From: Symmachiella dynata | GTDB taxonomy: Bacteria; Planctomycetota; Planctomycetia; Planctomycetales; Planctomycetaceae | Length of the DNA stretch: 64,000 nt | Direction of reading: 5' to 3' | NCBI RefSeq assembly: GCF_007747995.1 | Contig: NZ_CP036276.1 | Coordinates: 1,541,001-1,605,000 of the forward strand | Shown here: positions 1 to 64,000 of the stretch, in pieces | Layout of the letters: every line of letters begins with the position of its first letter | How positions within the stretch are numbered: the stretch's first letter is position 1 | Made by a program: the position numbers and the translations under genes | The notes under the pieces: generated by a model | What the model saw: only the letters and a program-made list of their open reading frames with translations | Database searches by the model: none | Told to the model about the DNA's origin: nothing

Positions 1-48
1 AAATAGGCTGAGGGCGGTAATCTCAACAAGGAGCCGATTGGTGACAGG

Positions 49-189
49 GTGATTTGCGCAAACGAAACGAATCTGGAAGCGTCGCTCAAACTGCTTGACA
101 GTGAATTCTTGCCAAAGATAATTGTCAGCACTGACCGTTTCCCCGAACTGTCTGTGCCCAATGAGGAAGCCGAAAAAGCTGACGAATAA
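49..189 (+). CDS. possible small ORF, 46 aa, unknown
   Basis: A short open frame runs from a GTG at 49 to TAA at 187-189. An in-frame TAG lies at 4-6, so it does not continue in from the left in this frame. The product ends in an acidic tail (PNEEAEKADE) and looks protein-like, but no family is recognised and there is no clear ribosome binding site. It could be the 3' end of a cargo gene broken by a frameshift, since the neighbouring xis and int genes are also decayed. Confidence 0.2.
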   Translation: MICANETNLEASLKLLDSEFLPKIIVSTDRFPELSVPNEEAEKADE

Positions 190-287
190 AAGTAACTGTT
201 CGATCGTTCGATACAAAATGTCGAACGCTGGGCCCATAAGTGTGCGAGCCGCACTTCGCGGCGAGTGACTCATTGGAGCACAGAATC

Positions 288-368
288 ATGACGGAATGCA
301 CAAATGCTTTGCGGTTGAGTCCCAAGCGAGCCGCCGAGGCCCCGGCAATTTCCCCGCGCAAACTGTAG
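288..368 (+). pseudogene. truncated excisionase-like HTH protein (xis remnant)
   Basis: An ATG at 288 opens 26 codons that end in TAG at 366-368. The peptide contains LSPKRAAEAPAISPRKL, which resembles the first helix-turn-helix of small MerR/excisionase-type DNA-binding proteins found next to integrases in planctomycete elements. The protein stops just where the second helix and the wing would be expected. The next codon (TTG, 369) is in the same frame and enters integrase sequence, so the most economical reading is a deletion that joined the 5' end of xis to the 3' half of int. The family assignment is from memory and rests on few residues. Confidence 0.4.
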
Positions 369-1040
369 TTGGCAGTCACTCTGCGGGCTCACATTGCTAC
401 TAAATTGCCGAAGGCAGGGGTGTTCGAAATGCCACACAATACCGATCTGGCGCGTATGCTGCGGGCTGATTTGGAACAGGCTCGCGGGGCTTGGATCAAG
501 GACGCGAAACGTCAGCCCAAAGAGTATATCCGTCGCGTACAGAGTGACTTTTTGGCTGCCAAGAATCACGAAGATGAAGTTTTGGACTTTCACGCACTAC
601 GCCACACGTGCGGCGCCTGGTTGTCGTTGGCGGGCGTGCACCCCAAGGTTGTCCAGACCGTGATGCGGCATTCGACCATCACCCTGACGATGGACACCTA
701 CGGACATTTATTCCCGGGCCAAGAAGCAGACGCCGTCGCTAGATTGCGCGGCGTCTGCAATGGCCCTCCACAGACGCTCAAAGCGACCGGGACTAATGAT
801 GCGACACCAAACTCTCCAGAAAACGCGCAGCGCCAGGCGCAGCAATCGCGACGCGAAACGCGGCAACACGGTGCGATACAGTGCGACGAACCGAACACAA
901 CACCAGCAAACAAGAAATCGCCCAAACCCAACAATGGTGTGGACTTAGGCGACGCTGTGCAACGCAAATCAACACCAGACAAAAATAGGGCCGGCAGGAC
1001 TCGAACCTGCAACCAACAAATTATGAGTTTGCTGCTCTAA
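369..1040 (+). CDS. tyrosine recombinase (integrase) C-terminal fragment
   Basis: The 223-residue frame has the C-terminal catalytic part of a tyrosine recombinase: HxxR at His75-Arg78 (HALRHT), the second His at 101 (MRHSTITL) and the probable nucleophile Tyr111 (MDTYGHL). The N-terminal core-binding domain and the first catalytic Arg are missing, and a TAG directly precedes the TTG start, so it is very likely inactive. After the catalytic domain comes a low-complexity polar tail. The last 18 or so residues are encoded by the antisense strand of the tRNA gene at 986-1059, the arrangement expected for an integrase next to its tRNA attachment site. It is read here as the end of a decayed integrative element. 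Confidence 0.65.
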   Translation: MAVTLRAHIATKLPKAGVFEMPHNTDLARMLRADLEQARGAWIKDAKRQPKEYIRRVQSDFLAAKNHEDEVLDFHALRHTCGAWLSLAGVHPKVVQTVMRHSTITLTMDTYGHLFPGQEADAVARLRGVCNGPPQTLKATGTNDATPNSPENAQRQAQQSRRETRQHGAIQCDEPNTTPANKKSPKPNNGVDLGDAVQRKSTPDKNRAGRTRTCNQQIMSLLL

Positions 1041-1059
1041 CCGATTGAGCTACGGCCCC
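986..1059 (-). tRNA. tRNA-Met (anticodon CAT)
   Basis: The reverse strand folds as a complete 74-nt cloverleaf. The acceptor stem is GGGGCCG with CGGCCCT (one G-U pair), the D-stem GCTC with GAGC, the anticodon stem GCAAA with TTTGT around loop CTCATAA, and the T-arm contains GGTTCGAGTCC. The anticodon is CAT. Elongator Met is most likely, but an Ile2 tRNA with lysidine-modified CAT cannot be excluded by eye. CCA is not encoded. Its 3' end faces the integrase fragment, so it is the probable attachment site of the lost element. Confidence 0.93.
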
Positions 1060-1448
1060 GGGGAGGGGATAGATGCGGGGAGGCTGGTGGATGTTCGCTT
1101 GGGTTTTGTCTTTTTTTCGTAGGTCACACGATGCTATCGCGCCCCAATGTGAGTTGGGCGGGTGATTTGGGGATTCTACACGGCAATCTCTGAAAACAAA
1201 AGTCCGCACTTGCCGGCCTGTGCCGCTCTTCTTGGCTGGCTTGCGTAAAAATCGGGGAGATGTCCCAGATTGATCGCAGGGAGGAAATCTGTTTTTTGCG
1301 GGGCGGAGCGCTGGCTGGTTCGTTGATTCTGATGGGAGTGTATTAAAGCGCGTTGCGGGATGTGCTTTCGGGTCTGGCATTCGACAATTCTGTGGCTGCA
1401 AACTACAGTGTGAGGCGTCACGTATTTGTTGAAAAAAAGGATCTAGCT
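1060..1448. other. intergenic region upstream of galE
   Basis: There is no convincing coding sequence in this stretch. An in-frame TTG at 1353 would extend galE by 32 residues, but the extension ([13 protein letters not shown]...) does not look like a GalE N-terminus. A purine-rich site (AAAAAAAGGAT, about 1434-1442) lies just before the TTG at 1449 and supports the later start. I see no strong promoter. Confidence 0.5.
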
Positions 1449-2438
1449 TTGAGTTCGGCAAAAACAATTTTGGTCACCGGTGGAGCCGGTTATATTGGCA
1501 GTGTGGTGGTCGAGCAGCTTGTCGGCGAGGGAGCGCGGGTGGTTGTCTTTGACAATCTGTCGCAAGGGCATCGCGCTGCTGTGCATCCCGATGCGGTGTT
1601 TGTTGAAGGCGACCTGCTGGACGCGGAGGCGATTGAGTCGGCGGTCGCTGAATACCGCCCGGAGAGTGTTCTGCACTTTGCTGCTCATTCCTTGGTCGGC
1701 GAGTCGATGCAAGTGCCGCTGAAGTATTTGGGTGAAAATGTGACGGCCGGTTTGAATCTGTTTCAAGCCATGGTGAATCACGATGTGCGTCAACTGATTC
1801 TTTCGTCGACGGCCAATTTGTTCGGTGACCCTGAAGAGATTCCGATATCGGAATCGACAAAAATTGCTCCCGGGAGTGCCTACGGCGAGTCGAAATACAT
1901 TCTCGAGCGCATGCTGGCTTGGTTGGAGCAGATTCATGGGTTGCGGTATGCGGCGCTGCGTTATTTTAATGCGGCGGGGGCGACGGACGAGCGCGGCGAA
2001 GACCATACTCCCGAGACGCATCTCATTCCGTTAGTGCTGGAAGTTGCTTTGGGGCAGCGGGACCAGATTACGGTGTTTGGCGATGATTATCCGACGGAAG
2101 ATGGGACGTGCATTCGCGATTACATCCATGTTTCGGATTTGGCGCAAGCCCATATTCGGGCACTGGATGCCCTGGCAGGAGGCAGTCGGGTTTATAATCT
2201 CGGCAATGGCAACGGATTTAGTGTGCAAGATGTGATCGAAACTGCGCGCGAGGTGACCGGTCATCCGATTCCGGTTGTCTCTGGGGAACGCCGTGCGGGT
2301 GACCCGGCGATCCTGGTTGCTGATAGTCAGAAAATCCGAGCGGAGTTGGATTGGAAGCCACAATTTCCGCAATTGCGCGACATCATGCAAACCGCGTGGA
2401 ACTGGCATCAAAGCCATCCCAACGGCTATGCGGAATAG
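1449..2438 (+). CDS. galE: UDP-glucose 4-epimerase
   Basis: This extended short-chain dehydrogenase interconverts UDP-glucose and UDP-galactose in the cytoplasm and so supplies galactosyl units for the glycan locus next to it. The NAD-binding GGAGYIG motif is at residues 11-17. The catalytic region has SST (119-121) and the YxxxK pair Tyr145/Lys149, spaced as in the family. The start is taken as TTG 1449 because it follows an AAGGA-like ribosome binding site and gives about 329 residues, the usual length. The gene is convergent with the WecG-type transferase; a palindromic repeat sits between them. Confidence 0.93.
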
Positions 2439-2481
2439 TGGCATAGCGGCCTGTTAAATAACCAAGAATCTTTGAGATTCG

Positions 2482-2547
2482 GGTGCCATTGCTGACTTGT
2501 CCAGCAGTGTTTTTTAAGTCACACCGTTTGCACTGGCGGGGCACAGG
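2482..2547. repeat. dispersed palindromic repeat family A, copy 1
   Basis: This copy has an imperfect hairpin CATTGCTGACTTGTCCAGCAGTG, then GTCACACCGTTTGCACTGGCGG, in which the second hairpin is incomplete. The same two-part arrangement is at 11417-11493 and 55936-56036, and the second hairpin alone at 38640-38670. It lies between convergent genes, so it may help end transcription. Confidence 0.7.
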
Positions 2548-2583
2548 CTGAGAACTTTGCCGCAACTCGAAAACTCAAGGCTG

Positions 2584-3441
2584 TTATTGATCGGCTGCGG
2601 TGCGGTATTCCCGGATGACGAGTCGGGGGAAGACGATTGCGCCCTTGAGGTAGCGACCGGCCAGTCTCCGCGGGTTTGTCAGCATGCGGTGCAGCCATTC
2701 AAGCCGTGCCTGTTGGGCCCAGCGAGGGGCGCGCGTTTGGTGTCCAGCTAGAAAGTCGATCGTGCCCCCAGCTGCCACGGCTATTTTTGCATTGAGTTGC
2801 GAGCGATGGCGGGCTAACCACAGTTCCTGTTTGGGGGCGCCAAAGCCGACAACCAAAAGATCGGGGGCTGATTCGTTCACCTTGGCGACGATGCGCTGGT
2901 TTTCGTCGTCCTGGGTTTCAAATCCGAAAGGGGGGCTGTCCGTCCCGACGATTTCGGCTTTCGGCCAACGTTGCCGAATGCGGGCTGCTGCCTTTTCTGC
3001 GACCCCGGTGGCTCCGCCTAACAAAAAGATACGCGGATTGTGTTGGGAGGCTCCGGCGGCGATCAGTGCGGGGACTAAGTCGGAGCCGGCGACGCGGGCG
3101 GGAAGCGCCTTTTTAAGCCAGCGTGATGCGGTGACGACAGGCCATCCATCAGCGACGACTAAACCTGCCAGTCCGTATGCGTCGCGCAGTTGCAGATTTT
3201 GGTTGAGTTGAACGATGTGGTCGACATTGGGCGTGAAGACTAACTCACAAGGTCCGGCGGGACCTTGCATGCGCTTCAGCCCCCAATCAATCGCATCGTC
3301 CATCGTCACTTGATGAATGGCGATGCCGAACATTTTGACGTGTGGTGGCACGGGGTGTTGCGGGGGAGCCCCGTCAGTTTCGCAAGTTTGTGCGGAGTGG
3401 GGCGAAGGCAACATGGTTTCTGTGACGGCACGGGGACGCAA
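2584..3441 (-). CDS. WecG/TagA/CpsF family glycosyltransferase
   Basis: Enzymes of this GT26 family transfer a sugar (often N-acetylmannosaminuronate or N-acetylmannosamine) from a UDP donor to a lipid-linked first sugar during polysaccharide assembly at the inner face of the membrane. The 285-residue product shows the family signatures FTPNVDHIVQLNQN and, near the C-terminal third, DLLVVGFGAPKQELW. The first 35 residues are Pro/Ser-rich and poorly conserved in appearance, so the start could be later, at the Met before FGIAIHQV. It follows the sugar transferase gene in the same direction with a 112-bp gap, consistent with a two-gene transcription unit for the first steps of glycan assembly. 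The exact sugar cannot be told. Confidence 0.88.
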   Translation of the reverse strand: MRPRAVTETMLPSPHSAQTCETDGAPPQHPVPPHVKMFGIAIHQVTMDDAIDWGLKRMQGPAGPCELVFTPNVDHIVQLNQNLQLRDAYGLAGLVVADGWPVVTASRWLKKALPARVAGSDLVPALIAAGASQHNPRIFLLGGATGVAEKAAARIRQRWPKAEIVGTDSPPFGFETQDDENQRIVAKVNESAPDLLVVGFGAPKQELWLARHRSQLNAKIAVAAGGTIDFLAGHQTRAPRWAQQARLEWLHRMLTNPRRLAGRYLKGAIVFPRLVIREYRTAADQ

Positions 3442-3553
3442 GTTGGGGGGGGCTGATCAAGACAGCGCGATTCACGTTTGGTGATAGCGGCATTGCGATT
3501 GACACGCAAGGGCCAGTTCAGACAAACGTGATCGCCACCCCCCGGCGGGTGAT

Positions 3554-4357
3554 TTAGTAAGCGCCTTTGGCACTCAGGACCGCTGGGACAGTCCGCAGCA
3601 GGAGCTGTAGATCGAATAGCAGCGATTGACGCTCGATGTATTCGATGTCCATTTGCAATTGTTTAGGAAAGGGGATGTTGCTGCGTCCGGAGACCTGCCA
3701 AATGCAAGTCAGACCGGGTTTGACTTCCAGTCGCCGAAGGTCATCCCAGGAGTATTGCTCGACTTCCGACGGCACCGGCGGGCGGGGCCCGACCAAGCTC
3801 ATGTCGCCCAGCAGGACGTTGAACAATTGGGGCAGTTCGTCGAAGCTCGATTTGCGGAGTAGTCGTCCAATCGGCGTAATGCGAGGGTCATTCGCCATTT
3901 TGAAGGTACGACTATCCTTGTGTTGGTTTTTCTCTCGCAATTTGTCCTTTTGGCGATCTGCGTCGACGGACATCGAGCGAAATTTGTAGCAGGTGAATTC
4001 CCGGCCACGCAGTCCAACCCGTGTATGTTTGTAGATCGCCGGTCCGCGACTTGTCAGGCGAATTGCCACAGCAATTGCGATGAACAATGGCGATAGCACC
4101 AGAATCGCGGAGCCTGTGACAAAAACGTCCAGAGCCCGTTTCGCGAATGCATAAAGTGCCTTCTCCCGCCGGGTGACCTTGCTCTCGGGGCGATGTGTGA
4201 TCGCCTCGCGCACTGTGCGGCGGAGTGTACGGGGTCGAACGGAAGGTTCGATGGTACGCTCTGAACCGCTGGGGTGATTGGGGGAAGAGTAAAGTGGGTT
4301 TAGGGAGGAATGCAGAGTGGCGGTTGCTGTTTGGCCCGAAGTACCGTTCTCCGACAT
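3554..4357 (-). CDS. polyprenyl-phosphate sugar-1-phosphate transferase (initiating transferase)
   Basis: This bacterial sugar transferase (PF02397 type) would load the first sugar-1-phosphate onto undecaprenyl phosphate and start repeat-unit synthesis. After a variable N-terminal 80 residues there is the conserved block KRALDVF followed by one hydrophobic segment (about residues 92-112), then GPAIYKHTRVGLRG and YKFRSM, and near the C-terminus DELPQLFNVLLGDMSLVGPRP, the core of the active site. It is a short, single-membrane-segment form (267 aa), as in PglC/WcaJ C-terminal domains, without the extra N-terminal membrane bundle of WbaP. An unusually long (about 1 kb) structured leader region lies upstream. 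Confidence 0.93.
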   Translation of the reverse strand: MSENGTSGQTATATLHSSLNPLYSSPNHPSGSERTIEPSVRPRTLRRTVREAITHRPESKVTRREKALYAFAKRALDVFVTGSAILVLSPLFIAIAVAIRLTSRGPAIYKHTRVGLRGREFTCYKFRSMSVDADRQKDKLREKNQHKDSRTFKMANDPRITPIGRLLRKSSFDELPQLFNVLLGDMSLVGPRPPVPSEVEQYSWDDLRRLEVKPGLTCIWQVSGRSNIPFPKQLQMDIEYIERQSLLFDLQLLLRTVPAVLSAKGAY

Positions 4358-4436
4358 AGTACATCCTTCAAATTCATCTAGGAGGGTGGGTAGGTAACGG
4401 TCCGCGGTGACTGCCGTGCCAACCGAGGGAGGACCG

Positions 4437-4464
4437 TTTCACGGAAATCCAAATTTCCGTGAAA
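4437..4464. repeat. perfect 12-bp inverted repeat (hairpin or operator)
   Basis: TTTCACGGAAAT, a 4-nt CCAA loop and ATTTCCGTGAAA form a perfect stem. It lies about 80 bp upstream of the sugar transferase start codon, in the leader of that gene if the promoter is further away. It could be an operator palindrome or an RNA hairpin. Confidence 0.75.
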
Positions 4465-4469
4465 AATTT

Positions 4470-4538
4470 GCATTTATCCCCGTTTGTCTGAGGGATGAGA
4501 CACGAAGCTTTCGTGCTTCTTTGCGTCTCGATAAATGC
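4470..4538. repeat. nested inverted repeat, candidate structured leader
   Basis: Three stems are nested: GCATTTATC (4470-4478) with GATAAATGC (4530-4538), GAGAC (4497-4501) with GTCTC (4525-4529), and an inner CACGAA/TTCGTG hairpin (4501-4515). Together with the adjacent 12-bp palindrome this makes about 100 bp of ordered structure in front of the sugar transferase gene. No known riboswitch consensus was recognised. Confidence 0.5.
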
Positions 4539-5087
4539 GGGTTTTGTACTGGAAGAAACCCTTAAGCAAATCGTGAGCCAATCGGTGCCGAGACGGTCCT
4601 CCAGCCCGGGATTCCCGTTGGTGAAATGGAGGAAAACAACGCAGCAACTGCTGAAGGAATGCTGATTCCGTGCCTGAAATGCTCTCTTGGATTTTGAGAG
4701 ATTTTTGGTGAGAGGGTAGGGCGAATGGTTTATCGAAATGATAATTGGGTGTTGATAATTACAAGGCGTTGAATGAAAGGCCTGCTGTGATAATGGTGGC
4801 CCTTGTCGCTGTCAGGGGTTTGCTTCGCCTGACTGTACCGTTGGGGCAAAGTCTTCCTTTGTCGGCTGCAGAATTCGAACGGGCGGTCGCTCGGAGGACG
4901 CAAATGGGGCGATCCCATCTAGGCGGCAAGGAGATCGGGTTTGCCGACTCGACGAGTGATTGGATCTCGTCGTGGAGATGGCGAAGACGTTTCCGTTCTT
5001 GATGCGTGGTCGCCAAGGAGGCCGGCGGCGCGGAGTGGTGACTTGGGGGACAAGTCAGTCATCCACGCGTTGGGGTTCGACCGATCT

Positions 5088-5103
5088 TGGCACACGACGT
5101 GCT
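5088..5103 (+). promoter_or_regulatory. candidate sigma54 (-24/-12) promoter for the glycosyltransferase operon
   Basis: TGGCAC-N5-GTGCT has the -24 TGGCAC element intact and GG-N10-GC spacing; the -12 element has one mismatch to TTGCT. Transcription would begin near 5114, about 280 nt before the first glycosyltransferase. A sigma54 activator gene heads the facing operon at 26327. Confidence 0.4.
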
Positions 5104-5206
5104 CAATGAATGTGGAGCCGCACGGTCGTTTTGCTGGGTGGCTGTTGGCATGCGATTTGCAGAATCTGTACAACGCCTCCCCGGCACGTTAACCTCTCCA
5201 CTTAGA

Positions 5207-5379
5207 GCGTGTTTTCAAACTGGGCGAGGCTCCTGCCGAGCCGCGATGAACCCTATTGCTTGCCTTGGCCATAGAAATCTCCACACGTCCCCACACCAAA
5301 CACCACAATGCGGCTCAGCAGGAGCTTCGCCCTCCCGCGACGCTAAATGGCAGTTGTAAAACGTAATTTGAAAACACGC
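5207..5379. mobile_element. MITE-like element with terminal inverted repeats
   Basis: The ends are a perfect 13-bp inverted repeat, GCGTGTTTTCAAA (5207-5219) and its complement (5367-5379). Inside, a second 23-bp pair at 5222-5244 and 5310-5332 matches with two differences. At 173 bp it is too short to code for a transposase. No clear target duplication is seen. It reaches into the first codons of the longer possible frame of the next gene. Confidence 0.55.
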
Positions 5380-5394
5380 ACTCATAACGTGAAC

Positions 5395-6408
5395 ATGCTT
5401 GTTGAAACATCCCTAGAGACTGAAACGCCTCAAGTGCTTCCTGTGTCGGTTGCAGCAGTGATTGTGAATTACGGCACCGCGGAGCTGGTCGTGCAATGCC
5501 TCGATTCGCTTCAGGAAACGCGCAATGAATGTGATCATCTGCAGGTGTATGTTGTCGATAACGCATCCAGCGATAATTCCGTCGAGGAAATCCAGGCAGC
5601 GATTTCCGAGCGGGGTTGGAGTGAGTGGGTGGAATTGATGTGTGCTCCGAGTAACGGAGGATTCGCCTTTGGTAACAACGTGGGGATCCGTCGTGCACTG
5701 GCTGGGGACGACCCTTCGATGGGAGCGGTTTGGTTATTGAACTCGGATACAATCGTCAGGCGCGGAGCTTTGGAGTCTTTGTTGCAGGCTTTGGAAACTC
5801 ATCCGCAGGCCGGAATTGTGGGGAGCCGTCTGGAAGACCGGGACGGCACGTCGCAACGCTCCGCTTTTCGCTTTCAGACAATCGGCCGCGAATGGGCGCG
5901 AGGCCTGAATCTGGGATTGTGGTTCAAACTATTTCCTGGCGCGGAAGTCGCCCCCGTGCAGGTCGATCAAGAGTATGAGACCGATTGGCTGGCCGGTGCG
6001 AGTATGTTGATTCGGCGGGAAGTGATCGACGACACGGGCTTGCTGGATGAAGGTTATTTTCTTTACTACGAAGAAGTCGATTACTGCTTGCGCGCCGCCC
6101 GTCAGGATTGGCGAACGGTGTACGTTCCCACAAGTCGGGTCGTGCATCTGGTGGGGCAGAGTTCCGGTGTAACGAGTCGTGATGCCGACCATCGCCGGTT
6201 GCCCAAGTATTGGTATGAATCGCGGGCTCGGTTTTTTACGCAAAATTATGGGAAAATGTCTCGGATTCTAGCGGACATCAGTTGGCTGACCGGCCATTTG
6301 CTGTACCGCGGTCGGTGTTTACTACAGAGAAAATCGATCACGTTTCCACGGTGCTTGGTGCGTGATTTTGTACGATTCAATTTTTGGTGGCCCAGCCGCG
6401 TTGGTTAG
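5395..6408 (+). CDS. GT2 family glycosyltransferase (rhamnosyltransferase-like)
   Basis: This GT-A fold enzyme adds a sugar from a nucleotide donor to a growing lipid-linked oligosaccharide in the cytoplasm. Motifs in order are AAVIVNYGTAELVVQCLDSL at the N-terminus, SNGGFAFGNNVGIRRA, a donor/metal site in the form WLLNSDT, and GYFLYYEEVDYCLRA in the acceptor half, as in the rhamnosyltransferase-like GT2 group. An earlier ATG at 5347 would add 16 residues, but these are encoded by the right arm of the MITE-like repeat, so ATG 5395 is preferred. It opens a + strand operon of six genes. Confidence 0.88.
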   Translation: MLVETSLETETPQVLPVSVAAVIVNYGTAELVVQCLDSLQETRNECDHLQVYVVDNASSDNSVEEIQAAISERGWSEWVELMCAPSNGGFAFGNNVGIRRALAGDDPSMGAVWLLNSDTIVRRGALESLLQALETHPQAGIVGSRLEDRDGTSQRSAFRFQTIGREWARGLNLGLWFKLFPGAEVAPVQVDQEYETDWLAGASMLIRREVIDDTGLLDEGYFLYYEEVDYCLRAARQDWRTVYVPTSRVVHLVGQSSGVTSRDADHRRLPKYWYESRARFFTQNYGKMSRILADISWLTGHLLYRGRCLLQRKSITFPRCLVRDFVRFNFWWPSRVG

Positions 6409-6453
6409 CCGTGTTGATTCAGCCGTTGTCAAATTCGCCGTGTCAATTGGGAA

Positions 6454-7128
6454 GTGGTCGTGAGTGCAAATCAAATACTCGTGCAGTCGGCAGAGCTATC
6501 TAGCTCGCTCCCTGTTCCGCAGGGGGAAGTGGATTTGCAAACGCGTGCGCGAACCAATCAAAACCCGGCCGGTGTCTCGCTTTGGAAATTATGGCGCGAG
6601 GACTTGGCGACGCATGACGGCAAAATATTAGAGCAAGGTTTCTGGGCGATGGCCGTTCATCGGTTTGGAAATTGGCGGATGGGTGTCAAACCCGCGTTGC
6701 TGAGAATGCCGTTTTCGATCATCTATAAATTCCTATACCGCTTTGTGGAATGGACTTGCGGAATCAGTTTGCCCTACACCGTTCAAGTCGGCCGACAGGT
6801 CAGAATCTGGCATCACAGCGGCATGATTTTCAATGCGGTTTCGATAGGTGATCGCGTACAGCTACGGCAGAACACGACGTTTGGGGTCGTGCGGACGGAG
6901 CATGATTTTGAATTGCCGATCATCGAAGCAGGCGCCGACATTGGCGTCGGGGCCGCCATCCTGGGGCCGGTCCGCGTGGGGGCGAATGCCGTCATTGGAG
7001 CGAACGCGGTTGTATTGAGCGATATTCCACCCAATTCGGTCGCCGTTGGCGCGCCGGCCAAAGTCGTCAGAAGCCTGGAGCGAAACAACGACAGCACGAG
7101 TCGCACAGAAGGGATCGCGGCGGAATGA
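6454..7128 (+). CDS. serine acetyltransferase-like hexapeptide acyltransferase
   Basis: The C-terminal half (about residues 110-205) is a left-handed beta-helix with repeating hexapeptides such as ADIGVGAAILGPVRVGANAVIGANAVVLSD and the closing PAKVV typical of the CysE group. The N-terminal 50 residues are low in conservation; residues 52-75 (WREDLATHDG...) resemble the CysE lead helix. Within a glycan operon it more likely acetylates a sugar than serine. The start is GTG 6454 with GTG 6460 as an alternative. Its stop overlaps the next start by 4 bases (ATGA), so the two genes are translationally coupled. Confidence 0.82.
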   Translation: MVVSANQILVQSAELSSSLPVPQGEVDLQTRARTNQNPAGVSLWKLWREDLATHDGKILEQGFWAMAVHRFGNWRMGVKPALLRMPFSIIYKFLYRFVEWTCGISLPYTVQVGRQVRIWHHSGMIFNAVSIGDRVQLRQNTTFGVVRTEHDFELPIIEAGADIGVGAAILGPVRVGANAVIGANAVVLSDIPPNSVAVGAPAKVVRSLERNNDSTSRTEGIAAE

Positions 7129-8153
7129 GTGAAACATTGGGAGTTGTAGTCATCGGACGCAATGAAGGGGAACGGCTGCGCCGTTGCCTGGAGTCCGTCA
7201 AAGCGTGCGGACTTCATGCCGTCTACGTCGATTCGGGCTCATCGGACGACAGTGTACAAATCGCGCAATCGATTGATTTTACGGTCGTCAATTTGGATTT
7301 AGCGATTCCCTTTACCGCGGCCCGTGCGCGGAGCGAAGGATATGACAAGCTGCTCCAAGAGTATCCCGCTCTGGAGTATGTGATGTTTGTCGACGGGGAT
7401 TGTGAAATCGAATTGCCCTGGCCGCGCATCGCCGAGACGTTTTTGCAGGAACATGAGGAGGTCGGGATTGTCGCCGGACGACGGCGCGAGCGGTTCCCGG
7501 AAGCGTCCGTTTATAACCGGCTGTGCGATTTTGAGTGGGACGCCCCGACGGGACAAGTGGCCGCTATTGGCGGAGACTCAATCGTGCGGGTCAGCGCCTA
7601 CCAAGCCGCCGGAGGATTCAATCCGACCGTGCCGGCCGGTGAAGAACCCGAACTGTGCAGCCGCATCCGCGCTGCTGGTTGGAAGGTGTGGCGGATCAAT
7701 ACGGAGATGACCAGACACGATGCTGCTATGTCTCATTTTGGCCAGTGGTGGAAACGTTTGACGCGCACCGGTTACGGTGGATTCGATGTCGAACGCCGTT
7801 TCAAAACCGGCGTGTTTCAGCGAATCCTTTATAGCGCTTTCGTGTGGGGGATTTTGATTCCCCTGTTGGCAGTGATTGCCGCCGTAACGGCGTACCGTTA
7901 TTTCGGTGTCATCGGCGCCGTGGCTGTGGTGGCCAGTGTCGGCGCGGTTTGGCTGCTTCAGATACTCCGCATTACTCTCCGCACACATCGCCAGGGGCGT
8001 CCTTGGCGGCAAAGCTTGGAGTATGGCTGGTTCACGATGCTTGCGAAATTCCCGATTGCGATGGGTTCGCTGAAATCGTTGTGGGCTTGCTTGACGCGTC
8101 AGGGAGCTCAAATCATTGAGTATAAGTCGGCGGTCAAAAGTCCATCGGCTTGA
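7125..8153 (+). CDS. GT2 family glycosyltransferase with C-terminal membrane segments
   Basis: GVVVIGRNEGERLRRCLESV and YVDSGSSDDS form the nucleotide-binding start of the GT-A fold, and FVDGDCEIE carries the DxD-type metal site. After the catalytic domain (about residues 1-230) there are hydrophobic segments near 235-285, so the protein is probably anchored to the inner membrane where the polyprenyl-linked acceptor is. It starts within the stop of the acyltransferase gene (ATGA overlap). The donor and linkage are not predictable. Confidence 0.88.
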   Translation: MSETLGVVVIGRNEGERLRRCLESVKACGLHAVYVDSGSSDDSVQIAQSIDFTVVNLDLAIPFTAARARSEGYDKLLQEYPALEYVMFVDGDCEIELPWPRIAETFLQEHEEVGIVAGRRRERFPEASVYNRLCDFEWDAPTGQVAAIGGDSIVRVSAYQAAGGFNPTVPAGEEPELCSRIRAAGWKVWRINTEMTRHDAAMSHFGQWWKRLTRTGYGGFDVERRFKTGVFQRILYSAFVWGILIPLLAVIAAVTAYRYFGVIGAVAVVASVGAVWLLQILRITLRTHRQGRPWRQSLEYGWFTMLAKFPIAMGSLKSLWACLTRQGAQIIEYKSAVKSPSA

Positions 8154-8234
8154 ATATTGTGGAATCCTTGTGAAAAACATGGATTCGCGATGATGCAACA
8201 ATTCTTACTCTCGTTATTTTAGGAACCGATCGCC

Positions 8235-9353
8235 TTGAAACCTCGCTTGGGCACCATGCTACGCAGTTGCCGCCAACGCGCTCGAGATTCCTTCGAGCGC
8301 GTGAGGATCACTCAGGGTGCGTACACACGGTGTACGATGCTCGTCTGCGGCGAACGGTTGGACATCGCCAGGTCGCAGGTGCATCCGCTGTTGGATTGGG
8401 TGCCGGACCAGCGGGTGGGGTGGTTGTTGCGCGAAAATGCGCACCGGCCCGCGTTGTGGCGGAAGACGCAGCCGCAAGTTGCGTTTTTGCAAAGTTATTG
8501 GGACACGCCGTTTGTCGAGATGGAGTCACTCATCGCCCTGATTCGCGAGGAGTCGCCGCGGACAAAAATCTGCTACCTCGATTGGTTTGCACCGGCGAAT
8601 GTTCCCGAACCACGACTGATCGACTTGGTGGATTTGTACGTCAAGAAAAACATCTTGCGGGATCGGTCGCAGTACTTAAACGGCATGTGCGAAACCAATT
8701 TGGTGGAGTACGAGGCGCAGTGGGATGCGGAATTCTTGAATCCTCGGCAGGGAGTGCTCACGGAACAACAGTTGTCGAAGTTGACCGTCGGCTGGAGTTT
8801 TGCCACCGATCGAAGGTTAGTAGAAGCATTGCAATCAGACGCGATGGCCAACACAGACCGGCCGATTGATTTGCACTGTCGGATCTTTTCCAAGAACGAG
8901 CGGACGTGGTATCACCACATGCGCAATCGCTGCGTGGAGTCGGTCAATGAACTGGCGACCGGCGCTGCGGAGGGCGAAAAGATTGTCTGCAGCGCAGCAC
9001 GGTTGGATTGGGACGCGTATATGCGCGAGCTGGCATCCAGTAAGGCCTGTCTGAGTCCGTTTGGTTATGGCGAAGTCTGTTGGCGCGATTTTGAGGCGAT
9101 CGCCGCCGGGGCGGTGCTGGTCAAACCCAACATGGATCACCTGGAGGTCTTTCCGGACATCTACATTCCTGGTGAAACCTACATCGACATCGATTGGTCC
9201 TTTAGCGATTTGAAGGCAAAGTACGAATCGACGCGTGACAGCGGCCTGCGAAAAAAATTGGCCGGCAATGCCTGGCAGCGCTGGAAGTCATTTGTTGCCA
9301 CGGATTGGAACAATCACTGGAACGACACACTTCAAAAACTTTTAGAAACATAA
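8235..9353 (+). CDS. glycosyltransferase, exostosin/CgeB-like
   Basis: The protein (372 aa) lacks a clear N-terminal signature, but the C-terminal third contains ACLSPFGYGEVCWRDFEAIAAGAVLVKP followed by IDWSFSDL and a helical tail. This layout matches GT-B enzymes of the exostosin and CgeB type, where the region binds the nucleotide sugar. The start is TTG 8235 with ATG 8256 as an alternative; the 81-bp gap before it contains no obvious promoter. Its place between glycosyltransferases supports a role in the same polysaccharide. Assignment to an exact family is uncertain. Confidence 0.7.
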   Translation: MKPRLGTMLRSCRQRARDSFERVRITQGAYTRCTMLVCGERLDIARSQVHPLLDWVPDQRVGWLLRENAHRPALWRKTQPQVAFLQSYWDTPFVEMESLIALIREESPRTKICYLDWFAPANVPEPRLIDLVDLYVKKNILRDRSQYLNGMCETNLVEYEAQWDAEFLNPRQGVLTEQQLSKLTVGWSFATDRRLVEALQSDAMANTDRPIDLHCRIFSKNERTWYHHMRNRCVESVNELATGAAEGEKIVCSAARLDWDAYMRELASSKACLSPFGYGEVCWRDFEAIAAGAVLVKPNMDHLEVFPDIYIPGETYIDIDWSFSDLKAKYESTRDSGLRKKLAGNAWQRWKSFVATDWNNHWNDTLQKLLET

Positions 9354-9362
9354 CGGCGGGCC

Positions 9363-10472
9363 ATGGCGACATCGATCAAAGGTATGACTCGCTGGTTGGG
9401 GCACCGCGGCAGAGAATGCGGTGTGCACCTCGATCGGCTGCGACAACCGCACCATGCGCCGCGGGTAGTCTTTAGCGTGGATGGTCCGAACAACGGGATG
9501 GCCTCGGGATTGCGGGGTTATGCGATGGCCGAGCACCTCCGCCGTTTCAATTGGCGGACAACGGTGTTTCCGCATCAATTGGAACAATGTCAACGCAGCC
9601 GCGTTTTTAAGTATGAATCTCCCGACGTTGTGGTGCTGCAAAAGGCGCGGCATGTACTGAACCTGCCCTCCCTGTATGCCGGGGCGAAAGTCGTGCTGGA
9701 TGTTGACGATGCGGATTTTCTGGATCCTCAATTGACCGAGCGGTATGAGACGGTAGTCCGCGGATGCGACGCGGTGATTGCCGGGAGCCGTTTTGTGGCG
9801 GATTGGGCACGTCAATTCAATCCCAACGTCACCATCATTTGGACTGCCAAGCCTCCCGCGGCGGAATATAAAACACGGCCTGCCAAAAACGAACGTCCGA
9901 CAATCATCTGGGCCTGCTCAGATCCGCATGCCTATCCCGCGGAAGCTGAACTGGTCCGCGAGGTGATGTTGCATGTGCAGTCGCCGGAACAACTAACATT
10001 CGTGTTGGCCGGAGTGCGGGATGAGTCCGTCTCCGACGAATGGTTGCAGCCGCTTGTGCAGGCCGGCATCGATTGCCAGAAACTGCGGTTTTGCGAATAC
10101 GGACAATTTGTGCGTTCGATTGGGACCGCCCATATCGGCCTCGCGCCGCTGCTGCCGGAGTCCTCGCCGTTTAGTGCAGGCAAGTCGTTTGGAAAAGTGT
10201 TGGCCTACTTGGATGCTTATGTCACGTGCGTTGCTTCAGATTGCTGTGACCATCCTTTGTTTTTTCGCCACGGAGAAAACGGCATGTTGGCCAATTCAGT
10301 CGAGGAATGGGTACAAGCGCTCGATCATCTCGTCGCCGAAAGGACGGACTGCACTGCCATGGGGGAAACAGCCAAGCAGGATTATTTAGCAAGACTCACT
10401 TGCGAAGCCTCGGCAGCCAGGTTGAATGATGTTTTGCGACAACTGATCAGCAGTGACGGTACGGATAAGTAA
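9363..10472 (+). CDS. GT-B glycosyltransferase (group 1-like)
   Basis: Residues around 115-155 read VVLDVDDADFLD and CDAVIAGSRFVADWARQF, the mid-domain pattern of GT4-like enzymes that follows the acceptor-binding domain. In the C-terminal domain a run SSPFSAGKSFGKVLAYLDAYVTCVASD takes the place of the usual E-x7-E loop. It starts 9 bp after the preceding gene and is probably co-transcribed. The donor sugar is unknown. Confidence 0.78.
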   Translation: MATSIKGMTRWLGHRGRECGVHLDRLRQPHHAPRVVFSVDGPNNGMASGLRGYAMAEHLRRFNWRTTVFPHQLEQCQRSRVFKYESPDVVVLQKARHVLNLPSLYAGAKVVLDVDDADFLDPQLTERYETVVRGCDAVIAGSRFVADWARQFNPNVTIIWTAKPPAAEYKTRPAKNERPTIIWACSDPHAYPAEAELVREVMLHVQSPEQLTFVLAGVRDESVSDEWLQPLVQAGIDCQKLRFCEYGQFVRSIGTAHIGLAPLLPESSPFSAGKSFGKVLAYLDAYVTCVASDCCDHPLFFRHGENGMLANSVEEWVQALDHLVAERTDCTAMGETAKQDYLARLTCEASAARLNDVLRQLISSDGTDK

Positions 10473-10542
10473 AGTCGATTGATTTGGATTCGCAGAGTGA
10501 CGCCCGCTTTGCAATACGAAAGTGATGAGAGGCCGGTGACCA

Positions 10543-11283
10543 ATGATTAGCCACGAACACAAAGCCATCTATGTCCATGTTCCAAAATGCGCAGGGAGCA
10601 GCGTCGAGAAATTGTTGTTGCCGAATCGGCCTCAACATGACGGGCCGGACTATGAGCATCTATTTGGCTGGTGCCCCAAGCGAAAAATTCATTTGCAACA
10701 CGCGACCGCTGCGCAGATGTTGGACCTGGAGCTGGTGACAGAAAGCCAATGGCGGGACTATTATAAATTCGCCTTCGTCCGGAATCCCTTCGACCGTACA
10801 TTTTCGGATTATTTTTGGATGAAGACGCAGATCGAACCGGCCGGCGGCTTTGGGGAATACATCGAGCGCCGCGGCCGATTTGCTCCCATCCTGGGCGAAC
10901 CGGACGGTCCGGACTATCGTGGCGACCATCTGATTCCGCAGTGTGAATTCGTGTATATTGATGGGGAACTCGCCGTGGATTTCATCGGCCGGTTTGAGTC
11001 GCTCGATGCGGGTTTAGAAACCATTCAGACGAAGCTATCAGTCGTGGATCGGCGTGTGCCGCACTTAAAGAAGGGCCGTAAGCGGCATCAGCACTATTCC
11101 CATTTTTATACCAACCGCATGCGGGAGCAGGTCCGGTCGTTGTATGAAGCGGACCTCGAGGCATTCGGTTATCAGTTCGACGATCAGCGCAGCGTGATGT
11201 CCAACATCAAGCGTTACGTCTGGCCCATCCGGCACACACTCGGGAACTGGAAATACGCCGCTCAAACGCGCTTTGGTGTTTGA
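10543..11283 (+). CDS. sulfotransferase family protein (carbohydrate sulfotransferase type)
   Basis: The N-terminus contains AIYVHVPKCAGSSVEKLL, the 5'-phosphosulfate-binding loop for PAPS, and residues about 75-95 contain FAFVRNPFDRTFSDYFW, the 3'-phosphate-binding region. This pattern is that of the sulfotransferase family 2 / chondroitin sulfotransferase group. It should transfer sulfate from PAPS to a sugar hydroxyl. It is the last gene of the + strand operon, and a second, different sulfotransferase lies in the facing operon, so the polymer is probably sulfated at more than one position. Confidence 0.88.
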   Translation: MISHEHKAIYVHVPKCAGSSVEKLLLPNRPQHDGPDYEHLFGWCPKRKIHLQHATAAQMLDLELVTESQWRDYYKFAFVRNPFDRTFSDYFWMKTQIEPAGGFGEYIERRGRFAPILGEPDGPDYRGDHLIPQCEFVYIDGELAVDFIGRFESLDAGLETIQTKLSVVDRRVPHLKKGRKRHQHYSHFYTNRMREQVRSLYEADLEAFGYQFDDQRSVMSNIKRYVWPIRHTLGNWKYAAQTRFGV

Positions 11284-11416
11284 GCCTGTTTCGCGGATTG
11301 ATTTCGCAATTCAACGATTCAGCTTAGCAGTCGGCCGGTGTATGTGTGCATGGCTCGACGTCTGCGGCGGCCGGGGTTTGACAGCCCGTTGAAAAACCAA
11401 AACATCCGGGAGTTGG

Positions 11417-11493
11417 ATTCCACTCCTAGCATGCCCAGCAGTGTTTTGCCGGTCACACGTTTTGCACTGGCGGACAAGCCGCCAGTGGCACCC
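11417..11493. repeat. dispersed palindromic repeat family A, copy 2 (terminator-like)
   Basis: This copy has a degenerate first hairpin (11420-11443), the shared GTCACACG spacer, and a perfect hairpin CACTGGCGG-ACAAG-CCGCCAGTG (11465-11487) followed by GCACCC and seven T. On the + strand this has the form of a rho-independent terminator for the glycosyltransferase operon, and it sits between convergent genes. Confidence 0.75.
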
Positions 11494-11509
11494 TTTTTTT
11501 AACGTGCCG

Positions 11510-12715
11510 TTAAGGGGCGCTGCTTTCGCGTGGCGTCTTGGTCCACTGCGTGTCGGCTTTGTGGAAAAAGGCCAAGTACTGCGGCAAGTAGCGAAAGAAA
11601 TAACGTGGTAAGGCGAGCAAGACCTTGCGGTTCAAGAGTTTCTTTTCGAACACGGCAGCGACGGCCAAAAGCACCACGAGGAATGATGCGCAGGTGGCGA
11701 CTGTGATCAACAGTGGAATTTGGCTGCCTCCGGCAAGGTAAATGATTCCGGTCGCTGCCATCGCCACCCACTGTAGCAGCATCAACAATATCAACGGCGG
11801 CACGACGAGGTCACAGATGAGGCCGAACGATGCCAGACGTGCGTGGAGCAGGAAATCCCCCAGCAAGCGTGGGAGTTCGTTGCGCATGAATGCCAACTGC
11901 GAATGCGACCAACGGCGGCGTTGGACCGTGGCGACTTGTTTGGTTCTAGGCAGCGGGCCGCGGACAACTGCGTCCGGACAAAAGTAGGGGCGGTTACCTT
12001 GGAGCGTGAGGTCGATACCCAGTTTGTAATCCTCACCGGCATGTCCTCCGGCCAGGGGAGCGTCAGCTGCCAAACTCCAGGGAAGGGCGAATCCCGATCC
12101 GGTCAGCATGCAGGGCAGCCCTAACAGCTTCATGCCCAGGGGGCGAACGGCGTTGCGTACAGTGAAGGCGAGCGACGAAACGTAATCAGCGGCATCCGCA
12201 TCGTCGCTATCGACGTGTAATACATACTTGGCTTGCGCGGGACTATTCCGCTGCATCGCCATAGTGACCAGTGGTTTCAAGAAATCTGGTTCAACGGCCG
12301 TATCCGCATCGACAACCACCATTGCGTCGGGGGGATCGGAGCGAAGAAAATCTCGGCCGGCGGCCAAGGCCCAACCCTTACCGCGGCGATCAGGTTCGTT
12401 GAGTTCCAGTACCTCAGCTCCAGCGTCGCGCGCAACCTGCGCGGTTTCGTCATCGCAGTTGTGGGCAATCGCTACCACGCGCCCGTTTGCACCCATTTGC
12501 GGCAAGAGCGAACGGATCGTCGCGGCGATCACCTGTTGTTCATTGTGGGCCGGGATGATGATTGCTGCTGTATAATCCGTGTCATCATCGGTGGAGGTGG
12601 GCGCCGTTTTTTTGGTCGTGAACCACGTTGCCCCCATGGCGGCTAAGCACTGCAGGATAAAGATCAGTGTGGGAATCGCGACCAGTGCGGCGATGAAAAA
12701 CGCTACGATAGACAT
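11510..12715 (-). CDS. processive-type GT2 glycosyltransferase, membrane bound
   Basis: An N-terminal membrane segment (residues 1-30) is followed by a catalytic domain with AIIIPAHNEQQVIAATIRSL, the DxD-like VVVDADTAVEPDF and QRRRWSHSQ, which corresponds to the QxxRW motif of cellulose- and hyaluronan-synthase-like enzymes. Several C-terminal membrane segments (about 285-375) follow. Such enzymes add sugars processively or to lipid carriers at the inner membrane. It is the last gene of the long - strand operon and is convergent with the sulfotransferase gene. Confidence 0.88.
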   Translation of the reverse strand: MSIVAFFIAALVAIPTLIFILQCLAAMGATWFTTKKTAPTSTDDDTDYTAAIIIPAHNEQQVIAATIRSLLPQMGANGRVVAIAHNCDDETAQVARDAGAEVLELNEPDRRGKGWALAAGRDFLRSDPPDAMVVVDADTAVEPDFLKPLVTMAMQRNSPAQAKYVLHVDSDDADAADYVSSLAFTVRNAVRPLGMKLLGLPCMLTGSGFALPWSLAADAPLAGGHAGEDYKLGIDLTLQGNRPYFCPDAVVRGPLPRTKQVATVQRRRWSHSQLAFMRNELPRLLGDFLLHARLASFGLICDLVVPPLILLMLLQWVAMAATGIIYLAGGSQIPLLITVATCASFLVVLLAVAAVFEKKLLNRKVLLALPRYFFRYLPQYLAFFHKADTQWTKTPRESSAP

Positions 12716-12769
12716 ATTATAAAAACCTTGGCAAATGCGGTGGGTATACTGCTTGCTCGGAGAGTGACG

Positions 12770-14053
12770 TTAAGACTGAGCCTGTTGCAACTCCCGTTTT
12801 TTGTCCGGGGGCAGTTTCGTATCGTAGCGAACCGGTCGGCTGTCGTCGTTGCCGGATGTGATCCATTGATGAAGGCGCGCCGCTTCTTGGCGAACGTCAT
12901 GATTCTGCAGAACCCGCGCTCTTCCATTTGCGCCCAAACGGGATAATTCTTCGGACGGTGTTGCCAATAATTTAGAAATTGCTGCGGCCAATGCATCAAC
13001 ATCGCCGGCGGGAATCAGCGAACCCATTTCGCCATCCACAACCAACTCAGGAATCCCGGCAATCCAGGTGGTGATCACGGGGCGGCCCATTGCCAACGCC
13101 TCCATAATCACGACAGGCAGCCCTTCAGCAAAGCTGGCCAGCACAAGTCCCGCTGAATCGAGTATGTGTTGTTTCACTTCGTCGCGATCGGCCCAGCCCG
13201 CGAGTTTTATGACCTCTTCCAACTGGTTGCGAGCGATGGCCTCTTCGACAGCAGGACGCAAATCTCCGTCGCCTATGAGCACCAGTTCGAATGGACCACT
13301 GGCTTGGAGCGCCTTTGCCGCTGCTTCCACCAGGAGCACTTGTCCTTTTTGTTCGCACAGTCGGCCGACGCAGACAAGTCTCCGATTGGCCTGCGGCGGA
13401 GCCGGTTCGGTGGTTAGGTAGTCGGCATCCAGCCCACAGCGAACGATTTTGATTTTCGACCAATCTTCAAAGCGGATCCAGCGGTACAGCTGGCTGCGGG
13501 CGTAGCTGGAAATCGTGGCGACAAAAGCAGCCCGCGCTGTTTTTTCGTCCAACGAGAGTGTCGCGGCCCGGTCGAATTCTTCCGGACCGTGCACCATGAA
13601 ACTGTAGGGCGGGCCGCCCAGCACGCTGGACAACATGGCCACTTCGGTGGAATTCGTTGCGAAGTGGACATGCAAATGTTCGATTTTGCTTTCGATCAAC
13701 CACCGCGACAAAACACATGCCTCGGCCAGATAGATCAAGTGCAGGGTCAAGGACTTATCACTGCGCCGCGCCACACGAAGCGACAACCGAGCAGCGCGGA
13801 GAAATGCGAACGGTTTGCGAAACGGCATGAGCAACAACGCCAATAAGATCCGCCCAATGCCAATTCCCGTCACATAGCGCGTCACCGCTTGTTCGTTGCG
13901 GTCGCGTTCATCAACCAGCGTGCCGTTCCACTGTCGCAGCGCAAAGCGATCGACTGTCATCCCCAAATCTTCCAACGCCCGAATCTCACGACCGATAAAG
14001 GTTTGACTGGGCATGGGATACTGGTTGATCAGATAGCCAATTCGCACGGCCAA
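12770..14053 (-). CDS. GT4 family glycosyltransferase
   Basis: This is a 427-residue GT-B enzyme. The N-terminal domain begins RIGYLINQYPMPSQTFIGREI, a pattern common in exopolysaccharide GT4 proteins. The C-terminal domain has RRLVCVGRLCEQKGQ and the donor-binding loop FAEGLPVVIMEALAMGRPVI (E-x7-E). Its start is about 100 bp downstream of the Wzz-like gene on the same strand. The sugar and linkage cannot be read from the sequence. Confidence 0.92.
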   Translation of the reverse strand: MAVRIGYLINQYPMPSQTFIGREIRALEDLGMTVDRFALRQWNGTLVDERDRNEQAVTRYVTGIGIGRILLALLLMPFRKPFAFLRAARLSLRVARRSDKSLTLHLIYLAEACVLSRWLIESKIEHLHVHFATNSTEVAMLSSVLGGPPYSFMVHGPEEFDRAATLSLDEKTARAAFVATISSYARSQLYRWIRFEDWSKIKIVRCGLDADYLTTEPAPPQANRRLVCVGRLCEQKGQVLLVEAAAKALQASGPFELVLIGDGDLRPAVEEAIARNQLEEVIKLAGWADRDEVKQHILDSAGLVLASFAEGLPVVIMEALAMGRPVITTWIAGIPELVVDGEMGSLIPAGDVDALAAAISKLLATPSEELSRLGANGRARVLQNHDVRQEAARLHQWITSGNDDSRPVRYDTKLPPDKKRELQQAQS

Positions 14054-14157
14054 TTCCTATGAACTGTAAAAAGAAAACGCAAAGTGAATCATCAGCAATG
14101 AAATTTGGTGTGATCATGCTGAACAGGTTTGGTCAAAAACGGTTCAATAGGAGGCGT

Positions 14158-16398
14158 CTAAGCCATGACTCCAATGACCGGAGCTTGAAGTTCGATGAGG
14201 TCCCGGATAGCGGCCGGACTGGCCGGATCTTTGACGGACCGCTTATCAGCCGTCAACACAATGGCATCGGCCCGGGCAGCTAGCATTTGTAGGTCCGCCC
14301 GGCTGGCAATGGGGGGGCCGGCAATGAAGATCATGCTGTAGGAGCTTTGGCACGACTTGAGCAATTCCGTCAAACGTGCCGAGGCCATCGCTTCGACGGG
14401 AAAGACTCCCTCGCCGCTGCCAATCAAGTCGACACAAGGATTCTCCGTATGTTGAATGAGGTCCGCTGTGATCGGAGCATTGTTGGAAAAGATATCCGAC
14501 AGCCCCATTTGGTGTTTGTTATCGAGGGTCGCCAGCGATTCGTTTTTCGCCTGTTTTGTATCTGCAGCTGTGGATTTTTCTGTGGCAGTCTTGGCTGCGG
14601 CTGGTTCAGCGGGACTGGGGTGGGAGAGATCGCTGACGGAGTCTGACTTGGCAAACTTTCCGTGTTGACGATCGACTGCGTCCACAAGCAGAATCCGTTC
14701 GCCACGATGGGCCAGGCATTCGGAAAGGCTGCTCAGTACGCCTGCGGGAGCCGGTGTGTCCCCCAGGCCGCTGAATAATACAACACTTGAGGATTCCGGC
14801 AGCGACTGTTGGATACGCAGCGCAGCCATCCGAATGGATTCGTTGGTTTTCCAGTCGGGAGTCGAACGAGATCGAGAATTGAAATGCGCGAGTGCCCGAT
14901 CCGTCATCAGTGGCAAGCTCCAGCGTCGGCTAAAGGCCGAAACCGCGGTCTCGCGTTGTAGCAACCATTCGGTCAAGACAACGGGGCAGACCAGCAGGAT
15001 CGAACAGGCAAAAAATGACATCACGAACAGTTTTTTTGTGTTGGATGTCACGATCGCCGTTTCGATGCTTGCCGGAATCAGCACGGCGAACTCGCGCGAT
15101 TTGCATTGTTTGAGCTGTTCCATGTTTTCTTTTTGGAGCGAAATCAGTTTCGATCGCCCTTCGGCGGACTCCAGCTTTTTTTCCCATTTGGCCACGACTT
15201 CGGAGCTGGCGATGGCAACGTCCCCCGCCTTGTCTGTGGCTTCGCTGTCATATTTTGCCAAGCGATCGTTCAACATATTTAAGTGGTTTTTTACGGTGTC
15301 GAGGCGAAATTGAAATTCGCTAATCCGCTGGTCGGCGCCCGCGATTTCCGTCTTGAGTGTCGTCAGCTCCGGTCCGGCAATCTGACTGATGGGCCCCAGC
15401 GTGGTCAATCCAATTTCATCGAGGGCCGTTTCCCATTCGACAAGCGAGGCATCTTTTCCGGTCGTATCAACCACAGCCAATTCTTTTTTGAGACTGGTTA
15501 ACTCGGCAAACCGAGTTGAGGTTTTCGCATATTCCTTCATCACCAGATCAAGTTGTGTCTGACGCTTTTTTAATAACTCCGTTTGATACAGGCTGATTTT
15601 CTCTTGCCGGACTTTTTCCGCTTGGGCCAGCTGTTGTTCGATGCTCAGCAGTTCCACATTTTTTAAGTCAATGGTGGATTTTGTCGTCGAAACCGATTTG
15701 AGCTTATTTGAATATTCTTGGGTCGCCAGACCGTTGTTGTGTAGAAGTGTGTCATGCCGCAAACGCGCCGCACTAAGTTGCTCTGCCGCTTCGTCAACTT
15801 CGCGTTTTGCTCCCAAGTGAATTAATTCAACATGTTTCAGATGCTCGGTGAGAATCTCCTGTCGCTGCTCGGCTGCCGCGTCGATCAATGTTTGCATCGT
15901 ATCGTTGACGAGTTCTACGCCAACTTCCGCCTCAGGCCAGCCCAGGGTTAATTCCATGACGCTGGAGCGACCGATGACCTTCATCTCAAACAGACTGGCA
16001 AAGATATCGGGCGAGATGTCCAACCCATGCTTGTCGACAATTTTCTGCATGCGGCTCGTCGAAAACAGAACTTCCTTGTACGTTTGCAGCGAGGGGGCCT
16101 GATAGACAACAGGCCCAGGCGGTGTTGGCAATCCGGAGTAAATTAAACTCCCGCTGACTTCGGCGTTCAGCGACCGGAACTCCGTCGCAATAAAATAGCT
16201 CAGGCCGCCTGCAAGCAGCCCAATGATGCCCAGCAACCACCATCGCTTTTGCAAGATCGTGAGAAACAGCGAGGGCTGGTCTTCCGGTTGCGGGGTGTGG
16301 GCCGCAGCGGTGTAGGCGGGGTAATTGACCTGTGGGTTATGTGCATTCGTCGCGATTTGTGACTGTCGCACGTTTGTTGAAAGATCTCGATTTGTCAT
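14158..16398 (-). CDS. Wzz-type chain-length protein with degenerate BY-kinase domain
   Basis: The order is: cytoplasmic N-terminus, membrane segment near residues 53-72, a long periplasmic coiled-coil region with EcfE/Wzz-like sequence (SLNAEVSGSLIYSG onward), a second membrane segment near 440-460, and a C-terminal cytoplasmic domain (about 500-746) laid out like a bacterial tyrosine kinase. That domain keeps a Walker A'-like RILLVDAVDRQHGKF but has SGLGDTPAPAGVLSSL where the GxxxxGKS/T P-loop should be, MIFIAGPP in place of the Walker B Asp, and no Tyr cluster at its end. It likely controls polymer length without kinase activity. No separate kinase gene is seen in the window. Confidence 0.85.
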   Translation of the reverse strand: MTNRDLSTNVRQSQIATNAHNPQVNYPAYTAAAHTPQPEDQPSLFLTILQKRWWLLGIIGLLAGGLSYFIATEFRSLNAEVSGSLIYSGLPTPPGPVVYQAPSLQTYKEVLFSTSRMQKIVDKHGLDISPDIFASLFEMKVIGRSSVMELTLGWPEAEVGVELVNDTMQTLIDAAAEQRQEILTEHLKHVELIHLGAKREVDEAAEQLSAARLRHDTLLHNNGLATQEYSNKLKSVSTTKSTIDLKNVELLSIEQQLAQAEKVRQEKISLYQTELLKKRQTQLDLVMKEYAKTSTRFAELTSLKKELAVVDTTGKDASLVEWETALDEIGLTTLGPISQIAGPELTTLKTEIAGADQRISEFQFRLDTVKNHLNMLNDRLAKYDSEATDKAGDVAIASSEVVAKWEKKLESAEGRSKLISLQKENMEQLKQCKSREFAVLIPASIETAIVTSNTKKLFVMSFFACSILLVCPVVLTEWLLQRETAVSAFSRRWSLPLMTDRALAHFNSRSRSTPDWKTNESIRMAALRIQQSLPESSSVVLFSGLGDTPAPAGVLSSLSECLAHRGERILLVDAVDRQHGKFAKSDSVSDLSHPSPAEPAAAKTATEKSTAADTKQAKNESLATLDNKHQMGLSDIFSNNAPITADLIQHTENPCVDLIGSGEGVFPVEAMASARLTELLKSCQSSYSMIFIAGPPIASRADLQMLAARADAIVLTADKRSVKDPASPAAIRDLIELQAPVIGVMA

Positions 16399-16464
16399 GA
16401 TGTTTTAGCTGCAATAAACAACAGGGTTAATAAAGACTGCCGTGTCGCTGGCGGGAGATGCCGC

Positions 16465-16992
16465 TTAGCCGAACCTTTCGTCGACGCGTTGTTCCTCGAC
16501 TTCACAAGCGAGAATTCGAGCAGGAATACCGACTGCGGTAGCGTGTTCAGGCACATCGCACAGCACCACGGCATTCGCGCCGATTTTTGCATGGTCCCCG
16601 ATGACGACACCTCCCAGTACCTTGGCACCAGCCCCGATGTCGACATGACCGCCAATCCGGGGGCAACCTTTACGTTTGCCTCCGATTCCAATAGTGACCT
16701 GTTGAAAGAACAGGCAATTCGCTCCAATGACCGCATCGGGATGGATCACAATTCCGTTGGGGTGCGGCATGAGCAGTCCCCCTCCGATTTGGCTGTTCAG
16801 TGGAATATCGGCGCCACAAATCACCGACCAAACTTGGTGGAACAGTGCATGCCATTTACGCAGCAATTTGCCGCGCAGCGTCCCCCGCGTTTGCGCTTGG
16901 TAACGACGCAAATGGTAGAGCAGTTTTCGTGACGGGTCCCAAAATCGCCGGACCGTTTCACGATTCCAGTCATGTGTGGTTGCCGAAATCAC
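16465..16992 (-). CDS. serine O-acetyltransferase-like hexapeptide acyltransferase
   Basis: The 175-residue protein has the CysE-type core: GADIPLNSQIGGGLLMPHPNGIVIHPDAVIG, then FFQQVTIG, then repeated hexapeptides (GAGAKVLGGVVIGDHAKIGANAVVL) and a closing PARIL. The His in MPHPNG corresponds to the catalytic His of serine acetyltransferases. Because it overlaps the oxygenase gene by 4 bases within a glycan operon, an O-acetyltransferase for a sugar is more likely than cysteine synthesis. It is shorter than true CysE (about 270 aa) because the N-terminal helical domain is reduced. Confidence 0.85.
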   Translation of the reverse strand: MISATTHDWNRETVRRFWDPSRKLLYHLRRYQAQTRGTLRGKLLRKWHALFHQVWSVICGADIPLNSQIGGGLLMPHPNGIVIHPDAVIGANCLFFQQVTIGIGGKRKGCPRIGGHVDIGAGAKVLGGVVIGDHAKIGANAVVLCDVPEHATAVGIPARILACEVEEQRVDERFG

Positions 16993-17801
16993 TTTTGCCT
17001 GATCCCTCGTAAGCCAACACTGATTTTGCGACGAAGCCAGCGCCGCATCGATTGGACGGGCATCGAAACATAGCGTTTGGAATGTTCCGTTGGCCGTGCC
17101 TGAAAGATCGTGCCGTGCCCGCTGTTGTCGATTTCTTCAGCAGTGCAGGGGGTGTAGTAATAGCCGGCAAACGACTTACGACTTGTCGACGGAGGACAGG
17201 TCACGGCGCTCACCCCATGCCAACTGATTTCGCTGGTTTCAAATATCACACAGCGATTGTAAATCGGGGCAAAGCTGTGCGCTAGGTTCTTGACGTTCTC
17301 GTCCCAGAGCTCGGTCTTGCCGCCCCATTCGTCGCGCCAATCACGATTGAAGAACACCAAAATGTTGAGCCGGCGATGTAATTGGCGATGTTTGATGTAG
17401 TTGAAATCAATGTGGACATCCAGGTGCCCCCGCGGACCGGTTTGATGCATTCCGCCTCCCACCAGTTCCGGATCGCCGACGAGGTCCTTGAATCCTGAAA
17501 GCGTTCTTAAGTTCTCCACAAATTCCGGTGACTGCAATTCCTCATGCAGTTGTTTGATCGCTGCGGGAAACAGCTCGGAGTCTGTGACTTGGTATTTCCC
17601 GCGCTCGTTGACAGCGCTGAAGCCTTTGCCGAGCCGTTTGGCTTCTTCAAAGGAGGGGAAATCGCTTTCAATCGTCGCTGCCGCCTCGGGCAGGAGAAAA
17701 TTGTCGAAGCAAATATGAGGGAACGGCGCGGCCGCGCGGAATTGGGTAGCGGCGCTCTCAAAATCAATTTCGCGAATCATTGGTGTTTGTAGTACTGACA
17801 T
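16989..17801 (-). CDS. 2-oxoglutarate/Fe(II)-dependent oxygenase
   Basis: The 270-residue protein shows the double-stranded beta-helix metal site: HxD in HLDVHIDFNY (the first His and Asp), a distal His in ISWHGVS and a downstream Arg in SRKSFAGYYYT for 2-oxoglutarate. The N-terminal FPHICFDNFLLPEAA is typical of the prolyl-hydroxylase-like 2OG-Fe(II) group. Its stop overlaps the start of the acetyltransferase gene (ATGA), so it belongs to the glycan operon. A substrate in the polysaccharide pathway, such as a sugar or a lipid carrier, is an inference from context. Confidence 0.85.
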   Translation of the reverse strand: MSVLQTPMIREIDFESAATQFRAAAPFPHICFDNFLLPEAAATIESDFPSFEEAKRLGKGFSAVNERGKYQVTDSELFPAAIKQLHEELQSPEFVENLRTLSGFKDLVGDPELVGGGMHQTGPRGHLDVHIDFNYIKHRQLHRRLNILVFFNRDWRDEWGGKTELWDENVKNLAHSFAPIYNRCVIFETSEISWHGVSAVTCPPSTSRKSFAGYYYTPCTAEEIDNSGHGTIFQARPTEHSKRYVSMPVQSMRRWLRRKISVGLRGIRQK

Positions 17802-17842
17802 GCAGGCTCCTTAATTCAGAAAAGCCAACGAAACATCTTTGT

Positions 17843-19246
17843 TTAAACGGGGTTCACGTGACTCTTTGCCGCGCTACCCGCATGCAGTCGTCGCAGCGGT
17901 CTTACGGGCACCGGTTTTTGTAATACGGGACCGGCGGATTCCACTTCGGTCTCACTGTAGGAAACGATGTATCCCACGACCCCGCCGGTGGTCATGACAT
18001 AAAACGGGTTGGGCATGGCGTTCGGGAGGCAATCAATGGCGAACAACGTGATGGCGATAGAGAACGCAAGCACGGGTGCGATTTCCGGCGACATAAGCTT
18101 GCGCACCGGAAATGTTTTGATGAGTAGTCCCAAGGGGGTTAACAGTAAGACAAATAGCGCGACCAATCCGAAGACGCCATATTGGCCAAGTTGAATGATC
18201 CACAGGCCGTCGGTGACCGAAATGTCTTTCCCAAATTGGTCGTACACCCGCGAGCGTCCCCACCCCCCCCAGCCAAAAGCAGGTTTCTGCAATGCCTTGT
18301 TGACGAGGATGTCTTCATTCTGAAAGCGAAACTCAAGCGACTGTGCACGTTCTCCGCTGATGCTTTTTGCCATTTCGACAGCGGGCTGCCAGCCTTGATC
18401 CCCAATGGAACGGATGACGATATACGCCGGTGCCACTAAAAGAAGAGCCAGCAGCGCCAAGCGGTTCTTCAAAACGGACGTCCAGGCCAGGACACCTAAT
18501 CCAGCGGCCAATAGCAACAACGCCCCCGTCGACCGGCAGAAGATCGTTGTCACCACTAAGGCAACCAGGGGTAACCCCGTTCCCATTTTTCCCCAATGTT
18601 TCCAGACACCCTTCCACCACAGCCAGATGCCGATCAAGGAAGCTGTGGTCATCCATAACCCGAGTTGCAAGCCGGAATCAAGAAACACAGCAGGCCGCCA
18701 TCCCCCCAGACGCATGCCACCGGAGCGATAGCTTTCGCCATAAACCAAGGCATGCAGTTGGGGACTCATACGGATCTCGAACCAACACAAGGGGAGATAA
18801 ATAAGCGTCGCTGCCAGGAGTGTGGTGGCGGCGAACTTGGCCGACGCTGAGTCGACGATATAGGCCCGCCCCAATAAATAGGGACCGCCCCAAGTGACAA
18901 TCGTCGCCAGCATGACCGAACCGGCGTCATAGGGGCCGAGGTTGTTCGTCAATGACGAAATTGCCGGAGCAATGCACACCAGGACAATCGGCAAATCGTA
19001 GCGGCAGGGCCGCAGGGAGGTGAACCGCTCCAGGTCGAAGACAACCGTCGCGGCGATGATCGCATAGCAGGTGAGCGACATTTTGGAAATGTCAGGCAAC
19101 CCGCTGATCGGGTACGTCTTAAACGGCAGAAACAACCAGCCGACGACGAACGCCACCACGACCGCTTTATCGGACTTCAACTTGGAGAAGAGTCCGATGA
19201 CCAGCAGTGGCCACGCAAGCATGACAATGTCGGCAAGAATGGTCAT
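17843..19246 (-). CDS. O-antigen polymerase/ligase-like membrane protein (Wzy family)
   Basis: About ten hydrophobic segments cover most of the protein. A large hydrophilic loop near residues 290-340 contains SLEFRFQNEDILVNKALQKPAFGWGGWG split over the region, which is the Wzy_C-type pattern (R, then P-x-x-G-x-G). Such proteins polymerise lipid-linked repeat units on the periplasmic face. The start is placed at ATG 19246 because it overlaps the TGA of the upstream glycosyltransferase as ATGA, which implies translational coupling. It is unusual next to an ABC-type exporter (Wzm/Wzt). Confidence 0.85.
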   Translation of the reverse strand: MTILADIVMLAWPLLVIGLFSKLKSDKAVVVAFVVGWLFLPFKTYPISGLPDISKMSLTCYAIIAATVVFDLERFTSLRPCRYDLPIVLVCIAPAISSLTNNLGPYDAGSVMLATIVTWGGPYLLGRAYIVDSASAKFAATTLLAATLIYLPLCWFEIRMSPQLHALVYGESYRSGGMRLGGWRPAVFLDSGLQLGLWMTTASLIGIWLWWKGVWKHWGKMGTGLPLVALVVTTIFCRSTGALLLLAAGLGVLAWTSVLKNRLALLALLLVAPAYIVIRSIGDQGWQPAVEMAKSISGERAQSLEFRFQNEDILVNKALQKPAFGWGGWGRSRVYDQFGKDISVTDGLWIIQLGQYGVFGLVALFVLLLTPLGLLIKTFPVRKLMSPEIAPVLAFSIAITLFAIDCLPNAMPNPFYVMTTGGVVGYIVSYSETEVESAGPVLQKPVPVRPLRRLHAGSAAKSHVNPV

Positions 19247-20532
19247 GTTCCCGCCTTCCATTGCGCAATCACACTTTGGTAAAACTCCGCCGTTTGTTCG
19301 GCAATTTTACGGGGGTGAAATCGCTGATTCGAATCTTCGGCAGCAGCGGCGCCTAATTGTGCCGCTAAGCCGCGGTCAGCTAGGATCCGTCCGACTCCCG
19401 CAGCCAATGATTCCGGGTTATCAGGCTGCACGAGCACGCCGGTTTTGTCGTCGAGAATAATTTCCGGAATCCCGCCGACACGCGTCGCCACAATCGGACA
19501 GCCACAGGCCACAGATTCCAGCGCTGAGTAGGGGAAGTTGTCGAATGACGACGGAATGACGGTTACTGCTGCGCGCCGCCGCCATGTCTCAATCGTGGAC
19601 GGTGCCTGTTTTCCCAGATAATTGATGCGCTGTGCTACGGATTCGTCGAGATGTTCTGCGACAAATTCAGCGAACTTGACAACTTGGTCGTCTTGGGAAC
19701 GAATTCCCGTATCAGGACCGATGAACACGAGACGCGCGTCGGGGAATTGTTCCACAATGCGCTGGAAGGCGAGCAGCATCGTGTCGCCTCCTTTGTGCCG
19801 GTCAAACCGTCCGACAAACAGAATGGTCCGCTCCTCCGCTTCGTCCGCATTCCAACACATATCGCTGGAATAAACCGGAGCTGGATTGGGGATCACGGCT
19901 GCGTGGGGAAGTTCCAAATTGTAGTATTCGCGTGTCGTGTCCAGCACTTTTTGGCTACAAGCGGTCACTGCGCAAGCCGCTTCGATGGCCTTGCCTTCGG
20001 CTTTGACGCGACGGGCGAACGCTTTGTCTTGTTTCACACCGTTGGCTTGGCCGTTCAAAAACCATGGCCCGTGCAGTCGCACCACCACAGGGAAGGGGAC
20101 CCGTTGCGCCACATGACGAGCCAAACCGAACGATTCTTCCATTTCCAAAAGATTGACCGCCCCATCGCTGCCCGTTTGCGTCAATGCATGTGCGATGCCC
20201 CGTCCCGCGCGTCGGCAGTTCCGCTCGGCATCGTCTTTGGAAATGATTCGCGTCAGGCGGTCGCTAATGCGACTGATCACACTCTCGCAAGGAGACCACT
20301 GGGTGACCCCGGCATCGTCCGCGTACCGCATCGCTGTCGACTTGGCCCGCGTCACAACCAGCGGTGAATGACCGTCGCGCCGCAATTGTTGTTCGAGAAC
20401 GGAAACGTAGGTCACAATTCCATTGCTGGTTTCGGTGGCCGGCCAATTCGGCGTAAACAGCGCGCAACGTAACTTTCCGAGTTGAGATTCCCGATTCACG
20501 GTGCCGTTTTTTGGTGAAGTCTGCGTCGCCAT
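19243..20532 (-). CDS. GT4 family glycosyltransferase
   Basis: A GT-B enzyme of 429 residues. The acceptor domain has VVRLHGPWFLNG, the donor domain TILFVGRFDRHKGGDTMLLAF and the loop SSFDNFPYSALESVACGCPIVATRVGGIPEII, all typical of GT4. It lies 6 bp after the GT2 gene and overlaps the polymerase gene by 4 bases. It probably adds one sugar of the repeat unit. Confidence 0.93.
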   Translation of the reverse strand: MATQTSPKNGTVNRESQLGKLRCALFTPNWPATETSNGIVTYVSVLEQQLRRDGHSPLVVTRAKSTAMRYADDAGVTQWSPCESVISRISDRLTRIISKDDAERNCRRAGRGIAHALTQTGSDGAVNLLEMEESFGLARHVAQRVPFPVVVRLHGPWFLNGQANGVKQDKAFARRVKAEGKAIEAACAVTACSQKVLDTTREYYNLELPHAAVIPNPAPVYSSDMCWNADEAEERTILFVGRFDRHKGGDTMLLAFQRIVEQFPDARLVFIGPDTGIRSQDDQVVKFAEFVAEHLDESVAQRINYLGKQAPSTIETWRRRAAVTVIPSSFDNFPYSALESVACGCPIVATRVGGIPEIILDDKTGVLVQPDNPESLAAGVGRILADRGLAAQLGAAAAEDSNQRFHPRKIAEQTAEFYQSVIAQWKAGT

Positions 20533-20538
20533 CGTGTC

Positions 20539-21444
20539 TCATCTTCCTCGGAGTGCGCAACAAAAGGCGCGCCATGCCGTCAAATCAAACGGCCGTTGCA
20601 AAATACTCAACATTGCATAGCGACGAGCCGTCGAAATATTGCCGTCGCCCAATGCCCACCACGTCCAGGCCAAATGCTGGCTGGCGACCGTGGGCAAGTT
20701 GGCATTGGAAAATTTCTCGCAGTTTGGCGTCTGTTCGCCGCGTCGCTGTGCGGCGGACTGCATTGCTGTAATGGCCGAGCGAACCTGCCGGTCTTTTTGC
20801 AGCCAACCGACCTTTTGGGAATGGAACCGGTATTGGATCAGCACCTCGTCCATGTTGGCCAGCCGTCCGACTTCGGCCAAACGCAACCATAAGTCGAGGT
20901 CCTCGGCGCCATACAGGTTCTCGTCGTATTCCCCCACAGCTTCAATGGCTTCGCGTCGCATCAAAACCGAAGGGTGGCAAATCATCCCTTCCCCTTTTTG
21001 CAGATGCGCTGCATCAATATCTTCGTGTTTGAGCGGTGGAGTAAAACGCCGTAGCGGCCGGTCTTGGGGATCAATCCACAGTTGCGCCGTGCCGACGGCT
21101 AAGATGTCGTCGTGTCGCGCCAGGAATCGCATTTGTTTTTCAAACCGTTCCGGCAGTGCAATGTCGTCGGCATCCATACGTGCAATGAAATCGCCGCGAG
21201 CCTCTGCGAGCATCTCGTTGAGGGTCACCACGTAACCTTTGTTTTCGCGGCTGCGCAACACGATGCGGGAATCGCGGTCCGCGATGCTTTGAAGAATACT
21301 CAAGCTGCCATCGGTCGATCCGTCATCCACGATCAGGAATTCAAAATCGCCGAATGTTTGCGCAAGAATACTTTCCACCGCTTTGGCGATGTAGCGTTCC
21401 GCATTGTAAACCGGCAGAATCACTGAGATTTCTGGTGCACTCAT
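20539..21444 (-). CDS. GT2 family glycosyltransferase
   Basis: The N-terminal sequence EISVILPVYNAERYIAKAVESI and FEFLIVDDGSTDGS mark the nucleotide-binding half of a GT-A enzyme, and ARMDADDIALPERF carries the metal-binding DxD. No membrane segments are evident. The gene overlaps the preceding sulfotransferase gene by 4 bases (ATGA) and is followed 6 bp later by the GT4 gene, inside the same operon. Confidence 0.93.
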   Translation of the reverse strand: MSAPEISVILPVYNAERYIAKAVESILAQTFGDFEFLIVDDGSTDGSLSILQSIADRDSRIVLRSRENKGYVVTLNEMLAEARGDFIARMDADDIALPERFEKQMRFLARHDDILAVGTAQLWIDPQDRPLRRFTPPLKHEDIDAAHLQKGEGMICHPSVLMRREAIEAVGEYDENLYGAEDLDLWLRLAEVGRLANMDEVLIQYRFHSQKVGWLQKDRQVRSAITAMQSAAQRRGEQTPNCEKFSNANLPTVASQHLAWTWWALGDGNISTARRYAMLSILQRPFDLTAWRAFCCALRGR

Positions 21445-22256
21445 GATGTCGCAATCACTCCATTTCTATCCGCACGTTCCCCCAAATGTTGTCGAGCCAC
21501 CGATTGCAACAACCGGTGCAATCGACCAGCCTTGGCTTCAAGCCGGTTGTTTTCGGTGACTGTTTTCTTGGAGCGGCGGACGTTGGGATCGATTTGGGTG
21601 AAATCGAGCTCGCATTCCACAAACGACTCGAGTTCACTGTGTCCCTCTCCGGCAAGGATTTGATCGGAGTCGACCAGCAAAAAGCGCGGATCGTTTTCGG
21701 CCCACCGCAGTAGTCGGGTGTAGGTGCGAATCCAAGTCTGCAGCAAGGCGGGGCGTTTGAATGCCAGATGCGGATCGTACGATTCCTGAGCATCGCGAAG
21801 CATGCTGTCTACGGTGCGAAACGGGCAGCGGAAGACGATCAAGAAACGCGTGTTCGCAGGAAGGTAGGGTTTCCAAGTCGACAACGTTGCGCTAAATCGT
21901 GGATCCTTAAAGCAGAAGGGTTGGTTCGCACACAGTTGTTCAATCAACGCGCGCTCATCCGGCTGAACCCGTACCGCTCGTGCTGCATACGGCAACACCG
22001 CCCAAAACGCACGCCAGTCGTAATGGGTGCTGGGGTAGATAAATCGTCGCAGGCGATACGTCCCGCGTGGGTAGAGCAGGCGGAAGATGATTTTGTTATT
22101 CAGCCCGTTGATGTCCTGCGATTCGTAATACCCAAAAGGATTCGCCGGTGTCGCTTTGATCAGCTGGTCGCCGAAAAATGCACCGGTATTACGAAAGCAG
22201 GCGGTCACCATGCTCGTGCCGCTCCGGCCGGTTCCGAGAATCATCGTGTTTTGCAT
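21441..22256 (-). CDS. sulfotransferase family protein
   Basis: TMILGTGRSGTSMV near the N-terminus is the PAPS 5'-phosphosulfate loop. FCFKDPRFSATL and FLIVFRCPFRTVDSML downstream fit the 3'-phosphate site. The start is ATG 22256: a strong GGGAGG ribosome site is 6-7 bases upstream, and the ATG shares an A with the TGA of the Wzt-like gene (TGATG). An open frame continues 16 codons further up but has no such site. With the unrelated sulfotransferase at 10543 it indicates a sulfated polymer. Confidence 0.88.
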   Translation of the reverse strand: MQNTMILGTGRSGTSMVTACFRNTGAFFGDQLIKATPANPFGYYESQDINGLNNKIIFRLLYPRGTYRLRRFIYPSTHYDWRAFWAVLPYAARAVRVQPDERALIEQLCANQPFCFKDPRFSATLSTWKPYLPANTRFLIVFRCPFRTVDSMLRDAQESYDPHLAFKRPALLQTWIRTYTRLLRWAENDPRFLLVDSDQILAGEGHSELESFVECELDFTQIDPNVRRSKKTVTENNRLEAKAGRLHRLLQSVARQHLGERADRNGVIATS

Positions 22257-23539
22257 CAGACACCTCCCGTAAGCGCCGGTTCGGTATTGTTCCGAAACGA
22301 CCAATCCGACGGAGCCACCGCTGCGGGATTGCCGGCCGCCGTGTACGTATATTCCGGATCGTGCGGCAAATCACTCACGTGAAATGAAATGCAGCGTTCG
22401 TGCTCATCAATCGCACCCCGACCGCGGACCCACAATCCAATCGTCAAGAAATACTGTCCCGGTCGCAGGACATTGATCGGAAAAGAACAGGTCACGTCGC
22501 GTCTGCCGGGGCTTTCGAAAAATGCAGTGGGTAATCCCACGGTATTGCTGACCAGGATCAAACGGCCGCTCAAATCGAAGATCCGCAGCGAAGCCGAGGC
22601 CAGGGGCAACGGACGGCGGACTTCCCAGGAACTGGTCACCGACCATGGCTCGCCAAAACGGACCACCGCGACCGAATCGCCGCTGGAATCATGCACCGCC
22701 GCCGACAGCAACGACGCCTCGCGATCCTCATCAATTTTGGGTTCAAAGTAATGCTTCAGGTCGGAACTGCCGCATTGCAGGTACTCGTCGACCACATTGG
22801 CAGTCGGGCCGGAGTTCACCAATTGCCCGTCACGAAACATCAGCGCTCGCTGACACAGTTCGGTCACCGCCGACATGTTGTGGCTGACAAACAAAACGGT
22901 GCGGCCTTCTCCGGTGGAGACCTCTTGCATCTTGCCCAGGCATTTCTTTTGAAACTGGGCATCGCCGACCGCCAACACTTCGTCGACAATCAAAATCTCC
23001 GGTTCCAGGTGGGCCGCCACGGCAAAGGCCAAGCGGACGTACATGCCGCTCGAATATCGTTTGACCGGAGTGTCCAGGAACTGCTCCACTTCGGCAAAGG
23101 CGACGATTTCGTCGAACTTGCGATCGATTTCGACCTTCTTCATGCCCAAGATCGACCCGTTGAGGTAGATGTTCTCACGGCCTGAGAGCTCGGGATGAAA
23201 TCCGGTCCCCACCTCTAATAACGAGGCGACTCTGCCGCGCAGGACCGCCCGCCCCGAAGTTGGTTCGGTGATGCGGCTGAGGATCTTCAGCAATGTGCTT
23301 TTGCCAGCTCCATTGCGGCCGATCAGGCCGACCACTTCACCCCGTTTGATATCAAACGAGACATCCTTAACGGCCCAAAACAACTCATCGTTCCCACCAC
23401 CGCTCAAGTGACGGAAGCGGCGCAGTGGAGCTTTGGCCATGCCCACCAGCGCATCGCGGAAGGTGGGGTACTGCTCTTCCTGTTGGCCGAGGCGATAAGC
23501 TTTGCCGAGGTTTTCGACGGTGATAATAGGTTTGTTCAT
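22256..23539 (-). CDS. polysaccharide ABC transporter ATP-binding protein with C-terminal recognition domain (Wzt type)
   Basis: The ATPase (about residues 1-245) has Walker A GLIGRNGAGKSTLLKIL, the signature region YSSGMYVRLAFAVAAHL and Walker B EILIVDEVLAVGD. Residues about 280-420 form a separate beta-rich domain, as in Wzt proteins that bind the non-reducing end of their glycan before export. The start is set at the ATG giving MNKPIITVENLGKAY, although the frame is open for 37 more codons. It pairs with the permease gene upstream. The ATP binding protein powers export of the polymer across the inner membrane. Confidence 0.93.
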   Translation of the reverse strand: MNKPIITVENLGKAYRLGQQEEQYPTFRDALVGMAKAPLRRFRHLSGGGNDELFWAVKDVSFDIKRGEVVGLIGRNGAGKSTLLKILSRITEPTSGRAVLRGRVASLLEVGTGFHPELSGRENIYLNGSILGMKKVEIDRKFDEIVAFAEVEQFLDTPVKRYSSGMYVRLAFAVAAHLEPEILIVDEVLAVGDAQFQKKCLGKMQEVSTGEGRTVLFVSHNMSAVTELCQRALMFRDGQLVNSGPTANVVDEYLQCGSSDLKHYFEPKIDEDREASLLSAAVHDSSGDSVAVVRFGEPWSVTSSWEVRRPLPLASASLRIFDLSGRLILVSNTVGLPTAFFESPGRRDVTCSFPINVLRPGQYFLTIGLWVRGRGAIDEHERCISFHVSDLPHDPEYTYTAAGNPAAVAPSDWSFRNNTEPALTGGV

Positions 23540-23597
23540 AGTCGACTTTGAGTGAAAACAAAACGCGAACCGACCAGGTTTGGCTTGTAGCGAACTG

Positions 23598-24551
23598 TTA
23601 GGCGATGTCGGCAAATCGCCTTTCGGTTTTCCGGAAATACATGACGCCATAAACCAGCAGCGCGGCCGTACTGAGCGTCGAGATGCAGAGCATGGCCCAG
23701 GGAAACGGGGTGCCGAAGATCACGCTGCGAAAACCTTCAATAATCCCCGCCAGCGGATTCAACGCATAAAAGTACCGATAACGTTCAGGAACGATTGCCG
23801 TGGGGTAAACAACCGGGCTGACAAATTGCCATGCCTGGACCATAAACGGAATCACGAACCGAAAATCGCGATAGGTGACTGTCAGCGCCGACAACGTGAA
23901 TGCAATTCCCAGCGATGCCGCCCAGGCCAATAGAATCAGTAAGGGCAACAGCACAATTCGGGGTGAGGGAACAACACCGTAAATGGCCATCATCACCGCG
24001 AACACACCGAAGGAGATGGCCATATCAACCAGCCCACTGGTGACGGTGGCTGTAGGAACAAACAGTCGCGGGAAATAGATTTTTGTTAGCAGTTGGCGTT
24101 GGCTGACGAGCGTTTGACCGCCGACCGAAATTGCATTCGAGAAGAACAGCCACGGCAACAAACCGGCGTAGACGTAAACGGGATAGACTGCTATTAACTC
24201 TGCGGGAAGTTCGTTTTTAAGTCCTGCAAAGTTTCCAAAAATGACGGTGAAAATGGTCACGCTAAACACGGGAACGAGGACTGCCCAAGCAACACCCAGG
24301 ACCGTTTGTTTGTAGCGGACTTTGATGTCCCGCCAGACCAGGAACCAGAGCAATTCGTGAAACAGCCACAACTCGCGGAAATCGACGGCAACCCAGCCGG
24401 ATTTTGGCTCGATGACCAATTCCACGTTTGCGCCGTGATCCGTGCTTTGCGCGGCAGAAGGCATTTTCTCGGGGCCGAGGGCGTCCGTCGCCGCATGGAG
24501 CAGCGATGTTTCCTGGTTCGGTCGTTGGGTTGTGGTGATTCCGTCGTTCAT
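23598..24551 (-). CDS. polysaccharide ABC transporter permease (Wzm type)
   Basis: This ABC-2 type permease carries WLFHELLWFLVWRDIKVRYKQ, split as the usual amphipathic entry sequence, and six membrane segments, with FMVQAWQFVSPVVYPTAIVP and LNPLAGIIEGFR in the last third, both typical of O-antigen exporters. ATG 24551 is chosen; a longer frame to 24644 exists but begins with atypical sequence. It lies about 60 bp upstream of the Wzt gene and about 105 bp after the sigma54 activator gene, so co-transcription with the activator is possible. Confidence 0.92.
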   Translation of the reverse strand: MNDGITTTQRPNQETSLLHAATDALGPEKMPSAAQSTDHGANVELVIEPKSGWVAVDFRELWLFHELLWFLVWRDIKVRYKQTVLGVAWAVLVPVFSVTIFTVIFGNFAGLKNELPAELIAVYPVYVYAGLLPWLFFSNAISVGGQTLVSQRQLLTKIYFPRLFVPTATVTSGLVDMAISFGVFAVMMAIYGVVPSPRIVLLPLLILLAWAASLGIAFTLSALTVTYRDFRFVIPFMVQAWQFVSPVVYPTAIVPERYRYFYALNPLAGIIEGFRSVIFGTPFPWAMLCISTLSTAALLVYGVMYFRKTERRFADIA

Positions 24552-24656
24552 GGCAAGTCGGTCAAGCAAGGCAACGCGTGAGGAATGTCGGGTGAAAACG
24601 CTGTGAATGCTCCTGGTGGAGAATCCGCAGTCCAGCACCGACACGGCAATCCGTGA

Positions 24657-26327
24657 TTATTTGGGCGTTTTTCGACGACGATGACTTTTGTGCGGAATGT
24701 CGTATCGCTTGATCTTGCGATAGAGCGTGGCCTGTCCCAGTCCCACTAAATTGGCCGCATCGACGACATGCCCATCAGCACGTTGCAATGCATCGATGAT
24801 GGCCGCCCGCTCAAATCGCTGCACTTCCGAGAGTGGAGTTCTCATGACCGAAACCGAGGAATCGTTCTCCTGCGGTTTGTGCTCGATGGTCCCTCCATTC
24901 GAAGAGGCCATGTGGCCGTTGGTCGGTGCGGAAGGGACATGGGGGCTGGGAGCAGTGCATGACGGCGAGTGAAACTCAGCGGGAATGTCCAACGGCTCCA
25001 CGAGTTTGCCCTTAGCAAAAATCGCGATCCGTTCGACGGCATTTTCCAACTGCCGAATATTGCCCGGCCAATCGTAGTCGTAGAGCACTTGCATCGCTTC
25101 GGCGGTAAAGCCTTGGACGCTACGGTTGTGTCGCTCCACGGAGCGAGAGAGGAACAATTCGGACAGTTCAGCAATGTCCTCCCGCCGCTCGGAAAGTGGC
25201 GGAAGATGGATCGGAACGACATTCAGCCGATAGAAGAGGTCACTGCGGAGTTTGCCGTCGCGAATGACCGATTCCGGGTCATGGTTCGAGGCGGCAATGA
25301 TCCGCACATCGACTTGCTTTTCAGTTTGGTCGCCCACACGGCGGACGGTTCCTTCTTGGAGAAAACGGAGCAGCTTGGGCTGGAGTGTGACCTCCATTTC
25401 GCTGATTTCGTCGAGAAACAGCGTGCCGTTGTCGGCCGTTTCACAGAGTCCTTCTTTGGTATGTGTGGCGTGTGTGAACGAACCTTTGACATGACCGAAC
25501 AACAAACTCTCGGCCAATCCTTCGGGGATGGCCGACATGTTGACGGGGATGTAGTCGGTCTCTTTCCGCAAACTGCAGCGGTGAATGGCGCGGGCGACCA
25601 TTTCCTTGCCCGTTCCGCTTTGTCCCCAAATCATCACGGTGGCGTGTGTGGTGGCGACTTCCAGGACCTGGCGTCGCACTGATTCCATCGTCGTGCTGGA
25701 ACCACGCAGGTACATACGAAGCCAATGCGACAGACTCTCTGTGTTGCCCTTTTTATCACACGAGGTGGAGTGTCGCCGGTGGGGATGCGAATCGCCGTTT
25801 CTCCGTATAGACGTTTGGGCGGCGTTGTCCAAAATCGGGGATGACTCGCCCGTGAAGGAGCCGTTGGTCGAAGCGGAATATCCAGCCCCTCCCTCCGGCA
25901 GTTCGGGTGTGCTGGAAAATCGCGGCGCACTGGAACTGCGGCTGGTTAGCTCGTCCACCAGCGATTTCACTTCCAAGGGACGGAGATCACCTTGGAGCAC
26001 GTCAAACGCACCCATCTTCAGCGCGCGCACGACGCGGCTGATATTGGTGTCATCGGTCGCCATCCAACCTGCGACGGGATGCTTTTGCGCCCAGTTGGCA
26101 ACAACTTGCTCTCCCTCTTCGGACAATCCTGTCAGATTCACGATGATACCGTCGAAGCGATCGAGCGGTTCGATGAATTGAAAAGGAGATCCGTTGCTTC
26201 TTGTTGCGACAACACATTCGCAACCATGCCCATCAAATTGCCTAATAATTTGGCGAATTGATGAGTCGTCGAACAGGGCGAATAAAACCCTGGCTTTATT
26301 TGAATGCATCTTATCGATCGAATCCAT
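24657..26327 (-). CDS. sigma54-dependent activator with pseudo-receiver domain
   Basis: Residues 11-130 fold like a response-regulator receiver: an acidic pair at Asp20-Asp21 and ALKMGAFDVL near the end, but the phospho-acceptor position is Asn64 (GIIVNLTG) and the usual Lys region reads QGD. The AAA+ domain has Walker A GQSGTGKE (235-242), the sigma54-contact loop GSFTHA (282-287, family consensus GAFTGA) and Walker B GTLFLDEI. A Ser/Pro-rich linker (about 131-200) separates the two. The C-terminus carries a Fis-type helix-turn-helix (QRADGHVVDAANLVGLGQATLYRKI). It probably switches on glycan and PEP-CTERM genes without phosphorylation. Confidence 0.93.
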   Translation of the reverse strand: MDSIDKMHSNKARVLFALFDDSSIRQIIRQFDGHGCECVVATRSNGSPFQFIEPLDRFDGIIVNLTGLSEEGEQVVANWAQKHPVAGWMATDDTNISRVVRALKMGAFDVLQGDLRPLEVKSLVDELTSRSSSAPRFSSTPELPEGGAGYSASTNGSFTGESSPILDNAAQTSIRRNGDSHPHRRHSTSCDKKGNTESLSHWLRMYLRGSSTTMESVRRQVLEVATTHATVMIWGQSGTGKEMVARAIHRCSLRKETDYIPVNMSAIPEGLAESLLFGHVKGSFTHATHTKEGLCETADNGTLFLDEISEMEVTLQPKLLRFLQEGTVRRVGDQTEKQVDVRIIAASNHDPESVIRDGKLRSDLFYRLNVVPIHLPPLSERREDIAELSELFLSRSVERHNRSVQGFTAEAMQVLYDYDWPGNIRQLENAVERIAIFAKGKLVEPLDIPAEFHSPSCTAPSPHVPSAPTNGHMASSNGGTIEHKPQENDSSVSVMRTPLSEVQRFERAAIIDALQRADGHVVDAANLVGLGQATLYRKIKRYDIPHKSHRRRKTPK

Positions 26328-26461
26328 TTTAGAGTGCTATTCCTATCCATGTACGATTCCGCAGTGTGTGGCAAGCACCGAAACCCGATTAGGGGCTTGG
26401 TGTTCAATCAAATCTTGTCAGCACACAATACGATCCCGGGCCCGCGTAGTAGATTGTACTG

Positions 26462-26478
26462 ATGCAAATTCCTTGCCT
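26462..26478 (-). promoter_or_regulatory. candidate sigma54 promoter of the activator gene
   Basis: On the - strand the sequence reads AGGCAAGGAATTTGCAT, with GG-N10-GC spacing and an intact TTTGCA at -12; the -24 element has two mismatches. Transcription would start near 26452, about 125 nt before the activator. This would make the activator autoregulated. Confidence 0.3.
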
Positions 26479-26741
26479 AATCCTCCAAAAGAGTCCCAAT
26501 TTGTCGAAAATTAATCGTGACGACAGGGCTGTCTCGTTTGATGAAACGGCGCAGGTTCCTGTTCGGTGAACTTCCACGCGCAACATGTGCCCAACAATGG
26601 CACGAGCTTGTGATAGTGCGTTTGCAATCCATTGGCGCAACTAAAGGTTGTATGGCGTGATGGCGTCGAAAAAGCCGGGCGAACAACACCTGGAAGGTGT
26701 CCGCTTTACGGAATGAGTGGGTACTGATCGTCTAGGCTGGA

Positions 26742-26761
26742 AGTCAAAACCCGTTTTGACT
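26742..26761. promoter_or_regulatory. perfect palindrome, possible activator binding site
   Basis: AGTCAAAAC-CC-GTTTTGACT is a 9-bp inverted repeat with a 2-bp centre, the size and symmetry of a dimeric Fis-type helix-turn-helix site. It lies in the gap between the activator gene and the PEP-CTERM gene. No second copy was noticed. Confidence 0.35.
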
Positions 26762-27700
26762 GTCGCAGCCATGTTGTTGGCCCGCGATCGACGACGTAAT
26801 TCAGTTTTTACAGCTCTTCGAAATCTTTTCAGCCTCAACAGAGAATTCACCAAAGTGACACAATGCGAACCGCAGAGAACAGTTTGAGGATTTCCGTTTC
26901 CATTGAGAAATGCTCGAAATAGTGGCTTGCATTGACGAATCGACAAGCAGCACATTACTGCCCAGCGTTGCTTGCCGTGGCGTGGCGCTCAAATCGCCTG
27001 AGTCGATGTTCTAACAAAAAGACAGTGGGGGGTCTAGGATGACGAGCCAAAAGACGCAAAAAATGGCAATGAGTTTCTGGGCCCTTCAAAACAATCGTTA
27101 CATGCCCTCGCGTCAAGCACTGAACGTGCCACTCAAGATGTCGAGTGTCACGGGTGTAGCGAATCGCAGGGGCGATCTTTTTCTTGACAAGGCTCAGGCT
27201 GTGGCAACGATTGCTCGTTGGCTGTTTCGCCGTGCTAATCATGGTTTCGTTGGTTGTCCATCAAAGTCAAGAGGACAATTCAGTGGGTTGTTGGTTTGGG
27301 GGGTGAGGAGGTTCGCCATCATCAACGCTATTGTGAATCCCACGTGAACTCACCGTGAATTCTGGGTCGCGAAAATCGCTGTGCAATTTTTACAGGGACA
27401 GTTTCTGGCAATTGCAATTCCGGGTCGCCGGGGTGCGGACGATCTGTGCAGTCCAGTCTGGGTGTGCGTTTCGCGCTGGTCGTGGTGAAGGGGTAGAGCG
27501 GGCGTGCGGTCTGTTTTGGAGGCCTGCTGAACAACGTGCTTGCGGTTATCGATTTGATAATTATCGCGCCCGGCGATATTTTATCCGCCGTTTCTGGTGT
27601 GGCTTGCCGAGGGGGAAGATGATTGTTTGGTGCTGTAAGGTGTTATGGTGTAGCGGTTTGTTGTGCTTCGGGTGATGTTTTTTTGCGTGTTGTTACGTTT

Positions 27701-27716
27701 TGGCACAACTGCTGCT
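27701..27716 (+). promoter_or_regulatory. sigma54 promoter of the PEP-CTERM gene
   Basis: TGGCAC-N5-CTGCT fits the -24/-12 consensus with one mismatch, and GG-N10-GC spacing is exact. It is preceded by a run of T. The start point would be near 27727, leaving a 73-nt leader that ends with the GGGGGT ribosome site before ATG 27800. Confidence 0.6.
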
Positions 27717-27799
27717 CTATTGTTTTATTGCAGCACGCCCTCTCTGTTAGGGTTTAGTTGGATTGCTGTTGTTAATCACCTGATGGTTGGGGGTCACCT

Positions 27800-28528
27800 A
27801 TGCGAAAAACCTGTTTCTTACTTGCTCTATCACTGGCCAGCTTTCCTGTAGTGGCCTCAGCAGCCTTTGGGCTCGCTTCATCGTCTGGAGTTGCATACGT
27901 CGATAATACCGGCGGCGCAATTACTGACTTCGATGAAGGTGCACTTGAGGATACGGAAAATGTTCCGTTCCTGGTGTTTGAAGGGGCTGAAGTGGCAACT
28001 TTTGACGTCGATCACGACGGGTCTTCGGGGACGTTCACTGAGTTTTCTCAGTTGGCTCCGACGACTTTGGATGTCGACAATTATGCCAGCTACCTGCTGC
28101 ACTTCGATCCGTTGGGACAGCCGGTTGATCATGTGAATGCCACTGGTTTTGTGGAATTCAATGACCAAACTCGGATCGTGGGTGTTGTGTTGCTGCCGGG
28201 AGCCGATACCGGTCCTGAGAGCACCACGGACAGCTTGGGTGCAACGGACGCCATTTATGGCCCCGGTTATACTTACTACGACACTTATACTTACCGTGGC
28301 TTGGAATTGGGTAACTCCTCTTCACCGGACGGATTTTCCATCGCCAGCGACGGTCGGACGTTTTCATTCGACTTGAACGCCATGGGTGCTGGAATCGATG
28401 AAGTTCGCTTGATCTTGCAAGCGGTTCCCGAGATGAGCTCCATTGTGACCTGGTCAATGATTGCTGGGTTGGGATTGGTCGTGACCCGTGCTCGTTCGAA
28501 GAAGCGTCGCGAGACTGCGGAAGCTTAA
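27800..28528 (+). CDS. secreted PEP-CTERM-like protein
   Basis: The first 22 residues form a Sec signal peptide (MRKTCFLLALSLASFPVVASA). The body (about 23-207) is acidic, rich in Asp, Thr and Gly, with no recognised enzyme motif. The C-terminus has the tripartite exosortase sorting signal: Val-Pro-Glu-Met-Ser-Ser at 209-214, a hydrophobic stretch to about 229 and the basic tail RARSKKRRE. The usual VPEP is VPEM here. It should be exported, cut by the exosortase encoded downstream and released into or attached to the extracellular matrix. A sigma54 promoter precedes it and a terminator follows it, so it is transcribed alone. Confidence 0.82.
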   Translation: MRKTCFLLALSLASFPVVASAAFGLASSSGVAYVDNTGGAITDFDEGALEDTENVPFLVFEGAEVATFDVDHDGSSGTFTEFSQLAPTTLDVDNYASYLLHFDPLGQPVDHVNATGFVEFNDQTRIVGVVLLPGADTGPESTTDSLGATDAIYGPGYTYYDTYTYRGLELGNSSSPDGFSIASDGRTFSFDLNAMGAGIDEVRLILQAVPEMSSIVTWSMIAGLGLVVTRARSKKRRETAEA

Positions 28529-28951
28529 GGCTGTGCCTGATGGGGGCAGGTCGTTCTGACGGTCCTGCCTGTGTTTGGTTGCTGCTTTGTTCTGTTGTGT
28601 AGTTATTGCAATAACGCAGCGGACGATTCTGCTAGAATTACAAAAACATTGACAGACGCCAGCATCATTGTTGGCGTCTGTTTTTCTGTAATAGGCCAGA
28701 GGGCGGGATTGCATTGTGCCGGTTGCGGGAGGGCGGTTGAATAGTTAGAGTTGCACGCCGGGAGAAGTTTACGCAAGGCTAGGTGTTGAGGGGGATTGGC
28801 GTGTTCGGTTCTCGATTTAGTCGTAGACCACCCCTCAAGGCTGGGCCGTTGCATTTCAAACATCCGAAGTATGTCGTCGGCAAATCGCTTGGCGACACCC
28901 GTCGGATGAGGGCCACAGACTCTGCTGCCTCAGCAAGGTGGCGTCATCGAA
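28529..28951. other. intergenic region between PEP-CTERM gene and exosortase
   Basis: The stretch contains a rho-independent terminator (28652-28686) and an earlier GGCAGG/CCTGCC hairpin (28553-28572). No gene is seen. A weak -24/-12-like sequence ends at 28852; its -24 half is poor, so it is not called as a promoter. Confidence 0.5.
28652..28686 (+). terminator. rho-independent terminator of the PEP-CTERM gene
   Basis: A 10-bp perfect stem, ACAGACGCCA and TGGCGTCTGT, around a 10-nt loop is followed by a run of T (28681-28685). It ends the PEP-CTERM transcript about 120 bp after the stop codon, which separates it from the exosortase gene. Confidence 0.85.
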
Positions 28952-31900
28952 ATGTCATATAACAAACAGCGGCTCATTCCATTTGCGCTGCTTCTCATTG
29001 GCGTTTGGGCGTATTGGAGTCCGCTGCAAAGCATTGTTGAAAATTGGTCGTCGAACGCCGATTACTCGCACGGATTCATCGTCCCATTTATTTGTGCCGC
29101 TATTCTCTATCTGCGGCGCGAGTCACTGCCTGAGATGGCGCCCACGGTCTCGTTTGCCGGGCTGGCATTGATGCTTTTCGCCTGTCTCATGCGCTACTCC
29201 TCGGGGCGGCTTTATTTCCCAGAACTTGATGCTTGGTCGCTCCCCGTTTGGATTGGCGGCTGGGTCTGGATGTGCTTTGGATGGCGCTGTTTTCGCTGGG
29301 CTGCGCCTGCGATAGGGTTTTTATGTTTTGCAATGCCCCTGCCCGCGACAATCGAAATTGCCCTGAGTACGCCCCTGCAAAAGCTCGCAGCCGGCTGCTC
29401 GGCATGGACATTGCGACTGTTTTCACAACCGGCAATTGTGGATGGGACTGTGATCCTGCTCGACGGTCATCAGTTTGAGGTCGAACGAGCCTGTAGCGGG
29501 TTACGGATGTTTTTCGGCATCTTGGCGCTTGCCGTGGCGACCATCACCTTGGCCCGAACGAGTCTCTGGAAATCGCTCTTACTATTGGCCGCTGTGATCC
29601 CGGTTTCGATCATCGCTAATGTGATACGTATCGACGTGACAGCTTTGCTGGCCAAATATTGGTCGGGTGAAGTCTCCGAGCGATTCTCACACGACTTTGC
29701 CGCAGTGGCTATGGTCCCGCTGGCAGCGGCGATGTTTTGGGGCGTGCTGGTTCTGTTGGACGCAACGAGCCGCCGGTTTGCGGCGAGTAAGTCTTCTGGA
29801 TCGTCGTGGGTGTTGCGGTTGGGCGTGGCTGCGGTGGTGCTGATTGTCTCGGTGCTCTTCATGCAACGATATTTTGAAAGTCGCACACTCAGCACGCTAC
29901 AAAAGACGGCAGAGCGATATGAAGCCGAAGAGAATTATGAGAAGGCGGCGACGTACTACTCGCGTTATTTGTCAATCGATCCCGATGATTCCGACGTGGC
30001 GATTCAGTTTGCTGAGATGTCGCATCGTTCGGCGCACGCGAATGGGACTTGGTTGCGCGTGGCACAACTCTATTTGCATGCTTGGGAGTTGGCTCCACAG
30101 CAGGTGGAATTGGCAGTGACAGCCGCACAGATTGCGACCAAATTCCACGAGTATCGCATGGCCTTGGATATCTACGAAGAACTGAGATCCAACCCGCACG
30201 ATGCCTCGGAGATATCGCAAAGCGAACTCGAGAAGCTCTATGCGGATTCGTTGGTCGCCTACTTGCGTTGGGAAAGAGGCCGGGCCAATGTCACGTGGCA
30301 AGAAGCGATTGACGTTTTGCATCAAGTGATGGAAAGCGGGGATTACGAGGTATCGCACGCTGCGACCCTCGCTTCGGCCATCATGGATTTTTCGCCGCAA
30401 ACGGAGACAGAGGGCGGTCCCGAGGAGGCTGGCACTCCTCACGTTTCCGCATGCCAAGTGCTGGAAAAGCTGGTCAAAGAGAAAGCTGAAGTCCCCTTGG
30501 CGTGGTTGGCAAAGTACGAATTCGAGCGGGTGTATGGAAGTTGCTCCGACGCGGATAGCGAAGTCAGTTTGCAGCAGGCACTCAAGTTGGTTTCGCAGTC
30601 GAGCGGTCTGGAGGCGGCTCGGGTTTATTACGTTGCTGCGCAGTTGCAGATGCAGAAAGAGAACTCTCAGGCGGCCCAGGAATTGTTGGAAAAAGCAATC
30701 GCCGCACAACCCGATTTCCACCTGCCCCACTTGGCGCGTGCCAAGTTATTCTTGGCCGAAGGGGGCGCTGAGGGGGACAGCAAGGCGATCGCCGCTTTGG
30801 AAAATGGGTTGGAACAAGTCTTGGCGAAAAAAGGGCGCACGGAATTATCGTTGCTCGTGCCGCTCGCCTCGCTGCTGGCGCGAACCGGGCAGTTTGAAAA
30901 GGCCGAGGCGCTGGTCGTTCCTTTAGAGAAACATGCCCCGAACATTTCAGAAAGCGAGAGAGGCGCGGTGCTGGGAAGCATCGCTCTGGTCCGTGGACGC
31001 ATCGCTGCGGCAGAGCAATCCCCGCGTCACGCATTGGGCGTGTTGAGCTCGTTTCTGGGAACATCAGACATGGAGCTGGCTCAAAACCAGTTTCCCAAAG
31101 TATACGCCGAAATCTGGAGCTTTTATGGCGACCTGTGTTTCGGGATGGGACAACTCGATGTCGCCATGGACGCCTATGGCCGTGCAAGCGATTTGAATCC
31201 CAGCCTGGCCGCTGCCCGGTTGCAATTGGCCAACCTTGCGACCCGATCTGGAAATTTGGAATTGGCCGAGAAACAATTCATGGCCGTCATGGGCGGTACG
31301 GAGGAGATTCAACTCAATGCCGCGATCGGCTTGGCGAAAGTCGAACTGCAACGCCAAAAGTCCCTACCCAAGCAGCAGCGGGACTGGGCTGCCGTCACAA
31401 AGGCATTGGAAAAAGCTGCCCAGCATGGCGCTCCCCATGAAACGATCGAGCTGGTTTCCGTGGAGATGATGATTGCCCAAGGGCAAGTTGATGAAGCGGT
31501 CGCACGCTTAGAAAACTCGCTGGAAGTCAACAGCGACTCGGCATTGTTGTGGCAAGATTATGCTGCATTAAAGTTGCAGATGGGCGACTATCAGACGGCA
31601 TTGCAGGCCGCAAAAAAATTCCGGGACCTGTCCGATAATCGGGCGCGTGCCACGGTACTGCAATCGCGTGTGCTCGTCGGTGACAATCAAGTTGAAGAGG
31701 CGATTGCGCTGCTCCAAAAAGAGTTAAAGGTTGAGCAAGCAGCGGCCAAACAAGGTGAGCTATGGATCGAGCTTTCGCATTTGTATTTGCGCAATGGCGA
31801 CATGCCGCGTGCCATCGAGATCCTAGAGTCTGCCCACGAGCGCCTGCCGCAAAATAAGGAAATCGTTGACGAAGCTGCCCGGCTGGCCTGGTTGCGACAA

Positions 31901-34165
31901 GAGTGGAATCAGCTTGCCAAATATGCCCAATGGCTCCAGGAAATCGAAGGTCCCCAAGGAACCGAATGGCGAGCGTATCAGGCCCAAATTTTATTAGCCA
32001 GCTTGGAATCTGCGAACGATCCCAATTTCGAAAAGGCGCATGGATTGATTCAATTCGTCAATGACCGCCGCCCCAATTGGCCGAAATCAAAGATCCTGTT
32101 GGGCGAACTTTCGCTGCTGCAAGGCAAATATCTGGCGGCCTTGTCCTCTTATCAGGAGGCCTGGAAACTGGGTAGCCGCAACATTTTGTTGGCGGACCGC
32201 ATTATCGATATGTATACGCGGACCAATAGCAAGCTGAAGGCGCAAGAGTTTGTCACCCAGGCGAGCAAGATGTTGGCGTTCTCGCCTCAACTGTTTGACC
32301 GCGCCGTGCCGTATTACGCGCAAGGAACGGAACGAGAACAGGCGCTGATTCTTGCAAAATCCTGGGCCGAATCCCGTCCGGATGATGTCGACACGCAATT
32401 GCGGTTGGGGCGCGTGTTGATGATGTTGGCCGAGGGCGAAGTCAGAGATAAGAAACAAAAATCTGCTTTTCTCACCGAAGCCGAAAACGCGTTTCGCAAG
32501 GCAGTGGACAATTCGCCGTCTAATATCCGCTCATGGGTGGCCTTCGTCAATTTTTATGATCAGGTTCTTGATTCGCGCGAAGACGCTATTTCCACCCTTC
32601 AAGAACTCGCCCAACAAGCCTCGATCAGTGATCGCCACAAATCGTTTGTGTTGGCTCAACTTTATACGCGTTTGGGACTCGTGGATGAGGCCCGCCGGTA
32701 TTACCTGGAGTCGATCATCTTATCGAGTGATGCCGGGGATCCGCGCAGCCTACAAATACTGATGCATGCCGCGCAATTCTATTTCGCACAGTCACCGCAA
32801 TTGGCCGAAATGCTCACGCGTCGCGTGCTTGTAGCAAAGCCCAACAACCGCTTTGCGAAGTTGATGCTGGCCAATTTGCTTTTGAAGGACGGCGAAAAGT
32901 CTGCGACCGAGGAAGCTGGCCGTGTGCTGAAGCAAGAGTTCGAGGATATCGAGCAGAACCCTCAATCCGCCGTGATTCGCGCCCGAATTCGGTTTCTGTC
33001 CCAGCGCGGTACACCAAGCGACTACACCGAGGCGGTCGGATTGGCCGAAGGCATTCTGGATAAAAAGCCTGACGACTTGCGGACCATGGCCGATTTGTAT
33101 GAGCACGTAGATCGTATTAGCGCGGCATTTGGAATCCTCGATGATCTGGGAAACCGCGTGACACCGCGCCCACAAGATCTCACCGAATACCTACGCTTCT
33201 GGCAACAGCATTTTCTTGCAGCGCCGGATCAAGAGGATACCGTCGCATTTGAAGGGGGCGCTAAACAGATTTATGCAAAGTTAGCCGAGACAGCGGAAGG
33301 GCTGGGTGAATTTGTTCGCTGGAAGATCCGCGAACTCAAAGTGAAAACATCGGAGCCGCAACTCAGCTCGGACGATACGGAATCCCTGGCGAATGAAATC
33401 CGCGCGACGTCGGCCTTTCAGGCGGCGAGCACCGTTGAAGAACAGCAGGCTTTGTTAACGCGTATGCTTTCTGTGGCGATCCATGAAAATGAACCCCATT
33501 TGGCTGTCTATTTGAGTGAGCATGGCTTTACAAAATTGTCCTCAGAAGCGGCGGCCCGCAGTCTGATTGATGCATTGATTATTAACCGCGATGTCAAAAG
33601 CAGTCACAACGCAGTGGTCGACGATTTTCTTGCCCGGGCCACCGCAACTGACGTCTCTGCAACTGGCGATTCACTGGTTCAATTGCTAGGGGATTTGCGG
33701 TTTCTGCAAGGACGTTATGACGACGCGGTGCTGCTCTACCGCAAAGTGTTGGAGCGTACGCCCGACTCGACCATGGCGCAGAATAACTTGGCGTTGGCGA
33801 TTGCCGAAACCTCCTCGCCCATTCAAGAGGCGCGGGCGATCCTGCAAGCTGCCCTTGAGCAACAGCCTGATAGCCTACAACTGAATGACTCCCTCGCAAC
33901 CATTGAGTTGATTGACGGCAATGCACAACGGGTGATCGATCGGCTCACACCACTTGCAAACGAATCGCTTGCCGGCGCCTCGCTTTGGCTGCACTTGGCC
34001 GAAGCATACAGCCAGATCGGAAACGATCAGTCTGCGCAGGACGCCTTCCAACGTGCTTTGGCCTTGGGTATCGAACGACAGGTGCTATCTGCACGGGATC
34101 AGAAATGGCTGCGCGACCTGTCGGAGCATTTTCGACATGCGTTGTTTGTGAAAGGCTCGTCCTGA
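28952..34165 (+). CDS. exosortase fused to a giant TPR domain
   Basis: Residues 1-305 are an exosortase: about eight to ten membrane segments with the catalytic Cys181 in ERACSGLR, Arg226 in NVIRID and His247 in FSHDFAA, the family's Cys-Arg-His set. It should cut PEP-CTERM proteins at the inner membrane. From about residue 306 to 1737 the protein is soluble and made of tetratricopeptide-type helical pairs, for example YEKAATYYSRYLSIDPDDSD and LRFLQGRYDDAVLLYRKVLE. A stand-alone exosortase is normally about 280-320 residues, so the TPR part is over four times larger. It probably organises protein partners of the glycan and sorting machinery. The EpsI gene follows after 10 bp. Confidence 0.92.
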   Translation: MSYNKQRLIPFALLLIGVWAYWSPLQSIVENWSSNADYSHGFIVPFICAAILYLRRESLPEMAPTVSFAGLALMLFACLMRYSSGRLYFPELDAWSLPVWIGGWVWMCFGWRCFRWAAPAIGFLCFAMPLPATIEIALSTPLQKLAAGCSAWTLRLFSQPAIVDGTVILLDGHQFEVERACSGLRMFFGILALAVATITLARTSLWKSLLLLAAVIPVSIIANVIRIDVTALLAKYWSGEVSERFSHDFAAVAMVPLAAAMFWGVLVLLDATSRRFAASKSSGSSWVLRLGVAAVVLIVSVLFMQRYFESRTLSTLQKTAERYEAEENYEKAATYYSRYLSIDPDDSDVAIQFAEMSHRSAHANGTWLRVAQLYLHAWELAPQQVELAVTAAQIATKFHEYRMALDIYEELRSNPHDASEISQSELEKLYADSLVAYLRWERGRANVTWQEAIDVLHQVMESGDYEVSHAATLASAIMDFSPQTETEGGPEEAGTPHVSACQVLEKLVKEKAEVPLAWLAKYEFERVYGSCSDADSEVSLQQALKLVSQSSGLEAARVYYVAAQLQMQKENSQAAQELLEKAIAAQPDFHLPHLARAKLFLAEGGAEGDSKAIAALENGLEQVLAKKGRTELSLLVPLASLLARTGQFEKAEALVVPLEKHAPNISESERGAVLGSIALVRGRIAAAEQSPRHALGVLSSFLGTSDMELAQNQFPKVYAEIWSFYGDLCFGMGQLDVAMDAYGRASDLNPSLAAARLQLANLATRSGNLELAEKQFMAVMGGTEEIQLNAAIGLAKVELQRQKSLPKQQRDWAAVTKALEKAAQHGAPHETIELVSVEMMIAQGQVDEAVARLENSLEVNSDSALLWQDYAALKLQMGDYQTALQAAKKFRDLSDNRARATVLQSRVLVGDNQVEEAIALLQKELKVEQAAAKQGELWIELSHLYLRNGDMPRAIEILESAHERLPQNKEIVDEAARLAWLRQEWNQLAKYAQWLQEIEGPQGTEWRAYQAQILLASLESANDPNFEKAHGLIQFVNDRRPNWPKSKILLGELSLLQGKYLAALSSYQEAWKLGSRNILLADRIIDMYTRTNSKLKAQEFVTQASKMLAFSPQLFDRAVPYYAQGTEREQALILAKSWAESRPDDVDTQLRLGRVLMMLAEGEVRDKKQKSAFLTEAENAFRKAVDNSPSNIRSWVAFVNFYDQVLDSREDAISTLQELAQQASISDRHKSFVLAQLYTRLGLVDEARRYYLESIILSSDAGDPRSLQILMHAAQFYFAQSPQLAEMLTRRVLVAKPNNRFAKLMLANLLLKDGEKSATEEAGRVLKQEFEDIEQNPQSAVIRARIRFLSQRGTPSDYTEAVGLAEGILDKKPDDLRTMADLYEHVDRISAAFGILDDLGNRVTPRPQDLTEYLRFWQQHFLAAPDQEDTVAFEGGAKQIYAKLAETAEGLGEFVRWKIRELKVKTSEPQLSSDDTESLANEIRATSAFQAASTVEEQQALLTRMLSVAIHENEPHLAVYLSEHGFTKLSSEAAARSLIDALIINRDVKSSHNAVVDDFLARATATDVSATGDSLVQLLGDLRFLQGRYDDAVLLYRKVLERTPDSTMAQNNLALAIAETSSPIQEARAILQAALEQQPDSLQLNDSLATIELIDGNAQRVIDRLTPLANESLAGASLWLHLAEAYSQIGNDQSAQDAFQRALALGIERQVLSARDQKWLRDLSEHFRHALFVKGSS

Positions 34166-34175
34166 GGGGATTATC

Positions 34176-34826
34176 ATGATAAAAACCGCGATTGCATTAG
34201 CGATAGCTGCACTGGTCACCGTGGCCTCCGCTCAACTGCAGCCGGGACACCTTTACCAGCAGGCTCCTGCAGAAATTCTTGAAAAGGAATCGCAACGTCT
34301 TGAGAACTTTCCCGTGGCATTTGGGAATTGGGACGCGCAAGCCGAGGGCGATCCGCTGCCTGAAGGCGTGCAAACAGAATTGGGACTTGAGAATTATCTC
34401 AGCAGGGTCTATCGCAATCGAGAGACCAATCAACAGGTCGCCTTGTTGATCATGGTGGGTTCACCGGGCCGTTTGGTTCGCCATCCGCCGGACATTTGCT
34501 ATTCCAATCGCGGCAGCCGGACGTTTTCTACCGGTAAGATTCTGATCGAAGATGCAGACGCGACAGATAACTTTCGGTCTCTGGCCTATGTCGGGGACGA
34601 TTCATTGGAGACGTCTGACGAGTTCGTCGTTGCGTATGGACACACCGCCGATACGCAATGGGATGTGCCGCGCTTTCCGCGATTCACTTATGGGAGCGAA
34701 TCATTCTTGTACAAAATGCAAGTGCTCGTTGCTGGGGGAGACAATAACGAAGAACGGATTCAGACTGCGGAGATGTTTCTGACGGACTGTGTCCAAGCGT
34801 TCCAAACGCTACGAAGTGCGAAATGA
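34176..34826 (+). CDS. exosortase-associated EpsI-like protein (DUF3485)
   Basis: A signal peptide or membrane anchor covers residues 1-19. The conserved block VRHPPDICYSNRGSR holds the Cys-Tyr pattern shared by EpsI/DUF3485 proteins, which accompany exosortases and are needed in some species for polysaccharide production. The product should act in the periplasm beside the exosortase. It begins 10 bp after the exosortase stop and is clearly in the same operon. Confidence 0.85.
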   Translation: MIKTAIALAIAALVTVASAQLQPGHLYQQAPAEILEKESQRLENFPVAFGNWDAQAEGDPLPEGVQTELGLENYLSRVYRNRETNQQVALLIMVGSPGRLVRHPPDICYSNRGSRTFSTGKILIEDADATDNFRSLAYVGDDSLETSDEFVVAYGHTADTQWDVPRFPRFTYGSESFLYKMQVLVAGGDNNEERIQTAEMFLTDCVQAFQTLRSAK

Positions 34827-34882
34827 AAATGCCGCGACCGAAAACGATTCGGTGCATGGCTTTTTAAATATCAAGATGCGAA

Positions 34883-37267
34883 ATGGTGATGGCTGTACTC
34901 AAACCGTGTCCCAAAATCGGCATCAACGTCCTGATCGCCGCTCTGATTCTCACGGCCGTTGCGGTCAATGCCCAGGCCGATCCGCCGCAGCGACCAGCGT
35001 TTCGAAATCATATTGCGCCATTGCTAACGCGGCTTGGCTGTAATCAGGCGGCCTGTCATGGCGCGGCCGATGGACAGGCTGGGTTTCACCTCTCCTTGTT
35101 CGGCTATGACCTAAAAGGGGACCACGAAGCGTTGCTGTCGGGCGATCCGGATCCACGGGCGAATTGGCGGGACCCCGAAGCGAGCTTGATTTTACAAAAG
35201 CCCTGCGGCTTCGAAGATCACGAAGGGGGCGTCCTGTTCGAGCCGGAGAGCTTTGAATATCAGGTGCTGTTGAATTGGGTGAAAAACCGGGCACCCGGCA
35301 TTCCGCTGGGAACTGATTGGATCGAAGTTGAAACACTCGACGTGCAACCGGCGGTCGTCCGCGGGCTTCCGAGCGACAAGCCGCTGAAATTGCGTGTTCA
35401 GGCAGAATGGAATAACAAGACGAGCGACGAGGTGACGCAATTTTGCCGTTTCGTCTCTAAAGACGAAACGATTGCGACTGTCGGCACGGACGGTGAGATC
35501 ACGCTGCACAAGCCGGGGATGACGCATGTGCTGATCTACTACGACCGGGTGATACAGCCTGTTGAAGTCATCGTGCCCTTTGCAGACACCGCATCGAATG
35601 CCGACTCTTTGCCAACTGGGGCGGGCAGTCTTGATACGGCTGTCGACCGGCAGCTTGCGCAATTAGGGCTACAACCAGCCGAGCTATGTAGTGATGCGGA
35701 GTTCCTTCGCCGCGTCAGCCTGGATTTGACCGGTCGTCTCCCGCGGTCGGATGAGGTGCTCGAATTTATTGACGACAAAACGGCCGACAAACGAGAACGT
35801 AAAATTGACGCGCTGTTGGCCAGCGACGCTTATACCGATCATTGGACGGCGTGGTTGTGTGAACTGTTTGGTCTCAATGAAGAAGTCATGCCCGACGGTG
35901 CATTTCGCCGCGAAGAAGCATTGCTCAGTTATCAATGGATCCGCCGGCGCGTGGAGCAGGGGACGAGTTACGATCAGTTGGTCAACGATATCGTACGCAG
36001 CATCAACCGGCGACCGGAACAGCCCTTTGAAGAATACATCGACGAGACGAACGCATACTTCCGCGCGGGGGGAGAGGATCTGTTGGTCGAGCAGGATCGA
36101 CTTCCCTTTTTCTGGGGCAGAAAGCATATTCGCGCTGCTTCGAATAAAGCGTTGACGTTCAGCCATACATTTTTGGCGGTGAAGCTCCAATGCGCCGAAT
36201 GCCACAAGCATCCCTTTGATCGCTGGACCAAAGAAGACTTCGAGGGGCTGGAGGCATTCTTTGAGCCGTTTAAGTTTGGGACGCCCAGCAAAGACATTCC
36301 CGCGTCCAAGCGGATTCGCGATACGTTCCGGCCGAAAAAAGGAACGATCAACGACCATGTTATCCGGCAGGCATTTGACGCTGGTAAACGTGTCTCCTTT
36401 CCCGGAGTCTATATTAAGGACGGTGACGACAGTGCGACGGTACCGCAGGTTGATCGGCTCAAAGTGTTAACCGAATGGATGAACGATCGAGACCATCCGT
36501 ATCTAGCCATCGCGCTTGTCAATCGGGTGTGGGAACACTTTTTAGGAACCGGAATCGTGGATACGCCAGACGACCTGAGCGTGGGAAATCCTCCCAGCAA
36601 TCGTGAACTCTTGGATCGGCTGGTTTTGCAATTTATCGAATCGGATTATCGTCTTCGCACGTTGCAACGTGACATTGTGATGAGCCGGGCGTATCAGCGC
36701 AGCTCCACGCTCAAAGACGCGGTGCCTGAGCATCGTCGGCAGTTTGCGCAATCACAATTTCGCCCGATGTCGGCGGAGGTGCTCTATGATGCGGTTTTTC
36801 AGGCGACTGCGGATGATGAGTCAAAAGTGACCACGACAGAGACAATGGTCGGTCCGCGATCGGTTTTGCGAAATTCCCATCGCTTACGAAAATTGTTGGC
36901 GCGGATGGGGCAACCACCGGGCGACGAAGTTTGCGCACGCGTTCGCTCAAATAATCCCACGCTGCCGCGTACGTTAGAGTTATACAACGGACCGACGTTT
37001 CGCAAACTTTTGGATCGACCCAACGGTTGGATCGGACGCATGCGGAGCACCGGAACCGATGCGGCGGCCCAGCAGTTGAGAACACCCGGTGAATTGCTGC
37101 CGGAATTAATCGACGCCGCGTTCTTGCGGACCGTGTCGCGACTCCCCTCAAGTGAAGAACGCTCAAGCTGCCTGTCGTATTGTCAAGAATCGAAGAGTCT
37201 CCCCGACGGCGTGCGCGATGTTGTTTGGGCGCTGATCAACTCACGTGAGTTTTTGCTCAACCATTAA
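34883..37267 (+). CDS. DUF1549/DUF1553 domain protein with haem-like CX4CH motif
   Basis: After a signal peptide (residues about 12-33) comes NHIAPLLTRLGCNQAACHG, in which CNQAACH resembles the planctomycete cytochrome-like motif CX4CH rather than CXXCH. A Big2-like beta-domain fills about residues 130-235. DUF1549 begins near residue 250 (FLRRVSLDLTGRLPRSDEVLEFI) and DUF1553 occupies the C-terminal third. This architecture is one of the expanded planctomycete secreted families of unknown biochemical role. It forms a pair with the DUF1501 gene, whose start codon follows its stop directly. Confidence 0.92.
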   Translation: MVMAVLKPCPKIGINVLIAALILTAVAVNAQADPPQRPAFRNHIAPLLTRLGCNQAACHGAADGQAGFHLSLFGYDLKGDHEALLSGDPDPRANWRDPEASLILQKPCGFEDHEGGVLFEPESFEYQVLLNWVKNRAPGIPLGTDWIEVETLDVQPAVVRGLPSDKPLKLRVQAEWNNKTSDEVTQFCRFVSKDETIATVGTDGEITLHKPGMTHVLIYYDRVIQPVEVIVPFADTASNADSLPTGAGSLDTAVDRQLAQLGLQPAELCSDAEFLRRVSLDLTGRLPRSDEVLEFIDDKTADKRERKIDALLASDAYTDHWTAWLCELFGLNEEVMPDGAFRREEALLSYQWIRRRVEQGTSYDQLVNDIVRSINRRPEQPFEEYIDETNAYFRAGGEDLLVEQDRLPFFWGRKHIRAASNKALTFSHTFLAVKLQCAECHKHPFDRWTKEDFEGLEAFFEPFKFGTPSKDIPASKRIRDTFRPKKGTINDHVIRQAFDAGKRVSFPGVYIKDGDDSATVPQVDRLKVLTEWMNDRDHPYLAIALVNRVWEHFLGTGIVDTPDDLSVGNPPSNRELLDRLVLQFIESDYRLRTLQRDIVMSRAYQRSSTLKDAVPEHRRQFAQSQFRPMSAEVLYDAVFQATADDESKVTTTETMVGPRSVLRNSHRLRKLLARMGQPPGDEVCARVRSNNPTLPRTLELYNGPTFRKLLDRPNGWIGRMRSTGTDAAAQQLRTPGELLPELIDAAFLRTVSRLPSSEERSSCLSYCQESKSLPDGVRDVVWALINSREFLLNH

Positions 37268-38587
37268 GTGAATGAGATAACAATGCCCCTTTCTTTTCCC
37301 CACACCATGCAGCCTTCGCGTCGAGACATGCTCTGCGCGGGGACTCTGGCTATCGGCGGCATCAATCTCTCGCATCTGTTGCGCGCTGAGGAGGCTGTTT
37401 CAGGCTCATCCGCAAAGTCGGCCATCGTGATCTTATTGGATGGTGGGCCGTCGCACATCGACACGTTTGATCCCAAGCCGACTGCGCCCCGCGAAATGCG
37501 CGGGGAGTTTGGCACGATCTCCACGGCGCTGCCCGGTGTTCAGTTTTGCGAACACCTTCCACAACTGGCGCAGGCCACCGACCGTTATGCCTTGGTGCGC
37601 GGGGTCTCCCATGCGTTGTCCGACCATGGGCTGGGGAAAAAATACATCCTGACGGGAACTCCGCCGCTGGCGTCGATTCAGTACCCGTCGTATTCCGCAG
37701 TGATGAATTATCGAAATCCCGCTGCGATCGATTTGCCTGGAAGTGTCGCCATTCCCCGCTCGCCTCAAGGGCCGGGTTTTCTGGGAATCGAACATGCCTC
37801 GTTTGAAACCGGAAAGTTCCCCAAGGCGGGGCGTTCCCTGGATGTCCCGGCGCTGGCCCTCCCTGCGGGAACAACAACTCCGATGCTCGAACGTCGCGAA
37901 CGATTGCGACGGACGCTCGATCAGAAGCTCGAGCAGTCCGGGAATTCCACCCTGCTGCTGGATGGTATGGACCGTCACAGCCAGAAGGCGTATTCGATTC
38001 TGACTTCGCGGCGGACACGGGCCGCATTTGATCTCTCCCAAGAAAAACCGGCCTTTGCCAAACAGTTCGCTCAGGATTCCTTCAGTCAAAGTTGCCTGCT
38101 GGCCATTCGTCTGGTCGAGGCGGGTGTGCGCTGCGTGACGATATCCTTTGGAGGCTGGGATACGCACCGGAACAATTTTCCGACCCTGAAAAACAAGAAT
38201 CTCCCGCGGTTAGATACGGGTTTGGTCGCACTGTTGCAAGGTCTGACGCAGCGCGGTCTTTTCGATTCGACCACGGTGTTGGCCACGGGGGAATTTGGGC
38301 GGACCCCGAAAATCAATGCGTATGGTCAACCCGGACGCGAGCACTATGCGAAGTGCATGTTCATGTTGTTGGCTGGCGGCGGGATCGTCGGTGGTCAGGT
38401 GGTGGGTGGCAGCGATACCACGGGGGCGTTGCCTGTCGATGTCTCCATTTCTCCGGACGACGTCGCTGCGACATTTTATACCAGCCTGGGGATGGACCCT
38501 GAGCAGGTCCTGCATTCCCCCGATGGCCGACCGGTGACCTTGGTACGCAATGGTTCACCGATTCGAGAATTGCTTCGCGGCAGTTGA
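37268..38587 (+). CDS. DUF1501 family protein with Tat-type signal
   Basis: The N-terminus has SRRDMLCAGTLAIGGINL, a twin-arginine signal. The body has the DUF1501 hallmarks: AIVILLDGGPSHIDTFDPK near residue 60, LVRGVSHALSDHG, and GEFGRTPKINAYGQPGREHY in the C-terminal half. The alkaline-phosphatase-like fold is inferred from the family. The reading frame can start at GTG 37268, immediately after the upstream stop, or at ATG 37283. In planctomycetes this gene usually follows a DUF1549/DUF1553 gene, as here. Confidence 0.93.
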   Translation: MNEITMPLSFPHTMQPSRRDMLCAGTLAIGGINLSHLLRAEEAVSGSSAKSAIVILLDGGPSHIDTFDPKPTAPREMRGEFGTISTALPGVQFCEHLPQLAQATDRYALVRGVSHALSDHGLGKKYILTGTPPLASIQYPSYSAVMNYRNPAAIDLPGSVAIPRSPQGPGFLGIEHASFETGKFPKAGRSLDVPALALPAGTTTPMLERRERLRRTLDQKLEQSGNSTLLLDGMDRHSQKAYSILTSRRTRAAFDLSQEKPAFAKQFAQDSFSQSCLLAIRLVEAGVRCVTISFGGWDTHRNNFPTLKNKNLPRLDTGLVALLQGLTQRGLFDSTTVLATGEFGRTPKINAYGQPGREHYAKCMFMLLAGGGIVGGQVVGGSDTTGALPVDVSISPDDVAATFYTSLGMDPEQVLHSPDGRPVTLVRNGSPIRELLRGS

Positions 38588-38639
38588 TACCTGCCTACAA
38601 GAACCAACGTCGCTGGACAGGGAAAACCTAGACTGACTC

Positions 38640-38670
38640 GGCACTGGCGGGCAAGCCGCCAGTGGCACCC
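38640..38670. repeat. dispersed palindromic repeat family A, copy 3 (single hairpin)
   Basis: GGCACTGGCGG-GCAAG-CCGCCAGTGGCACCC repeats the second hairpin of the copy at 11461-11493 with one change in the loop. It lies between the convergent DUF1501 gene and the lipoprotein gene. Confidence 0.8.
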
Positions 38671-38701
38671 GCGCGTGCAACGCAGCCGTTTATTGCGACG
38701 C

Positions 38702-39100
38702 TCAGTTGGTTCCATCCGGGAATAACGATGGAGGCGCGAGCGGATGCGGTTCTGGTGTCGGCTCCATGCTATCGCTAGGAGCCGGAGCAATCTCTAGGGG
38801 AGAAGGAGAGGGAGCATTGTTTTTTAACTCCTCCCAATTGCAGCCGTTGGGGCAGGGAGCCGGGCTTTGCGGATGGTCGGACGGGCCGCAGCGCCAGACG
38901 GTCGGTTTGACTCCAAAATTGTGCCAGTCCGGGCCGCACGGCGTGCGCCGTACCGCTTCGCTGCTGCACGGGCCGTACGTATCTTTCAGATCGGTGGGGC
39001 AACACTCTTCTCGGTTCAGCCAATGGCAACCGGTCGAAAAACTGAGAATGACGCAGACGATCAACCAGTCGGTTCGCCGCAGGGAGAAGGTGCGTGACAT
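38702..39100 (-). CDS. small Cys/Pro-rich lipoprotein, unknown
   Basis: The start ATG 39100 gives MSRTFSLRRTDW, a hydrophobic segment and the lipobox LSFSTGC, so the mature protein begins at Cys (about residue 24) and is lipid-anchored. The mature part has several Cys residues (ECC, PCG, CPNGC) and a Pro/Ser-rich C-terminal tail. No family is recognised. It is directly downstream of the Wza-like gene on the same strand (83-bp gap), so it may be an accessory envelope lipoprotein of the export system. Confidence 0.65.
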   Translation of the reverse strand: MSRTFSLRRTDWLIVCVILSFSTGCHWLNREECCPTDLKDTYGPCSSEAVRRTPCGPDWHNFGVKPTVWRCGPSDHPQSPAPCPNGCNWEELKNNAPSPSPLEIAPAPSDSMEPTPEPHPLAPPSLFPDGTN

Positions 39101-39183
39101 GGTTGTATTCCGGGAATCAGTGGACATGATGAGTTTGAAGTCAGTGCGAATCTCGCGGTCGTATGGTACGTGCAACGTGGCCG

Positions 39184-40269
39184 CTAGAAACCTTGGTTGT
39201 TCACAGTGCCGTAGGTCGTAATACGGTTGGCAGTCTGGGTTCCCAGCAATGTCACACCCAGCATCCGTTCGATCGGCGATATGATTTTTGCCAAGGCGGT
39301 ATCGAAGGCCACCAATTTGTCTTCCGCCACATACAGGCGGTCGCCCGGCATGAGTTGGTAGTTGGTCGTCACGTCACCGCGTTGGGAAATTCCCAGCCAG
39401 TCGATGGGCATAATTTGGTCACCCCCCTGGTTATTGAAACCGGGACGGGCCACCCACATGCGGATGGATGAATTCGAGGAGAAACCTTGAATCTCGCCGA
39501 TGGCATCCAAAGCCGTTTCGCTTCCTTTGATGGGCAACCGAAAAACTTGATCGCCCAGACCCGCGCCTTGTGTAATGACGTAATACACCTTGCTGTTGAA
39601 ACCGAACACGTCGACGCCGACTTGCGGGTTTTCGAAGTATTGAGAAAGATGTGTTTCGATGGTTGTTTTGGCTTCTTCGATCGTCATCCCGATCAGGCAG
39701 ACGCGACCATAGCTGCCCAGCGTGACGCGTCCATCAGGAGCGACCAAGTGTTCGCCCGAGATGTCTTGTTGGGAGGCGATGCTGGAGAGCGTGATCCACA
39801 CCCGCGGCTCACGCGCCACCAGTTGCAACCGTTCTTCCAATTCGTTGCGGATCATTTCGATCGTTTTACCGGTCGCGCGAATCGGTTGATGCTGACCGTC
39901 GAGATAATCATATTCGTAGCCCAAGACCAAGTTGCCATCGAGACCAATGACATGCTCTCCCCCAATGGGAGCTTCGGTGGGCACCCCTGTGGCTTGCACG
40001 ATCAGTGTGTCCAGTGGCCGGACTCGGTAGGGATGTTTGGGAACGAGGCTGATTGCCGAGATGGTCAACACATCGGGAGGCTCGATGACGTAAACCGGCG
40101 ATGTCGCTTTGGACAACTCGTGCGGAATAACTTCCGAGATAGGTGGCGCCGTGGAATACTCGACGGCCGAATCATCGAAGGTCGCGCATCCTGAGACCAG
40201 TATCAGCAGCATGAATGCGCCGCCAACGAGTCCCACAAATTTGTGTGATGACTGAGCGAATAGCGGCAT
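39184..40269 (-). CDS. polysaccharide export lipoprotein (Wza-like)
   Basis: The start ATG 40269 gives a signal sequence ending in the lipobox LILVSGC. Then come a Poly_export domain with PPDVLTISAISLVPKHPYRVRPLDTLIVQATG, the SLBB-like segments GLDGNLVLGY and APDGRVTLGSYGRVCLIGMTIEEAKTTIETHL, and a final beta-rich region with LMPGDRLYVAED. Such proteins form the outer-membrane or periplasmic ring that lets the polymer out. The longer open frame to 40680 has non-coding character. It is separated from the glycan operons by the exosortase cluster but probably serves them. Confidence 0.9.
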   Translation of the reverse strand: MPLFAQSSHKFVGLVGGAFMLLILVSGCATFDDSAVEYSTAPPISEVIPHELSKATSPVYVIEPPDVLTISAISLVPKHPYRVRPLDTLIVQATGVPTEAPIGGEHVIGLDGNLVLGYEYDYLDGQHQPIRATGKTIEMIRNELEERLQLVAREPRVWITLSSIASQQDISGEHLVAPDGRVTLGSYGRVCLIGMTIEEAKTTIETHLSQYFENPQVGVDVFGFNSKVYYVITQGAGLGDQVFRLPIKGSETALDAIGEIQGFSSNSSIRMWVARPGFNNQGGDQIMPIDWLGISQRGDVTTNYQLMPGDRLYVAEDKLVAFDTALAKIISPIERMLGVTLLGTQTANRITTYGTVNNQGF

Positions 40270-40775
40270 GATGAGTCTCGTTTCGAACTGTGGCTTTTTA
40301 ACTCGCTCTGGAAATCCCGCCCCAGAAATTCGAGGTTTCTGTGGGCATCGGCGAACGCACAAAAGGTGGTCTGCGAGAGTGAGTTTCTGAGTACAGCCGC
40401 TCCCAAAAATACGACGCCTATCCTGAATTCCACGCGAAACCCTTGCGGGGGTTGTACGTTTGAGAATTGTGTGACAGACGTATTTCAAATGGTGTGATAC
40501 GTTGAGATTCGATTTGCGCAGATCAACCAACGAGATTGACCGCGCTGTCTCTGCATAAATCGTCATGATTGCTACAGGACTTGAGGTTGATGTAATCGGA
40601 ATGACCTCTAAAATCGTTAAAGACACCCAAAATAGTAAGCCTGTGCCCGCTGTGGGGACGATGAATATAAGTACCTGCACGATGCGTCCTCACTGCGGTC
40701 AGCATGTGTTGGGCCATCCTAAAACTTAGACCCTCGCTGCTGTTTTTCGATCATATTCAAAGGGAGTCGACTCGC
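40270..40775. other. divergent intergenic region
   Basis: This region separates the Wza-like gene (-) from a small secreted protein gene (+) and probably contains both promoters. It is AT-richer than its flanks. Near 40470 and 40490 there is an imperfect direct repeat, GTGTGACAGACGT and GTGTGATACGT. No gene or certain promoter is recognised. Confidence 0.4.
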
Positions 40776-41177
40776 ATGAAGATCGCCACCTTATTGCGCG
40801 CCTCGTTGTTTCTGGTTGTACTCGCCCTTTGTTCGCGCGATGCCGCGGCGCAGGTGAAACGCTATCAGCCCAATCGGGCGCCCCTGAGCCCCTATTTGAA
40901 TCTGCTGCGGCCCGAAGGTGCTTTGCCTAACTACTACGCCCTGGTGCGGCCGCTCGAAGAGCAGCGACAGTTTGAACGAAACACCCGAGGCTTTGAACGG
41001 CGGCAGAATTTGCTCAACCGCGATTTGGAGCTGCAAATGGGGCAGCCTTCGGGAATCATTGCGACGGGTACCGCCGGCCGTTTTATGAGCGATGGGCAGA
41101 GCGGAGCCTACCTCAATTCACGCCGCTATTTTAATCAGTTCCAATCCCAGAGATTGAACACCAACCGGCGCCGCTGA
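40776..41177 (+). CDS. small secreted protein, unknown
   Basis: ATG 40776 follows a good ribosome site (AAGGGAG at 40759-40765) and starts a signal peptide ending near AAA-Q (MKIATLLRASLFLVVLALCS...). The mature protein of about 110 residues is basic and polar, rich in Arg, Asn and Gln, with no recognised domain; the C-terminus is RYFNQFQSQRLNTNRRR. It is divergent from the Wza-like gene. No function can be assigned. Confidence 0.65.
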   Translation: MKIATLLRASLFLVVLALCSRDAAAQVKRYQPNRAPLSPYLNLLRPEGALPNYYALVRPLEEQRQFERNTRGFERRQNLLNRDLELQMGQPSGIIATGTAGRFMSDGQSGAYLNSRRYFNQFQSQRLNTNRRR

Positions 41178-41332
41178 CTGGATGCTAGTTTTTCTGCGCG
41201 ACGTGGAAAGTACAGACTGCTCCCAGCGCTCGGACTTGAGAACCTCCACGCTTTTAAAGCGCTTGTGCCTCTCGATCTCCCTGTGAGAATCGAGCAGGGC
41301 TTAGCAAGACAGGCTGGAGCCTGTGCTCTGGT

Positions 41333-41827
41333 CTAGCGCTGCACGCGCACCGGGGCCGGGGTGGGGTGTCGGCATTGGTCAATCAACTGCCGAGCTTCGC
41401 GGCGTCGCTCTTCACGCTCAGGTTCGATCAGCGCCGCGACAGGGAATTCCGTATCGCACTCCGCGCAGTGATAGTACGGCAGACGGTACTCACTGACGAT
41501 GGCGTTCCCCATGGCTTGCCTGCAGGCTGGACAATCGCGATTGCGGAGGATGCCCAACCCCCATCCGACGACCAGACTGAATCCGCCGAGAATCAAAGTC
41601 ACATAGCATAGACCGGCGAGACTCACGTGCGATCCCGTCCCCGTCCAAGGCAACAACGCGAAGACCGTGAAAGCCAGGACCAGCGACATCGCAATCTTGG
41701 CTGAGAACCACATCCAGCCAATTGTGGTCCGGTCGCCACCCGGGACGAGCAGCATCATGGCACCGGTCGTTCCGGTCTTTAGACGGTGATAGGCGGCCCG
41801 AAGTTGACTTGAGACGCTGCTTTGCAT
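41333..41827 (-). CDS. membrane protein with zinc-ribbon-like tail, unknown
   Basis: Two hydrophobic segments (about residues 38-62 and 66-92) are followed by a C-terminal soluble domain with CPACRQ and YYHCAECDTEF, a two-CxxC metal-ribbon pattern, and a charged ending (EREERRREARQL). The N-terminus lacks a signal peptide. It is a single gene with intergenic space on both sides; function unknown. Confidence 0.6.
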   Translation of the reverse strand: MQSSVSSQLRAAYHRLKTGTTGAMMLLVPGGDRTTIGWMWFSAKIAMSLVLAFTVFALLPWTGTGSHVSLAGLCYVTLILGGFSLVVGWGLGILRNRDCPACRQAMGNAIVSEYRLPYYHCAECDTEFPVAALIEPEREERRREARQLIDQCRHPTPAPVRVQR

Positions 41828-42290
41828 GGTGATTTTCCCTATACCGACTCCGGCATCTCGCCCACGACCGCAAGGTCCTGGTGCATGACGAATTTCGACG
41901 TACGCAGCCTATAAACAAGCCTAGCTCACATTTCGGACACCACAAGAAAACAATTGTGACCGGCAGTCAACGCCGCTTGAGATATGCCCACGGCTTGCCC
42001 TTGAACGAATTTTCTTGTGACTGCCTCTCGCGCACTGTAAAATGTGCGTGATCATCTCCTCTCCGCCAGGGTGATTGCATCCGAAACTTGCGGCAGGCGC
42101 GCCGGTGTTTCGTTTGTGCCGCATGACTGGCGTATTCATAAATTGCGCTTCCGTGAGCTGACATCTTTTGTCATCTGGAATCTTGAGTTGGTTTGACGAC
42201 CAGTGAGCACAGGCGTGTTGCACGCGCTTCGGGCGACGTCACCTAAGACTCGTTTCATCAATGTGCCCCTAGCACAGGGAGGAAGTTTCC
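41828..42290. other. intergenic region
   Basis: No gene, repeat or clear promoter is recognised over about 460 bp. A strong ribosome site (GGAGGAA) ends the stretch, before the STAS gene. Confidence 0.4.
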
Positions 42291-42707
42291 ATGACGGACG
42301 ACATGTATGACCGAGATGATTGGACGGAGCAGGGCGAGAGCGACTCGGGGATTATGCACGAACCGGTAGCAGATCCGGGCATCTTTCAAGTCTACCAGGC
42401 CGGAAGAGTGACTGTGGTCGGCTTTCGCGGGAACGACATACCCGCGGGGTTTTGGATCGGCGGATATCGGGAAGCGCTCAAGAGCATCGTTCAGGAGCAT
42501 GACTGCGAGGAGTTGTCGTTCGACTTGACCGGAGTCACCAGCGTCCCCAGTGGCATGCTGGGACTGTTTGTGTCACTCAGCGAATTGGGGGTGAATCTTT
42601 CGGTATACAATCCTAGCGGCGAGGTCCGCGAAGTTTTGCATACGACAAATCTCAGCAAGCTTGTGGAGGTTCGCGACATTGACATGGGGACCGGCCCAGA
42701 AGACTAA
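42291..42707 (+). CDS. STAS domain protein (anti-sigma antagonist-like)
   Basis: After a 30-residue acidic N-terminus the protein follows the STAS fold: beta-strand FQVYQAGRVTVVGFRG, then the central LSFDLTGVTSVPSGMLGLFVSLSELG, which corresponds to the loop that carries the phospho-accepting Ser/Thr in SpoIIAA-like proteins. The segment ends with VEVRDIDMG. It is convergent with a receiver/HATPase fusion 9 bp away. These two are natural partners in a partner-switching circuit, though no PP2C phosphatase or sigma target is seen nearby. Confidence 0.8.
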   Translation: MTDDMYDRDDWTEQGESDSGIMHEPVADPGIFQVYQAGRVTVVGFRGNDIPAGFWIGGYREALKSIVQEHDCEELSFDLTGVTSVPSGMLGLFVSLSELGVNLSVYNPSGEVREVLHTTNLSKLVEVRDIDMGTGPED

Positions 42708-42716
42708 TCGGTCCCT

Positions 42717-43625
42717 TCACTGACCATTCGTTCCCGCGGGCCGCACACGCTGTTTCATCAACGTGACCTCGTTGCCGGTGGCGTTGAATTCCAGCGCATC
42801 CATGAAGGTCCGCATCAACAGAATCCCGCGACCAAACGGCCGGCCCAGGTTTGCCGGGTCGGTCGGGTCGGGGAGAAGCGTCGGGTTAAAGCCGCACCCT
42901 TCGTCGCGAATCACAAACAATACATGGTCGGCGGAAAAGGCAGTTCGCAAATAAATCTGGCGATCCCGATAGGGAGTCTCTTGGCAGCGTGATTTGGCCA
43001 ATTCGTAAAACTGGTCTCCATCCTCCAGTTTCAGCTCCGACCGGATTTCTAAATTGCCGTGATAAAACGCGTTATGCAACGCTTCGTCGAGTGCGGTGCC
43101 GATCCTTGAATAATCGCTGTCGTGACAAACCTCGAATTCGCGAAGCAAATGACAGACAAATTGTACCGCCGTCGAGAGCAATTGCGGATCGTTTTCTAAC
43201 GTAAACTCAAACTCGCCTGTGGTCATCCGGCTCTTCAGTTGGCGGCGATGACGGTGTTCGCTGACGGTCGCCAATACGCGGCTCACTGTTTCGGGCAGGT
43301 CGCGTGCCAGTCGTTTCTTGGTGACATAACTGGCCGCCCCGTTCTCCAACGCTTGCACAGCGATCTCTTCGCTGCCCTTGCCGGTCATTAGCACCACGGG
43401 CAATTGTGGAAATTGTTTGCGGATCGCCTGCACCAGTTCCAGCCCATTCATATTGGGCATTTGCAGGTCGGTCACCACAATGTCGGGGGGATGTTGTTCG
43501 ATTTGCGCTAACGCCTCACAGCCGTCAGCGGCGAACGTCACCTCCACCTCCTCATTCTTTTTCAATAGGCCGGCCGCCAAACGGCGATCCGTAGCGGAGT
43601 CATCGACGACAAGGACAGTTGTCAT
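42717..43625 (-). CDS. response regulator fused to anti-sigma-type HATPase (RsbW-like)
   Basis: Residues 1-120 are a receiver with acidic Asp8-Asp9 (VVDDSATDR), the acceptor Asp in VVTDLQMPNMNG and MTGKGSEEIAV. After a linker, residues about 150-300 form a GHKL-type ATPase: LDEALHNAFYHGNLE (N-box) and VLFVIRDEGCGFNP (G1 box), closer to RsbW/SpoIIAB kinases than to histidine kinases. Such fusions let a phosphorelay govern an anti-sigma kinase. The gene is convergent with the STAS gene at 42291. Confidence 0.88.
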   Translation of the reverse strand: MTTVLVVDDSATDRRLAAGLLKKNEEVEVTFAADGCEALAQIEQHPPDIVVTDLQMPNMNGLELVQAIRKQFPQLPVVLMTGKGSEEIAVQALENGAASYVTKKRLARDLPETVSRVLATVSEHRHRRQLKSRMTTGEFEFTLENDPQLLSTAVQFVCHLLREFEVCHDSDYSRIGTALDEALHNAFYHGNLEIRSELKLEDGDQFYELAKSRCQETPYRDRQIYLRTAFSADHVLFVIRDEGCGFNPTLLPDPTDPANLGRPFGRGILLMRTFMDALEFNATGNEVTLMKQRVRPAGTNGQ

Positions 43626-43924
43626 GATGTGCCCGTGCCTTTCCGATCAGGAACTGCGAAGAAGTGAATCACGTTGAAATGAGCGGAGGAGAATGGAGGT
43701 CTCCTCCATCGACTATTTTGCCAATGATCGCCAAATATTACCAGTTCGATTTTTCTAAGTCGGCTGCAACGTGGCTTAGCTTTCTGAGTAGGAGGGTTGA
43801 CATCTCCGTTCTCAACCTGTGCTGCAGAAGCATTCCCCCTTTGTGGAAAAATTTGGTGTGCAAATATGAGTGCAGGATTTGGCAGCGTGGAGGGTCAATG
43901 GTTGAGCGAAAACCCTCACCCCGG

Positions 43925-44204
43925 CCCTCTCCCAGAGCAACAAATTGCATCTCAATGTGGTGAAACAATCATCGGGTGGCAGCGATTGCCAACGGCAATC
44001 GGTGTGCCGCAGGCACAAGACGCAGCAGTTTCAGCTCTCCCTGACAACAAGATTCTGCTCGTTGCAGAGCGCGGAAATTGCGGCTTCTTGCGGGCTGCGC
44101 CCGCCCCGATAGCAGAGCTATCGCGGCCACCCCGAACTTTTTACCAACCGAACACTTCGATCATGACCCGTCTCGCAGTTGCAATTTATTGCTCTGGGAG
44201 AGGG
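43925..44204. mobile_element. MITE-like element with 25-bp terminal inverted repeats
   Basis: The left end CCCTCTCCCAGAGCAACAAA... (43925-43949) and the right end (44180-44204) are inverted copies with one mismatch over 25 bp. The left end is preceded by CCCTCACCCCGG, a common partner of this terminal sequence. The 280-bp interior codes for no protein and includes a family B repeat at 44073-44134. Confidence 0.55.
44073..44134. repeat. dispersed repeat family B, copy 1
   Basis: This 62-bp unit starts GGAAATTGCGGCTTCTTG and contains two hairpins, GCGGGCTGCGCCCGC and CGATAGCAGAGCTATCG. It is nearly identical to 52437-52495. Confidence 0.8.
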
Positions 44205-44320
44205 AGAAGTTGTTGGGGCGTTTAAATTTCACTTTCTGCATTGAACGAGAGATTTGCGCAATGGAGAAATTTACCCCAAGTCGCAAAGTATGCCCAGAGT
44301 TAAAATTTAGGGCAGCGGTT

Positions 44321-45904
44321 CTATTGCCCGCGCACGTCGAAGACTGAAAAATATTGCCCGCGATAAACAACCGGCAGGTCTGTCTCGTCGTTGGTGCGTG
44401 CGATCACAAAATCGATCAGTTCTCGGTCTTCAAATTGGTTCACAATCTCACGCGACATTGTGCCCGCTAGCCGGGACTCTTCCCAAGTCCTTAGCAGATC
44501 ATACCGCCGTTGCCATTCGAGCAAGCTGGACGCATCCTGTGGGCAATCTTTGTAGTTCACGTATTCAGCCCGCTGACCGTACCACTTAAACCCCCAGCTA
44601 TACGAAGGCGTCAGCACGCGCGCATCGTCTGGAGCATGCTCCGATGCCCAACGGCAACTCGCCTGCCAATCGGCGAGCACCAGTGGGTGAAAACGTGTGG
44701 GGCTGCGGTCCACCGGCATCACCAACAGTGTGTAGGCAAACGCCGCTCCACAAACGAGGTAGGCCATTCCATAAGCTGCGCGCTGCTTTTGAGGGAGTTC
44801 GCTGAATCCATCCGCCCATTGTTGAAAGAGTCGAACCGCTAACACGGCGACTGCCAATGGCATCAGGACATCGAATAATCGAAACGGATAGAATTTCAAC
44901 AGCGACGCACTTTGAATTCCAAGCAGAGGAAATCCGAACCGAGCGACAAGTCCCCCAACGGCAAACAGCACGCTGGCCATCAAATACCAGTTGAGGAAAT
45001 CCCCGCCGGCAGATATTGCGGCCCGCTTACGGAAAGCAATCCAGACAATCAGCATCGCGGCATAACAGGCGTAGGCGCGTAGCGAAAAGACCGCTGGATC
45101 GAGATGGTGCTTGAGGCGGCTAAAAACCTGGATGCGATCCGCTTGAGCGGCTATTTCCGCCGGGGCACCACCCAGCGTCTGCAGGGCAGGGTAAAGTCCG
45201 GGAGCTGCGCACACACCAAACAGCACGGCGGCGGCTGCGATTTTTGGCAGGGAGTCTATTCGTGCGTGGTCGCCACGTAAAAAACGGGGGACCCATACGC
45301 CGGCCAATGTCGCCAGCAGACACCAAATGCCCACCACCGGGTGAAAACTAACGGCAAATCCCAACAGCGCAGCAGGACGCAGCAAACAGCCGCGCGCCGC
45401 CAATCCGGCCGCCCAAAAGGCGAAGCCGTAGGCGAACACTTTGCCTTCAACCCCGCCGATGATCCATTCGCCCGCCAGATTCCCGACGGCCATCATGCCG
45501 AGATAGAGCGCCGCAGTTGCCAGCACGGGGCGTATGCCGGTCAGCAGGACCGACAACAACGATTCCAATCCGACCGCTAGCAGCAACAGCGCCGCCACAC
45601 GGGAGATCACTGCGGTCTGCTCCAGCGAAAACCACTGGGTGAGGCTGCCCACGGTTGAGTAGAAGACAAAGTGCGGGTTGGACGACTCCAAAAACAAATC
45701 GCCGTGACCCCAAGCGGGGTTCCAGACGTGCTTGGCTTTGGTCAGATAATGCGGTTCATTGACCGCGGGTATCGGTGTTCGCACGAAGCTGTAGGCGATA
45801 AAGCCGGCGAACAGCAATACGATCGTCCAGCCACGTTGTCGTCGTGTCCACCAAGGCTGGTTGGGCTGCCGGCTGCTTGGCAGTTCCCGTTGGGGCTGGT
45901 CCAT
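44321..45904 (-). CDS. polytopic membrane protein, planctomycete family (possibly DUF6798)
   Basis: The 527-residue protein has an N-terminal membrane segment (about residues 27-43), then NEPHYLTKAKHVWNPAWGHGDLFLESSNPHFVFYS, broken here into the conserved His/Asn-rich loop after the first segment, then about eleven hydrophobic segments and a soluble C-terminal domain of about 110 residues. The architecture resembles glycosyltransferase family C (GT-C) proteins, and I recall this loop from planctomycete DUF6798 proteins. No catalytic residues can be named. The gene is alone on its strand. Confidence 0.7.
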   Translation of the reverse strand: MDQPQRELPSSRQPNQPWWTRRQRGWTIVLLFAGFIAYSFVRTPIPAVNEPHYLTKAKHVWNPAWGHGDLFLESSNPHFVFYSTVGSLTQWFSLEQTAVISRVAALLLLAVGLESLLSVLLTGIRPVLATAALYLGMMAVGNLAGEWIIGGVEGKVFAYGFAFWAAGLAARGCLLRPAALLGFAVSFHPVVGIWCLLATLAGVWVPRFLRGDHARIDSLPKIAAAAVLFGVCAAPGLYPALQTLGGAPAEIAAQADRIQVFSRLKHHLDPAVFSLRAYACYAAMLIVWIAFRKRAAISAGGDFLNWYLMASVLFAVGGLVARFGFPLLGIQSASLLKFYPFRLFDVLMPLAVAVLAVRLFQQWADGFSELPQKQRAAYGMAYLVCGAAFAYTLLVMPVDRSPTRFHPLVLADWQASCRWASEHAPDDARVLTPSYSWGFKWYGQRAEYVNYKDCPQDASSLLEWQRRYDLLRTWEESRLAGTMSREIVNQFEDRELIDFVIARTNDETDLPVVYRGQYFSVFDVRGQ

Positions 45905-45979
45905 AGTCGGATCGCTTTGTCAAAAAAACGAGCAAACTGCGACACTGAAACAGCGTCTCCGGGCTGAAACAAAACGACG

Positions 45980-46159
45980 CTACTTCTTGGCTTTCTTTTT
46001 AGCGGCTTTTTTCTTCGTCGCCTTTTTCTTTACCGCTGCTTTGGGAGCGGCCTTTTTCTTAGTGGCCTTCTTTTTCGCAGCCTTTTTATCACCAAAGACA
46101 GCGTCCCAGTTGTTCCAAAATTCCGGCGTCGTTCCCGTTCGTACGATCGGACCACTCAT
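45980..46159 (-). CDS. Lys/Ala-rich mini-protein with histone H1-like tail, 59 aa
   Basis: The - strand frame begins MSGPIVRTGTTPEFWNNWD at ATG 46159 and ends in TAG at 45980. Residues 1-24 are a short conserved-looking head (VRTGTTPEFWNNWDAVFGD), and residues 25-59 are almost only Lys, Ala and Thr (KKAAKKKATKKKAA), like histone H1-type or DNA-compaction tails. I recall similar heads in planctomycete genomes, where they are annotated as small hypothetical proteins. It may bind DNA or RNA. It was too short for the usual length cut-off, but the reading frame is clean. Confidence 0.7.
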   Translation of the reverse strand: MSGPIVRTGTTPEFWNNWDAVFGDKKAAKKKATKKKAAPKAAVKKKATKKKAAKKKAKK

Positions 46160-46507
46160 GGCTCGGTCTCCAATAACTACCTAATACTACAATTGCATTG
46201 ACAAAAATGGGTTGTGCGACAAGCAACGGAGCACAGGCAGCTTGTCCATCCTCGCGACATCGACAAATTCCACCGAGGAAACTGAAAGGCCTATCGTACT
46301 TCCATTGCTCGGGATTATCGATTGCGAATGGCAGATATAGGCGGTCCCGCCATGATTCACAACCCTAGGGCCAAAATTCTCGCTGGTTGCTAAGCGCTTG
46401 CCCGGCACTGAGAAGTTGCCTGCGGATGGCACTTTGGCAAACACTGGCGTAACATATTCTCGCAACGCATTACAATCCCAGCGGCGAAGAATTCCAAGGA
46501 GAAGCTC
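46160..46507. other. intergenic region
   Basis: No gene or repeat is recognised. The region lies between the divergent mini-protein (-) and isomerase (+) genes and should hold their promoters. A ribosome site AAGGAG lies before ATG 46508. Confidence 0.4.
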
Positions 46508-47557
46508 ATGTCATCGATGAAAGGCCCAGCTGTTTTTCTGGCCCAGTTTCTCCGCGATGAACCGCCGTTCGACGACTTACACACCATCGGTCGCTGGTTT
46601 GCCGACATGGGGTTTCTCGGTGCCCAAATCCCCAGTTGGGACCCGCGAACGATCGACTTAGCGCAGGCAGCCGCCTCGAAAAACTATTGCGACGACTATC
46701 TCGGCTGCTTGGCCGAGATCGGTTTGCAGCCCACCGATTTGGCCGGATACCTACAAGGCCAAGTCCTCGCCGTACATCCGGCGTATGAGATTATGTTCGA
46801 AGCCTTTCATCCTCCCGGTCTCAGCGGTCAAGAACGAACGGATTGGGCGAGCGAGCAATTGCGGCAATGCGTGCTGGCATCCGAGCAGATGGGGCTGACC
46901 ACCGTTCCGGTCCTCTCAGGCGGATTTGCCTGGCATATGGTTTATCCTTGGCCGCAACGCCCCGCGGGAATTATTGAAGAGGCTTTCAAAGAACTCGCCG
47001 CCCGCTGGTTGCCGCTACTCGATTTTGCGCTGGATCATGGCTGTGTGTTTACCTACGAACTGCATCCCGGGTCCGACCTCTTCGATGGGGCCACGTATGA
47101 GATGTTTTTGGATCAAACTGGCAATCACCCCGCTGCCTGCATCAATTACGACCCCAGCCACTTTCTGCTGCAACAACTCGACTACCTCGAGTTTATTCGC
47201 ATCTATGGTGAGCGGATCAAGGGTTTTCATGTCAAAGATGCAGAGTTCCGTCCCTCGGGACGTGTGGGTGTGTATGGCGGCTATCAACCCTGGTCCGGCC
47301 GTGCATCACGGTTCCGTTCGCTGGGGGACGGACAAGTCGATTTCACGCAGGTCTTCACGTTGCTGACCGAAGCGGGTTACGATGGCTGGGCGGTGATGGA
47401 ATGGGAATGCGCCGTCAAAAGCCCAGAGCAGGGGGCCCGTGAGGGCGCGCCGTTTATTCAAAAACACATCATCGAAACCAGTGACGTCGCCTTCGACGAT
47501 TTCGCCGGCGGCCACGCGGACATGGGGGCGAATCGTCGTATGCTGGGGTTGGAGTGA
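46508..47557 (+). CDS. sugar phosphate isomerase/epimerase family (TIM barrel)
   Basis: The 349-residue protein belongs to the xylose-isomerase-like TIM-barrel family. The metal-site regions are visible in order: VFTYELHPGSDL (Glu), CINYDPSHFLLQQLD (Asp, His), IKGFHVKDAEF (His, Asp) and DGWAVMEWECA (Glu). It would act on a cyclic polyol or sugar in the cytoplasm. The downstream gene is a Gfo/Idh/MocA oxidoreductase, and the pair resembles inositol or sugar catabolism pairs common in planctomycetes. Gap to that gene is 224 bp, and it contains tandem repeats. Confidence 0.9.
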   Translation: MSSMKGPAVFLAQFLRDEPPFDDLHTIGRWFADMGFLGAQIPSWDPRTIDLAQAAASKNYCDDYLGCLAEIGLQPTDLAGYLQGQVLAVHPAYEIMFEAFHPPGLSGQERTDWASEQLRQCVLASEQMGLTTVPVLSGGFAWHMVYPWPQRPAGIIEEAFKELAARWLPLLDFALDHGCVFTYELHPGSDLFDGATYEMFLDQTGNHPAACINYDPSHFLLQQLDYLEFIRIYGERIKGFHVKDAEFRPSGRVGVYGGYQPWSGRASRFRSLGDGQVDFTQVFTLLTEAGYDGWAVMEWECAVKSPEQGAREGAPFIQKHIIETSDVAFDDFAGGHADMGANRRMLGLE

Positions 47558-47560
47558 ATA

Positions 47561-47614
<54 letters not shown>

Positions 47615-47781
47615 GTTTTGGGGTGTTTGGCGGGGCTGGGAATTTGTTTTGTCTGTTTTCACGTTCGACCTGTTTGTTGAGAATCACTCATATATAGAGC
47701 AGACGGTTTCAACGACCGTTTGCCGTTCCATTGATTTCTGGCCACCGGCCACTGGCCACTCTTGTCATTCGGAGAACTCGC

Positions 47782-48948
47782 ATGCAACCTTGGAAACGTA
47801 AACTGCGGATGGGGATGGTGGGGGGCGGGCAGGGGGCCTTTATTGGTGGGGTGCACCGTACGGCGGCTGCTTTGGATGGGCAGATCGAATTGGTCGCCGG
47901 CTGCTTTTCGCGTGATCCGGAAAATACGCGGCAAACCGGGGCTCAGCTGTACCTCGATCCGGCGCGGTGTTACGACAGTTACGAAGAGATGGCAACTGCC
48001 GAGGCGAAGTTGCCTGCTGATCAGCGGATCGATTTTGTGAGTGTTGTCACGCCCAACAATTCGCACTTTGCGATTGCCCAGACGTTTCTCAAAGCTGGGT
48101 TTCATGTCGTCTGCGAAAAACCGATGACGTTCAACCTTGAAGAGGCCGATCAGTTGTGCCAACTCGTCGAACAGACCAATTTGGTGTTCGCCCTGATGCA
48201 CAACTACACCGGCCATCCTCTCGTACGTCACGCCCGCAATCTGTTTCAGAACAATGAAATGGGGACCGTCCGTAAGGTGGTCGTCGAGTACCTGCAGGAT
48301 TTCCTGATGGTCCCGCACGAAAAACTGGGCCACAAACAAGTCATCTGGCGCGTCGATCCCACCCAAGCGGGCGTTGGTGGGACGTTGGGCGATGTCGGGA
48401 CGCACTGCGTGAATTTGTTGGAGTATGTCACGGGCGATCCGATCACCGAATTGTGCGCCGACAAAAGCACGTTTCTTCCCGACCGCGTATTGGACGAAGA
48501 CGTCAACGTGCTGTTGCGGTTCGCTTCGGGGGGTAAGGGAGTGCTCACCATCAGCCAAGTCGCCACCGGAGAAGAAAACGGTCTACGACTCCGCGTGTAT
48601 GGTTCTGAAGGAGCCGTGTTGTGGGGGCAGGAGGAGCCGAACAAATTGGATCTGTTGCGCTACGGTCAACCGCGACAAACACTGACCCGCGGACGTGGAG
48701 AATTTCTCTCCGAATCAGCCAGCGCCTGCACGCGGATTCCGGCCGGACATCCGGAAGGGTATCTGGAAGCATTTGCCACGATCTATTGCGGCATCACGGA
48801 AGCCATTCGCGCCCATCTCGACGGCCAACCGCTCAAGACTGAGCAATACAATTTTCCCACAGTCTACGACGGTCGCCGCGGCCTACAGTTCATCACCCAA
48901 GCGGTAGAATCCTGCGCACAAGGATCGATCTGGATGCCCATGACTTAG
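47782..48948 (+). CDS. Gfo/Idh/MocA family oxidoreductase
   Basis: The N-terminal Rossmann fold has LRMGMVGGGQGAFIGGVHR as nucleotide-binding loop and VCEKPMTFNLEEA (the EKP motif) further on. The C-terminal alpha/beta domain contains GGTLGDVGTHCVNLLEY with the probable catalytic His. It is an NAD(P)-dependent sugar or inositol dehydrogenase-like enzyme. ATG 47782 is chosen, since GGAGAA lies 7 bases upstream; the earlier in-frame ATG at 47731 lies within repeat sequence. Confidence 0.93.
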   Translation: MQPWKRKLRMGMVGGGQGAFIGGVHRTAAALDGQIELVAGCFSRDPENTRQTGAQLYLDPARCYDSYEEMATAEAKLPADQRIDFVSVVTPNNSHFAIAQTFLKAGFHVVCEKPMTFNLEEADQLCQLVEQTNLVFALMHNYTGHPLVRHARNLFQNNEMGTVRKVVVEYLQDFLMVPHEKLGHKQVIWRVDPTQAGVGGTLGDVGTHCVNLLEYVTGDPITELCADKSTFLPDRVLDEDVNVLLRFASGGKGVLTISQVATGEENGLRLRVYGSEGAVLWGQEEPNKLDLLRYGQPRQTLTRGRGEFLSESASACTRIPAGHPEGYLEAFATIYCGITEAIRAHLDGQPLKTEQYNFPTVYDGRRGLQFITQAVESCAQGSIWMPMT

Positions 48949-48999
48949 ACAGCCCCCAACGTCCTGTCCCCTCAAGCCTCAAGCCTCGCGCCTCAAGCC

Positions 49000-49968
49000 T
49001 CACTGCGGCACCGCTGTCGAATTGACAATCTGTCGGATCACAGCTTGCGAGCGTTCGCGGCGGCCTTGACGCATGACGCCGCGACAGATGACGCGGTGAG
49101 CCAACACCGGTTCGGCTAGTCTTTTGACGTCGTCGGGAATCGCAAAGTTCCGTCCTTCGGCCAGCGCCATGCCTTGCACTGCCCGATAAAAGATGAGCGC
49201 GCCCCGGGTGCTGACGCCGAGTTCCAATTCGTCATGCGTGCGCGTGGCGGCGACGATGTCCAGCAGATAATCGTTGATGGAATCGTCAACACGGACGTCG
49301 CGGACAGCCGCCTGCAGGGCGATAATGTCTTCTGTGGTGAGCGTGGCTTGCAATTGATTGACCGGTTCCCCTGTGCGGTGCATGGTGAGGATGTCGCGTT
49401 CGACTTCGCGCGAGGGATACCCTACCTCGATGCTCATCATGAACCGGTCCAATTGGTTTTCCGGCAGCGGATAGGTCCCCTCGTATTCCAACGGGTTTTG
49501 CGTCGCCAGGACCAGAAACGGTGCTGCCAACGGTCGGGTCTCGCCTTCGATCGAAACCTGATGCTCGCTCATTGCTTCCAGCAACGCGCTTTGAGTCCGC
49601 GGCGTTGTGCGGTTGATTTCGTCGGCCAGCAAGATGTTCGTGAAAATCGGACCTTCGCGAAATTCGAATTCTCCCAGGTTCGGCAAGAACACACTGGAGC
49701 CGAGAATATCACTCGGCAGCAAGTCGGGCGTAAATTGAATCCGGCGAAACTGGCAATTGAGGCTCCGCGCCATCGCCTTGCCCAGCACCGTCTTGCCCAC
49801 GCCCGGTGCGTCTTCAATCAGGATATGTCCATCGGACAGCAAGGCGACGACTGCCATACGAATCGCCTCGGGTTTTCCCATCAACACGCCGCCGATCGCT
49901 GCCTCGAGTTGCTCTATCTGTGCATTGACTTGTGTGGACAACCTGGAACCCCGATTTTTAAGACCCAT
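49000..49968 (-). CDS. MoxR-family AAA ATPase
   Basis: The 322-residue protein has HILIEDAPGVGKTVLGKAMA (Walker A), NILLADEINRTTPRTQSALLEAM (Walker B and sensor region) and the C-terminal lid with GVSTRGALIFYRAVQGMAL. MoxR ATPases act as chaperones in assembling or activating partner proteins, usually together with DUF58 or VWA proteins; none is in the window, so this copy is isolated. The start overlaps the first base of a tandem 20-bp repeat. Confidence 0.93.
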   Translation of the reverse strand: MGLKNRGSRLSTQVNAQIEQLEAAIGGVLMGKPEAIRMAVVALLSDGHILIEDAPGVGKTVLGKAMARSLNCQFRRIQFTPDLLPSDILGSSVFLPNLGEFEFREGPIFTNILLADEINRTTPRTQSALLEAMSEHQVSIEGETRPLAAPFLVLATQNPLEYEGTYPLPENQLDRFMMSIEVGYPSREVERDILTMHRTGEPVNQLQATLTTEDIIALQAAVRDVRVDDSINDYLLDIVAATRTHDELELGVSTRGALIFYRAVQGMALAEGRNFAIPDDVKRLAEPVLAHRVICRGVMRQGRRERSQAVIRQIVNSTAVPQ

Positions 49969-50007
49969 TATGAGATAATAATTAAGCTTATGAGATAATA
50001 ATTAAGC
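49968..50007. repeat. tandem 20-bp direct repeat in the moxR leader
   Basis: TTATGAGATAATAATTAAGC occurs twice, end to end, immediately upstream of the MoxR start codon. The second copy duplicates the sequence around ATG and lies in the likely untranslated leader. Confidence 0.9.
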
Positions 50008-50353
50008 CGCCATACTCAACGATCGGACCAGAGAAGTCAATTCCCCGCGCGAACCGAGCACTCGATCAGTATTCTTCTCCTGGCCAACCACCGTCGCTGC
50101 GACACACCCCGTTCCGCAAGTCTGCCAACTGAAAACTGTCCGTAATCTCTTTGACTATTATGGGTAACGTCGCTGTGGTCGACTGTGGCCCATCCCACAG
50201 ACCTTGAAGAACGTGCGTACATTTTCACAAGGCGACGTGTCTCATAACGCAAGAACAGGTACAGGTTTTACAGATTCATTGGAATTGACCAGTTCTTCAG
50301 GTCGAATCAACTAGAAGGATCGTAATTGCGCGAAAATTCGTCTCCTGAATTCC
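50008..50353. other. intergenic region between divergent genes
   Basis: Nothing beyond divergent promoter space is recognised. A GTGG/CCAC-type hairpin near 50180 is the only visible structure. Confidence 0.35.
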
Positions 50354-51505
50354 ATGGATTCCAGGCCGTTTCCCCTCATTCGCCGAGCCGTCATCTTGTC
50401 GTTGCTTCTTGAGACTCCCCAAATTGACTGCCGATGGAGATTGCGCACTGCGTGCGGAATGGTGCTCGTGGCGGCGCTGTTTCTCCCCGGGTGTGGAATT
50501 TCACGCGAATACAACACCGTGGATGTGTCGCCGCCGCCCATGGCGCAAAACGATATTGGCCACTCCCATCCGTTAGCAGGCTTGCCTAGCCCGAATCCCA
50601 ATGTTCGCGCAGAGCCGGTCGTCGCTAGCGTTTCACAAGCCTCAGCCGTCATGCCCGCTACGACTCTCCACTCGACTCCCCCGCCTCAGGAAGTCAACAC
50701 AGATTGGATCCAGCCGCCCGTCGCCCCTGTTTGTCAGCCTGGTTGTTGTCAAACCGATTGTTGCCGGACCAGCCTCTCGCCGCAGTTGTATCAAGCACTC
50801 TACGGACCACCGCCGAAATTCAACTTTCGCAGCGATTTTCATAATTGCTGGGGGACGTTGGTCGATGATGCGAAGTCGACCGTGACCTGGAAAAACGTGT
50901 TTATCATGGGAGCTGCCACCGGGGCTGCGATTGGCATTCATCAAGACTGGGACGACAAGGTTCGAGCCTATACTGCCGAACATCCCAGCAGGTGGGGGAG
51001 TGGTGGTGAAGGGATCGGTTACTTGGGCGATTTCACGGTGCAGATCCCCGTCTTGGCCGGACTGTATTCCTATAGCCTGTGGGATCAGAACGAAGAACTG
51101 CACGATTTGAGCAGCACGCTAATCAGCGCCTACGCCGTCACCACGACCACAACCACTTTGATCAAGGTGGCGGTGAATAGTGATCGCCCCTCAGAGGATT
51201 TCAACGGCGGAAAATTTGGATTTCCTTCGTATCACACCTCCAGCAGTTTTGCGTTGGCATCGGTGCTCGATAAATACTATGGCCACAAAGTCGGCTTGCC
51301 CGCTTATACCCTGGCCGGAGTGATTGCCTGGACGCGCATCGACGAACGTGATCACGATCTTTCCGACGTCGTATTTGGCGCGGTCTTGGGAACGGTGATC
51401 GGTCGCAGCATCGCTGCCAACCATCTGGGTGAAGATACGGATGTCGTCCCGTTTTACGAACCGGAAAGTGGCGCTGCCGGAGTGGCGTTTGGCGTGAACT
51501 ATTGA
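50354..51505 (+). CDS. PAP2-type phosphatase, predicted lipoprotein
   Basis: A signal sequence ends in the lipobox LFLPGC (Cys about residue 47). A Pro/Ser- and Cys-rich linker follows (CQPGCCQTDCC). The C-terminal half carries the PAP2 set: KVAVNSDRP (motif 1, KX6RP), PSYHTSSSF (motif 2, with Tyr in place of Ser-Gly) and RIDERDHDLSDVVFG (motif 3, Arg-x5-His-x3-Asp). PAP2 enzymes remove phosphate from lipids or polyprenyl diphosphates in the periplasm, so a role in carrier recycling for the glycan pathway is possible but not shown. Confidence 0.82.
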   Translation: MDSRPFPLIRRAVILSLLLETPQIDCRWRLRTACGMVLVAALFLPGCGISREYNTVDVSPPPMAQNDIGHSHPLAGLPSPNPNVRAEPVVASVSQASAVMPATTLHSTPPPQEVNTDWIQPPVAPVCQPGCCQTDCCRTSLSPQLYQALYGPPPKFNFRSDFHNCWGTLVDDAKSTVTWKNVFIMGAATGAAIGIHQDWDDKVRAYTAEHPSRWGSGGEGIGYLGDFTVQIPVLAGLYSYSLWDQNEELHDLSSTLISAYAVTTTTTTLIKVAVNSDRPSEDFNGGKFGFPSYHTSSSFALASVLDKYYGHKVGLPAYTLAGVIAWTRIDERDHDLSDVVFGAVLGTVIGRSIAANHLGEDTDVVPFYEPESGAAGVAFGVNY

Positions 51506-51546
51506 ATGGAATCCGTGGGCAGTGACAAACGGCCGCGACAAGCTGG

Positions 51547-52227
51547 CTAAGAGGTCAGTAACTCGGCCGTCAGGTGATCGACGCCGTTGTAAAAGTCGAG
51601 TTGCGTTCCTTCGGGAGTGATCACGACCTTGCTGATGCTGGAATTAAACGGCACGGTGATGTCGTCGTCTTCCGTCACATACCCACCGAACATGGCATCG
51701 AGGACCAGGCACTTGAGCATGCCGTGAAACACGAGCGCGATTCGTTCGTCGGTATGCCCAAATTCTCGCTGCGTCCGCTCGATGACCGTCTCCGCACGTC
51801 GCCGCGCATCGGCCACCGATTCAAACGGTTTGGACTGCCACCAGCCACGGTGGTCAAGCTCGGCAGGCAATTGGAATTCCGGATACAGTGCCCGGATTTC
51901 AGAGTCGGACATGCCCGGCCGTCCTTGATAGCGATCAGCGATCAGATCGGCCGTCGGATCGGGACCGGTACAACAGCCTCCCTGTTCGTGAATATCGACC
52001 CACACCTCTGCCGGTACGCCGGTCGCACGTCGTAATTCCTCAGCCGTATGCAATGCACGCAGGAACGGGCTGGCAATAATCCGCGTCAATCCCAACGGAC
52101 CCGCCCATTCTGCCAAGCGGACGACCTGTTCTGCTCCAATGTCGGTCAGTGGAGGATCCTGATGCCGCTCCACAAGAGGATTCGCATTATTCGCCGATTG
52201 TCCATGGCGTATCAAAAAAAGTTCCAT
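51547..52227 (-). CDS. histidine phosphatase family protein
   Basis: The N-terminal MELFLIRHGQSANNANP is the RHG motif of the phosphoglycerate-mutase-like family, with His8 as phospho-accepting residue. Later residues RIIASPFLRALHTAEELR and ALVFHGMLKCLVLD carry the second Arg and the second catalytic His. At 226 residues it is of normal length. Its substrate is not evident, and it is not in an operon. Confidence 0.9.
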   Translation of the reverse strand: MELFLIRHGQSANNANPLVERHQDPPLTDIGAEQVVRLAEWAGPLGLTRIIASPFLRALHTAEELRRATGVPAEVWVDIHEQGGCCTGPDPTADLIADRYQGRPGMSDSEIRALYPEFQLPAELDHRGWWQSKPFESVADARRRAETVIERTQREFGHTDERIALVFHGMLKCLVLDAMFGGYVTEDDDITVPFNSSISKVVITPEGTQLDFYNGVDHLTAELLTS

Positions 52228-52436
52228 GCTGTCGTCGTTCGCTGAAAAATGGGGCTAAAAAACTGTTCCGCACAACCCAGGCACAATCATACCTCACCTG
52301 CCAAAACCGTCAACGAGTCGAAAACCTGAGCGGGGACTGTGAATAAATCATGTAGGAGCTATCGGGGGGGTTAGGTAGTGGAAACCGCTGTTTGGGTTTC
52401 CTGGATCTCGATCGTCTTGCCTGCAGAATGTGCGCT

Positions 52437-52495
52437 GGAATTGCGGCTTCTTGCGGGCTGCGCCCGCCCCGATAGCGGAGCTATCGCGGCCACCC
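52437..52495. repeat. dispersed repeat family B, copy 2
   Basis: GGAATTGCGGCTTCTTG starts a 59-bp unit with the hairpins GCGGGCTGCGCCCGC and CGATAGCGGAGCTATCG. It differs from 44073-44134 by a few bases. Confidence 0.8.
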
Positions 52496-52610
52496 ATTGG
52501 TGTGTGATTGGGGTGCATTGGCGGTAGCTTTGCGCATTGCTTGCCAAGGAAATTCTCGGGAGAATCCTCAATGACATGGAACGCACAATGCGACGGCAAG
52601 TTGTCGGTTA

Positions 52611-52673
52611 GGGATGATAGAGAGTCACACCGAAAATCTGTGTTTCATCTGTGTTCAATCTGTGGCTAAGAAA
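52611..52673. repeat. dispersed repeat family C, copy 1
   Basis: This 63-bp unit begins GGGATGATAGAGAGTCAC and ends TCTGTGGCTAAGAAA. A near-identical copy is at 53761-53825. Confidence 0.8.
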
Positions 52674-52744
52674 TCACCATCACAGTTGGTTGTGGTTCCG
52701 TCGCGCTAAGAGCTTTGCGTGAGTCTTTTTAAAACGACCGGTGG

Positions 52745-53365
52745 CTAGAACTCGCCGTACAGGTCTTTGAGTTTGCTCACCGCGCGGGCCCATAGCATTT
52801 GCACTGCCGGGCGCGTGCGGTCCATCCGCTCAGCGACTTCGTCAAACGGCAGTCGCTGCAAGCTGCGGAGGATGATGACCTCTTGATGATCGGGCGCGAG
52901 TTTTGTGATGCAGTCGGCCAACTGAATTTCTCGTTCACGCTGCATGACCAGTTCACTGGGGCTTTCGCCGCCGGAACTGGGTTCGCGGGTGAACCCTTCA
53001 GACAAATTTGTCGGTCCGACTTGCATGGGGACTTCACGGCGCTGCTGACGTTTTTCTGTGCCGCGATAGCGTCGCACAAAGTCGGTCGCGTTGTGCTTGA
53101 GGATTTGCTTCAACCAGGTCAGCCATTCCCCCTCGCTGTTCCCACGGAAATCGCCGAAACCGCGATAGGCGTCCAGCATGGTCTGCTGCACCAAATCGGA
53201 CGCATCGACTTTCACCCGCAACCAACTCTCGACCTGCACGCGGGCCACAATCGCCAGATAGTTGCGGCATTTGTCGAACAATTCATCGCGCGCCGCCTCA
53301 TCGCCACCGCGAGCACGGTTTAACAGTTCCACAAGTTGCGAGTTATTGTCTTTATCCATCAGCAA
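52745..53365 (-). CDS. ECF-type sigma-70 family RNA polymerase sigma factor
   Basis: The 206-residue protein has sigma region 2 (VDASDLVQQTMLDAYRGFGDFRG, WLTWLKQILKHNATDFVRRYRG) and sigma region 4 (CITKLAPDHQEVIILRSL, FDEVAERMDRTRPAVQMLWARAV). A charged, Gly/Ser-rich linker joins them. The layout matches the planctomycete and verrucomicrobial ECF group. No anti-sigma gene is adjacent, so its regulation is unclear. Met3 is an alternative start. Confidence 0.92.
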   Translation of the reverse strand: MLMDKDNNSQLVELLNRARGGDEAARDELFDKCRNYLAIVARVQVESWLRVKVDASDLVQQTMLDAYRGFGDFRGNSEGEWLTWLKQILKHNATDFVRRYRGTEKRQQRREVPMQVGPTNLSEGFTREPSSGGESPSELVMQREREIQLADCITKLAPDHQEVIILRSLQRLPFDEVAERMDRTRPAVQMLWARAVSKLKDLYGEF

Positions 53366-53892
53366 GGCATCCTTAGAGTTGCAGGCGCGTGCATTTTAGT
53401 CTGAAATGGTCGCTGCCCGCCATCCCGGTCTTTGGTGCCGAACTCGCAAGCCCGCTATGCGCCGTATTACTAACAATCAAAACTTGGCGTGCGATCCAGA
53501 TTTCACTTAGGCACACGAAGCAGTGAACCACGGACGACTTGAAACACCGAGCGCGGCCTTCGAACGCAACGACAGGAAAATTAAACCACGAAAACAACGA
53601 AAGACACGAAAAGGAATCGACGTTTATATCTATAACAATTATTTTGACTTCAATGGAATCGACGCAAGTCTTCGTCGTTTCTCTCTAATTGTTTTCGTAT
53701 CTACAAATAGTCAAATTTAGCGAGTCAAACGCGAATTTTTTGCAGGGCTTCCGTTGGTTTGGGATGATAGAGAGTCACCCTCGGAAATCCGTGTTTCATC
53801 CGTGTTCAATCTGTGGCTAAGAAACTAACGGTCCTGTTTCGTTGCGGCTTTGCTTTGCTAGATTCTTCGCTTCTTTTGTGGTTATATTTGCG
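53366..53892. other. intergenic region with family C repeat
   Basis: It contains family C copy 2 (53761-53825) and, near 53584-53612, a purine-rich stretch (ACCACGAAAACAACGAAAGA) of a type common in intergenic repeats. No gene is seen. Confidence 0.5.
53761..53825. repeat. dispersed repeat family C, copy 2
   Basis: This copy starts GGGATGATAGAGAGTCAC and contains CGTGTTCAATCTGTGGCTAAGAAA. It matches 52611-52673 with a few changes, in the same orientation. Confidence 0.8.
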
Positions 53893-54159
53893 ATGCTCTG
53901 TGAATTGTGCCAACAGGAACCAGCCACCAGCTTTCACCATCTGATTCCCCGCACGCTGCACAGCAATCGATGGTTCAAGAAGAACTTCACACGTGAGCAA
54001 ATGCGCAGCGGGATCGATGTTTGCCGGCAATGCCATCGCTCGATTCACAATTTTGCCAGCGAAAAGGAACTCGGCCGCAGTTTTTACACGATGGAGTTGC
54101 TCTTAGCCCATCCCGACGTCGCGAAATACGTCGCGTGGCGACAACGCCGTGAGCGGTGA
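53893..54159 (+). CDS. HNH-motif small protein
   Basis: The frame opens at ATG 53893 (the upstream extension to 53842 is hydrophobic and unlikely). It has a Cys3-x2-Cys6 and DVCRQCH zinc pair, and FHHLIPRTLH with the first His pair of an HNH core. The rest (SIHNFASEKELG) completes the fold. Similar short proteins are annotated as HNH endonucleases, but cutting activity is not certain. It stands alone. Confidence 0.75.
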   Translation: MLCELCQQEPATSFHHLIPRTLHSNRWFKKNFTREQMRSGIDVCRQCHRSIHNFASEKELGRSFYTMELLLAHPDVAKYVAWRQRRER

Positions 54160-54171
54160 AGTGCGGTTTGC

Positions 54172-54420
54172 TCAATCTAATTTAGTCGAACCGTGCTCTG
54201 TACGCACTGGCAAGCTGACGCCGTCCCCTGGATCATCTTCATCGGTTTCGTTCCGAGAAAAATAAGCGGCCAGGATCCCCGCGAGAAGGGCCATCCCGAA
54301 GAGGATCGCAAGAGGCTTCCAGCCTCCCATGAACCAGAGCAACAGCGGCACCAATACCACGGAGCCGTACGTCGCTATGCGGGAGATCAGGTCGGGGTGC
54401 TTCTCATCCATGCGATGCAT
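54172..54420 (-). CDS. small membrane protein, unknown
   Basis: The 82-residue product has two hydrophobic segments (about residues 17-31 and 34-53) and a charged acidic tail (RNETDEDDPGDG). It is convergent with the HNH gene. No family is recognised. Confidence 0.5.
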   Translation of the reverse strand: MHRMDEKHPDLISRIATYGSVVLVPLLLWFMGGWKPLAILFGMALLAGILAAYFSRNETDEDDPGDGVSLPVRTEHGSTKLD

Positions 54421-54592
54421 TGTAACTTATATAGTGGGTTCCAGGGCTGTCGGTTTGCTTGAAAAACTGAATGTCGGCTAATCTGATCCACTACCAGATT
54501 TCCCGGCGGGTGGTCGCTGGCCGATGAAATTGGCATAATGCCCGTTTGCCCTTGATCGACCGCTTGTGGTCGCCTGATCGTAATTCATCCAT

Positions 54593-54610
54593 GGCAGGCG
54601 GGAGCCTGCC
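54593..54610. repeat. short palindrome before the aminotransferase gene
   Basis: GGCAGGC-GGGA-GCCTGCC forms a perfect 7-bp hairpin. It lies inside the frame upstream of GTG 54642, which argues against the earlier starts. Confidence 0.7.
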
Positions 54611-54641
54611 CTACTTGATATTCAACCGAAGGAAATATCCC

Positions 54642-55910
54642 GTGGCCGCTACGCTTAGCCAATTCGCACAGACTCTCAGCGTCGAAACCGCTTTCACGGT
54701 GCTTGCCGTTGCTAAACAACTCAAAGCTGCCGGCAAGGATGTTGTCGAACTCGAAATCGGCGACAGCCCGTTTGAAAGCACCGCTTCGGCCAAATCGACC
54801 GGCATTCAAGCGATCAACGAAAACCAGTCGCACTATTGCCCCTCCAGCGGGGTGCCGGCGTTTCGCGAAGCGGCTGCCAAGTTTGTTAAAAACGAATTCG
54901 GCATCCCGGCCGCTGCGGAAAATATTATTCCCGGTCCGGGCGCCAAGGTCTTTGAGCAATTCTTCTGCGAGGCGTTTCTCAATCCGGGCGACGGTGTGAT
55001 GGTTTTCAGCCCGTTTTTTCCCACTTACATTCCTAACATCGAACGTCGCGGCGCGCGGGCGGTGCTTTGTCCGCTCACGCAGGGAAATGAATTCCGTCCA
55101 CAAGTCTCCGACATCGAAGATTTTCTGAATACCGATGCCGCCCCCAAGGCGATCTTTCTCAACTCGCCGCACAACCCCACCGGCGGCGTGACCACCGAAG
55201 ACGACCTGCGAGACATTGCCGATTTGATTCGCGGCAAGGATATCGCCGTCTTTTCCGACGAACCGTATTGCCACATGATTTGGGAAGGCCAGCATCATTC
55301 GATCCTGTCGCAACCCGGGATGATGGACCAAGCGGTCGCCGCGTATACGTTCAGCAAATCCTACAGCATGAGCGGTTGGCGGTTGGGCTTCGCCGTGTCG
55401 AACAAGGAAATCTCCGATGCCATTGGCAAAATGATTAACACCACGCTCTCCTGCACGCCAACGCTGGTGCAACTGGCCGGGGCAGCGGCGCTGGAACAAG
55501 ATTCGTCGGAACGAGACCGCACAATGCTATTGTTCCGCGAAAAGGTTGTCCTGCTGACCGAAGGCCTCAACAAGATCCCCGGTTTCCACAGCCTGGACCC
55601 GACTGCCACGTTTTATGTGTTCCCCAACGTCGCTCCGGTTTGCAATGATCTGGGTATCACCAGCCACGGCTTGGCGTTGTATCTGCTCGAAGGGGCGGAC
55701 GATGATTTCGGCGTCGCCTGTTTGGGCGGGGAATGCTTTGGGGATGCCGGCGCTGGATTTTTGCGATTCAGTTGCGCCGAACCCAACGACCGTCTGCAAC
55801 AGGCGCTTGAATTCCTGCCCGTGGCACTCAGCCGTACCGAACGCATCGCCGCCTTTTTGGAACAGAACCCCCAATACCGGTTGGCTAAACCGTACCCAAC
55901 CGAAGCGTAA
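54642..55910 (+). CDS. class I/II aminotransferase (PLP-dependent)
   Basis: GTG 54642 is chosen because GAAGGA lies 8-9 bases before it and the longer frame runs through a palindromic repeat. The protein has PSSGVPAFREAAAKF, FLNSPHNPTGGVTTEDDL and TYTFSKSYSMSGWRLGFAV, where the Lys in FSKS is the probable PLP-binding residue. It is a fold type I aminotransferase of the aspartate family, length 422. Substrate is not determined. Confidence 0.92.
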   Translation: MAATLSQFAQTLSVETAFTVLAVAKQLKAAGKDVVELEIGDSPFESTASAKSTGIQAINENQSHYCPSSGVPAFREAAAKFVKNEFGIPAAAENIIPGPGAKVFEQFFCEAFLNPGDGVMVFSPFFPTYIPNIERRGARAVLCPLTQGNEFRPQVSDIEDFLNTDAAPKAIFLNSPHNPTGGVTTEDDLRDIADLIRGKDIAVFSDEPYCHMIWEGQHHSILSQPGMMDQAVAAYTFSKSYSMSGWRLGFAVSNKEISDAIGKMINTTLSCTPTLVQLAGAAALEQDSSERDRTMLLFREKVVLLTEGLNKIPGFHSLDPTATFYVFPNVAPVCNDLGITSHGLALYLLEGADDDFGVACLGGECFGDAGAGFLRFSCAEPNDRLQQALEFLPVALSRTERIAAFLEQNPQYRLAKPYPTEA

Positions 55911-55935
55911 CGCCGTGCACTGTAAACGTACGTCG

Positions 55936-56036
55936 GGTACCACTGCTGGCTTGTCCAGCAGTGCCGGCTTACGGAAAAGTTACCCTTCGGGGGGATTCGA
56001 TCGACGTTTGCACTGCTGGACGAGCCAGCAGCACCC
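55936..56036. repeat. dispersed palindromic repeat family A, copy 4 (two hairpins)
   Basis: CACTGCTGG-CTTGT-CCAGCAGTG (55941-55963) and CACTGCTGG-ACGAG-CCAGCAG (56011-56031) lie 47 bp apart. This is the most complete two-hairpin form, but with the CTGCTGG core in both. It sits between two genes on the same strand. Confidence 0.8.
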
Positions 56037-56057
56037 AGGATTACCGTTTCAATTTCC

Positions 56058-56882
56058 ATGCGTAACATCCGCCTGACCATCGCCTATGACGGCACGAATT
56101 ACTGCGGGTGGCAGGTGCAGCCCAACGGCACGTCGATTCAAACCGTTGTAGAGGCAGCCGTAAAGAAATTGACGTCTGAGTTCGTGAATGTCCTTGCCTC
56201 GGGGCGGACCGACTCCGGAGTGCATGCGTTGGGGCAGGTCGCTCATTTCCATACGAATTCGCCGATCCCTTGCGATAAACTCCGCAGCGGCTTGCAGCGG
56301 TTTTTGCCCGACGACATTGTCGTTCGCAGTGCGGAAGAAGTCCCGGCCGAGTTTCATGCCCGTTATGATGCGGTTCGCAAACGGTATCGTTACGTGATCC
56401 ACAACAATCGCGTGGCGATTCCATTTTTACAGCGCTACGTGCATCGGATCGGTAAACCGCTCGATGCGGCCGCCATGCACGCAGCGGCGCAATCACTGCT
56501 GGGCACGCATGATTTTCGCAGTTTCGAATCGCACTTCCCCAATCGTTCCAGCAGTGTCCGGACGGTGATGGAACTAAATGTTACACGGCGCGTGGGCTGG
56601 GACCTTTGGTCGCCAACGCCCGGCGCTGTGGCTGAGGATGGGGATTTCATCTGCATCGACATCATGGCGGATGGTTTTTTGTACAACATGGTTCGCAGCA
56701 TCACCGGCACATTGCTGAAAGTCGGCTACGGCAATTGGCCCGTTGACAAGGTCCGGGAAATCCTGGAAAACCAAACCCGCGACCACGCCGGTGCGACGGC
56801 CCCCCCGCACGGTTTGTATTTGGTGCATGTCGACTATGATAGGGAAAACGTCGTTTCCAATTCCCCCGGCGACCCGTCGTAA
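56058..56882 (+). CDS. truA: tRNA pseudouridine(38-40) synthase
   Basis: The enzyme converts uridines 38-40 of tRNA to pseudouridine. Its catalytic Asp52 is in LASGRTDSGVHALGQV, and the start motif RLTIAYDGTNYCGWQVQP and DGFLYNMVRSITGTLL near the C-terminus are typical of TruA. Length 274 is normal. It is followed 6 bp later by a glycosyltransferase gene on the same strand. Confidence 0.96.
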   Translation: MRNIRLTIAYDGTNYCGWQVQPNGTSIQTVVEAAVKKLTSEFVNVLASGRTDSGVHALGQVAHFHTNSPIPCDKLRSGLQRFLPDDIVVRSAEEVPAEFHARYDAVRKRYRYVIHNNRVAIPFLQRYVHRIGKPLDAAAMHAAAQSLLGTHDFRSFESHFPNRSSSVRTVMELNVTRRVGWDLWSPTPGAVAEDGDFICIDIMADGFLYNMVRSITGTLLKVGYGNWPVDKVREILENQTRDHAGATAPPHGLYLVHVDYDRENVVSNSPGDPS

Positions 56883-56888
56883 TCACAC

Positions 56889-58046
56889 ATGAAAACCGTC
56901 CACATCATCACCCGGCTGATTCTTGGCGGCGCGCAGGAGAACACCCTGCTGACCGTCGAAGGGCAACACCACGACTGGGGCGACGATGTGACGTTGCTCA
57001 CCGGACCCGCTCTGGGACCCGAAGGCAGCCTGCTCGAGCGAGCGGCGCAGCGCGAATTGGACGTGCGAATCGTTCCCGAATTACGGCGAGAAATCCATCC
57101 CCGCCGCGACTGGCAAAGTTATCGCTCGCTGATACGCATGCTGGCTGAAATCGAACCTGACATCGTGCACACGCATAGCTCCAAAGCGGGGGTCATCGGG
57201 CGCGCGGCGGCGACCAAGCTGAAAATCCCGGTTGTGCATACGATCCACGGCTCGCCGTTTCACGAATTCCAAAGCGCGGCAGCGTACCAAGTGTATCGTA
57301 GCTGCGAAAAATGGGCCGCTCGGCGATGTGCCCGGCTGATCAGTGTGTGCGATTCGATGACCGATCAATACGTCGCGGCCGGCATTGCACCAAGGTCGAT
57401 GTTTCAAACGGTCTACAGCGGCATGGAGGTCGAACCGTTTCTCAATCCCCCCGTCCCCCGCGCGGATGTTCGGCAAGAACTCGGTTTTACTGAGGAGCAC
57501 ATTGTCGTCGGTAAAATCGCGCGGCTGTTTCATCTCAAGGGGCACGAATACGTCATCGAAGCCGCCGGTGAGGTTGTCCGAAATAATCCCCACGTCCGTT
57601 TTCTGTTTGTGGGCGATGGCATCCTACAACAGCAACTGCAGCAACAAATCGCCGCCGCTGGTTTGAGTGAGCATTTCGTGTTCACGGGACTGGTTCCGCC
57701 GACGCGGATTCCCGAATTAATCGGGGCGATGGATATCGTCGTACACACCAGCCTCCGCGAAGGGCTGGCCCGCGTCTTGCCGCAAGGGCTCATCTCCGGC
57801 AAACCGGTGATCAGTTACGACGTCGATGGTGCTCGCGAAGTGTGCATCGAGGGAGAGACGGGGTTTCTCCTGCCGCCGAAATCTGTGCCGCAATTGGCCG
57901 AGGCAATCGGCAAACTGGCCGACTCTCCCGAGTTGCGAGAACAATACGGACGAACCGGCCGCGAACGTTTTACCGACCAGTTCCGGCAGCAGACCATGGT
58001 GCGTGAGTTGCGCGAGATCTACCAAGCTGTGATCGATGGACCGTAG
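56889..58046 (+). CDS. GT4 family glycosyltransferase
   Basis: This GT-B enzyme has a Gly-rich N-terminal loop (RLILGGAQENTLLTVEGQ), VHTHSSKAGVIGRAAA, and GKIARLFHLKGHEYVIEAA in the donor domain. The last third has SLREGLARVLPQGLISGKPVI, an E-x7-G version of the donor loop. It lies outside the main glycan locus, so it may serve a different polymer. Confidence 0.9.
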   Translation: MKTVHIITRLILGGAQENTLLTVEGQHHDWGDDVTLLTGPALGPEGSLLERAAQRELDVRIVPELRREIHPRRDWQSYRSLIRMLAEIEPDIVHTHSSKAGVIGRAAATKLKIPVVHTIHGSPFHEFQSAAAYQVYRSCEKWAARRCARLISVCDSMTDQYVAAGIAPRSMFQTVYSGMEVEPFLNPPVPRADVRQELGFTEEHIVVGKIARLFHLKGHEYVIEAAGEVVRNNPHVRFLFVGDGILQQQLQQQIAAAGLSEHFVFTGLVPPTRIPELIGAMDIVVHTSLREGLARVLPQGLISGKPVISYDVDGAREVCIEGETGFLLPPKSVPQLAEAIGKLADSPELREQYGRTGRERFTDQFRQQTMVRELREIYQAVIDGP

Positions 58047-58074
58047 GGTCCTCTGTGCGGACCGCAACGAATCA

Positions 58075-58149
58075 GTAGGTCATGCTGTGCATGACAATGC
58101 TTTAAGAAGCGTTGCTCTTTCACGATTCGTCATGCACAGCATGACCTAC
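58075..58149. repeat. 21-bp perfect inverted repeat at convergent gene ends
   Basis: GTAGGTCATGCTGTGCATGAC (58075-58095) is complementary to 58129-58149 over all 21 bases, with a 33-nt loop. An outer pair ACGAATCA/TGATTCGT (58067-58074 and 58157-58164) extends it. It lies between the convergent glycosyltransferase and UPF0173 genes and may end both transcripts. Confidence 0.9.
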
Positions 58150-58168
58150 CACTAGATGATTCGTGCGG

Positions 58169-58852
58169 TTACAACTCGCACGATTCGCCCGGTTTGAGAA
58201 TCACTGGTTCGGTATTTGTTTCCGCTTTCACACGTTCGCCCCAGGTGGCGGCGTTCTGCGCGATGGGGTCCCAGGTGTTGTAATGATCGGGGATCACCCG
58301 CTTGGGTTCGATCAATTTCACCGCTCGCAGCGCGTCGTCGGGGCCCATTGTGTAATTGTCGCCGATCGGCAGAATCGCCAAGTCGATTCCCTCTTCGCCA
58401 ATCAGCTTCATGTCGTAAAACAAGCCCGTGTCGCAGGCGTGGTAGATCGTGCCGTCGGCCAGTTTCAAAATCACGCCGCACGGATTTCCGCCGTTGGATC
58501 CGTCGGGCAACATCGAGCCGTGGTGGGCGATCGTCAGTTTGACCGTTCCGAAGTCAAACGCGTGGCTGCCGCCGATGTGCATGCCGTGTGCCTTTTCGAC
58601 TCCTTGTTCGTTCAGCCAAACAGAAATCTCATGGTTGGAAATCACCGTGCAACCGGTCCGCTTGGCAATCGCCACGGCATCTCCCACGTGATCGCCATGT
58701 CCGTGCGAGACGATCAAATAGTCGGGCTGCACCTCGTCCGCGGTGACAGTCGCCGCTGGATTGTCTGTGAAAAATGGATCGATGATGATCGTTTTTCCAG
58801 CGGCAACAATTTGAAATGTCCCGTGCCCCAGATAGGTGACCGACGTCGACAT
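58169..58852 (-). CDS. UPF0173-type metal-dependent hydrolase
   Basis: This metallo-beta-lactamase-fold protein has the metal motif VSHGHGDHVGDA (HxHxDH) near residue 50, then AHHGSML and ACDTGLFYD with the further metal ligands, and PDHYNTW at the end. Family members hydrolyse esters or lactones; the physiological substrate is unknown. The start used is the internal Met giving MSTSVTYLGHGTF. Confidence 0.9.
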   Translation of the reverse strand: MSTSVTYLGHGTFQIVAAGKTIIIDPFFTDNPAATVTADEVQPDYLIVSHGHGDHVGDAVAIAKRTGCTVISNHEISVWLNEQGVEKAHGMHIGGSHAFDFGTVKLTIAHHGSMLPDGSNGGNPCGVILKLADGTIYHACDTGLFYDMKLIGEEGIDLAILPIGDNYTMGPDDALRAVKLIEPKRVIPDHYNTWDPIAQNAATWGERVKAETNTEPVILKPGESCEL

Positions 58853-58891
58853 GCTGTTCTCCAAAATCGATTTTGTCCGTTGTGCTCGCGA

Positions 58892-60304
58892 CTATGAGCG
58901 GCTCAAAATCGCGTTCATGTTTCGCTTGTAATCTTCAACCCCGGGTTGCCCATAAGGATTGATCCCCATCAAACGTCCTTCGGTGGCCGTCGCCAGCATG
59001 AGCATTTGCAACAAGGCGCCGATGTTGTAGGCGTCCAGTTTGGGCAAAACCAAATCGGCTGTCGGACGGTTCACGTCGGCATAAGCCTGATTTGTGCCTT
59101 GCATGGCTGCTTGCAGAATCTCCGGCAGGTTTTTGCCGCTGTATTTGTTCAACTCGTCCTGATTGAGTGCATCGGGGACAGCCGGCACCGTGACTGCGCC
59201 GTTGGCATCCGGTTCGACATACAGATTGGTGATCAGCTTATCGAGCGTCCCTTCCTGGTGTTGCTGTCCACGGCTGTGCAGATCACGGGTATTGACGCCC
59301 GTAATCGGCGTGGCCCCTTTTTCTGCTTTGCCTAAACTTTCAGCCAGCAATTGGTCGTACCAAAGCCCAACCACTTCCAACCGTTTGCCCCAGGTCGAAA
59401 GGACGCGGATGTTTAAACCGTGTTCGGTTTCTAGATAATGGCTGACCGCCGTGTATTGCAGTGTCGGGTTGTCGTCGTAGTCGGCTGTGTGGAAACGTTC
59501 AGTGGCATCGGCAGCGCCTCGCAACAACTGTTTGATGTCGATTCCCAGCACCGCCGCCGGCAACAAACCCACAGCAGTGAACACGGAAAACCGTCCCCCT
59601 ACGCCGTCGGGAATCGGAAACGTCGCTGGATATCCCCGCAGGTTCGAAAAATTGCGGAGCTTGCCCGTTTCGCCGGTTACGGGGATCACAAGGCCTAGTG
59701 CTTCGGCGGAATCGCTTCCGTAGAATTCTTCCAACGCTTGGCGAAACACGCGAAACGCGACCGCAGTCTCCAAGGTTCCGCCCGATTTACTGATGACCAC
59801 AATTCCCCAGCGATCGGCGATCTCAGCCGGATCGGTGCCGGCGGCCAACAGTTCCAACAATCCGCTGACCGCAGCGGTGTCGACGTTGTTGCCTTCGAAC
59901 GATAGCTTGGGAATCCCGTTGCGTTTCTCACGCGACAATTCGTTGTGGTAGGGATGGCAGAGCGCTTCGAACAGCGCGCGGGCCCCCATATAGGACCCGC
60001 CGATTCCCAAGACCAGCATGCGGTCGACCTGGCCGGCGAATTGCGCAGCGGCGGTTTCGATGCGCCCCAGTAACGAGTCGTCACCCGATTCGTCCCATTC
60101 GGCCAACAGATGTTTGGGAAGTTCGATAAACCCTGCGTCCAGCGGCTGTTTCTCCGCTGGAATATCGCACCCAGCATGCAGCAAGCCGACATCAGCGATG
60201 ACTTCGTTCCGCGCGGCCAGCACGGCTGTTTGAACTTTGTCGAAATCGACGGCTTGAATTAGGGACTCAGCCGCGGCGGCGGAATAACGGATGTGGTCGC
60301 TCAT
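58892..60304 (-). CDS. pgi: glucose-6-phosphate isomerase
   Basis: The enzyme interconverts glucose-6-phosphate and fructose-6-phosphate. The phosphate-binding motifs GIGGSYMGARALFEAL and VVISKSGGTLETAVAFR are present, and the C-terminal GQPGVEDYKRNMNA contains the PGI terminal signature. A GAGGGA ribosome site precedes ATG 60304, supporting MSDHIRYS as the start. At 470 residues it is of the archaeal/bacterial short group. It supplies hexose phosphates to the glycan locus as well as to glycolysis. Confidence 0.94.
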   Translation of the reverse strand: MSDHIRYSAAAAESLIQAVDFDKVQTAVLAARNEVIADVGLLHAGCDIPAEKQPLDAGFIELPKHLLAEWDESGDDSLLGRIETAAAQFAGQVDRMLVLGIGGSYMGARALFEALCHPYHNELSREKRNGIPKLSFEGNNVDTAAVSGLLELLAAGTDPAEIADRWGIVVISKSGGTLETAVAFRVFRQALEEFYGSDSAEALGLVIPVTGETGKLRNFSNLRGYPATFPIPDGVGGRFSVFTAVGLLPAAVLGIDIKQLLRGAADATERFHTADYDDNPTLQYTAVSHYLETEHGLNIRVLSTWGKRLEVVGLWYDQLLAESLGKAEKGATPITGVNTRDLHSRGQQHQEGTLDKLITNLYVEPDANGAVTVPAVPDALNQDELNKYSGKNLPEILQAAMQGTNQAYADVNRPTADLVLPKLDAYNIGALLQMLMLATATEGRLMGINPYGQPGVEDYKRNMNAILSRS

Positions 60305-60354
60305 GCAATGGTCCCTCATGCTGATAAAAGGAAAAATTCAAGTAGCCGCTCGGC

Positions 60355-60924
60355 CTAAGCAATTAACATTTCTGCGGGCGGCGGTTCGATGCCGAAGTCT
60401 TCGATGGTCAACAGCGATCTCAGCGGCAAGTCGCGTTTGGCAAAATTTGCCGCTCCACCTTCCATGCGGTCGACAATGGCGACGACCTGCACGACTTTAC
60501 AGCCGAATTCTTCAATGCGGTCGACGGCCAACAGCGAACTGCCACCGGTAGTCACCACGTCGTCGACGATCACCACCCGCGCCCCGGGTTGCACCGGGCC
60601 TTCGATAAATTTGTTGGTGCCGTGTCCTTTGGCTTCTTTGCGCACCAAAAACCCCTGCACATCCTGGCCCCGCTCGGCAGCGACGGTGATTGTGCCGCCG
60701 ATGATCGGATCGGCCCCGATCGACATCCCGCCAATCGCGTCGTACTCGACATCGGCGAGTAGATCGAGCAAACCTTCGCTGACCTGTCGCAGTCCCTCGG
60801 AGTGCAACGTGATTTGTTTGCCGTCTAGGTAATAGCTGGCTGTTTTTCCGGAAACCAGTTTGAACTCGCCGAATTTCAACGCGCGTTCTGTGAAAAGTTC
60901 AATCAAGCGATCTCGATCGTACAT
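60355..60924 (-). CDS. pyrE: orotate phosphoribosyltransferase
   Basis: The PRPP-binding motif RVVIVDDVVTTGGSSLLAV is in the middle of the protein. FKLVSGKTASYYLDGKQIT near the N-terminus matches the orotate-binding region. The reaction forms orotidine 5'-phosphate in pyrimidine synthesis. The start MYDRDRL is used; 10 further codons upstream are open. It lies about 50 bp upstream of pgi on the same strand. Confidence 0.94.
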   Translation of the reverse strand: MYDRDRLIELFTERALKFGEFKLVSGKTASYYLDGKQITLHSEGLRQVSEGLLDLLADVEYDAIGGMSIGADPIIGGTITVAAERGQDVQGFLVRKEAKGHGTNKFIEGPVQPGARVVIVDDVVTTGGSSLLAVDRIEEFGCKVVQVVAIVDRMEGGAANFAKRDLPLRSLLTIEDFGIEPPPAEMLIA

Positions 60925-61266
60925 GGTTGCGTCTTTCTCTAAAACTAGTTTCAAAACCTTTTGCTGCGTCTCGCGTGTCTCACAATCTGGAGGTCAAAAC
61001 CAAGTACAACCAAGTTTCGAAACGGGTTCTTAAGAGCCCCCGGCCCTGAATGTGAAGAATCGTAGATGGCAGCGAATAGTGCGACCGGCACCCGGGCTGC
61101 GTCGCGGTTAGATCATACGCGCCCTGCACCGAATTTCAACGCTGCCCGCGTCCCCGCCTCGTCCCCGCGGCAAACTGAATCGGTATGTGTGCCCAGATAC
61201 GAGAAAAAGACGTGAAGGCGGGTGATTTCCTTCACGTCTATGCAGGGTGGCTTGGGGGAATGCGGG
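60925..61266. other. intergenic region with terminator
   Basis: Apart from a strong - strand terminator (61203-61238) nothing is recognised here. The region contains the likely promoter of pyrE. Confidence 0.5.
61203..61238 (-). terminator. rho-independent terminator of the propeller gene
   Basis: On the - strand GACGTGAAGG and CCTTCACGTC form a perfect 10-bp stem with a 10-nt loop, followed by TTTTT. It begins about 28 bases after the stop of the beta-propeller gene. Confidence 0.88.
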
Positions 61267-62523
61267 CTATTTCCAGCGATACATCGACTGTTCATTCAAC
61301 GCCCGAATGAAGAGCTGGTCACCGCAAACCGCAAGATGAGCCCAAGTCGGTTCGTCGCTGATGTGCCGTTTGTCTATTAACTCGAATTGCTGCGGATTGG
61401 CGCGGATTAAGAGCAGATCACCCCGTTCGTCCAATGCCAAAATCCGGTCGCCTTGTGCGACCATCGACCAGTACTTGCCGAACGGCTTGGTCACCCAGGC
61501 CTCTTGCCCTGTTTCGATATTAATACAGGCAAAGCGTTTGTTACGCAGGTGCAAATAGATGTGGCCGTCAATCACCACAGGCGATGACATGTAGCCTTGA
61601 ACTTTATTCCGCCAGCGTTGTTCGGCTGTAGCAGCGCCGTTGTTGAGGGTATACAAATACGAACCGCCCCCGTAGCTGCTGGTGAACACCGAATTGCCAA
61701 TCACGGTCGGCGTTAAGATATTCATGCCCCGAAATGCGGGGATTTCTTGCGACCACAGTTCCTCTCCCGAATCGAGTGCGACGCCAGCCAACTTCTTGCG
61801 CGTTTGTACCAAGAGTTGTCTTTGACCGTTGATCGTTCGGATAACCGGCGAGGAGAATGCGCTGCCGTACATGCCTCCGCCATCGCGCAGACCATGCCAG
61901 ATGATCTTACCGCTGTACTTATCTAATTTGACCAGCCCGGCGCCTGCTTGAATGTAGACGAAGTCTCCGTCGATCAATGGAGAGCAGACACAACCGAAGG
62001 CGGGGAGTTTTGCGCCGGTTGTCTGTGCAAAATCGACGCGCCAGATTTCCTGTCCGTCAGCGCCGTTTAAGCAAACCAACACATCACGGATTCCCGCTAC
62101 ATACAATCGTTCCCCATCAAAAGCGGGTGTCGAACGAATCCAATCGCCGTTGGACTTGGCGAAAAATGGTACGTTGATGGCTCCGGGCCAGGAAATCTTC
62201 CACAGTTCTTTCCCGGACTGCCGATCCAAGGCGCGCACGACTTCGGTTTCTTTGTCGACGGTTTCGGTCACAAACACCCGGTCGGCTGCTACGATCGGCC
62301 CAGAGTAACTTGGCCCGAGCGGAACGCTCCAGACTTTTTGCAGATGCTCCACGTCCAAGGCTGGCGGCCATGCCGGTCCCTCGACCTGGGAGTCTCGCTG
62401 CGGACCGCGCCATTGCAGCCAAGTGGCGATGGGTGATTCTTCGGATCGCGCTGCGGCGGGCAGCGCGGAGATGATCAGAATGAGACTAAATCCACTCAGA
62501 CAGGAGTGACAATTGAATCGCAT
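61267..62523 (-). CDS. PQQ-like beta-propeller repeat protein, secreted
   Basis: An N-terminal signal peptide (about residues 1-28) is followed by seven-blade propeller repeats; blades end in W and share the pattern ALDRQSGKELWKIS, CLNGADGQEIWRVD, KLDKYSGKIIWHG and CINIETGQEAWVTK. This fold is shared by BamB and PQQ dehydrogenases, but no catalytic dehydrogenase residues are seen. The protein is probably periplasmic or extracellular. A terminator follows. Confidence 0.9.
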   Translation of the reverse strand: MRFNCHSCLSGFSLILIISALPAAARSEESPIATWLQWRGPQRDSQVEGPAWPPALDVEHLQKVWSVPLGPSYSGPIVAADRVFVTETVDKETEVVRALDRQSGKELWKISWPGAINVPFFAKSNGDWIRSTPAFDGERLYVAGIRDVLVCLNGADGQEIWRVDFAQTTGAKLPAFGCVCSPLIDGDFVYIQAGAGLVKLDKYSGKIIWHGLRDGGGMYGSAFSSPVIRTINGQRQLLVQTRKKLAGVALDSGEELWSQEIPAFRGMNILTPTVIGNSVFTSSYGGGSYLYTLNNGAATAEQRWRNKVQGYMSSPVVIDGHIYLHLRNKRFACINIETGQEAWVTKPFGKYWSMVAQGDRILALDERGDLLLIRANPQQFELIDKRHISDEPTWAHLAVCGDQLFIRALNEQSMYRWK

Positions 62524-62562
62524 GGTTCAGCACCTTGGACCTGTTTAAGGGAGACAGCCAGA

Positions 62563-62581
62563 CCACGCTTGTCAGCGTGCC
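62563..62581. repeat. short palindrome CCACGCT-TGTC-AGCGTGCC
   Basis: A 6-7-bp stem upstream of the propeller gene. It resembles a small dispersed repeat that I recall from planctomycete genomes. No second copy was noticed in this window. Confidence 0.45.
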
Positions 62582-62647
62582 GAAGGTTTCTAGTGCACTG
62601 ACCAGAATTGGCAATGCCGATTCATCCATTTTATAGCAGCATCCAGT

Positions 62648-63532
62648 TCAAGCCGGTCTGAGGGTCGATGCGAACGATTCCAAATGCCCCAGCGTGTCAC
62701 AGAAGGCATGGGCCTTCATTTGTTTTCGCAGCTCTTCGGTCATCGCCCGTCCACCTATTGCCAAAGCCGTTCCGTTGGCCTGTGCTGTCGCATAGAGTTG
62801 TTCGACATCCAGCAAGAATTGCGATCTGTCTGCAATGTGAGATGCACTAATCCAAAATAACTTCGGCTGCTTTTGCTGGATTGCATGCACCAACGTCTCG
62901 GCCGGGAGATTGTTGCCCAGCGTCTCGGCATTCCAGCCATCTTCGCGGAGCACCAACTCGACCAAGGTCGTCGAGAGTGAATAATGATCGCCCGCTAAGG
63001 CGCCGCCGATTGCCAGAGGGGCGTCTGGATCCACCGCAGGCAATGTCGCCCGCAACTCGTGCAAGACACGCAGGCACATTTCGCAAGAATGGCGCTCCTG
63101 GTAAACCTCGACTTCGCCACAGTCCCACTTCTCACCAATCTCGCCAAACGCCGGTGCGATCACTACGTCGCCGATGCTGCTGAACTTGTGATTCGCCAGG
63201 ACGAGATCAAAGACGACCTGTCGACAGGCTTGTTCATCGTCTGCGACCAACGATTTGATCATTTGTCGCTGCGCCGCATTCAACGTCCTGGGGCCCTGTC
63301 CCGTTGAGGGAGGCAAGCCCAGCACAGCTGGATCGGCGATGTTGAGTCCAGAAGTTTTAATAAATTCCAGAACATTGCTGATCGCCAGCTTGCGATGCCC
63401 GCCGGCAGTGCGAGTTGTTTCGATCAGACCGCGGTCGCACCAGCGTTTTAACGAGGATTCGCTCACGCCGATTGCGCGTGCAACCTGTTTTGGTGAAACC
63501 AGTTCGCTCATTGTATTCACTTCCCGTGCCAT
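62648..63532 (-). CDS. MerR-type regulator with B12-binding domains (CarH/LitR-like)
   Basis: The N-terminal 70 residues are a MerR winged helix (SPKQVARAIGVSESSLKRWCDRG, TAGGHRKL). A helical B12-binding-2 domain follows with WDCGEVEVYQERHS: Trp136, Val143 and Glu146 fit the CarH pattern WxxxxxxVxxEH, but the His is displaced by one (Arg147-His148). The Rossmann-like B12 domain has GDHYSLS where DxHxxG would give the lower cobalt ligand, so His is again shifted. A strong ribosome site GGGAGGA precedes ATG 63532. It probably represses its own gene and the divergent sigma gene, sensing B12 or light if it still binds cobalamin. Confidence 0.85.
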   Translation of the reverse strand: MAREVNTMSELVSPKQVARAIGVSESSLKRWCDRGLIETTRTAGGHRKLAISNVLEFIKTSGLNIADPAVLGLPPSTGQGPRTLNAAQRQMIKSLVADDEQACRQVVFDLVLANHKFSSIGDVVIAPAFGEIGEKWDCGEVEVYQERHSCEMCLRVLHELRATLPAVDPDAPLAIGGALAGDHYSLSTTLVELVLREDGWNAETLGNNLPAETLVHAIQQKQPKLFWISASHIADRSQFLLDVEQLYATAQANGTALAIGGRAMTEELRKQMKAHAFCDTLGHLESFASTLRPA

Positions 63533-63551
63533 GGATCCTCCCTACGCAGCG

Positions 63552-63580
63552 ATTATAGCCGGGCAGGCGGTTGGGGCGAA
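63552..63580 (-). promoter_or_regulatory. promoter of the MerR/B12 regulator
   Basis: On the - strand TATAAT (63557-63552) is preceded, 17 bp further up, by TTCGCC (63580-63575), a weak -35. The first tandem box (63578-63595) overlaps that -35, consistent with self-regulation. Confidence 0.5.
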
Positions 63581-63595
63581 CGAATTGCACGTTTT
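63578..63595. promoter_or_regulatory. tandem 9-bp operator-like boxes, pair 1
   Basis: GAACGAATT and GCACGTTTT are contiguous and resemble the boxes at 63641-63658 and 63704-63721. The pair overlaps the regulator's -35 region. Confidence 0.5.
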
Positions 63596-63618
63596 TTTGG
63601 CGAAGCGACCTGTTGAAT

Positions 63619-63636
63619 TAACGTTTTTAATGGTTT
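63619..63636. promoter_or_regulatory. tandem 9-bp operator-like boxes, pair 2 (weak)
   Basis: TAACGTTTT and TAATGGTTT are contiguous, and the second is the weakest match. The pair is 4 bp from the next. Confidence 0.35.
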
Positions 63637-63640
63637 AGGT

Positions 63641-63658
63641 GAACGATTTGGACGATTT
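63641..63658. promoter_or_regulatory. tandem 9-bp operator-like boxes, pair 3
   Basis: GAACGATTT and GGACGATTT differ by one base and are contiguous. They end 5 bp before the -35 of the sigma gene promoter. Confidence 0.6.
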
Positions 63659-63663
63659 AAGGG

Positions 63664-63692
63664 TTGACGCCGGGCGGTCGACGGCCTAGAGT
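63664..63692 (+). promoter_or_regulatory. sigma70-type promoter of the sigma factor gene
   Basis: TTGACG (63664-63669), a 17-bp spacer and TAGAGT (63687-63692) give a good vegetative promoter. The start would be near 63699. It is bracketed by box pairs 3 and 4. Confidence 0.6.
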
Positions 63693-63703
63693 GGGGTTGA
63701 GAT

Positions 63704-63721
63704 GAACGTTTTGAACGTTTT
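63704..63721. promoter_or_regulatory. tandem 9-bp operator-like boxes, pair 4
   Basis: GAACGTTTT is repeated exactly and contiguously just after the predicted start point, a position that would block transcription when occupied. Confidence 0.65.
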
Positions 63722-63758
63722 TTGTTTCTGGGGTAAACCGCGAGAAAGGCGAATTCTC

Positions 63759-64000
63759 ATGTCCATGGTATTGGTTGCAAGTCGAGCGAAAACTGCACAG
63801 CGGTCGAGTCAATCCGTCAGCCCTGAAGAGCGCGATGAGGTGCTGCAGCTTCTGCAGGAAGAGATTGCCTATATCCATAACGGGGAATTCGAGCATCTGG
63901 ATATGGACACTGTTGAACAATCGGTGCATCACGCGGGAATTCACCGCCAGCAGCCGTCCTCTGGGGCAACCGTCCCGGATGGGCTTCCCGCTTATTTGGC
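63759..64000 (+). CDS. probable sigma-70 family sigma factor, N-terminal part (runs off window)
   Basis: The frame from ATG 63759 stays open to the end of the window (80 residues). After a polar N-terminus the sequence reads SPEERDEVLQLLQEEIAYIHNG..., then PDGLPAYLA at the edge. In planctomycete sigma-70 family factors of this size I recall GLPAYLA leading into region 1.2 (LY-VPLLT--QE), which would lie just outside. That identification is from memory and cannot be confirmed in the window. It is divergent from the MerR/B12 regulator and shares its operator region. Confidence 0.55.
   Translation, partial: MSMVLVASRAKTAQRSSQSVSPEERDEVLQLLQEEIAYIHNGEFEHLDMDTVEQSVHHAGIHRQQPSSGATVPDGLPAYL

Follow-up and report, generated by a model that had tools for sequence, protein, structure and literature searches.

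Several light- and stress-responsive systems resemble parts of the locus described here. For CarH, SignatureFinder lists W131, E141, H142 and H177 as key for cobalamin (PMC11796333), and the CarH operator is built of 11-bp repeats, nAnnTnnACAn (PMC8156234). The class II LitR protein PmlR2 is B12-independent, acts with photolyase, UfaM and FAD-oxidoreductase genes, and represses from two sites, one of which covers the -35 and the other of which follows the start site (PMC9758184). In Streptomyces, a B12 MerR protein, LitR, governs the sigma factor LitS and reportedly promotes the transcription of litS when cells are in light (PMC12705666). The 9-bp direct repeat to which each BldC protomer binds has an AT-rich block followed by a C-G pair (PMC5859096). 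The RpoE regulon of Rhodobacter sphaeroides includes cfaS, phrA, RSP_1091/1090, rpoHII and the fasciclin gene RSP_1409 (PMC7074977), and in Vibrio cholerae a MerR-like protein and ChrR jointly mediate the blue-light response (PMC5241685). A search of the literature outside subscription papers found no paper on the operator or the planctomycete circuit described below, and the nearest planctomycete paper, in its available portion, does not treat either (PMC11588811).

Organization of the locus and the adjacent sigma factor

The window, that is, the whole stretch of 64,000 nucleotides analyzed, covers positions 1541001-1605000 of a 7.77-Mb single-contig genome. It contains a regulator gene and a sigma factor gene that are divergent and 170-230 bp apart, and the 227-bp gap between them holds the boxes investigated here. 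The genes are as follows.

62648..63532, minus strand: regulator gene, 294 aa, with a BldC-like/MerR HTH, B12-binding_2 and a B12-binding-like domain (domain search, profile, model)
63760..64000, plus strand, running past the window to 64715 (window numbering): sigma-70 family gene, probable start ATG 63760
61267..62523, minus strand: PQQ-type beta-propeller gene that lies downstream of the regulator and recurs beside it in relatives

The original prediction that the divergent gene encodes a sigma factor held when the frame was read past position 64000, as it contains both sigma region 2 (E 6e-18) and region 4 (E 3e-13). Among the best 25 of 47 NCBIfam matches, the general sigma-70 family model was the only one above its cut-off, and none of the RpoD, RpoS and RpoH models reached theirs; judged from its sequence, the factor is RpoD/RpoH-like. 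When the sigma factor of locus L151 (genome G015) was used as a query, the window gene came first in this genome with 243 bits, followed by two paralogues with 202 and 189 bits. Two related sigma factors of this genome lie at G000:C1:6775979 and 6592870, where the strict operator pattern defined below has no match.

Other neighbors of the regulator recur as well. In 16 of 80 relatives' loci, a PQQ-type beta-propeller gene lies on the 3' side of the regulator, no more than 400 bp away. An orotate-phosphoribosyltransferase-like gene lies near the window regulator (60355-60954, minus strand), and in class family f2 such a gene is the regulator's divergent neighbor behind the same operator (L173-L175, L177, L178, L181, L182 and L185-L187).

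Candidate operators and promoters in the intergenic region

The intergenic region contains the following elements.

63578..63595, plus strand: operator A, two 9-bp boxes, regulator-proximal, GAACGAATT-GCACGTTTT; overlaps the weak regulator -35; unchanged in the same-genus genome G001
63619..63636, plus strand: degenerate pair, probably no operator, TAACGTTTT-TAATGGTTT; core lost in G001
63641..63658, plus strand: operator B, a pair of 9-bp boxes immediately before the -35 of the sigma gene, GAACGATTT-GGACGATTT
63704..63721, plus strand: operator C, a pair of 9-bp boxes immediately after the -10 of the sigma gene, GAACGTTTT-GAACGTTTT
63664..63692, plus strand: sigma-gene promoter TTGACG-N17-TAGAGT (promoter scan)
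63552..63557, minus strand: TATAAT, probable -10 of the regulator gene (read from the sequence)

The original prediction had counted three to four tandem pairs in this gap. The pairs at 63578, 63641 and 63704 are spaced exactly 63 bp apart, and an independent repeat search returned copies at 63569, 63632 and 63695, again with spacings of 63 and 63 bp. In G001, pairs 1 and 4 are unchanged and pair 3 has one change, whereas pair 2, at 63619, lacks its ACG core. Pair 2 was therefore dropped, leaving three operators, not four. The claim that pairs 3 and 4 flank a good promoter was confirmed: the scan found TTGACG-N17-TAGAGT once, against 0.2 expected, between the pairs at 63641 and 63704 and with a normal 17-bp spacer. 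An alternative in-frame ATG of the sigma gene is present at 63702, at operator C, and 63760 is the likelier start. The predicted overlap of pair 1 with the regulator -35 stands if this element is placed 17 bp upstream of TATAAT, at 63575-63580, but the hexamer there, TTCGCC, is weak, with three of six positions agreeing with the consensus, and the TATAAT-based promoter was not among the output of the promoter scan.

To place these boxes in the whole genome, the pattern KRACGNNTTKRACGNNTT was counted, which gave five exact matches in 7.77 Mb, two of them in this gap. With at most one mismatch there were 87 matches genome-wide, including four in the 227-bp gap, versus 91 for the reversed-pattern control; the loose pattern is thus not rare in the genome, but its cluster in this gap is. 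A three-mismatch search within the window alone was at chance level (3 found versus 2.75 expected). Two of the three exact sites elsewhere in the genome lie within long ORFs, and the third lies ~90 bp before a fasciclin gene. Seven other matched loci of this genome were opened, and they comprised the fasciclin one, five sites in long ORFs and one site of unclear nature (L139). The COG2907/CFA operon and the photolyase gene of this genome were searched and carry no operator, and among singlet-oxygen-type targets only the sigma and fasciclin genes carry it here. The original prediction had proposed to see whether photolyase, carotenoid or B12 genes bear the box; in this genome the photolyase gene does not, and a fasciclin gene was found to carry one.

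Conservation of the operator across the class

Taken by themselves, the chance-level search within the window and the one-mismatch count that equals its control could be read as chance AT-rich direct repeats. The strict pattern GRACGWWTTGRACGWWTT was searched in 248 genomes of the class with the reversed pattern as a control, and it gave 102 matches in 83 genomes versus 3 for the control, counts that ignore shared ancestry, so that p-values overstate, since the genomes are related and not independent. The 102 matches correspond to 93 distinct places, every one of which was fetched and examined. They adjoin a sigma gene (60), a fasciclin gene (11), the regulator with another divergent gene (15), COG2907 with the regulator (2) or something else (5; L167, L195, L198, L207 and L236), which places 88 of the 93 beside a sigma, fasciclin or regulator gene or the COG2907 lipid operon. 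In 10 of the 15 places with another divergent gene, the partner appeared pyrE-like by eye; L187, whose sigma gene lies behind the regulator and not across the operator, was reassigned to this group by hand. A chance origin of the boxes, to which we give practically no weight, is refuted by the class-wide counts, the few recurring neighbor families and the co-occurrence with the regulator.

We then examined 80 regulator loci (990 kb). These contain 39 exact matches, 35 of which fall within -500..+30 of the regulator start and share one orientation, toward the divergent gene. An exact pair at -500..+30 is present in 29 of the 80 loci, a divergent sigma gene within 700 bp in 19, and both in 14; the other 51 loci have no exact upstream pair, and two of these have <100 bp of upstream sequence. 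When at least 16 of 19 positions were required to match, an operator was found in 45 of 78 loci, versus 0.6 in shuffles. The boxes are therefore present in orthologous intergenic regions, as the original prediction implied. The base before the site, which is not in the pattern, is T in 84 of 96 cases, three of them trivial because they lie inside triple arrays. The period is 9, and three tandem boxes occur in L150, L161 and L175.

The regulator was found in 161 of the 248 genomes: in 82 of the 83 operator genomes, versus 79 of the 165 genomes without the operator. The sole operator genome without a regulator match is G146, to which L167 belongs. The strict operator is absent from 79 of the 161 regulator genomes, about half. 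These results bear out the prediction of a regulator-linked direct-repeat operator placed suitably for autoregulation.

Among the regulator matches listed, 33 of the 93 places lie >2 kb from any regulator gene, 17 before a sigma gene (three with photolyase across the operator), 11 before a fasciclin gene and 5 before other genes. L226 is only 2.1 kb from a regulator, which is adjacent at L165, L166 and L235 and just behind the sigma gene at L172. Since 28 of the 33 remote places precede sigma or fasciclin genes, the operator is conserved in trans. These remote places would also suit boxes read by a different regulator, such as a stand-alone BldC-like protein, with the MerR/B12-like gene merely a neighbor. 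We consider this very unlikely, given that the regulator is present in 82 of 83 operator genomes and that G002, a genome of the same genus (96% complete) with no regulator match, has no operator match either.

Beyond the class, 113 further genomes of the phylum (of 119 searched) gave 9 places in 6 genomes, all of which were examined. Five of them precede fasciclin genes, one being shared with a regulator, and two lie between a regulator and a CFA/DUF1365 pair. The places at L260 and L261 look like chance and were set aside.

A CarH-like regulator with an altered sensor pocket

The regulator has the domain set of class I CarH/LitR proteins (MerR-type HTH, B12-binding_2 and B12-binding), with MerR, HTH_17 and B12-binding_2 over their Pfam cut-offs and B12-binding just under its own (30.8 versus 32.1 bits). 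An AlphaFold model based on 54 sequences (mean pLDDT 90.6) matched CtMerR best and then CarH, and CtMerR is the closest solved relative (profile E 8e-56; TM 0.84-0.85 by its length). The HTH is related to that of BldC (E 5e-7 by profile, 6e-4 by single sequence), although the BldC subfamily model gave 32.5 bits versus a cut-off of 77. The Arg of the BldC TRW motif, Arg30 of BldC by our own count, aligns with the invariant Arg30 of the regulator. Since BldC is a 9-bp direct-repeat binder, this resemblance makes the regulator the likely reader, and the boxes are likely the docking site of the adjacent CarH/LitR-like protein, as judged from sequence.

Sensor residues were tallied on 152 regulators (153 minus one contained duplicate). 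W136 and E146 are kept in 151 of the 152, and E146 is followed by R in 116 and by H in 36. The position of the cobalt-ligating His of CarH and CtMerR is Tyr in 145 and His in 2. The window regulator keeps the W and E, has ER instead of EH and GDHY instead of the ligand GxxH (His to Tyr), and lacks the CarH signature (GxxW, EH, GxxH). With Tyr at the ligand position in 145 and ER in 116 of the 152 regulators, the cobalamin reading fails the residue test, and this part of the original prediction is not supported. The sensor keeps the CarH fold, and because the cobalt-ligating His is missing, it probably does not hold cobalamin as its cofactor in the way CarH does.

The protein might nevertheless be a CarH-type adenosylcobalamin photoreceptor that binds B12 without a His ligand and whose complex is broken by light. 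Its fold, which is that of CtMerR and CarH, and the retention of W136 and E146 are compatible with such a function, and the regulators of L161 and L162 keep EH and the GxxH His together with the same operator and sigma target; the His-to-Tyr and EH-to-ER changes speak against it, as does the score of the NCBIfam CarH equivalog model, 42.6 bits versus a cut-off of 400, and we regard it as improbable. We prefer a CarH-like regulator with a different cofactor or signal. Outside the class, the regulators combine EH with another residue in place of the ligand His, Tyr at L255 and L256 and Thr at L257, and have the same operator. Operator and target thus persist while the sensor pocket changes. In a tree of 122 of the 152 regulators (thinned), whose bootstrap had not settled, CtMerR lies on a very long branch, and the tree is compatible with the His of L161 and L162 being either retained or regained.

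Operator arrangement and target genes

A second same-strand operator (at least 15 of 19 positions) is present within 160 bp at 55 of 88 places. The second-operator search gave 90 hits, versus 2.55 in shuffles, and 16 on the opposite strand; opposite-strand partial matches near operators (these 16, and opposite-orientation operators with at least 16 of 19 positions in 10 of 78 loci) also exceed shuffles. The commonest operator-operator spacing is 56-59 bp, versus 63 in the window. Read by eye, the pairs often enclose a GGTTG...TATAA-like promoter, and 11 places have an extra operator located 129-133 bp upstream; if the regulator is adjacent, this is the end nearest to it.

Operator pairs that bracket a promoter point to repression. 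The regulator could instead be an activator, like LitR on litS or classical MerR proteins, and operator B, just upstream of the -35, would be suitably placed for this. The report that LitR promotes litS transcription in light makes the sign of regulation less than certain. However, operator C just after the -10 and the normal 17-bp spacer suit blocking, and PmlR2, a class II LitR whose two sites are similarly arranged, is a repressor. Activation therefore seems to us rather unlikely, and repression is the reading followed below.

The genes beside the operator were labeled by BLAST clusters built around the regulator loci. For the labels sigma, fasciclin, photolyase, amine oxidase, DUF1295 and PQQ propeller, one example each was checked against Pfam, as was the window phosphoribosyltransferase; the names CFA, DUF1365, DUF393, SRPBCC, FolE, pyrE and HemH rest on reading of the sequences. 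In 6 of the 80 loci, the sigma gene is followed by COG2907 in the same orientation, with DUF1365 and CFA synthase next in four of these (L035, L043, L062 and L063). The analyzed flank includes one or more genes of the broader photo-oxidative set in 59 of the 80 loci, and photolyase is the divergent gene at 3 of the 93 operator places. No carotenoid or B12 genes were met among the labeled operator places. The singlet-oxygen core target types (CFA/COG2907/DUF1365, photolyase, fasciclin and alternative sigma) occur across relatives, but not all in one genome. The light-related part of the original prediction is thus supported among relatives as a photo-oxidative gene set.

Further genes were seen in some of these neighborhoods. 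At L244:2667-5404, an operator-bearing fasciclin gene shares its strand with two genes beside it, an SRPBCC gene and a small one that looked PAS-like by eye, and G001 has the same arrangement (L143). Genes for FolE and 6-pyruvoyl-tetrahydropterin synthase lie near the regulators of L104, L105, L110 and L111, and ferrochelatase lies near those of L038, L048 and L051.

Proposed regulatory circuit

From the operator conservation, target set, regulator co-occurrence, promoter bracketing, domain architecture and residue changes observed here, we infer binding, repression, a signal and a sigma cascade. The regulator is quite probably a CarH/LitR-like protein of the BldC type that represses a photo-oxidative-stress regulon and whose cofactor or signal is altered. 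Points against this reading are the regulator genomes that have no strict operator, the regulator loci with no exact upstream pair and the surplus of opposite-strand matches. Its BldC-like winged-helix domains would line up head-to-tail on direct repeats of 9 bp, T-(GRACGWWTT)n, with operator A at the regulator's own promoter. Because operators B and C bracket the sigma promoter, protein bound there would block RNA polymerase. A light or photo-oxidative (singlet-oxygen-like) signal would cause the repressor to release the DNA, allowing expression of the sigma factor and the fasciclin gene and, in relatives, also of the COG2907-DUF1365-CFA operon and photolyase. The sigma factor would then probably drive further protective genes; that it controls the CFA operon and photolyase of this genome is a guess, since neither carries an operator here.

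A broader proposal, which we put forward tentatively, is that Planctomycetes may have rebuilt a singlet-oxygen/light regulon under a one-component repressor. Its B12-fold sensor, with His-to-Tyr and EH-to-ER changes, might sense light or photo-oxidants via another cofactor (heme, bilin, flavin or none) and, through 9-bp arrays of the BldC kind, set off a cascade headed by an alternative, RpoD-like sigma factor. The work defines an operator and a regulon that span the class and can be tested, in a group of bacteria in which the control of stress responses has been little studied. The more distant relatives with CarH residues, L161 and L162, provide a natural case for comparing sensor chemistries while the DNA circuit stays the same.

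Comparison with known systems

CtMerR, the cobalamin photoreceptor of Chloracidobacterium thermophilum (PDB 8jbs/8jbt), has the same HTH type and two-part B12-binding module, but it keeps EH and the ligand His in GDLH, whereas the window protein has ER and GDHY. CarH and class I LitR share with the present system a MerR-family HTH, B12-binding_2 and B12-binding, tandem direct-repeat operators and light-response genes. They differ from it in that the CarH repeat is the 11-bp nAnnTnnACAn and not the 9-bp GRACGWWTT found here, and in that the ligand His is absent here.

The 9-bp period, which is that of BldC and not the 11 bp of CarH, fits a BldC-type head-to-tail array. Streptomyces BldC has a related HTH and binds its 9-bp direct repeats head-to-tail; variable numbers of 9-bp direct repeats, a trait of the BldC family, are also found in the sites here, as known from their sequence. 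BldC, however, is a 68-aa protein with no sensor domain, whereas the regulator has 294 aa and sensor domains, and the BldC consensus, AATTXXXX(C), is not identical to GRACGWWTT. In the present system, DNA binding in the manner of BldC would be joined to a sensor like that of CarH.

The class II LitR proteins of Pseudomonas (PplR/PmlR2) resemble this system in having a B12-independent light regulon (photolyase, UfaM, FolE and FAD oxidoreductase) and two operators around a promoter. They differ in their operator, TGTACA-N12-TGTACA, in having the B12-binding_2 part only, and in working with a separate LOV protein. In Streptomyces coelicolor, LitR, a MerR regulator of the B12 family, controls the sigma factor LitS, on which light-response genes depend; here, too, a sigma gene adjoins the regulator, which may control it. 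LitS belongs to the ECF class, whereas the sigma factor here is RpoD/RpoH-like.

The RpoE-ChrR singlet-oxygen regulon of Rhodobacter sphaeroides has a similar gene set, with CFA synthase, putative cyclopropane fatty-acid proteins, photolyase, fasciclin and an alternative sigma factor. We take RSP_1091/1090 to be COG2907/DUF1365. Control there lies with RpoE, an ECF-class sigma factor, and the anti-sigma factor ChrR, not with a DNA-binding repressor, and the photo-oxidative gene set thus appears here under another controller than in Proteobacteria.
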